NCBI RefSeq assembly: GCF_021155765.1
Contig: NC_060117.1
Location: 633,501-697,500 of the forward strand
Source of the DNA: Diprion similis
Lineage: Eukaryota; Arthropoda; Insecta; Hymenoptera; Diprionidae
Reading direction: 5' to 3'
Length of the DNA: 64,000 nt
A program made the position numbers and the translations under genes. How positions within the stretch are numbered: the first letter of the stretch is position 1; every line of letters starts with the position of its first letter. Shown piece after piece: positions 1-64,000 of this stretch. Below the pieces are notes generated by a model. The model ran no database searches. It was not told the origin of the DNA and saw only the letters and a program-made list of their open reading frames with translations.

Positions 1-243
1 GAGAATTTCAATTTCCAAACCACCTAAGTATCACTACGAATAGATGCTTGACGAATGTTGACAATTTACGTACTTTTCAAGGTTTATCGTGATTCACTTT
101 TTACATGCTTTAAATTTGGAGAATCTTACGGTGGGGTTCACAAGTATGAACTGGCAATGATTACCAATTGGTTCGTGTAGTTTTACGGATAAATGATCAA
201 CTTTCCGTTACCACATTATTATACTTATTTCTTTATCCTTTAG

Positions 244-2654
<2,411 letters not shown>

Positions 2655-2893
2655 TTAATTATGTCCCAAATTTACGCTGTCGCATTGACAAACCTCGTTT
2701 TTAGATAGTCTCTGTATGATGATGCGTACACACCTCTACAGGTTTATCATAGTGTTGCACATATATGTCACAGATTATCAACAACTTGCGTTGAGTGTTG
2801 TTACGTGTGTCCTGTAAGAGTGACTTTCAGGCACGTGTTATACGTACGTACATACAAATAGATTGTTAGTAGGAATTCTTTGCAAAGAATGTG

Positions 2894-2899
2894 AATAAA
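2894..2899 (+). promoter_or_regulatory. Poly(A) signal candidate for Miro (proximal)
   Basis: AATAAA lies 240 bp after the Miro stop codon. A second AATAAA follows at 3222-3227, with GT-rich sequence after it, so two alternative 3' ends are possible. Confidence 0.45.
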
Positions 2900-3221
2900 A
2901 TTATTTTTGCTTTACTGTTAAGCTGCGGAACTAAACTCAAGGTTGAATGACACAAATCTGTAAAGAATATATATGCATACATAGGTATGATGAATATCTT
3001 ATATTTATATGTAGGTGAAAAAAATATTTATTCATTACTTCTAGTTATCATTGAAAAATAAGAAGTTTCATTTGGAGAGTTATAGTGGCAATGATTCTTA
3101 GTCGTCTACGAGGATAGATTGATTCCCATGTAAGGTATAGTCATAGACATCATGTAACTCGTCTTCTGTGTGCTTTGCGTTGTTATATAAAAGCGTTGCA
3201 TCTAGAAATGACATTGAATGC

Positions 3222-3227
3222 AATAAA
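3222..3227 (+). promoter_or_regulatory. Poly(A) signal candidate for Miro (distal)
   Basis: AATAAA is followed within 25 bp by a TTGTG-containing stretch, the usual downstream element layout. It would give Miro a 3' UTR of about 590 bp. Confidence 0.45.
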
Positions 3228-4003
3228 GTTATAATTGTCAAATAATTTGTGCCCTACTGGGCTTGCACCGTACCTCTGTGAATGGTCAAAGATCGTCAAC
3301 AACTTATTTATTTGATTGTTCGCAAGCATAAGAGGGAATTGTACTGTTTTTCCTTATGGTCATATTCTGTAATTAAATTGACAATTAGAAGCAAGCCAAA
3401 TTTTGTAATTGAATTTTAGCCCTCCATATTTTTGCGATTTCTGAAGCCAAAATTTTTTCCTCGGAATCGTGCATGTTTCTTTTTTCGCCAATTAGACTCT
3501 CAGGAGTGCAAAAACGCCTTGGGCGTAAGGACCCATACTAGAATCCCAATTCAATAGTTCATGACCTATCGAAAATCAACGGGAAAGTGCCGAAAATTAC
3601 AATCTCATCAGCATGTCCTGCGTTGACGTATGCGGATCATTTGCGAATGACTGCCAATGAATGAACTGTTTACCAGATTTGCCGCTAGATGCAGTCAATG
3701 GGGGCATACGTGCTAATTCACAAATTGGTAGTGGTATTTCTACACTCGAATCGTGCGTCACAAGTGAAGTTAGTGCCGTAATGAATGAAACGCTACGAGT
3801 GCTAATTCAATTGGACGAACGACCTGGAGCCGGTGTACTCGGCGGGGGGGTACACGCCTGCGCAGGGATTCTCAGGCTTTCCGACATGCCATTCTGTGTG
3901 TTGGGAGGCCTCTTGAAGGAGCGTTAGGCGCAAGGCAGCTTTCGATGTGCTATAACTCGGAATTTCTCAATAATTAAGAATGGCATGCAGGAGAGGTGGA
4001 AAG

Positions 4004-4139
4004 GTGATAAATGAAGATTCTTTCTACATAATAACGGCATGAATATTGTACAAGCACGAATTTTCCACATCGTGATACATGAAGATTCTTTCTATATAAT
4101 TACGGCAGGAATATTCTACAAGCGAGTATTTTTCACATG
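4004..4139. repeat. Two-copy tandem duplication, 68-bp period
   Basis: Copies at 4004-4071 and 4072-4139 share GTGATA, then ATGAAGATTCTTTCTA, and a similar GAATATT...ACAAGC segment, with scattered substitutions. It is a short local duplication beside the large satellite and unrelated to it in sequence. Confidence 0.75.
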
Positions 4140-4619
4140 ATCATATCATACGATGTAATTGTACATGTAATGATAGCACATAAAATTATAATACATATGG
4201 TTATGCCGGACAAAATGACTCTATGCCTTTTATACCAAAGTGGAGAAGAATGATTCGGAAAAAGTATATTGAACACATCTACTATGTAATTTAGATTTTG
4301 AACAATTACCTATTGAATAAGGAAAATTGAATAGGTCAGCTGATGAAAAATCGATTAGAGAAACGGTTACGCTTGAATTTATGTATATCCGGAAGACGGA
4401 ACTAACTCTTCGTTTTTTTGTCTATGACATTTTGAGTTGAGGTTTGCGATGGGAATGTAAGCTATGCTGGCTGCAAACAGATGAATTATGCACCACTGGA
4501 GATTATAATGTAATGTCCGATATCCTTGTATTGTTCATGTGTAACTAAATTTGCGAATAAAAAAACATAACAATATCCCACACAAATTGTTCTACACATA
4601 ATTCATCTAATTTATACAT

Positions 4620-7600
4620 CTGGAAAATTGCAACGACTTTGAGAAATGCTGTAAATGGTTCGTTAGTGTCCTATTCCGACGTAATTTTGCGAGAAAAATC
4701 GAATTATCGCAGTCCCAATGCGCTGCGAGCAACACCTGTAAAGTTACAGCCGAAAAACTGCGGATTTTCATCGTCATTTCTCTGCTGCTGGTCCTACGCT
4801 ATTTTTCATGTGTTTTTTGAGTTCCTGGGCGTCCAATTAGTCTAAGAAGCGTCATAGTGATCGATTCCTAGACCAAAAAATTTTTGACCGAAAAAAATCG
4901 AAGGCTAACCCCTTTGCATTTTTGATGAAAATTTCGACGACTTTAAAAACTGCTGCAATTAATTCTTTAGAACACTATTCCGACGTAATTTTGCGAGAGA
5001 AATCGATTTATCGCAGTCCCAATGCGCTGCGAGCAACACCTGTGAAGTTACAGCCAAAAAACTGCAGATTTTCATCGTCATTTCTCTGCTGCTGGTCCTA
5101 CGCTATTTTTCATGTGTTTTTTGAGTTCCTGGGCGTCCAATCAGTCTAAGAAGCGTCATAGTAATCGATTCCTAGACCAAAAAATTTTTGGCCGAAAAAA
5201 ATCGAAGGCTAACCCCTTTGCATTTTTGATGAAAATTTCGACGACTTTAAAAACTGCTGCAATTATTTCTTTGGAACACTATTCCGACGTAATTCTGCGA
5301 AAGAAATCGATTTATCGCAGTCCCAATGCGCTGCGAGCAACACCTGTAAAGTTACAGCCGAAAAACTGCAGATTTTCATCGTCATTTCTCTGCTGCTGGT
5401 CCTACGCTATTTTTCATGTGTTTTTTGAGTTCCTGGGCGTCCAATCAGTCTAAGAAGCGTCATAGTAATCGATTCCTAGACCAAAAAATTTTTGGCCGAA
5501 AAAAATCGAAGGCTAACCCCTTTGCATTTTTGATGAAAATTTCGACGACTTTAAAAACTGCTGCAATTATTTCTTTAGAACACTATTCCGACGTAATTCT
5601 GCGAGAGAAATCGATTTATCGCAGTCCCAATGCGCTGCGAGCAACACCTGTAAAGTTACAGCCGAAAAACTGCAGAATTTCATCGTCATTTCTCTGCTGC
5701 TGGTCCTACGCTATTTTTCATGTGTTTTTTGAGTTCCTGGGCGTCCAATCAGTCTAAGAAGCGTCATAGTAATCGATTCCTAGACCAAAAAATTTTTGGC
5801 CGAAAAAAATCGAAGGCTAACCCCTTTGCATTTTTGATGAAAATTTCGACGACTTTAAAAACTGCTGCAATTAATTCTTTAGAACACTATTCCGACGTAA
5901 TTTTGCGAGAGAAATCGATTTATCGCAGTCCCAATGCGCTGCGAGCAACACCTGTAAAGTTACAGCCGAAAAACTGCAGATTTTCATCGTCATTTCTCTG
6001 CTGCTGGTCCTGCGCTATTTTTCATGTGTTTTTTGAGTTCCTGGGCGTCCAATCAGTCTAAGAAGCGTCATAGTAATCGATTCCTAGACCAAAAAATTTT
6101 TGGCCGAAAAAAATCAAAGGCTAACCCCTTTGCATTTTTGATGAAAATTTCGACGACTTTAAAAACTGCTGCAATTATTTCTTTAGAACACTATTCCGAC
6201 GTAATTTTGCGAGAGAAATCGATTTATCGCAGTCCCAATGCGCTGCGAGCAACACCTGTAAAGTTACAGCCGAAAAACTGCAGATTTTCATCGTCATTTC
6301 TCTGCTGCTGGTCCTGCGCTATTTTTCATGTGTTTTTTGAGTTCCTGGGCGTCCAATCAGTCTAAGAAGCGTCATAGTAATCGATTCCTAGACCAAAAAA
6401 TTTTTGGCCGAAAAAAATCGAAGGCTAACCCCTTTGCATTTTTGATGAAAATTTCGACGACTTTAAAAACTGCTGCAATTATTTCTTTAGAACACTATTC
6501 CGACGTAATTTTGCGAGAGAAATCGATTCATCGCAGTCCCAATGCGCTGCGAGCAACACCTGTAAAGTTACAGCCGAAAAACTGCAGATTTTCATCGTCA
6601 TTTCTCTGCTGCTGGTCCTACGCTATTTTTCATGTGTTTTTTGAGTTCCTGGGCGTCCAATCAGTCTAAGAAGCGTCATAGTAATCGATTCCTAGACCAA
6701 AAAATTTTTGGCCGAAAAAAATCGAAGGCTAACCCCTTTGCATTTTTGATGAAAATTTCGACGACTTTAAAAACTGCTGCAATTATTTCTTTAGAACACT
6801 ATTCCGACGTAATTCTGCGAGAGAAATCGATTTATCGCAGTCCCAATGCGCTGCGAGCAACACCTGTAAAGTTACAGCCGAAAAACTGCAGAATTTCATC
6901 GTCATTTCTCTGCTGCTGGTCCTACGCTATTTTTCATGTGTTTTTTGAGTTCCTGGGCGTCCAATCAGTCTAAGAAGCGTCATAGTAATCGATTCCTAGA
7001 CCAAAAAATTTTTGGCCGAAAAAAATCGAAGGCTAACCCCTTTGCATTTTTGATGAAAATTTCGACGACTTTAAAAACTGCTGCAATTATTTCTTTAGAA
7101 CACTATTCCGACGTAATTCTGCGAGAGAAATCGATTTATCGCAGTCCCAATGCGCTGCGAGCAACACCTGTAAAGTTACAGCCGAAAAACTGCAGATTTT
7201 CATCGTCATTTCTCTGCTGCTGGTCCTACGCTATTTTTCATGTGTTTTTTGAGTTCCTGGGCGTCCAATTAGTCTAAGAGGCGTCATAGTAATCGATTCC
7301 TAGACCAAAAAATTTTTGGCCGAAAAAAATCGAAGGCTAACCCCTTTGCATTTTTGATGAAATTTTCGACGACTTTAAGAACTGCTGCAAATAATTCTTT
7401 AGAACACTATTCCGACGTAATTTTGCGAGAGAAATCGATTTATCGCAGTCCCAATGCGCTGCGAGCAACACCTGTAAAGTTACAGCCGAAAAACTGCAGA
7501 TTTTCATCGTCATTTCTCTGCTGCTGGTCCTACGCTATTTTTCATGTGTTTTTTGAGTTCCTGGGCGTCCAATCAGTCTAAGAAGCGTCATAGTAATCGA

Positions 7601-10600
7601 TTCCTAGACCAAAAAATTTTTAGCCGAAAAAAATCGAAGGCTAACCCCTTTGCATTTTTGATGAAAATTTCGACGACTTTAAAAACTGCTGCATTTATTT
7701 CTTTAGAACACTATTCCGACGTAATTCTGCGAGAGAAATCGATTTATCGCAGTCCCAATGCGCTGCGAGCAACACCTGTAAAGTTACAGCCGAAAAACTG
7801 CAGATTTTCATCGTCATTTCTCTGCTGCTGGTCCTACGCTATTTTTCATGTGTTTTTTGAGTTCCTGGGCGTCCAATCAGTCTAAGAAGCGTCATAGTAA
7901 TCGATTCCTAGACCAAAAAATTTTTGGCCGAAAAAAATCGAAGGCTAACCCCTTTGCATTTTTGATGAAAATTTCGACGACTTTAAGAACTGCTGCAAAT
8001 AATTCTTTAGAACACTATTCCGACGTAATTTTGCGAGAGAAATCGATTTATCGCAGTCCCAATGCGCTGCGAGCAACACCTGTAAAGTTACAGCCGAAAA
8101 ACTGCAGATTTTCATCGTCATTTCTCTGCTGCTGGTCCTACGCTATTTTTCATGTGTTTTTTGAGTTCCTGGGCGTCCAATCAGTCTAAGAAGCGTCATA
8201 GTAATCGATTCCTAGACCAAAAAATTTTTGGCCGAAAAAAATCGAAGGCTAACCCCTTTGCATTTTTGATGAAAATTTCGACGACTTTAAAAACTGCTGC
8301 ATTTATTTCTTTAGAACACTATTCCGACGTAATTCTGCGAGAGAAATCGATTTATCGCAGTCCCAATGCGCTGCGAGCAACACCTGTAAAGTTACAGCCG
8401 AAAAACTGCAGATTTTCATCGTCATTTCTCTGCTGCTGGTCCTACGCTATTTTTCATGTGTTTTTTGAGTTCCTGGGCGTCCAATCAGTCTAAGAAGCGT
8501 CATAGTAATCGATTCCTAGACCAAAAAATTTTTGGCCGAAAAAAATCGAAGGCTAACCCCTTTGCATTTTTGATGAAAATTTCGACGACTTTAAGAACTG
8601 CTGCAAATAATTCTTTAGAACACTATTCCGACGTAATTTTGCGAGAGAAATCGATTTATCGCAGTCCCAATGCGCTGCGAGCAACACCTGTAAAGTTACA
8701 GCCGAAAAACTGCAGATTTTCATCGTCATTTCTCTGCTGCTGGTCCTACGCTATTTTTCATGTGTTTTTTGAGTTCCTGGGCGTCCAATCAGTCTAAGAA
8801 GCGTCATAGTAATCGATTCCTAGACCAAAAAATTTTTGGCCGAAAAAAATCGAAGGCTAACCCCTTTGCATTTTTGATGAAAATTTCGACGACTTTAAAA
8901 ACTGCTGCATTTATTTCTTTAGAACACTATTCCGACGTAATTCTGCGAGAGAAATCGATTTATCGCAGTCCCAATGCGCTGCGAGCAACACCTGTAAAGT
9001 TACAGCCGAAAAACTGCAGATTTTCATCGTCATTTCTCTGCTGCTGGTCCTACGCTATTTTTCATGTGTTTTTTGAGTTCCTGGGCGTCCAATCAGTCTA
9101 AGAAGCGTCATAGTAATCGATTCCTAGACCAAAAAATTTTTGGCCGAAAAAAATCGAAGGCTAACCCCTTTGCATTTTTGATGAAAATTTCGACGACTTT
9201 AAAAACTGCTGCAATTATTTCTTTAGAACACTATTCCGACGTAATTTTGCGAGAGAAATCGATTTATCGCAGTCCCAATGCGCTGCGAGCAACACCTGTA
9301 AAGTTACAGCCGAAAAACTGCAGATTTTCATCGTCATTTCTCTGCTGCTGGTCCTACGCTATTTTTCATGTGTTTTTTGAGTTCCTGGGCGTCCAATCAG
9401 TCTAAGAAGCGTCATAGTAATCGATTCCTAGACCAAAAAATTTTTGGCCGAAAAAAATCGAAGGCTAACCCCTTTGCATTTTTGATGAAAATTTCGACGA
9501 CTTTAAAAACTGCTGCAATTATTTCTTTGGAACACTATTCCGACGTAATTCTGCGAAAGAAATCGATTTATCGCAGTCCCAATGCGCTGCGAGCAACACC
9601 TGTAAAGTTACAGCCGAAAAACTGCAGATTTTCATCGTCATTTCTCTGCTGCTGGTCCTACGCTATTTTTCATGTGTTTTTTGAGTTCCTGGGCGTCCAA
9701 TCAGTCTAAGAAGCGTCATAGTAATCGATTCCTAGACCAAAAAATTTTTGGCCGAAAAAAATCGAAGGCTAACCCCTTTGCATTTTTGATGAAAATTTCG
9801 ACGACTTTAAAAACTGCTGCAATTATTTCTTTAGAACACTATTCCGACGTAATTTTGCGAGAGAAATCGATTTATCGCAGTCCCAATGCGCTGCGAGCAA
9901 CACCTGTAAAGTTACAGCCGAAAAACTGCAGATTTTCATCGTCATTTCTCTGCTGCTGGTCCTACGCTATTTTTCATGTGTTTTTTGAGTTCCTGGGCGT
10001 CCAATCAGTCTAAGAAGCGTCATAGTAATCGATTCCTAGACCAAAAAATTTTTGGCCGAAAAAAATCGAAGGCTAACCCCTTTGCATTTTTGATGAAAAT
10101 TTCGACGACTTTAAAAACTGCTGCAATTATTTCTTTAGAACACTATTCCGACGTAATTCTGCGAGAGAAATCGATTTATCGCAGTCCCAATGCGCTGCGA
10201 GCAACACCTGTAAAGTTACAGCCGAAAAACTGCAGATTTTCATCGTCATTTCTCTGCTGCTGGTCCTACGCTATTTTTCATGTGTTTTTTGAGTTCCTGG
10301 GCGTCCAATTAGTCTAAGAAGCGTCATAGTAATCGATTCCTGGACCAAAAAATTTTTGGCTGAAAAAAATCGAAGGCTAACCCCTTTGCATTTTTGATGA
10401 AATTTTCGACGACTTTAAGAACTGCTGCAATTAATTCTTTAGAACACTATTCCGACGTAATTTTGCGAGAGAAATCGATTTATTGCAGTCCCAATGCGCT
10501 GCGAGCAACACCTGTAAAGTTACAGCCGAAAAACTGCAGATTTTCATCGTCATTTCTCTGCTGCTGGTCCTACGCTATTTTTCATGTGTTTTTTGTGTTC

Positions 10601-12640
10601 CTGGGCGTCCAATTAGTCTAAGAAGCGTCATAGTAATCGATTCCTAGACCAAAAAATTTTTGGCCGAAAAAAATCGAAGGCTAACCCCTTTGCATTTTTG
10701 ATGAAATTTTCGACGACTTCAAAAACTGCTGCAATTAATTCTTTCGAACACTATTCCGACGTAATTTTGCGAGAGAAATCGATTTATCGCAGTCCCAATG
10801 CGCTGCGAGCAACACCTGTAAAGTTACAGCCGAAAAACTGCAGATTTTCATCGTCATTTCTCTGCTGCTGGTCCTACGCTATTTTTCATGTGTTTTTTGA
10901 GTTCCTGGGCGTCCAATTAGTCTAAGAAGCGTCATAGTAATCGATTCCTAGACCAAAAAATTTTTGGCCGAAAAAAATCGAAGGCTAACCCCTTTGCACT
11001 TTTGATGAAATTTTCGACGACTTCAAAAACTGCTGCAATTAATTCTTTCGAACACTATTCCGACGTAATTTTGCGAGAGAAATCGATTTATCGCAGTCCC
11101 AATGCGCTGCGAGCAACACCTGTAAAGTTACAGCCGAAAAACTGCAGATTTTCATCGTCATTTCTCTGCTGCTGGTCCTACGCTATTTTTCATGTGTTTT
11201 TTGAGTTCCTGGGCGTCCAATCAGTCTAAGAAGCGTCATAGTAATCGATTCCTAGACCAAAAAATTTTTGGCCGAAAAAAATCGAAGGCTAACCCCTTTG
11301 CATTTTTGATGAAAATTTCGATGACTTTAAAAACTGCTGCAATTAATTCTTTAGAACACTATTCCGACGTAATTTTGCGAGAGAAATCGATTTATCGCAG
11401 TCCCAATGCGCTGCGAGCAACACCTGTAAAGTTACAGCCGAAAAACTGCAGATTTTCATCGTCTTTTCTCTGCTGCTGGTCCTACGCTATTTTTCATGTG
11501 TTTTTTGAGTTCCTGGGCGTCCAATTAGTCTAAGAAGCGTCATAGTAATCGATTCCTAGACCAAAAAATTTTTGGCCGAAAAAAATCGAAGGCTAACCCC
11601 TTTGCATTTTTGATGAAAATTTCGACGACTTTAAAAACTGCTGCAATTAATTCTTTAGAACACTATTTCGACGTAATTTTGCGAGAGAAATCGATTTATC
11701 GCAGTCCCAATGCGCTGCGAGCAACACCTGTAAAGTTACAGCCGAAAAACTGCAGATTTTCATCGTCTTTTCTCTGCTGCTGGTCCTACGCTATTTTTTA
11801 TGTGTTTTTTGAGTTCCTGGGCGTCCAATTAGTCTAAGAGGCGTCATAGTAATCGATTCCTAGACCAAAAAATTTTTGGCCGAAAAAAATCGAAGGCTAA
11901 CCCCTTTGCATTTTTGATGAAATTTTCGACGACTTTAAGAACTGCTGCAAATAATTCTTTAGAACACTATTCCGACGTAATTTTGCGAGAGAAATCGATT
12001 TATCGCAGTCCCAATGCGCTGCGAGCAACACCTGTAAAGTTACAGCCGAAAAACTGCAGATTTTCATCGTCATTTCTCTGCTGCTGGTCCTACGCTATTT
12101 TTCATGTGTTTTTTGAGTTCCTGGGCGTCCAATTCGTCTAAGAAGCGTCATAGTAATCGATTCCTGGACCAAAAAATTTTTGGCCGAAAAAAATCGAAGG
12201 CTAACCCCTTTGCATTTTTGATGAAATTTTTGACGACTTCAAGAACTGCTGCAATTAATTCTTTAGAACACTATTCCGACGTAATTTTGCGAGAGAAATT
12301 GATTTATCGCAGTCCCAATGCGCTGCGAGCAACACCTGTAAAGTTACAGCCGAAAAACTGCAGATTTTCATCGTCATTTCTCTGCTGCTGGTCCTACGCT
12401 ATTTTTCATGTGTTTTTTGAGTTCCTGGGGTTCCAATTAGCCAGAAAAGGGTTATACAAATCGATTTGGAGACCAAAAATTTCCAGCTTCAAAAATCTCA
12501 TCAAAAGTAAGGCTAACCCCTTTGGATTTTTTGCCAAAATTTCGACGACTTCGAAAAATTGTAAAATCAATTCTTTCATGCACTATTCCGACGTAATTGC
12601 GCGAGAGAAATCGATTAATTGCTATCCCCGTAGAATTCAG
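4620..12640. repeat. Tandem satellite array, 304-bp monomer, about 26 copies
   Basis: A head-to-tail array in which the same landmark (the TAA after GTCCAATCAGTC or GTCCAATTAGTC) recurs at exactly 304-bp steps from 4845 to 12141: 24 intervals with no net indel. The first copy (4620-4845) is diverged. The core (about 5,150-12,440) differs between monomers by only a few substitutions each. The last partial copy (12,441-12,640) is badly decayed and contains an insertion. Each monomer has an A-tract/T-tract palindrome CCAAAAAATTTTTGG and a short inverted repeat CTGTAAAGTTACAG. Most monomers carry an open frame of 113 codons that runs 38 bp into the next copy. Because 304 is not a multiple of three, the frame rotates each unit, so this is not a repeat protein. 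Diverged edges with a homogeneous core are the known mark of unequal exchange. The sequence family is not one I recognise. Confidence 0.97.
7278..9101. repeat. Higher-order (dimeric, 608-bp) block within the satellite
   Basis: Six consecutive 304-bp monomers alternate between two subtypes. One has TTTAAGAACTGCTGCAAATA and ATTTTGCGAG; the other has TTTAAAAACTGCTGCATTTA and ATTCTGCGAG. The pattern ABABAB gives three 608-bp dimers. Type A recurs at 11838-12141. Confidence 0.88.
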
Positions 12641-13015
12641 CGAATCGGAGAAATTTCGGCCGGCAATTGCTTTTCGTATCAGGAGAACATCTGAGCCGAG
12701 GAGGTCTTCTCAAAACAGGGACTGATCGATTGACTGCTTATGATATTGATGCTGCGTGTCTAAATGCATGCCTGCTTGTTTGAGAAGCACTGATCTCTAC
12801 TATACACGATCGCTTACTCACATGTTACATCTACTTCGAATTAAGCAAATTGCAGAAATTTCAGTCGAAAATTGCTCCTGGTATCAGGAGAATATCTGAG
12901 CTGAGGAGGTCGCTCAGAAACAGAGATTGAGTGGTACACACGATGCTGTGTGTCCAGCGATGAGTACGTGTCTGCCTGTCCAAAAGGGCATGCGTCTCAC
13001 ATGTAAGTATGGTTG
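12641..13015. repeat. Two decayed copies of a second ~200-bp repeat at the satellite edge
   Basis: A segment near 12,645-12,735 recurs near 12,843-12,930 at roughly 75% identity; both copies contain GTATCAGGAGAA and ATCTGAGC(C/T)GAGGAGGTC. The following GATGCTG(C/T)GTGTC and GCATGC(C/G)T motifs also recur. The period is near 195-205 bp with small indels. It appears unrelated to the 304-bp monomer apart from adjacency. Confidence 0.6.
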
Positions 13016-14019
13016 CCCCAAATAAGGCGCCTTTAAATTGAGCAGGCACGGCCATCATCGCATAGGTAAATTTTGCATAAATTTGAAACGGCATGCAACT
13101 GGGACAGGAAAGTGATCACTCCCAAATTTTATGCGTAATCAAATATTTATTCAGTTTCTGCACACATTCTTCCACCAAATATCTCTTCGGACATAGTATT
13201 ATGTTACATTCCATATTAATGTTTAGTATTGGCGTTGACTGAGGATATGTACCAATTCACTTCAGTTACTATAGTATCACGATTTTTTAACCAAATTTTT
13301 CACTCGTCAGAAGTGATCTGCAGAATTCACTGATCTATATTCCAATCAATCATTACGATCAGGTCAATAGTCAGGAATTTGAAAAACACATCTACAACAT
13401 AATAGGGCCAACAGCTGAGAAATTATAACGAAAATGGTTGATTTCCTGGTTGCAACTCACGATCCATTTTCTACAGTGACTCTAGATTATGCGCAATTAT
13501 TTCTTGGACGCAAAAATGAATATCATACACGCCACGCACGGGAATAAATATTGAATATGATCAGTACAATGAATGTCTTTTTGGACCACCGTCCATGATA
13601 TAAAGATGTCGTAGTTTTTTTTTCCTAATCGAAGCCGACCATACTCATGTATCTATAATCTATCTAATAATCGTCGTATGCTGCAAAGATGGTTCATCAT
13701 CTGCACGCACCCTGTCCAATCCGAGAATACTAAAAATACTTATATACCACTATAGACTAAATACCAAAACAATATTTATTCGCTTGGTTTGTTTCTTCGT
13801 ATATTTTTACGAGCCTCCAATCTCATAGAAAACAATTCAAATTCTATTATAGCACTTGAAGTTACCAAACAATTTCTAAAATAAATGTCTCGTACGTATT
13901 TCTATTTTATGGAAATATTGAAAATTTCAAATCCGAGTCTGTAGGCAGGAGTAGAATCTGTTCCCCAGGAGTCATTGATGAGCCTTGATGCTGTTTCAAC
14001 TCGCTCTTCAACATGTTCA
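13016..14019. other. Spacer, nothing recognised
   Basis: AT-rich single-copy-looking DNA with no long open frame, no tRNA-like fold that I could see and no repeat. Confidence 0.4.
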
Positions 14020-14296
14020 TCACATGTCAACAACCGTTCGCAACAGGAATATGATTGATATTGCGTTTTCTGATTTTCTTTCTGCGGTAAAATGATGGTA
14101 AAGGTCAAAGCACTGCAATAGTGTATGATACTTTGTGAGAAACTGATACGAATTTTCAATCTTACCAGTCTTAGGTAATAGTAGTTTTTCCTGGTTCAGC
14201 TTGGACATTGCCATGACGGTTTCTATAGTACAAGGTTCGCATCGGTACGACTTCAAGAACATGAGGCTGCAGTGAGGTGTCGATTTCTGTAGCAAG
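14020..14296 (-). CDS. Possible two-exon gene fragment, unrecognised
   Basis: Reading the minus strand, an acceptor (TTTCGCAG) precedes an exon at 14296-14166 ending at a good donor (G|GTAAG). A pyrimidine-rich tract then ends at an acceptor before 14081, and the frame runs to TGA at 14020. The spliced piece includes HCSLMFLKSYRCEPCTIETV and ends ERKSENAISIIFLLRTVVDM. The 84-bp intron is itself open and a multiple of three, so the frame also reads straight through. I do not recognise the protein and could not find further exons with confidence. It may be the 3' end of a gene, a pseudogene piece, or chance. Confidence 0.2.
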
Positions 14297-14665
14297 CTGC
14301 GAAATCATGAATTCAGAAGCAAACCTGAGTTATTTATATAGTTGTGATTTTTAGATACAGCGTCCGATTACAAATTTGGAGATGAGGATTAGAATATGTT
14401 AATGTTACAGCCAAAATTTAACAAAATTTATTTGTGATGTATATATACTGTATCTGTACCTGTATTTTATTCGAAGCTAGACTTTGAATTTTCCCCGCTA
14501 GATTTTGTAGGTATTCTATCTTTACACTATAAGCTTGCTACGATTCACATCTATCAATGCGTGCGTTAAGGCATTAACACCGACTGCATAGAGTAAGGCG
14601 TTTACGCACGCGTCCGGCCGGCTTGTGGTGCCCTCGAGGATGTTTCAGTGGAAGCAGGGTATCCC

Positions 14666-14746
14666 ATGAAAACGACGACAGGTCGAGCTACGAGTGCCGG
14701 AGTTCGAACGAACAAGGATAGCGAGCTTCAGGATTTCGAAGATGAG
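14666..14746 (+). CDS. Candidate isolated first coding exon, unrecognised
   Basis: An ATG opens 27 codons without a stop, ending DSELQDFEDE at a possible donor GAG|GTCAGAG. Local GC content is higher than in the flanks. It is on the same strand as the downstream myosin, whose 5' coding exon has not been located. Linking the two would be speculation. Confidence 0.15.
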
Positions 14747-15925
14747 GTCAGAGGAACTGAAGCCTTCTGCGTTTAGTCGGGTAGTATTGTGGCGGATGGT
14801 CGGACATGCGCGATTCTTACGGGAGTGGACCTCGGGTGTGTGATTAAGGAAAGCAACAATGCGATATTCAAGTCACGTATTGCAAAGCACAATGTGATTA
14901 CTGGTGAAATGATCATGTATTTTTCCTATTTTCTAAAGTACGTGTAACACAGAGAATATTGTAATAGTTTCACGCGTTGCGATATATATCAACGACGACC
15001 GGTGATTTGTATACGTTAAAACAAGATCTACAAAAACGTATATATCGACGATATAATCGGAATTGAATTTAATGGTGAATATTTTCCACCCACCTACGAC
15101 ACCAGCATGGTTGCTAAGCATTTTACTCAGGGTGAGTTAACTTATTATTCTTCACGCATCCCCATTTTACAATCGTGAATATTCGGAATCATTCCAGAAA
15201 AACTAGACCGACTACTGCATTCATCGTCGACGAAGGAGTATTAATTTTCATACGCACATTCAACGCGACTCACACCCCTAACAAGTTCACCCTCACTTCT
15301 TCAAGTTTGATTTTCGGCACTCTTGCTCATTGTCAGCAGCACGCTACAATCCGTTCGACTGCCAACTGTCAAGGGTGGATCATCTCTCCACGCCGCATCA
15401 CATATACATTGCGTTGTTTCACTCATACCTTAATACACATGTCAAACACACTTTTCTACGCTGATGCGATTTCCATCCTCCGAATGATTCGGAGTTTCGT
15501 CAAATACTCCACCCACTCGCGATCAGTGACTGCCACAGAAAAAAAAAGAAGAAAATAAGCATACAATATTCATTTTCGATATTTTCCGTAAATTTTCCTT
15601 GCACACTTTCTTTATCATTAACATTTTTCTCTTTGTCTTTATTTAAAAAAAATCATCAGTCAAACTAATGACAATTAATAAAAAACATAGAGTACACGCA
15701 TATCATTTATTTCTTATAATACGATATTTTAATATTTGTTCGAAATACAGCCGGTTACCTGCATGTCTGATACAGTAATCCTCTTTTCCTAAATGTCGCC
15801 TAAACGCATACACAGTCACGACTATTCCTGTAGTTTTGTGTGTGTGTGTAGATATATATATATATATGTATATTCGGTAGAAACAGCTGTCAACGCTGAG
15901 CCCAATACCCCTCTTTTCCGCCCCG

Positions 15926-15960
<35 letters not shown>
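15926..15960. repeat. (TA)n microsatellite
   Basis: A nearly pure TA dinucleotide run of about 35 bp. Confidence 0.85.
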
Positions 15961-16616
15961 CTCTATATATACACTTAGATACTGTATAAAGGTATACCAT
16001 GCGAACCCTGCACGAGACCATAAGGACACACGTTACCTTACGACACAAAAAACCGTTTCCTTTTTTCATTTTTATCTTTTTCTCGTGTCACCCCATTTAC
16101 ACATTTTGTCTGACCCAGTTATAAACTATATACACCATACACAACCACATCGCGAACGCATCTAATTAATTATGTTTTCGTTTCATTTCCTTTCCTTGTC
16201 ATATTTCATTTAGGTAGTTAATTAACACGCGATTATATGCTTTGGTTTGTCTGGAGGATAGAAAAGTTGGAAAAATTATCAACATTCGTTTCATTTATAA
16301 TTTTCTGTGGTATTTATTCTACCGTAATGTGGATAGGAAACAAAGAATACGAACGGACAAACGTGAAGGGGGTTTGATCTACTTCGGGCGGAAAGAATTA
16401 TTCATCTCTGATAACTCGCGCGCTATGCGCGTGTGTATAGCGTTCGACTCACACAATCCGGCATTGCTTCATCGTCGTCATGACTTTCCCATTCATTGGC
16501 GAAGAGCGGGACTCAAACTTCTTGCGGGACTGCATGAGTTATACCTGCGAGTTAAGTGAGAGCGTGACTCACACCGTGCAGGGCACTCACGAAATTCCGG
16601 GGATTCCCCTTCTGGG

Positions 16617-16672
16617 ATGCTGTCGTCGTCGTCGCCGTCGTCGCCGTCGTCGTCGTTGGCGACGCCGACGTG
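16617..16672. repeat. CGT/CGC triplet-rich microsatellite
   Basis: Imperfect tandem GTCGTCGTCGCC-type triplets followed by their approximate inverse GGCGACGCCGAC. The tract can therefore fold into a GC-rich hairpin. Apparent Arg- or Asp-rich open frames here come from the repeat. Confidence 0.7.
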
Positions 16673-17394
16673 ACTCACTGGAGAATATCAATAGCGGATC
16701 TCCGAGCTTTCTTACGCCTCGCAAGAGGGGCACTAGATCGCACCTCCAAGATTATTCCCCCTCCTGCCCCTGTTGCTGCATACCTACGGCATCAAGACAA
16801 GACAGGCCTTATCGCTTTTAGTTATGCCGATTCCTCCGTACGCTATCTCAGCGTTTTAGGAGGAAAGCAGCGGAACCTTCCGACGTGCACGGAGTGATAC
16901 TCGACAGAGAAATAGATATTAAAAGACGCATGGCACGGTGTAAATCCGTAGCACATAGATAATGAGGGTCCGAGCCGAAACGGAAATAGCGGAAAAGGAA
17001 CCGAGGAACTCCGGTTCACTGATGTCATATTCTTTCGCTTTACGCAGGTTGTAGAATTCGTGACGCTTTGTCACTTGGAAACCATGCGCCTCAGGTACAC
17101 GCCTCGGGAGGTTTTCTTAATTGAGCTGAGACCGGCGTGTGCAGAGTGCACAGCGGAGGAAATTTCCTTTCTTATTCTATTACCATTTCATGCTGCACCA
17201 CGTTCCTGCTCATAGCGGCTCCAACTTTTTTCTTTTTCCAATGTAAATACGCGCACGCGGATAGAATTTTAGAAAAAGAGAAGACAAAACGCTGAACGGA
17301 AGACGAAGATAACAACTAAAAAGGAAGGGAAAGAATCAACAAACCTTTATAGGAAAGGAAGAGCCGGGCGGGGACGAAAGAACGATGAACGACG

Positions 17395-17470
17395 GAGAGG
17401 CGAGGAGCAGAGGAGAGAGGGAGAGAGAGGGAGAGAGGGAGACAGAGAGAGAAAGAGAGAAAGAGAGGGT
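17395..17470. repeat. GA-rich (GAGAG)n tract
   Basis: About 75 bp of purine-only GAGAGGGAGAGAGA-type sequence. In insects such tracts bind GAGA-type factors and often mark promoters. No other promoter evidence is visible here. Confidence 0.7.
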
Positions 17471-19792
17471 TTGGAAGTACGGTACCATCTGTCAAGTAGC
17501 CCGCCCTGCGGAGCTACTATATACCCACCACCTTCCACCTCATACCTATGTTCCGCAGTGTCTGCGTGTAGAGCTAGACACAGAACCAAGCCGAGGAACC
17601 AACAGACTGCCGATCCCGAAGCGTCGGCAAATGATTCCCCGAATAGGACTGCTTCGTCTAAATATAAACGCTGATTTTTTAAACTAAACATGGTGTAGAA
17701 TTAAACCTATACGCCTGCAACTCTTGCTCTATTCCTATTTCTCTCTCTCGCTCTCTATAATTAGTTGGAAGTTCTTTCTGTATCTAGCTTTAATTTTATC
17801 CAACATTGTCACGGATGATGATAAATCTCTTTCTATTTAGATTTCTATTTCCATTTCTATTTCTCTCTCATTCCTTGTTATGAAACTTTTGCAGCTACTG
17901 TCATCGTGAATATGGCAACGCTGTCTAAACGGCAAAGTAAAGAACAACTGCAATAGTATCACCACATAGTAGCTTATCTTATAATCGTGAGAAATTCGTC
18001 CGTCTATCGAGGGGAATTTTCGATACCGGGTGAAAATCACTGCTCTTTGTTGGATACAGAGAGAAAGAACTGGAAACGAATATTTTATCGTTGATATGCA
18101 ATGAACGGTTCCGACAGCGATAATGCATAAATAGCGGACACACAATGAAATAACAGCGTACAATGGCTCTGGATACGCGAATGAGCAAAATAGCGGACAT
18201 ACATCATATGCGATAGTCAATTACTCGTCCAACTCGCAATGCGAAGATTACGTACGCAATGCGCGGATGTCTTTCCGGCCGAGGCTACAGGTTCGATATT
18301 ATTACAGGACGTGTAGGCTCTCGTTGCACAGTTCGAAAGACACGAAATTCAAAATCAAATAATTTTATTATCAAATCCAGACTTCCAAGGTTCGCCTCCT
18401 GTTATACCGGCCACGATTACAGAATTCCTATTTCCTCATGTATACATGACATAACGAAATTGTAGGATCGTGAAAAGAGTTTACTTTTGACACCAGCGCT
18501 GGCGTTTCTTTTACTTACAATTAAATCGAAACACGGTTTTAACGTCTATTCATCCGATTACACGCAGAGTCAGTTGACGTACAAACCCATGGGGGTCTGG
18601 AAATTGCGCAGCGTTCCGTCGACGAGGCAAAATATGCGTGGTGCGTCCGTGAACGTCCAAGTGAGGAAACTGACGTAGATCCTACCACAGCGATAAGGAA
18701 TATGCAGGATACGAGTGTGCAGGCGCATGAGAATGAGAATAAAAAATCAACCGAGATAAAATTATGGTGGAGAATTTATTACCGCTACCCGCAATGTCCT
18801 AAGGACATTGAGTGAGTCCCGCTCAAGCCTTTTGGTAAACGGAAGAATATTTCTCTTGTTCGGTGCCGATTATTGCCTCTTAGTTTCGCGATCGCATATT
18901 CGACGCCCTGCGGAAAAAGGAGTCGATATTGAAATTTCACCGAGCAACTCGCCGTCGTGGATCGCTTCGGGTGCCTCTGCACTCCGCAGCCATTTCTCAC
19001 CCCGAGTCGTCCTCCCTGTTTTATTGCAACGTACTTGCAGCAGACTGATCGGGACACGCGCCAAGCCCAGGATGCCAGCTGCTACAGGTGCAGCACGCGC
19101 CACGACCGTCTCGAGACTCATGATGCATACTTTGCTTTCCGAAGGTTACACCCCGGGATTCCAGTTCCCGCCACCTGCGCGACTTTTCTTCATTCCTTTT
19201 TATTGCCGTGGGTCTTGTACCTATAATATGGCACGATATCACCAATTCAGTTTTCAGTAGTACATTACAGGTGCTATATAGGTACGTTTAGTGAAAAGTC
19301 GGGATCATGTTAAAATAGAAGTTGGGCCTCTCGGGTGTTCTTTTAAAGTACGACTGATTGAAACATCGTAACGTTGAGAAAATATCCATCCAAGTTGTAG
19401 TTCGTATCAGAATACAAGGCCGCTGTATAATATTATATAATTCATCGTACATTATAATTATACCGTGTGGAAAGATCTCGAGTCACCAACCGACGTGCAC
19501 GCCATACACTTGCGGTTGAGAACACATCTGGCCTCTGTCATTTGGTTAGGACCAAGCCGAACGGCTACTTCCGGTTCGGTAAGCACTTTCAACGCTGAAA
19601 GCTACGATGGACCGTACAAAACAGCTCTGAACTAGAAATTATATCCTGGTGTGCTGAAATACAATCGATACACTTTCCCGTGGTTGCCGATGATTTGAAC
19701 CGGATTCAAAGAAGATTACCCTTGCGCCTTGTTGTTCGAATAATTGTGACTGAGTAACTCATACACGGTGTTACGTATTTATTTTTCCAGGC

Positions 19793-22700
19793 TCCAGGCC
19801 CGAGATGGGGGTCTCGGATATGACGGTGATCAGCGACATAGACGAGACCGGAATAAACAGGAACCTGCAGGTCCGCTACCAACGGGACCAGATATATGTA
19901 TCCTTTGCCACGTACGTTTCGAGTACGAATCACCCGAGAAAGTCGAAAAAAAAGAAGAAATGCGACATTAGTAATGACACTCGCGTTGTTGAAAGTCGGG
20001 AAGATGAGCAGTCGTGCTGCACGGTCGGTGAACTCGGACAACCCCGTGCGCGACGCGCTGCATGCTGGGGGATGCAAAAACGAGACCCGCGGCAAGGGGT
20101 GCGTGGATAGAATACCGCACCCGGAGGGAGAGAAACAGGCAGAGGGCGAGCGGCGGACCCTGGGGGCGGTGACCCCGGGGATATGCAGGAGGAGGGGGAC
20201 AGGGTGGAAATCAGCGTGGACGTCTCGTTTCAAGCCAATTTTCATTCCCTCTTACATGGCGAGAAGATTCAGCCAAACCGAACGATCAAACACTTCCAAC
20301 TGTTAATGGGAATTTCCTACCTATGGTTCAGAGGTCGGGTCGCGGGGCGTGAATGCATGCACTGTATCCAAACCGTCTTCGTAATGAATTCCGCTGTGAG
20401 TAGGTACGCGTAGCACGGCTTAATTCCTTCGTTTAGACCCAGTTCGCGCATTGATTGGACCGTTGAACTCGGCTCGAGAGCTCGCGGGGGCGTGCGCAAA
20501 AACCGGATGACATAATTGCCTCAGGTACAGGATACGCGCGTGTATGTGCGCCACGTGGTGTTACATACGCGCCGTTTTGCCCTAGCCGAGGCAGGCTAAT
20601 TACGGTGTGGAGGTTCGATTATGGCACAAAGGACATTAAAATCCACTGTCCAATAAGAAAGCCAGGTCCTCCTTCCACTTGATTGAAAAAGCAAACTGCT
20701 TTTTACACTAACGTCGCAACAGTCTCTTTGCGGTCTAACGACATAAGCAGAAGAGCTTCTGACTCGAGAGTCTCGTCATTGAAACCCTGCATCTCGAGGG
20801 GCAGTTGATTTGAATTTGGAACATGATGCAAGGCACGAGCGCCGAGGACGAGGGGAATGAGTCACGCGGCAGGCTCCACTACCCCTAAACATGACGTAAC
20901 TGAAAACGGTACGTGTAACGTTCGAAACAGAGGGGGAGGGAGGGAGTCCCAACACCAAACACGCGGGCGTGAGGACGAGTTTTAAAAAAAAGCAAAGACC
21001 GGCGACCCGGGAAAGGCCGACGGAATTTGATACTGACAATGAACCAGCGATACCCGAGTAAACGGTTCCGTTTCAAACCGCATTTCACGGGATTCGACCG
21101 GTCGCCGAATGTGGATGATCAACCGGCGGAGTCCATTGCAGTTGACTGATTTGATTTCCGCGCCCCGGATCCCGACATTCCTCGGGCCTTCCACATGTCG
21201 GGTGTGTGGATCACGATGCGACGAGGTTGTCGTTACGTTCTCCTCCATCCTCGCCGAGAGCCGGGGTGACTTTCAACACCCGCACACTTCCCCGTTGTTC
21301 CAGTGTCGCGCGATTCAAATGTCATTCATTTCGTAAGCCGGCATAGGTGTATGTTTACCCACTTATAATGTAGCCCGATTCGTGTATAACATAGACGTAA
21401 ATCAGGCCAGGTAATACAAGCCGTGTGAACCTTGCCCGGTTTGGCTGTTTATCCTTCTATTTACACACCGCGAGTTTTCCTTAACTTGAAACTTTTCCTC
21501 ACAGACCTACACCGGGTCCATATTGATTGCTGTCAATCCCTACAAGGAAGTCGACATCTACACATCGGTAAGGAAAAGCATCGAATGCCTACCCATAGCT
21601 GTTTTATATTCCTTCATGCATATTATCATCCGTTCACAGTTAGCCGTACATCCACTCAACCATGCCTCGTAGCTATAATTCAATTAACTCGAGTTTGGCA
21701 CCTATGTGCCAAGAAAAGGTATACATACATTACAAGAAAGGCACACCAACGCGGTACGTACGTAAAACGCTGGCGCTAGCCACGTGCTTCCGGACTTTGC
21801 AACGCGTGCGGTGTACCCGCCAGACGAGACAGGAAGTCCTATCTCGAGAATAGTAATATATGTATAATACGTCGGTGCCGAGAGAGAATCATGAATTAGG
21901 TATATAAGCTGTGTAATATATTCGCTTCGCTTCGTTCATTCTGTCATTCGCGCTCCTTAAATTTTCTCACAACTAGGTTCAGCAGGGTGCTCCTAAATAT
22001 CCGGGTCTATGTTTAGCCCTATTGGTTCTAACACTCGAGAAGCTTCGTCGTAACTTCCTGCCTTGCACTCGGCACGATTCGAATTCCGTTCCGCGTTCCT
22101 CGTTCGTTTCCTAGATTTACACGTTTCGCTCTCTCGATTGCTCGATAAGCGAAAGAGAGAGTGGACAAAATTCGCCACACAAGGTCGAACCGTTTTTACA
22201 GCAACGGTTTTTCACCTTGACCCTGATTTCTTTATCACTCTTGTTTCCTTCCAACGGTCCGATCTCGAATCACCGAAAATCACTCGCCGTTGTCGCCTGT
22301 TCCTATAAGCGTTTGCGGTAGAAAAACAGGAAACGGAAATCCCCCAGCTTTCGCGTCTTATAACTCGGGAAAGGCCACGACGTTACGTAGATAATAATCC
22401 TAACCGCTTTCAGACAGTATAGCCATAGTTTTGCAAGGCTGTTTCCAGGTTTGTTGGCTGCAGTGCGGTCTATCAAAAACGAATAAAAGAAAGAAACGAT
22501 CGGTTGAAAGTCGCGTAAAGGGGTGAATGATACTAGAACCGCTTCATCGGCGCATCCAACGCCGACTATTTTCAGGATCTGGCCACGAGATTGGTGGCAG
22601 GGTCAGAATCCGCGTAATCGAGTCGATGCCCCCTATAGCTTCTTCGTGTTCAGCTACCCTGCTTCTGCGCATTGAACATGATTTGAGAAGAAATAGCATC

Positions 22701-25700
22701 GTGACATCGTTAGATTATCAGCGTTGTTGCCAGTAAACTATTTAAAACTCTGTTCAACTGATATTAGCGACGGTCGGTCACTTTACTGCCCAACCGCAAA
22801 ACGGAGGCGTAAAATATGACAAATGCGCGCAGGATAAGTGAAAAGAATTACATCTGCGAAGGAAACTAATTGTAAGAGCGCGCGTTCAAATTTCGCGACA
22901 TCGCTGTAATCGTGTAACGTCGACATTCTAACCCTCTTCGAATAATATACATACTATAGAAGAAAACATTCCGCTTTAAAATATGCACATACGTATAATG
23001 TATACATACGTATACCATGCACAGAATTAACAAGTGCCATGTGCTATACGTTGCATTTCGCCCCGCTTTCGCAGCAGCAGCAGCAACAGCAGCATATGAT
23101 AAACTGGGTCAGAAAACCGGAGCACACCATCAACCATCAACCACGTTTGAATAGCCTGCTTCATAATTTCTGAAGTGCAGAGCAGCGAGCGTTTTGAGAA
23201 AGAAAAAGGGTAGTTGATGACCGAAAAAAACAAACAAACAAACTACATGCAGCTTGCGGAATGCCACATTGCGCGGGAATCGATCGTTGCAACCGCGTGC
23301 AGCTACGACGTTTATACATCGTCCTCGTCGTCGTCGGAGGTCGGATACTCAGATGCATGTGATTTTCGTACCCCAATTGCGATGGTGGAGTGCGAAGGAA
23401 CCGAACGGGTTTGCAGCGGCCGGATCGATGATCGTGAAAGTCCGCGAATAATGAGCGGAAATTCATCATCCCAGTCCCGCTCTGCAGCGATAGATGTTGC
23501 TTGCCGGTGAATTTCCCTCTCTCGACTGTCTTTCAAACGGGGTGTGCCCTCGAGGAGATCCACGGGAAACTGGGAGGCGAAGATCCGGCCGCTAGGGCGG
23601 TCAAAGTTAACGGGGCGGGTTTCTATTGATCGGTCTCAGCTCCAAGCGAACCGCCGAGCGCATGGCACGTGTACATATGTATGTCCATATATACATATAC
23701 ATACATACAGTATGTATTATACGCATAACGGGTCTAGAATGGAACCGCGTCGTTCATTCATTCGCGCGGTTAAAATTCGCGGAGCGATATACTGCAGCTG
23801 CGGCATCGGTATGCCTGTATATGGATTTGCTCAACCAGTGGGGGTCGGCGGGTTCGATCATCTCGCGCGATGACGTCATATCCGAATCTGCAATCCATCC
23901 CTCCAGAGTCGAGGGAAGTGCACGTTTCCTCCTCATCCTCCTCCCTCTCCGGCTCGGTCTCGTTCTCATTATCATTATCATTATCATTATCATGCTCCTC
24001 CTCCTGACGAGAGGGGCACTTGTGCCGCTCACCCTGCGACCCGTAAACGTCGTCATACGAGTCCCAGGCTGGTCCCTGTGGAGTAGAAAACAAGGTGTAC
24101 AGCCTTAAAATGTCACTGTAAAGCTGCGGCTAGTGCAGCGTGAAGAAGGAAGTGCCTAGTTACGAGTCAAGCGTATAAGCGAGAGGACCGTTTCACCCCT
24201 CGTGGGCTGCACTTTAAGCCACGACGCGACAGGGAAAAAGCGAAGCGCAGCCGAGATGCGATGATGATGATGATGATGACGATGATGATGAGTAGCGAAG
24301 TAGGGAAAACGTTTAGCGTTACATCATCATCATCACGGCTCTCGTAACGTTACGAGGGCGAGAAGTTGTCATTCCCTTATAGCTCTACCCTTCCCACAGG
24401 ATTACGTCACCCGTTATCATGGGCAGAAAATGGGAGCGTTGGAGCCGCACGTCTTCGCCCTGGCCGAGGCGGCCTACCGGTCGCTTCAGGACACCGAGAG
24501 CAATCAGTCCTGCGTAATAAGCGGCGAGAGCGGCGCCGGGAAAACCGAAACCACCAAATTCATATTGCAGTATTTGTGCTCGGTTACCAGCAACGTCGAC
24601 ACGTGGGTCGAGCAGCAAATCCTCGAGGCGAACACGATCCTCGAAGCGTTTGGTAAGAAGACGAGTCACAAGTCGTTGTCCGCCCAACGGCACCTTGCCT
24701 GTTGTGTTTGCACAGCCGTTTTTAATTCGTATTTTCCTTCACGCTCTTTTCGAACGTGCCGCAGGTAACGCGAAGACCGTTCGAAACGACAACAGCTCGA
24801 GGTTCGGGAAATTCATGCAAGTCTGCTTCGACAGCAAGTGGATGATAAAGGGTTGCATAATTCAGGACTACCTCCTCGAGCAGAGTAGAATAACATTTCA
24901 GAGTCCGGGCGAGCGGAATTACCACGTGTTCTACCAGCTGGTGGAGGCGGGAACGAGCAACCGGGAGTTTGCCGATCAGTACAAACTGCGACCGGCGAGT
25001 TTTTACAAGTATTTAAACCAGTCCGGGTGCACGAAGATCGACGGTATCTCGGACTCGCGCAAGCTCGACGCCTTGAGGCTAGCCTTCAACGTCCTCCAAG
25101 TACCAGCCGAGATGTGCGAGGGTATATTCCGCGTATTGTCGGCCATTCTGTGGCTGGGCAACCTCAGCTTCGAAGACGTCGACGGGGAGCGTTGCGAGGT
25201 GACCCGCGACGACGAGGACATCGTCGCCACGGTCGCTCCGCTCCTCGGGCTTCAGGTCGAGGACGTTACGCGAGTTGTTCTCGTGCGGCAGATCAACGTA
25301 CGGGGCAACATCACGGAGATTCCGCTCAAGGTCCAGGAGGCCAGAGAAAACAGACACGCGATGGCCAAGGCGCTCTACTCCAGAACTTTCGCCTGGCTGA
25401 TCAACCACATCAACAACTGCACTAACCCCGGTCAGGACAGCTCCCGGTTCCTTGGAGTCCTCGATATTTTTGGCTTCGAAAACTTTGCCGCGAACAGCTT
25501 CGAGCAACTGTGCATAAACTACACGAACGAGAAGCTCCACAAGTTCTTCAATCACTACGTTTTCGCCCTGGAGCAGGAGATTGTGAGTATCGTGTTTATA
25601 GGTACTACACCTGGATGTGTACGGCAGCGGCAGTTAGATAAGCCGTTTTTTTTTTCTTTCTTCTTCTTCGCCATTTCAGTACCGCCAGGAGGAGATCCAA

Positions 25701-28700
25701 TACTCGCACATCCAGTTTACCGACAACACGCTGTGCCTGGAGCTGATCGAGAAGCCGCCGCGATGCGTGCTTAAGATGCTGACCGAGCAGTGCCACATGC
25801 CGAAGGGATCCGACCTGGCCTATCTCTCCAATTTGCACGCCGAGTTCGACGCCCATCCGTGTTACGTGAAGGGTGACGACCGGAGGAAGTGGGAGACCGA
25901 GTTCGGCGTGAAGCATTACGCCGGTTGCGTGACCTACACCGTTGAGGGATTCGTCGACAAGAACAGGGACGTGCAGCAGGACGTATTCTTCGACTTCATG
26001 TCGAGGAGCAGGAACGTATTCGTTCAGGAAATAACGAGGTATCAGGATCTGCTGAGCTGCACGGTTGCCAGATCCGGTACGATGACGATGTCCCGAGGGA
26101 CGTCGAAGGGGAAACCTACCCTCTGCGATTCGTTCAGGCACCAGCTTCAAGCACTGGTCGACGTCCTCCAGGCGACGACCCCGTGGTACGCGCGTTGCAT
26201 AAAGCCGAACATGAAAAAGATGGCGAACAATTACGACGAGCAATTGGTCCTGGACCAACTAAAGTACTTGGGTATGCTCGACATAATCAGAATACGGAAA
26301 GAAGGATTCCCGATACACATGCCGTTCGTTGACTTCGTCGCGAGATACAGATGTCTCGACAAGGGCAGGCTACTCGGTAACTGCGACGAGAAGGAGGCTG
26401 TCAGACGACTGATACGAAGCCAGGGAATACCGGAGACCGAATGGCAGATAGGTAGGACGAAAGTATTCCTGCGGAGCTACGTTCACGAACCTCTCGAAGA
26501 CACGAGGAACCAAATGGTCACTAGAAACGCGATCGTCATACAGAAGATTTGGCGGGGTTACACAGCTCGCAAAGGTATAATAATAACAACAACAACAACA
26601 ACAACAACCCTAATAATAATAATAATAATAAAGCAATATACCTGAGACGACGCCGTTTTCACGACCTAATAAATTCGATGTTTCTTATAAACTTTACAGA
26701 ATTTTTGCGAGTAAGAGAAGCTGCGCTGAGGGTTCAGCACGCCTACCGGGGATGGAAACTCCGTATTATGTTCATAAGGAAGCGCAGGGCTGCGGTCGTG
26801 ATTCAGTCCCACCTTCGTGGCGTATTTGCGCGCGAGGTTGCCGCGGCTCTGAGAGAAATGCGACGGGTCGACGAAGAGATGAGGAAACGCGAGAGGATGG
26901 AGGAAGAACGGAAACACATGGAAGACAAGAAAGCACTCGAGGAGATACAGAGGTGAGTGTGGAAACAAGGACGAGCTGATTATCGACTGTCGAATTGGAC
27001 ATATCTAGGTACTATCTAGGTATATGGATATACGACGACTTGAGAACGACTTTATTTCATTATCGTGTTCCCCCTTTGTGTCTTGTAGCGCGCAATACGA
27101 CGGTATTATGGGAATGGAGCGAGGGTAAGTTCGGTGAAATGCCTGCGTGTACCGTCTCTTCGTTGAATCAATCAATTACTGTCTTGCTATACTTACAATT
27201 AATACACAATCTCTTCTGACTTTTCTGCGCCTGATACATGATAACTCGCAAAACTATAACTAATACCGGGCACGATGAATGATATGGAACAAAAAACAAA
27301 CAACACCTCCTCAGCATCAGCACGTCTTTTGATAAAAATAAATATTGTACAGTATGCGAGTTTGGAATGTCTAACACCGAAGGATTTAGATCCTCCCGCG
27401 ATATTCGTCGTCGACTTACCTCTAACGTTCGCTATATAATTTCTATCGAAATTGCAGAAAGGCGCAGGAGGAGATCGCTGCGCTGTCCCAGATGGCCGAG
27501 CAGCTGAATTCGAAAATGGCAACATCCGAACTGCAGGCGGTAGACCTGGACAACCTCTTCTCGTTCCTGTCGGACGTACAGTCGACAAAGAGCAACCAGA
27601 TAATCGACGAGATCGGAGAGCAGATGGACGAGCTGGTCGAGGACTTGGACGTGGAACTGGAGACGGTGATCCAGCAGGAGATGGAGCTGGGTCAGAACGG
27701 CATGCAGGAGGAGCGAAGACAGAGCGGGACGAACGCCGAGACGGTGCTTCAGCAGCAGCAAAGGGCGGCGGCTAAGCTGGGACAGCCGCGTCTCCCGGAA
27801 CCGACGGAACCACCGCCTCCACCCCCGCCGCCGGCGGTCCTCGAGGACGAGTCTCCGAGCGCGACGAACAGCTCCGGTATCTCGACGGCGGGCGACGGAG
27901 AGCCGATATACGAGTCGGTTCTCCCAAGGGACGAGAACGGGCCTAGCAGCCCGGTGCTAATCAACGTCGGATCGACGATCGGCAACGGCGATCTGTGCGG
28001 TTCGCCGCCTCCGGTACCCACCGGCAAGATAGCCAAGGAGCCCATAGCCGGCAGCCCGCCGCCTCGCTCGGATTCCCGGAACTCGAACGGAATCGTCAAT
28101 CACCACCACCACCACCATCACCAGTCGCAATCGCTGCCTCCGCCGCCAACATCCCACCCTCACGAACAGCAGCCCGCCGAGCGGGAACAGCGGCGAAAAT
28201 TCCGCGTCGAGAGGAAACTCCAGGAACTGGAGGAGAACAAGGACGTCCAGGAGGCGGACGCCACCTATCACGACATCGTCGAGTTCGCCCAGAACTATTT
28301 CAACAACCACGAGCGATCCCCCGAGGGAACCATCATCGCCACGCTGACGAGGAAGTCGCGCGGCAAAAGTCTCGAGTTTATACCCAAGTACGAAATGGTC
28401 ACGTACTACAAGGGATCCAGCATACCAAACTCTCATATCCACATGTACGACCCGGACAACGTGAACGTTGCCTGCTCGGTGTTCAGGGTAAGTTGTGTAG
28501 CGATCGAAGAAGTTTCGAACGGCGGTTAAATCGACTTGTTTTTTTTTTCACTTCTCTTCTTTTTACCTCTCATCGCAGGACTTGTGCAAGTACACGCGAG
28601 GCGAGATGAAGCTCGAGCAAGAGATCGCGACGATCCAGGTAATAATCGGCTACGGAATCGAGCGCGAGGAGCTCAGGGACGAGATATTGGTCCAGTGCAT

Positions 28701-31700
28701 GCGTCAGGCGACGAACAACCCGAATCCGGAATGGGCGGAGCGGGTTTGGCTGCTTCTCTGCCTGGCAATCGTCGCGTTCCAGCCGAGCAAACTCCTCTAC
28801 AAGTACTTCGTGTCTTTTCTCAAGAAGAACCTTGCCCTGGAGGGTAAACTCCGTCAGTACGTTCAATGGTGCGTCGACAACTGTAAGAACACCAAAGTGT
28901 CCTGCAGACAGTTTCCTCCGTCGACGGTTGAGATCGCGGCGATGAGGAGACTCGGTACGATCGTTTGTCGCTTCTTCTTCCTCGATGGCAGGACGAAGGC
29001 TATCGACGTACACCCGACGGACACGGCGGCCGACGCGGCCGCGAAATTGGCCGAGAAACTTGGACTGAGGTCGCTCGACGGATGGGCGATATACCAAAGT
29101 AGGCCCGACGGCGAGGAGCACGTCCGAGCCCACGATTACCTCTACGACGTGATAGCGGCCTGGGAAGTGTGAGTTGTAACATCGCGTAGCGTCGAAACGT
29201 GTTCGCAAGGATTTATTTTTACCGTAGTGAATTTATTTCCGCAGGAAGCAGTGCAAGCTGAACACGACCCAGTCGACATTCTCGACTCTGAGACGCAGCA
29301 ACAATCCGACACTTGGAAGCGGCGAGAATCGGTTTGTATTCAAACGAAGATTATTCAGAAACAGTCGCGAGCTGTCCCAGGATCCCGTCGAGGTCAACAT
29401 GCTCTACGCTCAGGCGGTCTACAACGTCGTCAAGGTAACATCGAGGCACAGGTCGACTTTCACCGATACGCGATTAGCGAGACTAATGTCGAATCCTTGT
29501 GTTTTCAGTGCGACGATTTCCCGGTGTCCGAGAAAGTCGCGCTTCAACTGGCCGGGCTGCAGGCCCAGGTTGCACTCGGTGACCCGAAGGACAACGATCG
29601 GCTCGACTACTACGCGGAAGTTGACAGTTTCCTTCCTTACCGCATAAGCAGAGCTCGAGGCGACGACGTCTGGGTGCCGATCATAGCCCAAGCCCACATG
29701 CAGTACGGAGCTGGGCGTGCCGAGTTGGCCGCGAAAGTGTTGTACCTCTCTTGCGTGATGCAGTATCCGCTCTACGGTACGACGATGTTCAACGTGACGT
29801 ACCGGGGCTATTGGTCCTACGGTAATCAGCTGATACTGGGAATAAACTGCGACGGTCTGATGCTCATAAAGCCGGACGACAAGTTCGTTTTGTCGGAGTA
29901 CAGATACCAGGACGTCGAGAGCATAATGCTGGACCCCAGCGACTCATTCATCACGCTGTCGCTGCTGAGGCACAACCCGGACAGCTCGCACAAGTGTTTC
30001 GTGTTCGAGACGAAGCAGAAGAACGAGATCGGTAGTCTGATCGTCAGCTACTGTCCAGCCCTGGCTGGCTGGATAACGGAGAATGAGGCGCCGGTGAAAA
30101 AGGTCAAGGGGATAACGAACGAGGATAGAGTACGGCTCTATCACAACCTGGTCAACTGTCGGAGGACGTTGGTAGACTCGGACGCACTTCGAAAGCCGCA
30201 AGACATGGGCGGCGGGTTCCTCAGAAACACCTTGCGCCGCCTCTCCAAGCACAGGATAGAGAAGCTGCGCCAGGAACACGGCAACGCGATGGACCACGGG
30301 GAGACGTACAAGGGCTTTCCGTACGCCTACTGGGCGTTCGGCAGGCAGCCCATTCCACAAAGCCTGACGAAGCTCCCGGAAGCCGAGGAGCAGATCGCGC
30401 TGAGCGTCTTTCAACTGATCCTGACCTACGCCGGACTCGGACAGAACGGAGACGCGGTTCGGAGCGTCGAGGACGAGCACGTGAACTTGATCCAGACGAT
30501 AATGGAACGCTGTATGCGCAAGGAGTGCCTCCTCGGCGAGCTCTACCTACAACTGATAAAGCAGACCACCGACCACCCCGATCCAAACAGCAGAGTAAAC
30601 CTGAGACACTGGGCGCTCCTCTCCTTGGCTTGCTCGGTCATTCTCCCGCCACAGAAGATAATAAGAAAGTACTTAATGGCCCATTTGAAAAGATGCGCCA
30701 GCGACTACGTAACGGAGGAGGGAAAGTACGCGAGATTTTCCGAGAAATGTTTGAACAAGACACAGGGGACGAGGAGGAGGCAGTGGCCGCCCAGCAGAGA
30801 GGAAATCATGTGCACCATAAACAGGCGGCCTATTTACGCTAGGTTCCATTTCATGGACGGTCAATATCACGCGGTTGAATTTCACCCGTCGTCGACCGCG
30901 AGGGACGTGATGGAAATAATCAAGGCGAAGATTGGACTCGAGGAAACGGCCATGGGTGAGTAGAGATTCAATTGTAAAGGAAATCGGGACGAGCCGGTAC
31001 CGTAACGAACGTTGTTCTCACCTTGCAGGCTACGCGATTTACGAAAAACTTGGTTCGTCCGAACGCTCCCTCGTTCCGGAGGAGAAGATAGCCGACGTAA
31101 TGTCAAAATGGGAGCGTTACAGAACAGCCAGTGCGACGCACACCCAACAGTCCCAGCAATCCCAGAGAAAGCACACGCATCATTTGTTCCTCTTCAAAAA
31201 GCACCTGTTTCTCGATCAGTACATGAACCTTGACGATCCTGTGGAGAAGGAGCTCCTCTATCACCAGGTTTTGCACGATTTGCGCGCGGATAGATTCCCG
31301 ATCACGGACAAAGAGGCGGTGAGTAAATGGCGCTGATTAATCGTCACCATATTCGACATCGTTGAAATGTACGGGGCTGTAACGCTTAGTAACGTTAACG
31401 TTTAGAACGACGTTGAGAGAGTTAGTTTTCAAAATATAAGTGTGTTTTGTTTAATTATAAGTAACGATTTTTCTCAAACACGCATCGTTAGAGTAACGTC
31501 ACGTTACTATAACTTCATCCTCGTTAAATTGTGCCGTACTCTTACCTTTGCACGTGTTTCCATTAATCCCAGATGATGCTGACGGCGCTGCAAGCCCAAC
31601 TGGAACTGGGCGACTGCGAGGAGGGTTTGTCCGGTGGTCAGGAGTACCGGGGAATAGCTGGACACTGCTTGCCGGCTCGACTAGTTCCGAATCTGAGTCC

Positions 31701-32307
31701 CGACGGGGTCTTGCAACACCACCAATCGCTGAGAGGAATGACGCCGCCGGAGGCGAAGAAGGCATTTTTGAATTTGATTCAGTCTTGGCCGCTGCACAAG
31801 GCGACGATATTCGACGTAATGCAGTCATTCACGTCAAACTGGCCGAGAGTCTTGTGGCTTGCCGTTGACCAGAAGGGTCTGCATTTACTCGAGCATCGCT
31901 CGCGGAACGCTCTCTGCAGCTACGAGTACGGAAGTATTCTCAGCTTCAGTCCAGCCCTCAATTGCCTGATGATCATTACTGGGACGGACAAAAAGCAGAG
32001 CAAAGTTATCATAACAACGTCGCAGGTAATTTGCGCGTCTGACTGATATCTTGTCAATTTCTGTCTCAACGTGTCTCTGAATAAACCTGACTTCTCCCTC
32101 TCGCAGGCATTCCAGATATCAAATCTAATCAGGGAGTACACGGAGGTCCTTCAGTCCCCGGTCGAAGTATCCAAGCGGGATTCGACCATCGTCCAGCAGG
32201 TCAGTCAACAGCCTCAGGCTCCGCCATCCTCGGCTGGAGGACGAAGATCCAGACCTGTGTCCATGCTGCACAGGCCGGCACCGGTGATACACTCTCAGGC
32301 CAGTTAA
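19793..32307 (+). CDS. Myo10A: Unconventional myosin with two MyTH4-FERM tandems (class XV/Sisyphus or class XXII type), 5' end missing
   Basis: An actin motor whose tail binds cargo and microtubules; the fly relative Sisyphus (Myo10A) works in filopodia. Exons: 19793-19897 (5' part of the motor), 21505-21567, 24400-24652, 24765-25582, 25680-26574, 26700-26952, 27458-28487, 28579-29168, 29245-29434, 29509-30955, 31029-31318, 31573-32025, 32107-32307. Phases agree throughout and total 2195 codons plus stop. Visible are [14 protein letters not shown]-loop GESGAGKT, switch [11 protein letters not shown], switch [10 protein letters not shown], two or three IQ motifs ([23 protein letters not shown]), a charged helix, a Pro-rich and His-rich linker, MyTH4-1, FERM-1, MyTH4-2 and FERM-2. 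No SH3 lies between the tandems, unlike vertebrate myosin VIIa/XV. About 50-70 N-terminal residues are missing; the upstream exon was not found, and the acceptor could also be 7 bp further in. The class (XV versus XXII) is uncertain, so the symbol is tentative. Confidence 0.93.
23967..23992. repeat. (TTATCA)n hexanucleotide repeat
   Basis: Four tandem ATTATC/TTATCA units in the myosin intron. Confidence 0.8.
24258..24291. repeat. GAT triplet microsatellite
   Basis: About eleven GATGATGAT units with one GAC interruption, in the myosin intron. Confidence 0.8.
26577..26632. repeat. AAT/AAC triplet microsatellite
   Basis: A run of AATAAT, then AACAACAAC, then AATAAT units directly after a myosin donor site, filling half of the 125-bp intron. 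Confidence 0.85.
27089..27124 (+). CDS. Candidate 36-nt cassette exon of the myosin gene
   Basis: Inside the 505-bp intron after the IQ region, a strong pyrimidine tract ending TTGTAG precedes 36 nt that end at GAGG|GTAAGT, a near-perfect donor. Its phase fits between exons 26700-26952 and 27458-28487 and would replace one Arg by [13 protein letters not shown], a net gain of 12 residues in the charged helix after the lever arm. It contains no stop. It may be alternative or constitutive; the sequence alone cannot decide. Confidence 0.45.
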
Positions 32308-32456
32308 ATTGGTATTCAGAGAGGGTCAAGGGACGTTGATCCTGGTACTAGAATAATGACTGATCTTTAATTCTTGGCACCAGTCTGAGTAAGTGACTGT
32401 AAAACGAACGCACAAGGATCGAAGATAATACCTAGTTAGTATCGCGCGGGCTGTAA

Positions 32457-32493
32457 AATAAAAAGAATACGAAAACACAATCAGACAAATAAA
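32457..32493 (+). promoter_or_regulatory. Poly(A) signals of the myosin gene
   Basis: AATAAA at 32457-32462 and again at 32488-32493, about 150-185 bp past the stop. Another AATAAA lies at 32899-32904 and could give a longer 3' UTR. Confidence 0.5.
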
Positions 32494-33791
32494 CATTTTC
32501 GTATTATTTGCCGAATATACGCGTATAAAACATACGTCGGAACGCGAACGAAAAGAAGATTGCCAGTAAAGCCTAATAGTTTTTATCTCTTCCAGTATTT
32601 ATCGATTCAGGCTGAAAAACCGATTTGGTTCGGATGCTACACGTTGTACCAAATTGCATTTAAACAACATTTATTATGGTATCGTTACTATTATTATCAT
32701 TCGAGGTTATTATTATGATTATTATACGAGGAAATATTACACACTGCCAAGTTTAAAACTGTGCAAAACATTCAGGAGTCAAGAAAATCGAATATAACGA
32801 GGTTGCACGGCGTTAAATGTCTAGATGAAAAATAGCCCTGTTCGAGAAGTAGTGGATAAACTTGATAGCTACAATGAATGTACATTACTTAAAATTGGAA
32901 TAAAACTCCTAGGTAGCAATCGTAGGTTCGATATATTATTTCGCATTGCTTTATAGTGAAAAAAAAAATTATTGAGAATTGAGGCACGAATGTTATAGTT
33001 AAATTGCTTTTAGTGTATAATCTCAGGGCTCCGTGAATAGATAATGTTTAAATTAATTATTACGCGTCTTTCGCAAAGTGCGAAAGTTTAAACCGAGCCC
33101 CGCACAAGTTCTCTCCAATCACAATGAAACGCCGCACCGCCGATGAAACAACAACGTTCAACGAGTGCGACTTATTATGAAAGGAAAACTTAAAAAAAAT
33201 GATATGTTATATACAAATATAAATATATATATATATATTATATATATATATTATACTTGTTACGTGTATATTTTAATATGGGAATGAGACTACCGGCGGT
33301 AAAACATTATTCAATGTAGCTTACCCTACTGACAGCAACACAGATCGGATTCATCCATCAAGTGTTATCATCATAGGTATTATACCGGGAGGATATTTTT
33401 AAAGAGCCTAAGAAATGAAAGACTTCTCTTTTATTGAATCATTGATAGAATTATTTCTCTGTAAATACTCAACTTGTTACTTGATTTCGGCCGAATGAAA
33501 ATTCTTTCTCAACACCGCGCGTTGAAAAGCTTTAGCTCTCAATCGAGATATCGAATGACGATAATGACATTGAAATTTCACACCAAAACAAGAAAAACAT
33601 TATTTCGTTCGTAAGGATCGTGGTATTGTAGTATAAGCCTAACAATAGTAGGATATCAAGATAATGCAAAGCTTTCGTCAAATTGTGTGTAATGGCAATC
33701 GCGGAAATGAACAAGTAATAAGGAATAGAAAACCTTTTAAACAATTGCTAAACGGTTGTGTCGACGAATGCAGAAAAATATAGACTGTGAT

Positions 33792-33823
33792 CCACGTTGT
33801 TGCATGGAAACAGAACAACGTGG
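33792..33823. other. Short perfect hairpin
   Basis: A 10-bp stem CCACGTTGTT / AACAACGTGG around a 12-nt loop, about 1.5 kb downstream of the myosin stop. Too short for a miRNA precursor; function unknown. Confidence 0.4.
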
Positions 33824-34002
33824 GGGTATATATAACATATATTATTATATTTAAAATTGACGTTAAAAATGAACAAACAAGTAAACAAATAAACTTGTAT
33901 GTAACGTGTAGAGATTGAGTGATGAATTATTAGTTGAAAATGTTATTAAAAATTATATATTAGTGTACGATATTATGATAAATCGAAACCGCTCTGTATA
34001 TA

Positions 34003-34026
34003 AATTATTACTACTACTACTACTAC

Positions 34027-34063
<37 letters not shown>
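34003..34063. repeat. (TAC)n/(ATT)n microsatellite
   Basis: Seven or so TAC units pass directly into about thirteen ATT units. Confidence 0.9.
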
Positions 34064-34065
<2 letters not shown>

Positions 34066-35689
34066 AGTATACTCGAATCCTGTAAGAACACAATAAAATC
34101 ATTATATTGCGATGACACGGTGTAATTGTCTCAAATGTTCCCCGCAATGAGGATAAGAAACGGAGAATGAGAAAATGTAAAACTGGGATTAGAATACACG
34201 AGCTTTTGTGTCTCTTGGCGACAGGTAATGACGTCTTAGATGATACATGTATTCCATGGCTTGTCTATCTACTCCTTTTTGCTTTTTCTTTCATATATAT
34301 TTTTAATCATCTTTATTTTTTACACAATAATCAGACAAGTAACAGTGTTCGCTCGCTTCAGTTGCTAGCTGCTCGTGTCGCCAACCCTATGCAAGTAAAA
34401 CGAAAATATTCAATCAATAAATATACACTTTCATCTACCCGAGAATTTCTTTTATTCACATTATAATACCTATATTCATCGTGTATTATATTCTTCTTTT
34501 CTTGCATCGGTATAATACCCATGCGTACAATTATTATTTATTTACTTTTTTTCTTTCATTACACAGATAGGGAAAACGGCAAAGCAACTGCTCGCATACG
34601 GCGTGTTATATATTTGTATGATATACATTATCTAGGTATTTATATATGTATGTATGCATATATGTATATATGTATACATATATTTATTTTCTTTATTCAT
34701 TCATTTGTTTATTTATTTATTTATTCTATAGCAATAGTTATACAATAGATGTGGGTATTTGTTACTTACAAGGTATTTTTTCTCTCTCTTCTCTCTTAGG
34801 TAATGTTACAATGTTTTTTGTATCCTTTCTCAACTTGCCTTTATCTAGGGTTTTTTTTTGTTTTTTTTTTTTTGCCTCTCTTCTTTCTTTAAGTCCCCTT
34901 TCCTTCATTTCCACGCTGATAATTAATTCTCTTCTATGCGATAATAATTATACAGTATAATGACGATAAGAAAATAATACGAGGACATTGCGTCACGAAA
35001 GAAACTGAGGATTCGTACAATTATGTTTATTTTTTAACGGTGTGTAACACATGTCAAGAATATCAATATTGTATATTATAAGTTTCTGCGAAACGGTAGG
35101 TGGTTGATATATTTCATTTTTTTTTTCACTCCCTTTAATTATAAATTATACGTATCTTTCATTCTTCTATAGTACGTATCATATGTATGTTGCGTTTTGG
35201 CACCGGCACGTGGTAATGAATAAGAATTTCATTATAATGAATCGAATATTCTTTCAATGCGTTTAATTTTTCTTCTTGGGAAGATACGAAAAAGATAAAA
35301 ATTAAAATAAATATTAATTTTCACAGCTGATGACTCATTGAAGAAAAGAATAATTGACTTTAATGTTCTTCCGCCTGCAGATGAAAACGTGTAAATGATA
35401 GATTTTGTAACAACGACGATGATGACGATGACGATAATAATAATAATAATAATAGGTGGAATCATTAGACCGATGTAAAACAAGAAGAAAAGAAAAAAAA
35501 TAATAAAAGATATTAATAATATCTGGCAATGTCCTCGACCTAACATAATACGGACATTATATAGTTAATTGTACTCGTGGACTTACAAAAATTAGTTGAA
35601 TAATAGTTATGAAAAGCATATTATTACCTCAATTTGGTAACATAAATATAAATATATTACCGTTAATATTTACTTATTTACTCAATAAT

Positions 35690-35742
<53 letters not shown>
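35690..35742. repeat. (ATT)n microsatellite
   Basis: ATTATC followed by more than a dozen ATT units. Confidence 0.9.
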
Positions 35743-35836
35743 TTATGTTAACATATGCATGATGATATATAGTAACATGCGTATACATCACTTTTGTAAA
35801 TAGTATATGTATACCGTACACAATGCTTATTACTCT

Positions 35837-35862
35837 CTTTTTTTTTTTTTTTTTTTTTTTTG
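35837..35862. repeat. Poly-T tract
   Basis: A run of about 24 T. Similar but shorter T runs recur throughout 34.8-40.2 kb. Confidence 0.85.
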
Positions 35863-38397
35863 CTTTTTGACATTTTTCTCTCATCTCAGAACACCGAAAG
35901 CATTTACTTTTTTTCAATCGAATGGCAGATAATTTAATTATTCATATATACTCTGTGTGTATAGTTAAGTGATTTTTTTTTTTTTTTTAGTTTTTTTTTG
36001 TTTCTTTTAAATAATAACCAAGATTCAACCAATATAGTATAACGTATAATTATCATACGATACCAAATACTCGCAGACATTACTTGTGGTTTTCAAACGT
36101 ATACATCATACATGTGAATAACGCTGTTCTCTTTGTTCAAGATGCGTACGTCTCGCTTATTCTAGCGCCGATCATCGTACGATGTGTTTTCCAATTTTAC
36201 TTTCATTGAATTTCTGCTAAAATTGCGGCTGTACAGGGTTATCAGAAATTCTGATAAACATGAAATACCGTCGGAGGGTAATGTTTTTTTGTGGATTTTT
36301 TCATCTTTTTTTTCTATAACGTGGTATTTTTTCATAGAACTCAAGAACTAAAACTTTTGTCTCACTCTTGGGCAAAACTCCAACACCACAGAGCATTAAT
36401 GACTCTCTGCGAAAAGTTATGACGGATTGTTTTGCAGATCAAGATATACTTGTCGGATTGGAGCAAAAGAAAATATTTGTAGCGTGCAGCGGCTTGAGAT
36501 ATTACATTGAGACCATTGTGCGCCAAGTTTACTATTTTTTTCTTTCTTTTCGTTTCTTTTTTTTTCCTTCCTCCAACTTATTAACTAAATTGCGACTTCT
36601 CTTGTAACGTAAGTTTTTCTTTCCTTCTTTCATTCTTTCTTTCGATAAAACAGATAGACAATTTCAACAGGTGAAAAAAAAAAAAAAATAGTTTTGCATT
36701 CGAAACACAAAAGCGTAACCAAAGAGAGAAAAATATATATACATATATATATAATATAAACATACATTATATATTTATAGTAATAACAACTAGAATTATA
36801 CTTATTCTTTGGTAAAATTGCATTTTATGCGAACAGATCTACAAGTTAATTGATTGATAGATTAGGTGTAATAACTGTTTAAAAAATCGCTATGTCAAAG
36901 TAAATAAGATGAGTATAATAAACATAACCGTGAAAATACGATATAGCTTTACAACTCTTTCCTCGCTAACAAACACAACCTGGGCGTGATAATAATTAAA
37001 GTTTGGCTAATCTTTGTTTCTTGTTATTTCACCTTTTTTTCTTCCTCTGATAAAAGTTTATCTTATATGTTAAAAAAATAAAATCTGCTCTATAATGTTC
37101 ATAATTCACCTTACAGAAATTGCACTGGCATCGAGGGTGGCGTGGTGGTTGAAATATAAGATATAAATCACTGTCTCTCTTGTCGTGAAAATTATAGTCT
37201 TCCCTGACTCTCGTGATATTTGACATATTCCAACGACGCGCTTGGTATGGTTTTCCAATTTTGTGTCGTCTCATTTTCATTCGACCACCGAAGTTCCTTG
37301 GTTTCTCCTTTCCCTTGGCAATATTTCTTATCACGCGTTATACATACCTATATATGCTATACAGCGCGTTGTTAATTTTTAAACAATTATGTAACAACAG
37401 GACGGCTACTCGATCAAATGAGACATATCGCATCTCAGAGGTTCATTCGAAATTTCTCTTTTGCTACGAAAAATACAAGACAAGACTACGTTTTTGTTTT
37501 TCTTCTTTTCTAAAATTTTCTTTCATTTCCTCTGACAACAAAGCTTGACGTGGTGACAAGATGAGACATGAGACGGCGCTACGTTTACATGCCAAACTCT
37601 TGACTCTCTACTTAATTTCTAAAAGTAAACATCACCTATTCATCAATTTATACCATTCAAGTCAATGGAATATAAGAAACACTAAACAAGCAGGAGGTGT
37701 GGCGTCAAACATTCTTCTTAAGATTCTTTGCTTACGCGCAAATTGCAAAGAAGACTAACCCTCCTCTCTCTCTCTCTCTCTTTCTCCCTCTCTAGATTCT
37801 ATATTGCAACAATATTATCAGTATTTCTTATTTAACTTTAGTTTTTATTCCCATGTACTTTGCACTTTCCAATTTTTTCAACTGTACTTTTCGCTCCTGG
37901 CCTTTTTCCTTGCTTTATCTTTCGTTTTTTTTTGTTTTTTGTTTGTTTTTTTTTTTTTTTGTTTGTATTAAATATATCACTTTTACTTTTCAACATCGAT
38001 GAATATTTTTTTTGTTTGTTTATTTGTTGTTTTTTTTTGTTTTTTTTTAAATCTTTTTTTTCGTTCTTTTGGTTTTACGGTTGACTTGAGGTATCTTTAT
38101 TAATATATTTATTTATTTATTTATTTTTTGTTCATTTCTTCAACAAGTATAGATTTTCTCTCTATTTCCTAAAGCACAAGCACGTAAAATCTTCTTTTTT
38201 TTCCCTTCTTTTATATATATAACATATATATATATAAATAAATATATATATATATATGTATGTATGTATGTATATGTACACATTACTTCTGGTTTTCTTT
38301 GTTACTTTTTTTTTATCCTGTCCATTTCTTTTTGCGCGTGTTTTTGTCTCTTCTGTTCGTTTTTTATATGCGTATATGTGCATGTACGTATATACAG

Positions 38398-38520
38398 ACC
38401 CTTGGATTGATTATGATTGCGAGAGATTCGATAACGCCATTTAATAACTTGTTGCATTTGTTCGGAATGTTCGACAAGTGACAGCAGACTACAAAAGTGA
38501 CCTAGAATCAATCCAAGGGT
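38398..38520. mobile_element. 123-bp inverted-repeat element (MITE-like)
   Basis: Perfect 15-bp terminal inverted repeats, ACCCTTGGATTGATT at 38398-38412 and its complement at 38506-38520, flank unrelated internal sequence. The TATA-rich flanks could hide a TA-type target duplication. It has no coding capacity. Confidence 0.45.
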
Positions 38521-38560
38521 ATATATTATATAATTATTAATCTTCGTAACGTTCAACATA

Positions 38561-38563
<3 letters not shown>

Positions 38564-38645
<82 letters not shown>

Positions 38646-38653
38646 ATATATAT
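38564..38653. repeat. (AT)n microsatellite, about 90 bp
   Basis: Nearly uninterrupted AT dinucleotides, the longest such run in the window, starting about 40 bp after the 123-bp inverted-repeat element. Confidence 0.95.
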
Positions 38654-40496
38654 GCATATACACACATGTATACATATATTATTAATTGGCGATAGAAAAA
38701 AATCACATCGAACCGGACAGCGTGACGTAGGATTGGATTTACAGCCGTCTAAATAGTAAACCCTAATTAGTTAATAGTATTATTACGATGATTATTACAT
38801 TATATTAAAAATCTCTAATGAAAAGCTAGATTCTTGAAATGTCCTTATTGTTATTTGTTTTTTTTTTTAAATTTGTTTCTTACTTCCACTCGCCTAGCTG
38901 TGAAAATGATCAGAAGAAAAGAAAGAAAATGGCACAAACGCAGAAAATTATTAATCCGAGTCACAACATATAGAGTTGATAAATTTTACGCCCATGAATT
39001 CGGTAACGATCGACAGTAAAAAATGAGGAGTTGATGAAATCGATAAAATTAAACGGACGTGACAAAACTACGTGTTAAATCTATAACGGGCATGCAAATA
39101 TGCACCATCTGAATACCAAATAAACAAAGTGTCAAGGTACGTTTGTAGATAAAAAATAAATAAGACGTTACATTAGTAAATAGTTTGAACAAAAACTTGA
39201 AAATTCAAACAGATTCTATTATTTTCATCTTCGTTTCTTCCATTAGTATCGCATCGATATAGATTAAGGAAAGAAAAGATAAGAGAAAGTATCGCAGACG
39301 ATCGTCGTTTCCCTTATTGTGGGTGTGTGTGTTTTTTTTTTTTGTGTTCTCCGTCGATAAATTATGAAATAGTAAAAGGATAAATAAATGAATTTAAATA
39401 AAAATAAACCCAATTATTACACGTAACGACGCAACATCGTCACGACGAAAAATGCACAACAATCATTTTTACCCTATGGCTGACTACGTGCCTACATTTA
39501 CATTATATAGATATTATACATAATATGTATTTATCTACTTAAGGATTAAAATTTTTTTTCTTTTCATTTTCATTTTCAAATACAGGACTAACGTTGCAAA
39601 ACACTCAATAATCTATGCACTGCATGTGATTATACCTATAATATAGTTTGCGTGACTTATAAATTATTAATTGTTTCGTTATACATGTACATATATTTAT
39701 TAAAGCTTTTCATAATTCTGAATAATTAATAAATGAGAGAAGGTTAAAAAAATACGAGAACGAGGAAAAAGAAGAAGAAAAAGAAAAAGAAAAAACAACC
39801 ATCTTTTCCTCAAACGAACTCTTGGCCCTTTGAAACCGCTGTTTTCTTTCCTTTTTTTACTTATTGATTCTCTTTTTTTTTTCTTTTTGTGTGTGTGTGT
39901 GTGCGCGTGTGTGTGTGTGTGTGTAATTTTCTTCACTTATTACTAATTTTTTTTTTTTTTTTAATTTTATTCACATCTTCATTTATTTATTTTTTTATTA
40001 TTTTTTTGTATTTCTATTCCACAACCACGTACGCACGAATAAACGGATGTGTATGTACGTATACACACATTTCTTTCTTCGATTCTGATTTCTCGACAAA
40101 GTAAGCATCGCAAAAAGCCAAGGCGAAATGTTTGAATTATTTTTTTTTTCTCCTCCCATAAGCTCCGGATTCAACATTTACTAAATATACCTAAAACATA
40201 TATTTTTTTCGCTTAATTTCTTTTCTTTTCTTCTCTTCTCTCCTTGTCCGTTTGATTTTTTCATCACTTCTACATACAATGCTTGCTACGACCGCAGCAG
40301 ACAGATCTATCGTACGTATATAATATGCTCATAGCAAAAAACTTGAACCACGCAACGGATAGAAGCATCTTATTTTAACAACGACTACGCACTGAATGCA
40401 AACAAGTTTTTGTGCCTATTCTAAGTATTTTTTTTTTCTTCATTTCCTATTTTTCTCTCTTCAAACTTTTTTGAATGATATATTCAAGTATATAAT

Positions 40497-40590
40497 GTAC
40501 ATATCTATATATACATACATATATATACATGTACGTACATATGTATATATGTATATATGTATATATGTATATATATATATGTGTATAATA
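40497..40590. repeat. TA/CATA/GTA-type simple repeat
   Basis: Mixed TATACATA and GTATATAT units. Confidence 0.75.
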
Positions 40591-40712
40591 GATAGTTTTG
40601 TTAATCCCTTCTTACTTTTTTACGCTCTACCTTGTGTTACTAAACGTAGGCCGGACTAACCATTTTTTTTTCCCTTTAATTAATTTTAATCTCCTTCAAT
40701 TTTCCTCCATTG

Positions 40713-40800
40713 TCATTATTATTATTACTATTATTATTATTATTATTATTACTATTATTATTATTATTGTTATTGTTGTTATTATTAATTTCTTATTATT
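40713..40800. repeat. (ATT)n microsatellite
   Basis: Imperfect ATT run with ACT and GTT interruptions. Confidence 0.85.
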
Positions 40801-41778
40801 ACAGTTCTAATTATTATTAGAATACACATCCAGTGTTACTCCGCCTCTTTTTGTCTCTATCATTTGCATCTGCTGACTGAACTTTCAAGTTCAACGTGAC
40901 GACTTCCTTTTGTTAAATCTTGTGACTAGATATCAGTCAATGTGGCACGCACTTGTCTTTGTGATAGCGCAAAGATTTTTTTTCTTTAAATCTTTATTTG
41001 AAACCCGATACGTACTAATACTATTACTTTTAGTGTAAGCGATAATTATTGTTGTTCGCGTTAGTATTATTAACATTAGTATAACTGTCAATGTTAGGAT
41101 TATTATCAACAGATACAAGAATGCATCTAGATCTGTCGTTTTTAGTTTCCAATTCTCTGAAGCGCCTGTCTTGCTCGGAACTTGGTAAACACGTTGTCCT
41201 CTTCGACGTTTTCACTCAAGTTATATCATCATTTCGTTATTCGTGATATACATCGACTCGGATAAATCGAAGTTCGGGTTGGTTTTGCATCCTTTGACAA
41301 TTCGCCAAGGACAATGCAGACGACCTGACGTTACAGCAGTAAAATATTGCGCAACAATCGATTACGCAGGGTTACAAAAAACAAGTGAAATCGGTCCAAC
41401 AGTCGTACAACCTAGTCACCCGAAGTGATTTTCCGTTTTCCTTCGCTTCTTTTGTTTCATTTCTCAAGTTGGCATCAGTAAACTTTACACCGTACAAGAT
41501 GAGCCGAGTGATGGAAAGATTCGCAACGAAAAAACTCCATCGACTTGCGAACGGTTGGCGCACAAATTATTTCCCACCTAATCGCAAAGACAATAGAACG
41601 CGTATATTTTCTTGTTACAACTATCGAGTCTAACATTATTAAGCTGTATGATTCGAGTCCCGCACAGACTCGAAGCATACCTCGCTTTAGATTTAGATTC
41701 CGTGTACAATATACTTATATTTCTCTCTCTATATATATATATATATACATATATTTATATATATAATATATATATAAA

Positions 41779-41986
41779 TATAATAATCGGTATAATCATT
41801 GTACCTTCGAAGCACGATATACATACCGTACACGAACACATATACATATATACAAATACATATACATATCTATATTTATATATATATATCTATATTTGTA
41901 TATATACATTTGTATATATGTATATGTGTTCGTGTACGGTATGTATATCGTGCTTCGAAGGTACAATGATTATACCGATTATTATA
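41779..41986. repeat. Near-perfect palindrome: 79-bp identical arms, 50-bp loop
   Basis: Left arm 41779-41857 and right arm 41908-41986 are exact reverse complements over 79 bp, checked base by base. The arms include complex, non-repetitive sequence such as GTACCTTCGAAGCACGAT, so this is not only a by-product of TA repeats. The 50-bp centre is TA-rich and partly self-complementary. Possible explanations: a hairpin RNA locus, a foldback transposon remnant, or a recent inverted duplication (or assembly artefact). Confidence 0.95.
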
Positions 41987-42120
41987 GACGCAGTTAGTAC
42001 GATGATGATCCTTAAATATTTCAAGCGATCGTGTGCGTGACACGCTAATCCTTACTCCGTAATGATAACATCGAATTACTCAAATTCATCCTAGCGTATT
42101 TTACATTTTATATTAGATGG

Positions 42121-42180
42121 TATTATTATTGTTGTTGTTGTTGTTTTTGTTGTTGTTGTTATTATTATTACTATTGTGAT
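42121..42180. repeat. (GTT)n/(ATT)n microsatellite
   Basis: ATT units, then GTTGTTGTT units, then ATT units again. Confidence 0.85.
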
Positions 42181-45022
42181 TATTGTGGTCCATTTTGTAA
42201 CAATTTGGGGCTGACTTGTCACAAAATGATCCAGAAGAAACACTCTACCGTCATTGATAATTTTATCGTACATGCATATTACGATATTTATACACGTACG
42301 CACATATCCATATATGTGTGTGTGTGTGTATGTGTGTGTGCGTGTGTGCGTACGAATTATCCATAGAGTAACACATTTTCTATATTTATATATTATATAC
42401 ATACATTTATCGGCGTATATGATATATAAATAGGTATGCAGTAAACCGTTAGTTTAAAATATTAATAATTAAGATTGTAATATTTTTGTTAGTTAGTTTC
42501 CCGTTCATCTAATTCTTATTATTATTGTTACAGCTAAACATCGAAACATTTTTGGCAAACTACAACCAGCTCCGCCGTCGTCCGCCATTCTTATACGTTG
42601 CATGGCAAACGTTGCGCATCTCAAAACCGTCCGCTGAGCTTTGCACGATCGAGATGATTATTGAAAAGAAGATTATTGAGAAAGGGATCTCTTATACGAT
42701 AAACGACTCGATCAAATACGCCGCACGACAAAGACTCTCGTTCGGCTTTTCGATTCGTGATAAATTTATAATAAATATATACGTAATGCTTGATTGTTAA
42801 ACCAGCGGTTTTCTTCTTTCTCATCCTCTATCTTACAGCGTAAGCTCTCTACACTCGATGGTTAATATAATATTATCAATATTTTGTAGTTTTACTTTAG
42901 TTTGTTTTTCTTGTTATTATTTTATTTATTTTTTTTTCGTCCGTTTTTTCTTTTCTTTTGACTTGTTTAAGTACACCGATCACACTTTATACCTAATGCA
43001 CACATCTTTCTTGATACAATCTAATCTGTTCTTGTGGTTACGCGGTGGAAACTCGGAAAACGATTCAGACGCGCAAATTACACGATCGAAAGAACCGTTC
43101 GGCGTGCCTTCGCCCGATAGTTGTTGTATAATTAATTTGTTCGCTTACTTATTTACGCATATTTTATATTTTATAGATTCTCCACTGTCCCATAACGAGC
43201 CGAGAATTGTTTTCAAGTCTTAAAGGTACCTAACTAGAGACAACATGTACGAATATCCTGGAAGGTGCATCAATGACTAATCTTTTTTTTTTTTTTCTGT
43301 TTTTGTTTTTTTTCCTTTTCTTTAATCTTATTTCTATTCTACAACTTCATTTTTCTTTTCCGCCTCTGCTTACGTCTGCAGTGTATCTCAATTAAACGTT
43401 ATATCGCGTATAATTTTCTTAATTTCTTTTTATCATGTTTGTTCAAATTCTTGAAATAATCTTTTACATACGATCATTATATTTTCACGGTAGGCGTACG
43501 CTAAAATAATTTATATATACTCTGGTCAGACCACCTGTGGCCTGCATATATTATATAATCTTAATTTATCATTTTATAAGTGTTTTTTTTTCGTTTTTCG
43601 TTTTTTTTTTCTTTTTCTTTTTGTTGTTATTATTATTTCATTTTATTTCTCTTTACCTCTTGTTTTAAATGTATATATATATATGCACTTGTGTCCAAAT
43701 AGATATTATATTTTTTCAACAAATTATGGCGTTATCATAGAAATAGGGGGTTTGGAACCTGACTTATAAAATCATTGGTTATTATCCATTTATTCATTTA
43801 TTAGATTTGTCAATAATATTATCACGCGGGCTTGAAATAACTAATCTGAGATGGGGAAAGAATCAGGTTCTACCCGAAGCGGAATTTAAATGTACAAACA
43901 AAAAATGCAATAATCATGGAAAACAGAATTCGCTATTTGCTTAAATAATCTTACTATAAATTTAACGATTCAAAAGTAACAATAGATAAAATTTTTGACT
44001 AATTAAACGAACCGAAGTTATGATCGCAGAATCTTTGTATTCTTTTCTTTTTTTTTAAACACAATTTCTAACGTTTTTATACCATTTTTGAAAAAGCTTC
44101 GGATCTCACACATTTTCTTCTTTTCTTTTTTTTCTTTTCTTTTATTAATACTTTTGTGCATGGGCTAAAACTTATAAAGTTTCGTGCAATTGCAATCGCA
44201 TTCGCCAACCTTTACCAAAAGTTGCTATCCTTCAGGTAAATATTTGTGCAAAATTTGTCGTGGTTTACGTTCCTTTTTTTCTCTAGTTATTCCCTTTTCT
44301 TTTTTATTTTTATGTTCGTTTTTTTTGCGTGCTAGTTACCAGCAGTAACGCGCCAAGATCAAACGAACGAGATAAAAAATAAAAATTTATTTATATATAT
44401 ATATATATATATATGTCAATGTAATAAATAAATAATAAACTACTGTTCGTCAATCATTATATTGCGTTACTGCATTTAAACACAACCTCCACCTACGTTT
44501 TCTTCTTCCTTTTTTCCTATCATCAGGTTTATCCAAAAATGAATCGTCTATACCGATGAGTTTTGTAATGAAAATTAAAAAATAAAAAAGAATCAATACT
44601 CCACTTGGCTCGTTATAAGTACTTTAGCTATCTCTCATTCTCGCCTTCTTCCTTTTCTACGATCAGCTACAAGCAGCACAATCGTTTGTTATACTTTCTT
44701 CTCTGTCACATATAAATATTTGCGATATGCTTAATTTCTTGTAAATCATCTGATCTTCCTTTTGTTTTGTGTTTTTTTTTCCCTTCTCAGGGACAAATCA
44801 GACCTCATCAGGTCCCATCGCTGTATACGTTTTGTTACTTGTTTAATTTCCAATTTTCCCTCCGATTCAAGCCTTACGCTATTCTTCAGTTTTCTTTAAA
44901 ATCAAGTTGAATTAATTTAAACCCATACCAAACAGTTTCCCTCTCGTAGAATTCGATCAACGAAACATTACTTACAAACCTCGGAAATGACGAAGAGGGT
45001 ATTGGAAAAAAATAAATAAATA

Positions 45023-45052
45023 AAAAGAAAAAAAAAAAAAAAAAAAAAAAAA
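45023..45052. repeat. Poly-A tract (poly-T on the PKC strand)
   Basis: About 28 of 30 bases are A. On the minus strand it directly follows a donor-like CAA|GTAAGT located 37 nt past the PKC stop, giving a T-rich intron start or 3' UTR tract. Confidence 0.85.
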
Positions 45053-45094
45053 CTTACTTGATCGTAACATCGAAGTGGTTTTTATCGACTGCGT

Positions 45095-52248
<7,154 letters not shown>

Positions 52249-54541
52249 TTTTCCTGTCTCCCTGCCACTTTATTGTATACTCTTGACGTTGATACCTCAG
52301 GTGTTTTTGACAGTCCGCTAAGGTGGGTGACTCTCCCTTTTTCTTTACTTGTTCTCGGATTTATACTCGAATTCGAATATCGAGAGAATCCCTGGGGATG
52401 TAAACCGGGACAATTTACGAGAGGGTGAGAGTGAAACGGGAGGAAAATAGGAATCAAAGTTTAACGCGGTGATTCCTGTTTATTTTGTGACTGATCGGTT
52501 CCTGTTCTTCCTCCACTTCTCCTTCTGCTTCTTATTATTATTATTGTTGTTATTATTATATATTTTTTTCTTTTTTTTTCCTATTTATCCGTAGTATTTT
52601 TCTTCTCGTCTAACGTTGAGCGTTCACCTTCACCGTCGGTGGTATTAGTGTTGGTGCAGCCGAGGACAGTAACGGTGTGTAGTTGTTGGGTCGAGTAAAA
52701 CAGAGTTTGGTAGTCGGTTGCAAAAAAAAGCGGACTCCCTCTCAGCGATTTTTTCTCCGTTCCTTTTTCTCCTATTTCTTATTTCTCTTTATTCCGGTCA
52801 CCGTTGCTCAACAATTAACACTGGTTCTTCCTCCTCCCGACGTTTGCACATAATACTTAACAACTAGCGTAGCATAGCAGTGTCGAACGAGACACTTTAA
52901 TAAAAAAGTCGGGGTTAAACGACATTGACGAGTTACAGACCCGCCGCGATACCCTGACAGCCATCAAGGTCGATTTTCCGTAAAAATTCACCGACTCCGA
53001 TGCGACTAACGAGGGGGAAACAAAAACTCGAGACCCAGGGCTCGATCCGCACGGCTATCCAAGGCACATCCAAGGGCCCCTTTAACACGTCCGAGATATA
53101 CGCGGCGGAACCACGGCGGAACGGGGAATACGGGGATATCTAACGCTGCTCGTTCGTTCGTTCGCTCCCTCCCTTGCTTCCCTCGCCTCCCTTGTCACCC
53201 TTTCACCCTCCTGCTTCCAGGCCGCCTTCAGCCGCCTTGCGTCCGTCCTTCGTCGCTCCGTCAGCACAGACGTCGCGCTCCGTCGCTCGATCGGTTCGTC
53301 CGTCGCGTCGTCGCCCAGTCGCCGCGGTACCATTCGCGGAATTTCGACCACAGCATGGAGCATGGAGAGCATGGAGTAGAAGGATCCGAAACTGTGGAAT
53401 CGACGTAGAGTTTACACTCCTAGAGTAAGCATCTCAATGGCCGCTCGCGTGTGGTATAAAATGGGTATAAAGGTATAAAGTACAGAGTTGTCTATTTCGT
53501 AATCGAGAATCGACAAGATAAATTCAGCGCCGAGCGGCGCCCTCTGCGGACTATCCTGCACCTTGTGTGCTCTGAGCCCTGCACGCGCAATTCAGTCGGT
53601 ACGTAGAGGCGACAAGAAATTACGTTACCATCGCTCACCGCGTGTATGTGAGTCGAATATACCTATATTATTACAAAGTAGCTATTCGTCCTGAATACAA
53701 ATCTTTATCAATATGTAGGGCGTACAAAACGTCTTCTATATACCCGTTGGAGTCGAACGAAATGAGAGAACCAATTTTGTCTGCAAGAGATATATTATAG
53801 GTTACATACTTCACGTTGTGAGATTCAACGACTGTAGAAATGAGCGCGCCGCCGAAGTCGCTACATTTTTATTTGAATTTAAGAGCCTTTGATGACCTGT
53901 ATGTCCTGATTTATTTTGCTTGCGCTGTCGAATATCTCGAAACTTCAAATAACATCCGAGCACTAGTGTGTCCACAGTGAGAAACGAGTATCAAAATATA
54001 ACGATCCAGCAACATGATCTAATAAAGGTAAAATTCAATTCTACGAAGGCGGTTCGTCGGAAGAATTTCTATCCAGTACTTACGCATCTTGTTGAGTAGC
54101 ATTTTGCGTATCACTTGCTACGTCCAGGTATTCTAACACAAAATGTTGTGTATAAAATAAAATCTCCAATTCTCGTGCTCCTTGTTATTTTCCTTCTTTG
54201 CGATCCCAAAACGTCAAGTCGGTCCGTCACTTTTTTCCTTAGAGGTATGTATATAGAAAAAGAAAAATCCCGCCAAAAATTTTTCGGATAACTTCATGGA
54301 TATGACCCTTCGTTTTCCTTGCCTGCATTGCCGCTGTGGACAAAACTAGCAAAACTAGAGTAACGCCGCGCCATTCGACCAGCATTGTTTCGAGAAATAA
54401 TTTTCAATGACGAATGCATGTCGGTAACGTAGCGATAAGTAGTTTCGACCGGATCATGCGTATGTGACGTCAGTTGGCAATGGAACCCGTCAGGCATTAA
54501 AAGGAAAAGAAGACGTCAGGTGGCTGGACACTCAATAAAGT
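52249..54541. other. Divergent intergenic region between PKC (-) and ISCA2 (+)
   Basis: The first ~200 bp on the minus strand are probably PKC 5' UTR. A GC-richer, CpG-containing stretch lies at about 52,980-53,640 with CGTTCGTTCGTTCG-type repeats; it may hold the PKC promoter and a non-coding first exon. No protein-coding exon is recognised. An ATT microsatellite sits near 52,530-52,562. Confidence 0.45.
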
Positions 54542-55469
54542 ATGGCGAAACTGGGGCAGGCAGTGAGGGATCTCTCCTCCAATTTCTCCTCGAACCAGTA
54601 TTTTTCGCGACTACTTCTCACGTGAGTAACGTATTCGCAATTCAAACGCGATTACGGAAATGTGAAATGGGAAACCAGTGACGTAGATTATTCGGTATTT
54701 ATCGTTCGATCCCAAGACCACGGGATTACGTTTCATTCATTTATATTTTCGTTTGGCAACGTCGACGTTCGGTCGGCCATCCCATCAAAACAAGACTTCT
54801 ATACCCGCCCTCTAACCTCATCATGTCACACGATGTTACCAAGATCGATATTTACATCGAGCCATCGATAAAGTGGAGCTGATACTTGGAGAAAGTCTCA
54901 TCAGATTTTCTTCTTATTCATTCATTCATACTAATATTACGCTTCTTCGCATTTCTTCTGTGACGATATCTATTTATGGGTTGTTAATTTTCAGGTCGCC
55001 ATGGCGCAGTGGTATCTGGGCTTCGGCACGCTGGGCATCTGCAAGCAATACATCCCCAGCTCCGCAAGATACCGGCCTAATCGTCAGCGACAGCTGTGCT
55101 CAGCGCTTGAAAGAATTGGCAACTGGCGCTGAACAGGCGTGCCTAAGAGTTACTGTAGAAGGAGGCGGATGCTCAGGATTTCAGTATAAATTCGATCTTG
55201 ACTCAACGATAAACGAAGATGACAGGTATGCCTATCCCCTTTTAAAAGGTTGGATTTCATGTTTTGCTAACGATAAAATTATTCTTTCCAGAGTTTTTCA
55301 AAAAGACGGAGTCAAAGTGATCATAGATACAACTTCGCTGGAATATGTCAAGGGATCGACAGTTGAATATCACAAGGAACTGATTCGTTCGGCTTTTAGA
55401 ATAACAAACAACCCTCTAGCTGAACAAGGCTGTAGCTGCGGCGCGAGTTTCGCTATTAAAGTAGACTGA
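54542..55469 (+). CDS. ISCA2: Mitochondrial iron-sulfur cluster assembly protein ISCA2
   Basis: An A-type Fe-S carrier acting late in mitochondrial 4Fe-4S cluster assembly with ISCA1 and IBA57. Three exons, 54542-54621, 54995-55225 and 55292-55469, join in phase (2, 2) to 162 residues ending in TGA. The first ~55 residues are Arg/Ser/Ala-rich with few acids, as expected for a mitochondrial presequence. The A-type fold follows, with the conserved cysteines in [10 protein letters not shown] and [10 protein letters not shown]. Intron 2 is only 66 bp, lacks a stop and is a multiple of three, so unspliced RNA would encode 22 extra residues. The start is the only ATG in frame in exon 1, and the transcript converges on PPP1R21. 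Length fits the family (about 150-160). Confidence 0.95.
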
Positions 55470-55566
55470 CCCAATACAATCATAATTTTTAGTAGATAGT
55501 CGTCTCGAATCTAATTTTCGGTCTTCAAAATGGTCCATATATTTTTACAGACTCGCAGTGATTGCG

Positions 55567-55572
55567 AATAAA
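55567..55572 (+). promoter_or_regulatory. Poly(A) signal of ISCA2
   Basis: AATAAA 97 bp past the stop. A second one at 55764-55769 could extend the 3' UTR. Confidence 0.5.
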
Positions 55573-55976
55573 TCGTTAATTTATTTTGTATTTCTTAAGT
55601 GGTAGTCGATGTTTTAAGTCAAATGTACTTGTATGTACATAAGTACATATACATATACGTATGTATATATTTATAGATATATTACGTGAAACTCTGTCAC
55701 GTTTATTATTAGTGAGAGATAAGTTGTTACCAAAAAATTGCACATAGGTTGTTGATCATTCCTAATAAAATTCGAAAAAAATGATCAAGAAAAACTTTAA
55801 ATTGTATATTTCTATTCATTTCATTTACCGACGTTGGATTTTCAATCCCATCAATAACTGACCGCGATTATTCTGTGTTAGGTAAAATGAAACTGAATAT
55901 TTAACATTGACCAAATTCTACAATTGAACGTAATGGATATCATTGTGTTATTTACATGAGATTATGTTGTACACTA

Positions 55977-55982
55977 TTTATT
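55977..55982 (-). promoter_or_regulatory. Poly(A) signal of PPP1R21
   Basis: AATAAA on the minus strand, about 70 bp after the PPP1R21 stop, in the spacer shared with the convergent ISCA2. Confidence 0.5.
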
Positions 55983-56052
55983 ATGATAATCACACAGATC
56001 AACAGGCATTTCCATGGAATGTGACATAGACCGCAGCTTAATGCCAGCAAGT

Positions 56053-57759
56053 TCATTTTTGTTTCCCTTTTTTCGCGTTCTGAAAAATAAAAAAAAAATA
56101 GCAATGATCTATTAATGCGTACAAATCGCGGATCCTGACTCAGCTCACCTTATTCCCTAACTCAAACTTGAGCTGCTGTATCTCCTCTGTTTGCTGAATC
56201 AATTTATCGTTCATGTTGGCAAGGTGCTCACTTATAGTGCTAAGCTGAGCTTTGTAATTTCCCTCCTGTACTTCGTGATCCTCGCGCATTACTGCAAGAC
56301 TTGCCTGCAATTCCTGCAATGCCTCCTCGCACTGTTGCCTCTTAGACTCGCTCGTTTCCAAGTGTATATTCATTATTTCAGTCTGCAAGTACAAACAATT
56401 TTTAATAGAATACATATTTGAAACAGTTTAGAATCTACCTGTACTCACATCTGCAGCTATAGCCAAATTTCTTATGTGATAAACGTGTTTTTCCGAAATT
56501 AGTTCATCAATCTGCTGTTTATAATACTCCTTGATTCGTGATTCACGAGCCTCAATCTCTTCAGGAATGGCAAACGGTGACCTGAGCCTTCCTAGCTGAA
56601 AGATGGAAAGTAGGTGTCATGAGTGGGTGATAAATATTAATGAGCGGTAATAGAATATCACTGATTTACCATATTAGATAGTTCTACAGATTCGGCAGTA
56701 TTACTGTGAATTTGACTAGTTCTCGTCTCTTCGATTGCTTTCAATTGATCAAACTTTATCTTGAGCACGTTGTACTCTGACTTCCAGAAGTTGACTTGCT
56801 TTTCCAGTTCAAACAATCTGGCAATGTCAAGTTCTTCGTTTGTTTCTTCCTGCGAAACAGACTTCTCAGGGATCCTGGATGTGGCGCGAGGACCAAGGAG
56901 TCTCTGGGGCGAGGGTGAATTCGAGGGCTTTGATTCTGGGTGGTGAATATGATGGACGCCGTACCCAGAATCGGAATCCTCTGTTTCACAGTCGTTTAAA
57001 TTTCGTGCCGAATCTTTGTGCAATGAATCCTTTTCCCCGTTTTGTCGTGATACAGAATTATCATGCTTGTCGCTCAACTTCTTCTGCAGTTCGTTGCGCT
57101 CCTTTTCAAATCTGGCTATCGCGGCGTGGTGCTTGCTTTCCAGTTCAGCTCTGTTTTTCTCCGACTGGTCAAGCTTGAACTCCAACTGATCTATCCTCTC
57201 GTTGAGTCCGACGATCTCAACCTCCTTGTCGCTGAGTTGAGAAATCAGCTGAGCGTTCTCAACGATCTTTTTCTGGAACTCCTCATCTAGGATGTGATTC
57301 GGCACGGGAAGAGGGAACGTAGCGTTCTTCTTCTCAGAGGATTTACTGCGGTTCTTTTTACCTCTGTTCTGGATTCCGTCCAATTCTTCTTGCAGTACTG
57401 TGACGCGTTTCGTAAGTTGCTGATTTCGGAACGACAAGCTGTCCAGCTCCTGTTCGCTGCGTCGTAACTCAACATCCTTTTCTTTCAGCTGTTCGCAAAG
57501 GTCCCCGTTGCGCGTCTGTTCATCTATAACTGCTTTCTTCAACACGCTAGCCTGTGCACGGATCTAAAACCACAAGGATTTCAATGTATCGGAGGTCAAG
57601 GTCGCCGTTTCAAATTGGCTCAAGAACAATCAAGTTATCCTTCGCTTGTCTATTCTATTATATCTTACTGTTGTAAGCTTAGTATACTCTACAAACCTTG
57701 GAGTATTCTGTAGCGATCTTTTGATACTTCGTTTGCAGCTGGTCGTTCGTACCCTCCAT
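56053..57759 (-). CDS. PPP1R21: PPP1R21 (KLRAQ-motif) homologue, short form lacking the central domain
   Basis: The vertebrate protein (FERRY complex, early endosomes, mRNA and cargo sorting) is about 780 residues and mostly coiled coil. Here five exons, 57759-57697, 57563-56670, 56595-56449, 56382-56149 and 56079-56053, give 454 residues. The N-terminus reads QTKYQKIATEYSK then IRAQASVLKKAVIDEQ, the KLRAQ block. Long coiled coil follows to about residue 200, then a Ser/Pro-rich linker, then coiled coil matching the vertebrate C-terminal third, ending ISEHLANMNDKLIQQTEEIQ. The 27-nt last exon encodes NAKKGKQK and stop, like the basic tail of the vertebrate protein. If the last donor is not used, the frame stops after VS instead. 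The central helical region of the vertebrate protein has no counterpart in the exons or introns seen. Confidence 0.9.
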
Positions 57760-58527
57760 CACTATACGGGTTTATTTATTTACTTACTTACCTCGAACTG
57801 TTGACTGTCTTAAGATATTGATACGCGGAATTGAAACGCGGAGCATTTGCGCTCAAGGTGCCGTGTCGACAGTGCACATCAGTAACAATGAAACATCGCC
57901 CCCGATTTAAGATGCTACCCTATATAGTTGAAACGCTAACGCTAAAGCAGGACGAGGATTAAATTATTATCAGACACTTGGATGCCGAGCGAGGGCATTT
58001 TTCTACACTGTTAAAATATAAGTATACAACGGAGGCGGTGTCGTCCGCCACTTTACGCCCCCCTCGCAAACGCGTCAAAACTCAATTCATTTTATTGCCA
58101 CTGTCCTGTCAAATTGTCAAAAGCAACTGGTGTGAAGGCAGCCGCGGTTACTCGGACGGTATCTCACAGGAAAAATCGATCAATCGCGCAAACTCTGCCT
58201 GCACGAGCGAGGCAGATGAGAGGAGGAGGAAAAAGGAAGAAACAGAAATTGAGGTTAGGACTCACGCGATACCCTCGTCACGCTTGTCACGCTTGTCGCA
58301 CGTCAACAATCGTGCCAATCTTTACATTTTTGGAAAATCATCGTTCGTCAGCTGGGTGTCTTCGGTAAAAAAATCAGCAAACCGGCGGGGATAAAGATCA
58401 ACAGTTTGAATCGCTAAGACGTCGCATCTTGTCATTTGAGGTTATGCGCGAATTTTCATTCGCTACGTGCCAGAGTAAAGTACTCTGTTTTATTCACTGA
58501 CGTTGACTGATCATTGCTAAGCCGAAA
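57760..58527. promoter_or_regulatory. Head-to-head promoter region of PPP1R21 (-) and ZPR1 (+)
   Basis: A 768-bp spacer separates two divergent start codons; both promoters and 5' UTRs must lie here unless upstream exons exist. No TATA box stands out. No coding sequence is recognised. Confidence 0.5.
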
Positions 58528-60197
58528 ATGACGGCGAAGGAAAGCCAGCCACAGCTGGAAAGGCGACAGCCGTTATTCCGCGACTTGACTGCCGAGGATC
58601 CTGAACCAGAAGCTACAGAGATCTCAAGTCTCTGCATGAATTGCGGTGAGAATGTAAGACTGGGATTTTTCAGGTGGCGCGAGACGGTTTCGCTCCCAGG
58701 AGCGAGCAATTTTACGTTTGTTCTTCTTCCAGGGAATGACAAGGCTCCTTCTGACGAAGATTCCCCATTACAAGGAAGTAGTCCTGATGTCGTTCAGCTG
58801 TGAACACTGCGGCTGTCGTAACAACGAAATCCAGAATGCTGGCAAAACTCTCGACAAGGGGATAAAAGCTGTCCTCCACGTCTCCAGAGCCTCTGATCTC
58901 AACAGACAAGTGGTCAAGTCAGACTTCACAGGAGTCAGAATACCTGAGTTAGACTTTGAAATACCTCCGCAATCTCAGAAAGGAGGTAACAGTCGTCGTT
59001 GCATTTGAAACGGGTGCTTTTTTATAGAAATTCTTTTCAAAAGTCACTTGCATTCCATTTTCCAGAAGTAACAACCGTCGAAGGTATCATAGATCGTGCC
59101 ATCGCTGCTCTGGAACAAGATCAATCCGTACGCAGGACGCAGGATGCAGAGGGCGCCGCCAAGATCGATTTGTTTGTGGCAAAGATGCGGGCTCTGAAGC
59201 TTCTTGACGAACCGTTCAGGATAATCTTTGAGGACATATCTGGGAATTGTTATGTAGAGAATCCAAATGCCCCTGCGTTAGATCCTAATTGCAGTGTAAC
59301 TCATTTCAAAAGAACCAAGGAACAAGATCACCTTCTCGGAATCTATCCGGAAAACGAAGATGCGGCCCTGCTCAAACCAATCAAAGAAGGCGAATACTCG
59401 CTTGAAGAGATACAAGGCGAGGTTCTGACCTTTCCAACAAACTGTCCAAACTGCAACAATCCATGCGAAACGAATATGAAAATGACGAGTATCCTTTTTA
59501 GCGTAGTATTTTGTTATTTTATTTCTGTTTTTTCTCTGAAAGTGAATTCTCTAGGATTTTTAAGCGATGTTAACCATTTTTCTTTAATACCGAATGTAGA
59601 ATTTTGGAATATTTCAAACCTCTGTGATTCTTAACAAAAAAGTATTCAGACATCCCACACTTCAAAGAAGTCGTCATCATGGCTACAACTTGCGAAATCT
59701 GCGGGAACCGCACCAACGAAGTTAAGAGCGGGAGCGGAATTGAACCCTACGGCCTAAGGATAGAGGTGCAGGTGAAAGGAACGGAGGACTTCAGCAGGGA
59801 TGTTCTGAAGTCAGAAACGTGCAGCATTATTATACCAGAGCTTGAGCTAGATGGAGGTTGCGCAGCGTTAGGTGGACGTTTCACAACTGTCGAAGGGGTG
59901 CTACAGGCCACGAAGGAGCAAATAATTTCATCCTCAACCTTAATCGGTGATAGCAGTGACAAAGGTGCTGTTGATCGTATGAATAATTTTATCGGTCGTT
60001 TGGACTCAGTTTTAAGTGGAAACACAGCAGTTACTTTGATTCTTGACGATCCAGCTGGAAATAGTTATGTTCAAAGTCTCGCGGACCACGGTCCTGACGA
60101 AAGGTTGAAAATTACGAGGTACGAAAGAAATTATGAGCAAAATGAAGAACTCGGCCTGAACGATATGAAGGTTGAAAATTACGAAAAGGAGAACTAA
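58528..60197 (+). CDS. Zpr1: Zinc finger protein ZPR1
   Basis: A conserved eukaryotic protein that binds eEF1A and, in animals, the SMN complex, moving to the nucleus on growth signals. Exons 58528-58653, 58733-58985, 59066-59488 and 59650-60197 join in phase to 449 residues plus TAA, close to the family's ~460. It has the duplicated architecture: first C4 finger CMNC...CEHC, first alpha-helical/beta domain with TTVEGIIDRA, then second finger CPNC...CEIC and the second domain with FTTVEGVL and DDPAGNSYVQ. The C-terminus holds the hallmark NEELGLNDMK. The donor of exon 3 was chosen so that KMTNIPHFKEV is continuous across the junction. The start ATG has adequate context (AAAATGA) and matches the usual short N-terminal extension. 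It runs convergently into DNAL1. Confidence 0.97.
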
Positions 60198-60349
60198 ACC
60201 TCTTTCACTCTTTTACAACCTAATTGAGACATGGGAACGATTTTTTGTTAAAAATTTTTCCCAACACTTAACATTTTAAATACATTTGTACATGATCGAT
60301 ATAATTTATCTTTTGTGATCAATTTGGAAGACACGTGCATTCGTGGTGA

Positions 60350-60362
60350 AATAAAATTTATT
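60350..60362. promoter_or_regulatory. Bidirectional poly(A) signal shared by ZPR1 and DNAL1
   Basis: AATAAAATTTATT: AATAAA on the + strand (60350-60355) and, one base on, TTTATT (60357-60362), which is AATAAA on the minus strand. It lies 153 bp past the ZPR1 stop and 34 bp past the DNAL1 stop. Confidence 0.6.
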
Positions 60363-60395
60363 TGAGGCAGTAAGTTCAGAAAACATAAAGCAGCC

Positions 60396-61231
60396 TTATA
60401 GTATTGAAACAGCTGAATTTGTGCGGAACATCGACTGTTTTTCAAATCTTGTATGTATCACTCGACTCCTGCTTGCCTGTAAGAATACGACACATCTTTC
60501 AGGCCTCTGTTTCTTTGAAAAAATCGAAAAGAAAAGCTTCGCAAGACGTGGTATTACTAACACGATAGGAACGGCGTCAAGTATCTTTAGAGCTGGTAAT
60601 CGCCGGCTAACTTGAGCACGCCAAGTTTCAACATCCATATTTTCACATATCGGGTTATTCACGAATAGCAAATTTTGCAGATTTGGTATTTCCTGAAGTC
60701 TATTGAATTCTGACCAGTCCTTAACCAAATTATTCGCCATGTACAAAACCTTCAATGCCTTGAGCACGTTGACTCCCTTAATTTTTTCTATCAAGTTATA
60801 AGAGATCCAAAGTTCCTCTAGATGCTCGCCAACCGTTTCAAGTCCAGAAAACGTTTTAATGTAGTTGCGTCCTAGGGAAAGGACCCTCAAATTCTTCAAC
60901 GAATTTATTCCGGATATCTTCTCAATCATGTTTGTTGAGAGCGATAGTTTTCTATGATTGAAAAGATGCTGTTGGAATACTTGTCGCAAATATCTACGGC
61001 TACAGTTTGTACTACTAACTCGACCATAACCAGAGTCCCCAAACTGTTGTCCATCTTGTCAATTGGAGGCCACTGAAAATTCAAATACATCTCCGTTTGC
61101 TCGCTGGCCTGCCCTCCAGTTTTGTCCTCCCATCGCTGGATCGCCTCCTTACACGACGTTGGTCTAGACTGTTGAAAAACGTCTTCATATAATCGGATTC
61201 AAATGTCTTCGAGGCGCCGATTAATTACCAT
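60396..61231 (-). CDS. DNAL1: Dynein axonemal light chain 1 (LC1, leucine-rich repeat)
   Basis: LC1 binds the gamma-type outer-arm dynein heavy chain (microtubule-binding domain) in cilia and sperm flagella. Exons 61168-61020 and 60951 onward are certain: [27 protein letters not shown], then leucine-rich repeats [63 protein letters not shown]. The small intron 61019-60952 restores the frame at the expected VEKLSLS. The start is tentative: an ATG at 61231-61229 directly abuts a donor and would join at Ser in phase, so the first exon may encode only Met. At the 3' end an 87-bp GT-AG intron (60563-60477) is possible but is also open and in frame, giving 206 or 235 residues; both end at TAA 60396. 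The human protein has 190. The acidic GDEEED-type tail of vertebrates is not present. Confidence 0.92.
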
Positions 61232-61840
61232 AATTACGAAAATCCTCTACAGCGCCGATTTTCAAAGCCCTATATCGATGACGACAGAAGGTGACTTCGG
61301 AAATGAATGTGTCGGAAGAAAAAGAAAAAGAAGAAAAACCAGGAAAAAGGTCTTTTCAAATATTGCATACCCCGCCATCTACATCAACGCGTTAAAGTTC
61401 AGGCAACGATCACAAGCGATGACGGTCGATGTAAACGAGGTATGATCTTCTCGTTACATCAGTAAATTATTGGTAAAGAACGGGAATCTCAGACGAATCG
61501 AAATAATCAAGGCAATTAAATCAAAGCAAGCAAGCAGCGGGAACCTGGTAAATTTTCCGTTTGAGGTTATGCTCGGGCGTTTTGAGCGATCACAGGAATT
61601 CCTGAATACGAGAAAATTCCCATACCCTGTGTCACGTGTCATCCCGAGAGCCAATGAGCGGTCGGGTGCGTGTGCGGATGGACGTGCGTGGGTGTGTGCG
61701 TGCAGCTGACCGAAGCCGGTGTTTCGTCTTTCAACGCGTGTGCATGTCGATCTGTCATCTCATCCGAGTATCCGTTTAGTTGTCGAAACCGTGAATATAG
61801 GCCGAGGCGGTAAATCGGCAGCTCAGTGGGCTTGGATGAA
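61232..61840. other. Spacer upstream of DNAL1
   Basis: An open + strand frame at 61203-61445 (80 codons, with the basic run KRKRRKTRKK) overlaps the DNAL1 5' end on the other strand; no homology is recognised. Promoter functions for DNAL1 and the possible downstream + strand gene are expected here. Confidence 0.35.
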
Positions 61841-62426
61841 ATGCCGAATAGGCTGAGGAAGGGAAAGGTTTGTTGAAGATCAGGGCTGAGAAAACTGTGA
61901 GAAAACCGTCGTTTGTCGGAGAGACATCGCGGACGCGGAATAACGGTCGAATTAGCGGTCGGTAAAACAGCGGCGAGGGGCAAATCGAGCATACCGATGG
62001 AGGCATCGGTCGGACTCTCGTGTCTCTCCGTAGGAACCGTGTAGTGTAGGAAGTGTGTAGGAACGAATCAACGAACGTATTGGCCGTCCGACTGCCGCCG
62101 CCGCGCCGCGGCCCCCCGAAAGGGTGTAACAACTTTTTGACTTGACGCTGGCGAGCCTACGTCAACTACAAATCGCCCGATTTCATACATAAAACCCGGA
62201 GCGTATCCGAGGCGCGGGTACCAGCAGCGATCCGACGCGCATTAAAAATGGTACATTTACTCTTTACGATCGACGTCGAGCGTTGGCGAGCCGCGTTTTT
62301 GCCACCCAGTGACACCAGTGAAAATACATTTCTCATTACATACTGCGATGTATATTGTTACAGGAGTCGGTGAAAAACAAGGACAAGGGAAGGAACGGGA
62401 AAGATGGTTCGGACCTTGGCGACGAG
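61841..62426 (+). CDS. Candidate first two coding exons of an unrecognised + strand gene
   Basis: An ATG at 61841 opens nine codons (MPNRLRKGK) ending at AAG|GTTTGT (61867). A second exon, 62364-62426, follows the acceptor TATTGTTACAG and ends at GACGAG|GTAAGG. Both are phase 0, giving MPNRLRKGK followed by ESVKNKDKGRN and GKDGSDLGDE, a charged low-complexity N-terminus. The second exon has strong splice signals; the link to the first is inference. The region 61,640-62,310 is GC-richer than its surroundings, as expected at a promoter. The rest of the gene would lie beyond 64,000. Confidence 0.33.
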
Positions 62427-64000
62427 GTAAGGAGGTTATAATTCACCGTTTCTTCGACTCAGCGCTCGAAAGAATTCCGGCTAAATTAAATAAACAACAC
62501 CTTCGGAAATGATAACACGCCGCTTTCCCCACCGGAAACTGTTACGCGAGTATAGATCACCTCACTAATAATTATAATGGTAGCAACAGTGTCGAAATCC
62601 CTGTCAAAAGTCCAGGGTACACGGAATGATCCAACTCCTTCTATCACGCGTTGAAATTTCAACCTTGATTACAGGAAAGTTCTCTGTGTACATCTCTTGC
62701 CTTTTTCCTCCTTCGCTTGCTTTACTCTCAGTCATTCGAGTAGCCAACATCGATCTCAAATTGCCCTACGCCGAGATAAACCAATCGGTAGCCGAAAGGT
62801 CTTGAACCGAATATGAATCGCAATAAAATCGACTGGCAGAATACACACCTTCCTGTCTATTCTCCGGCCCCCAGGGTTCAGTCGTATCCTCGCAACCGCT
62901 ATCGATTCGACATCAAAGAAGCCTGAATGCCAGCTTACGTGAAGGTTTGACCCGTCGCTTTTTAGAGAAACTAATTTCATTACTCAGGACTGGAAAAAAT
63001 GAGGAAACCTCGTCCAAACTGAGATAGAGAATGTGCGTGAAAAACGGTCGTCAAAAGTAGAGACGAATTGCTTGGTCATTGGGTGGAGATTACCAAGTTT
63101 CTGCAGAGTTTAAGAAAATTTTCCCTTCTCCTAGTAAACATCTAAATTTGTCAATAAGTCCGTGACTGTTTATGCGATTTTAAATGCCTAGGCAGATGTT
63201 CTCGGTTTTCACCCATCAATTCCTATGACCGTTATCGAGGTCGCATGACGATTAAAACGAATCATTATTGCCCGTGGCACAAAATGACGGGCCTCTTCTC
63301 TCCTCTCCCGTGTATGCCTACCCACAACCACATATGTAGCACACACATGCACACGGCATACGCCGATGCTCGTACATCGTGTTATCGACTAGGAGGGTCG
63401 GTCGTGAAATTGAGGTTAGGATTTTTCAAGATTTGAAGTTTTTCGCACAGATGGCGCTCTCTCAGCACCGACTTGTTCGAATCGCCCTGGCGTATGGGCG
63501 TAAGTCGCGGATTCAAGCATGTGTCGTCAATGAATGCATCCATACGTACACCTGTTCCCTGTAGCATTTAGTAAAATTTCTCTCTCTTTCTCTCTTTCTC
63601 TCTTTCTCTCTCTATCAACCGGGAACTGTGTTACACGCCGCACGTATATCGCTCCTCTTATCAAGGGCAGTGACGAATTAACACATCGACACGCTGTTTT
63701 CTTTTCTTTTTTCTTCTTTTTAATCTTCTTTTCCGATCGTTGCTTTATCTTTCGAAAATCGATAACTCAGGCGCCGTTAAGATTGTGTAACGACGATACG
63801 AATGTACCGTCTTGCCTGAATTCATTTCTCTCATCAGTGATAGATGAATGATAAACTGTAAAGAAATGTGCCGGTTCGAAATACCTTCGATAAGCTAAAA
63901 TTTACTTTTAAATTTAGTAGCATGGAGTAGAGAGTAAATTCATAGAAAATCAGTACATGATGGAAAACTTATAGTATGCGAGTAAGAAAACATAGGAAAG
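62427..64000. other. Right-end spacer or intron
   Basis: No supported coding exon. There is a CT-rich microsatellite at about 63,578-63,613 (CTCTCTTTCTCTCTTT). If the candidate gene at 61.8 kb is real, this is its next intron. Confidence 0.35.

What the first reader, a model, noticed from the sequence alone, without database searches (positions are those of the whole stretch)
4620..12640. Indel-free 304-bp satellite array between ordinary genes
About 26 monomers keep exactly 304-bp spacing over 24 intervals while accumulating substitutions. Strict length conservation with sequence drift suggests either recent amplification or a length constraint (for example nucleosome phasing or protein binding). 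The array sits in a gene-bearing region, 2 kb past Miro, not in an obvious heterochromatic block. I do not recognise the monomer.
Basis: partly seen in the sequence, partly recalled or inferred. Interest (0 to 1): 0.7.

Follow-up and report, generated by a model that had tools for sequence, protein, structure and literature searches.

The report
Private block of a dispersed satellite
The repeat is a small, self-contained version of a satellite DNA that occurs tens of thousands of times in this genome, and its even spacing is typical of the sampled arrays of that family, in which length changes are much rarer than in worn-out copies outside arrays.

Summary
Confirmed: 26 head-to-tail monomers at 4671-12616, all 25 start-to-start intervals exactly 304 bp, 35 distinct substitutions and no indel in the 25 intact monomers. 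A 26-bp core occurs at 30,186 places in the 269-Mb assembly, in 304- or 312-bp arrays on at least eight contigs, some beside genes. The window's array is private: its 70-mer signature gives 25 places, all here. It split off before the dominant 304-bp type, whose consensus is identical in eight sampled blocks on three contigs. Exact whole-monomer duplications and more diverged ends point to local homologous exchange.

Even spacing is a family trait: 17 other sampled blocks show 639 substitutions to 8 indels; 24 decayed copies show 6.3 substitutions per indel, or 4.4 by distinct events. Youth alone cannot give that. One fixed length is not needed: 312- and 191-bp arrays are also regular, though one 312-bp array carries spread -3 and +1 variants. 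I favour in-register recombination disfavouring length variants. In kind this is ordinary dispersed satellite DNA; raw reads must confirm the deficit.

The parts
4671..12270 (+). 25 complete 304-bp satellite monomers, private subfamily, no indels
12271..12578 (+). 26th monomer: about the first half is array type, then it switches to a decayed monomer that resembles the 312-bp class by eye
   Evidence: its best-scoring consensus was C7, a 304-bp type, with three gaps of 5, 7 and 10 bp
4623..4670 (+). decayed end of an older monomer at the left edge of the array
12579..12628 (+). start of another decayed monomer at the right edge
12631..12933 (+). degenerate two-copy relic (spacing about 205) of a second dispersed satellite of 191-bp period, with no significant similarity to the 304-bp monomer
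13372..13423 (-). short old fragment of the 304-bp family, opposite strand
   Evidence: E 2.8e-6
244..483 (+). reading frame holding an exon of Miro (mitochondrial Rho GTPase)
   Evidence: 4c0j, E 1.6e-18; no Pfam match at E 0.01
698..895 (+). next Miro exon; nearest coding sequence identified to the left of the array
   Evidence: 4c0j, E 1.2e-21; no Pfam match at E 0.01

Best explanation
The block is a short array, in a gene-bearing region, of the genome's large dispersed satellite family. It probably grew at a site that already held old monomers of the same family, remnants of which flank it on both sides (position shown; growth there inferred). It then evolved on its own: whole monomers, and pairs of monomers, were duplicated and replaced by homologous in-register exchange (unequal crossing-over, gene conversion or sister-chromatid slippage), which spread new substitutions through the middle and left older states mostly at the ends (pattern shown, process inferred). 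Because exchange needs alignment over homology, it moves whole repeats and keeps the period; copies that gain or lose bases are poor partners and are usually lost or overwritten (inferred from the indel deficit). I infer no host function for the array; the even spacing is a by-product of how tandem arrays are maintained.
For: Family-wide: 30,186 places within 2 mismatches of a 26-bp core, 0 for the reversed control; 304-type and 312-type diagnostic strings give 14,112 and 5,796 places. Private subfamily: 70-mer signature (up to 3 mismatches) 25 of 25 places in this array; 19 consensus differences from the dominant type, 8 derived here (two of them still segregating), 3 derived in the dominant type and 8 unresolved with two 312-bp consensuses as outgroup. 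Local exchange: 972-bp exact repeat two monomers apart, reached in 1 of 1000 shuffles of monomer order; divergence rises towards the ends (Spearman 0.47, p 0.017); ancestral T168 sits towards the ends (p 0.01). Little shared flank: 12 array edges, one 64-bp match between different arrays. Indel deficit: 639 substitutions to 8 indels, counted as distinct within each of 17 other blocks, against 865:138 in 24 relics (Fisher p 2e-22) or 463:105 as distinct events. In simulation a true 8:1 reads as 6.2:1, a true 80:1 as 26:1 and substitutions alone as 40:1, so alignment bias does not explain the relic value. A 191-bp satellite gives 50:1, 31:2 and 15:0 in three places.
Against: Plain gene conversion should spread an indel as readily as a substitution, so an extra bias against length variants has to be assumed; and such spread does happen: on C1:117-145 kb 13 of 46 intervals of a 312-type array deviate (-3 eight times, +1 four times, -1 once). 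Ancestral A292 towards the ends is only suggestive (p 0.058), and monomers 9, 11 and 13 carry ancestral states in the middle. The census drops monomers over 6% from their block consensus (15 of 484), intervals outside 250-360 bp (not counted) and indels inside the 34-bp anchor, all of which could hide indels. The same variant may be counted in several blocks. Relics may descend from older subfamilies of other lengths, which would inflate their indel count. Read correction could remove small indels.
Confidence: 0.72

Rival explanations
1. Length constraint by selection: the repeat period sets a chromatin register (two nucleosomes per monomer, or a bound protein), and length variants are selected against.
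For: Strong indel deficit inside sampled arrays. Conservation along the monomer is uneven: positions 1-20, 51-60 and 231-270 are kept best, 171-180 and 211-230 least (permutation p 0.0005 with 18 diverged monomers from all loci, 0.0035 with 13 from the loci picked by full-length BLAST). 304 is close to twice a nucleosome-sized length.
Against: 304- and 312-bp classes coexist and a 191-bp satellite is also regular; recurrent -3 and +1 variants persist in a 312-type array on C1. No significant 10-bp dinucleotide periodicity (p 0.16, 0.22, 0.22, 0.57 for four consensuses) and no CENP-B-box-like site beyond chance. No half-length substructure (identity 0.29 at a shift of 152, none above 0.32).
Confidence: 0.12
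2. The array is part of a composite or mobile unit (as with Helentron-borne satellites) and was spread with it.
For: An identical consensus on C3, C9 and C12 needs some way of spreading. Of six right-hand edges seen, three (window, L030, L031) are followed by a 191-bp satellite on the same strand. L030 and L031 share 1065 bp at 90% there, and the spacer between the arrays has 17 matches of 300 or more query bases, itself included, on C4, C2 and C7.
Against: Twelve array edges (8 left, 4 right; L029-L033 not included) share only one 64-bp match between different arrays, L023 and L026, opposite strands. Three of the six right edges (L011, L016, L020) lack the 191-bp partner within the 1.5-5 kb held. 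Termini and target-site duplications were not searched for.
Confidence: 0.07
3. Very recent amplification only: the array is young, so it has few changes of any kind, and the absence of indels is chance.
For: Mean pairwise divergence is only 1.9%. Given the ratio in other blocks, zero indels is expected (P 0.65).
Against: Age does not change the ratio of indels to substitutions. Against the relic ratio, zero of 35 has P 0.006 or 0.0008, and the deficit holds in the other sampled blocks together.
Confidence: 0.03
4. Assembly artefact: copies were collapsed or single-base indels removed during read correction.
For: Raw reads are not available here; some long-read assemblers treat small indels as noise (recalled, not from a call).
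Against: Monomers differ by substitutions shared in blocks, unlike a collapse. Small indels are retained in some arrays: 303-bp monomers in C9a and C3c, -3 and +1 variants on C1.
Confidence: 0.1

Closest known systems
Tribolium castaneum TCAST satellite, euchromatic copies near genes (PMC3411249, start of abstract in a search listing; PMC10048060, passages)
   Same: An abundant insect satellite with copies in gene-bearing regions.
   Different: TCAST is mainly pericentromeric; chromosomal placement of this family was not determined. No sequence comparison was made.
Drosophila 1.688 (359-bp) satellite, euchromatic arrays (PMC7642928, start of abstract in a search listing; PMC10048060, passages)
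   Same: Monomer of a few hundred bp with arrays near genes.
   Different: Euchromatic 1.688 arrays are mostly of up to six repeats (PMC10048060 passage); the sampled arrays here run from about 5 monomers (L030) to beyond the 10-kb stretches fetched (for example L012, L013). No sequence comparison was made.
Helentron-carried satellite-like arrays of Crassostrea gigas (PMC7492417, title and start of abstract in a search listing)
   Same: Many dispersed arrays.
   Different: No shared element ends around the 12 edges compared; the composite on C4 leaves the question open for part of the family.

Membership tests
Satellite DNA (dispersed) | head-to-tail tandem repeats of one monomer in long arrays | tested here: met
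Satellite DNA (dispersed) | many arrays of the same monomer at different genomic places | tested here: met
   listings are capped, at least eight contigs seen
Satellite DNA (dispersed) | no long open reading frame through the array | tested here: met
   304 is not a multiple of 3; longest stop-to-stop frames are 135 aa inside the array and 218 aa at its right edge. No Rfam match in window 1-16000. Transcription not tested.
Satellite DNA (dispersed) | concerted evolution: monomers within an array more alike than between diverged arrays, less homogenised ends | tested here: met
Transposon-borne tandem repeat | common sequence flanking the arrays | tested here: inconclusive
   12 edges compared, one 64-bp match; but L030 and L031 share 1065 bp and 3 of 6 right edges carry a 191-bp satellite
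Transposon-borne tandem repeat | element termini, target-site duplications or transposase | not tested
   flanks were only compared with each other and partly scanned with Pfam
Centromeric satellite | association with CENP-A or CenH3 chromatin | not testable with these tools
   needs ChIP or CUT&RUN
Centromeric satellite | CENP-B box (a feature of some, not all) | tested here: not met
   best 6-7 of 9 core positions in seven consensus or monomer sequences, not above chance (motif recalled)
A previously catalogued satellite | sequence match to a published monomer | not testable with these tools
   no repeat library (Dfam, Repbase) at hand; text searches only

The most novel reading that the evidence does not exclude
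Tandem arrays in this genome disfavour length variants as such: the exchange that homogenises repeats carries substitutions freely but rejects or repairs most indels, so that satellite classes of 304, 312 and 191 bp keep their periods, with roughly a tenth of the indel load of the same sequence outside arrays; a variant that slips through, as on C1, can still spread. This would make 'length checking' a general, measurable property of satellite homogenisation rather than a constraint of one monomer.
Probability: 0.33. Interest if true: 0.55.

Novelty: new member of a known kind. Interest (0 to 1): 0.35.

Why it matters
It goes to the question of what keeps a satellite period exact. The regularity belongs to array life in this family, not to this locus. 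Relics and arrays of the same sequence in one genome give an internal control that separates mutation from array-level filtering, so selection on chromatin register and recombination-based exclusion can be tested against each other. The private array beside widely shared ones also shows that homogenisation between chromosomes does not reach every copy.

Tried and rejected
Rfam search of window 1-16000: nothing up to E 1. Viral contigs scan with the 26-mer: no match. CENP-B box, 10-bp periodicity and half-length substructure: nothing above chance or notable. Shared transposon-like flanks: one 64-bp match among 12 edges, with the C4 composite as an open exception. The 191-bp satellite as a diverged relative of the 304-bp one: no significant similarity. 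A decayed 39-bp repeat at about window 13010 was seen by eye only; BLAST at E 0.1 did not report it. Genome-wide period counts with gapped patterns were not possible. Word searches of the open-access library for this monomer, for sawfly or hymenopteran satellites and for indel deficits gave no description that I recognised as this repeat (searches returned no paper); I saw listings, and passages of PMC4053949, PMC10048060 and PMC10542623. I guessed from memory that the species might be a diprionid sawfly and searched on that; nothing here tests it, and the species stays unidentified.
Full report
What is there. The array runs from 4671 to 12616. Twenty-five monomers differ from their consensus by 0-9 substitutions; the 26th matches for about half its length and then switches to a diverged monomer. 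All 25 start-to-start spacings are 304, also when measured from six other anchors within 4671-12420, 24 or 25 intervals each. The 25 intact monomers have 34 variable sites, 35 distinct variants (25 transitions, 10 transversions), mean pairwise divergence 1.9% and no indel.

Where it belongs. The window lies at C13:633501-697500 of a 269-Mb assembly in 60 contigs. A 26-bp core of the monomer, allowing 2 mismatches, occurs 16,113 times forward and 14,073 times reverse; the reversed control gives 0. At about 304 bp each this is some 9 Mb, or 3.4% of the assembly (arithmetic). Strings diagnostic of the dominant 304-bp type and of one 312-bp type give 14,112 and 5,796 places at up to 3 mismatches. 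Listings are capped at about 100 places, so contig-wide maps were not possible; copies were seen on C1, C2, C3, C4, C7, C9, C12 and C13. The two types are about 84-86% alike over most of the monomer and differ by a net 8 bp in an A-rich stretch. I fetched 27 further stretches of this genome; 24 of them hold 304/312-type copies, L028 and L034 none, and L035 only decayed ones.

Gene context. The reading frames at 244-483 and 698-895 match Miro in the PDB, though not in Pfam at E 0.01. A myosin head and MyTH4/FERM protein lies to the right (24.5-31 kb). Other arrays also lie near genes: I tested eight long frames from 7 of 17 other flanks with Pfam, and five frames in four loci have domains (TTC21-like, lactate/malate dehydrogenase twice, RZ zinc finger, alkaline phosphatase). 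The arrays were picked by similarity to the window's monomer or to its core, so they are not a random sample.

A private subfamily. A 70-mer signature of the window's type, with up to 3 mismatches, is found 25 times in the genome, all in this array. Of 413 full-length BLAST copies in L009-L028 and the window, 402 are 304 bp, nine 303, one 305 and one 312 (partial copies were dropped). Eight blocks (C12, C3a, C3b, C9a, C9b, C9d, C9e, C9f) share a consensus with no difference at all and lie a median 0.7-1.8% apart, about as close as monomers within one block (0.3-2.0%); C9d-f may be parts of one array. C3c differs at 1 site, C9g (2 monomers only) at 2, C7 at 9, C9c (2 monomers) at 10 and the window at 19. 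With two 312-bp consensuses as outgroup, 8 of the 19 are derived in the window (two of these, at 168 and 292, still segregate), 3 are derived in the dominant type and 8 are unresolved. I infer that the window's type split off before the dominant type spread.

Signs of local exchange. Monomers 11 and 13 are identical, as are 12 and 14, and 3 and 17. The longest exact in-register repeat is 972 bp at a distance of two monomers; 1 of 1000 shuffles of the monomer order reaches this. Divergence from the array consensus rises with distance from the centre (Spearman 0.47, p 0.017). The ancestral T168 sits towards the ends (p 0.01); for A292 the trend is weaker (p 0.058), and monomers 9, 11 and 13 are exceptions in the middle. 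Both array edges pass into decayed monomers of the same family. The review PMC10048060 (passages) reports that homogenisation is less efficient at array ends.

The even spacing. In 17 other sampled blocks, 469 of 484 monomers were counted (15 dropped as more than 6% from their block's consensus), with 639 substitutions and 8 indels, each distinct within its block. Variants shared between blocks count more than once, intervals outside 250-360 bp were left out uncounted, and indels inside the 34-bp anchor are missed. The six-anchor check on 22 stretches (edges left out) finds nearly all intervals at 304; 303, 305, 301 or 300 occur in eight stretches, and some multiples of 304 where an anchor was too diverged (L019). 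As a control I took relic copies with no close relative in the sample: 24 of 31 were long enough, with 865 substitutions to 138 indels, 6.3:1, or 463 to 105 as distinct events with indels binned by position. In simulation a true ratio of 8:1 is read as 6.2:1, 80:1 as 26:1 and a substitution-only history as 40:1, so alignment error explains little of the relic value. Binned by divergence the values are 112, 37, 50 and 7.3 substitutions per indel for under 2%, 2-6%, 6-12% and over 12%; the 6-12% bin is dominated by one subfamily (L019) counted many times. The deficit is thus roughly 10- to 18-fold. The 191-bp satellite shows 50:1, 31:2 and 15:0 in three places (first anchor). Two 312-bp blocks give 36:0 and 6:0. 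Against relic proportions the window's zero of 35 has P 0.006 or 0.0008, and against the other blocks 0.65.

A result against strictness. From listed places of the diagnostic strings, all 86 intervals of a 304-type array at C1:4.308-4.338 Mb are whole multiples of 304, and 46 of 47 on C2:18.81 Mb are multiples of 312 (one is 12 short). In a 312-type array at C1:4.949-4.972 Mb 43 of 46 fit, and at C1:117-145 kb only 33 of 46: eight are 3 short, four 1 long, one 1 short. These look like a few length changes that have spread with larger repeat units, so length variants are not always excluded.

Meaning. Youth alone changes the number of changes, not their proportions. A rule for one length is unlikely, because several periods are kept and -3 and +1 variants persist on C1. 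The common factor is being in a tandem array. I take homology-dependent, in-register exchange with loss of most length variants as the most likely cause. Selection on chromatin register stays open: conservation along the monomer is uneven, although no nucleosome-type periodicity was found. An assembly effect is the main technical rival.

A wider pattern, partly followed. Just right of the array lies a relic of a second satellite, period 191, whose listed matches are on C13, C1 and C4. Right-hand edges were seen for six arrays: window, L030 and L031 carry the 191-bp satellite, L011, L016 and L020 do not within 1.5-5 kb. At the two C4 loci the order is 304/312 array, spacer, 191 array, and they share 1065 bp at 90%. 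In L031 and L035 the 191-bp blocks alternate with blocks of a 39-bp repeat. The spacer query has 41 matches, 17 of them over 300 or more query bases (7 on C4, 9 on C2, 1 on C7). Each of the seven C4 copies has 39-bp repeats downstream on the same strand at about 1 to 18 kb (coordinates; the listing is truncated, and what lies between was not read except in L031 and L035).

Noticed in passing
window 12631-12933; C13, C1, C4: A second dispersed satellite of 191-bp period; the window holds a degenerate two-copy relic beside the 304-bp array, and its best matches are on the same contig.
   Followed up: partly
L030, L031, L035 (C4): Composite satellite neighbourhoods: 304/312 array, a spacer with 17 long matches on C4, C2 and C7, then alternating 191-bp and 39-bp arrays, all on one strand. 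The 39-bp unit contains an inverted repeat (TGCCTA...TAGGCA, seen by eye).
   Followed up: partly
C1:117-145 kb: A 312-type array with recurrent -3 and +1 length variants (13 of 46 listed intervals deviate), suggesting a higher-order repeat that spread length changes.
   Followed up: partly
L019 (C9:4.22 Mb): Another homogeneous 304-bp subfamily, about 10% from the dominant type, possibly a second private array.
   Followed up: no
304-bp monomer, positions 1-20, 51-60 and 231-270 against 171-180 and 211-230: Uneven conservation among diverged monomers (permutation p 0.0005 and 0.0035).
   Followed up: partly
L021, L023 and relics in L019, L031, L033: Edge monomers with spacing 341-342 or gaps of about 16-28 bp hint at an older, longer monomer class.
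   Followed up: no
window 4004-4138: A 68-bp sequence duplicated in tandem (86% matches) 0.5 kb left of the array.
   Followed up: no
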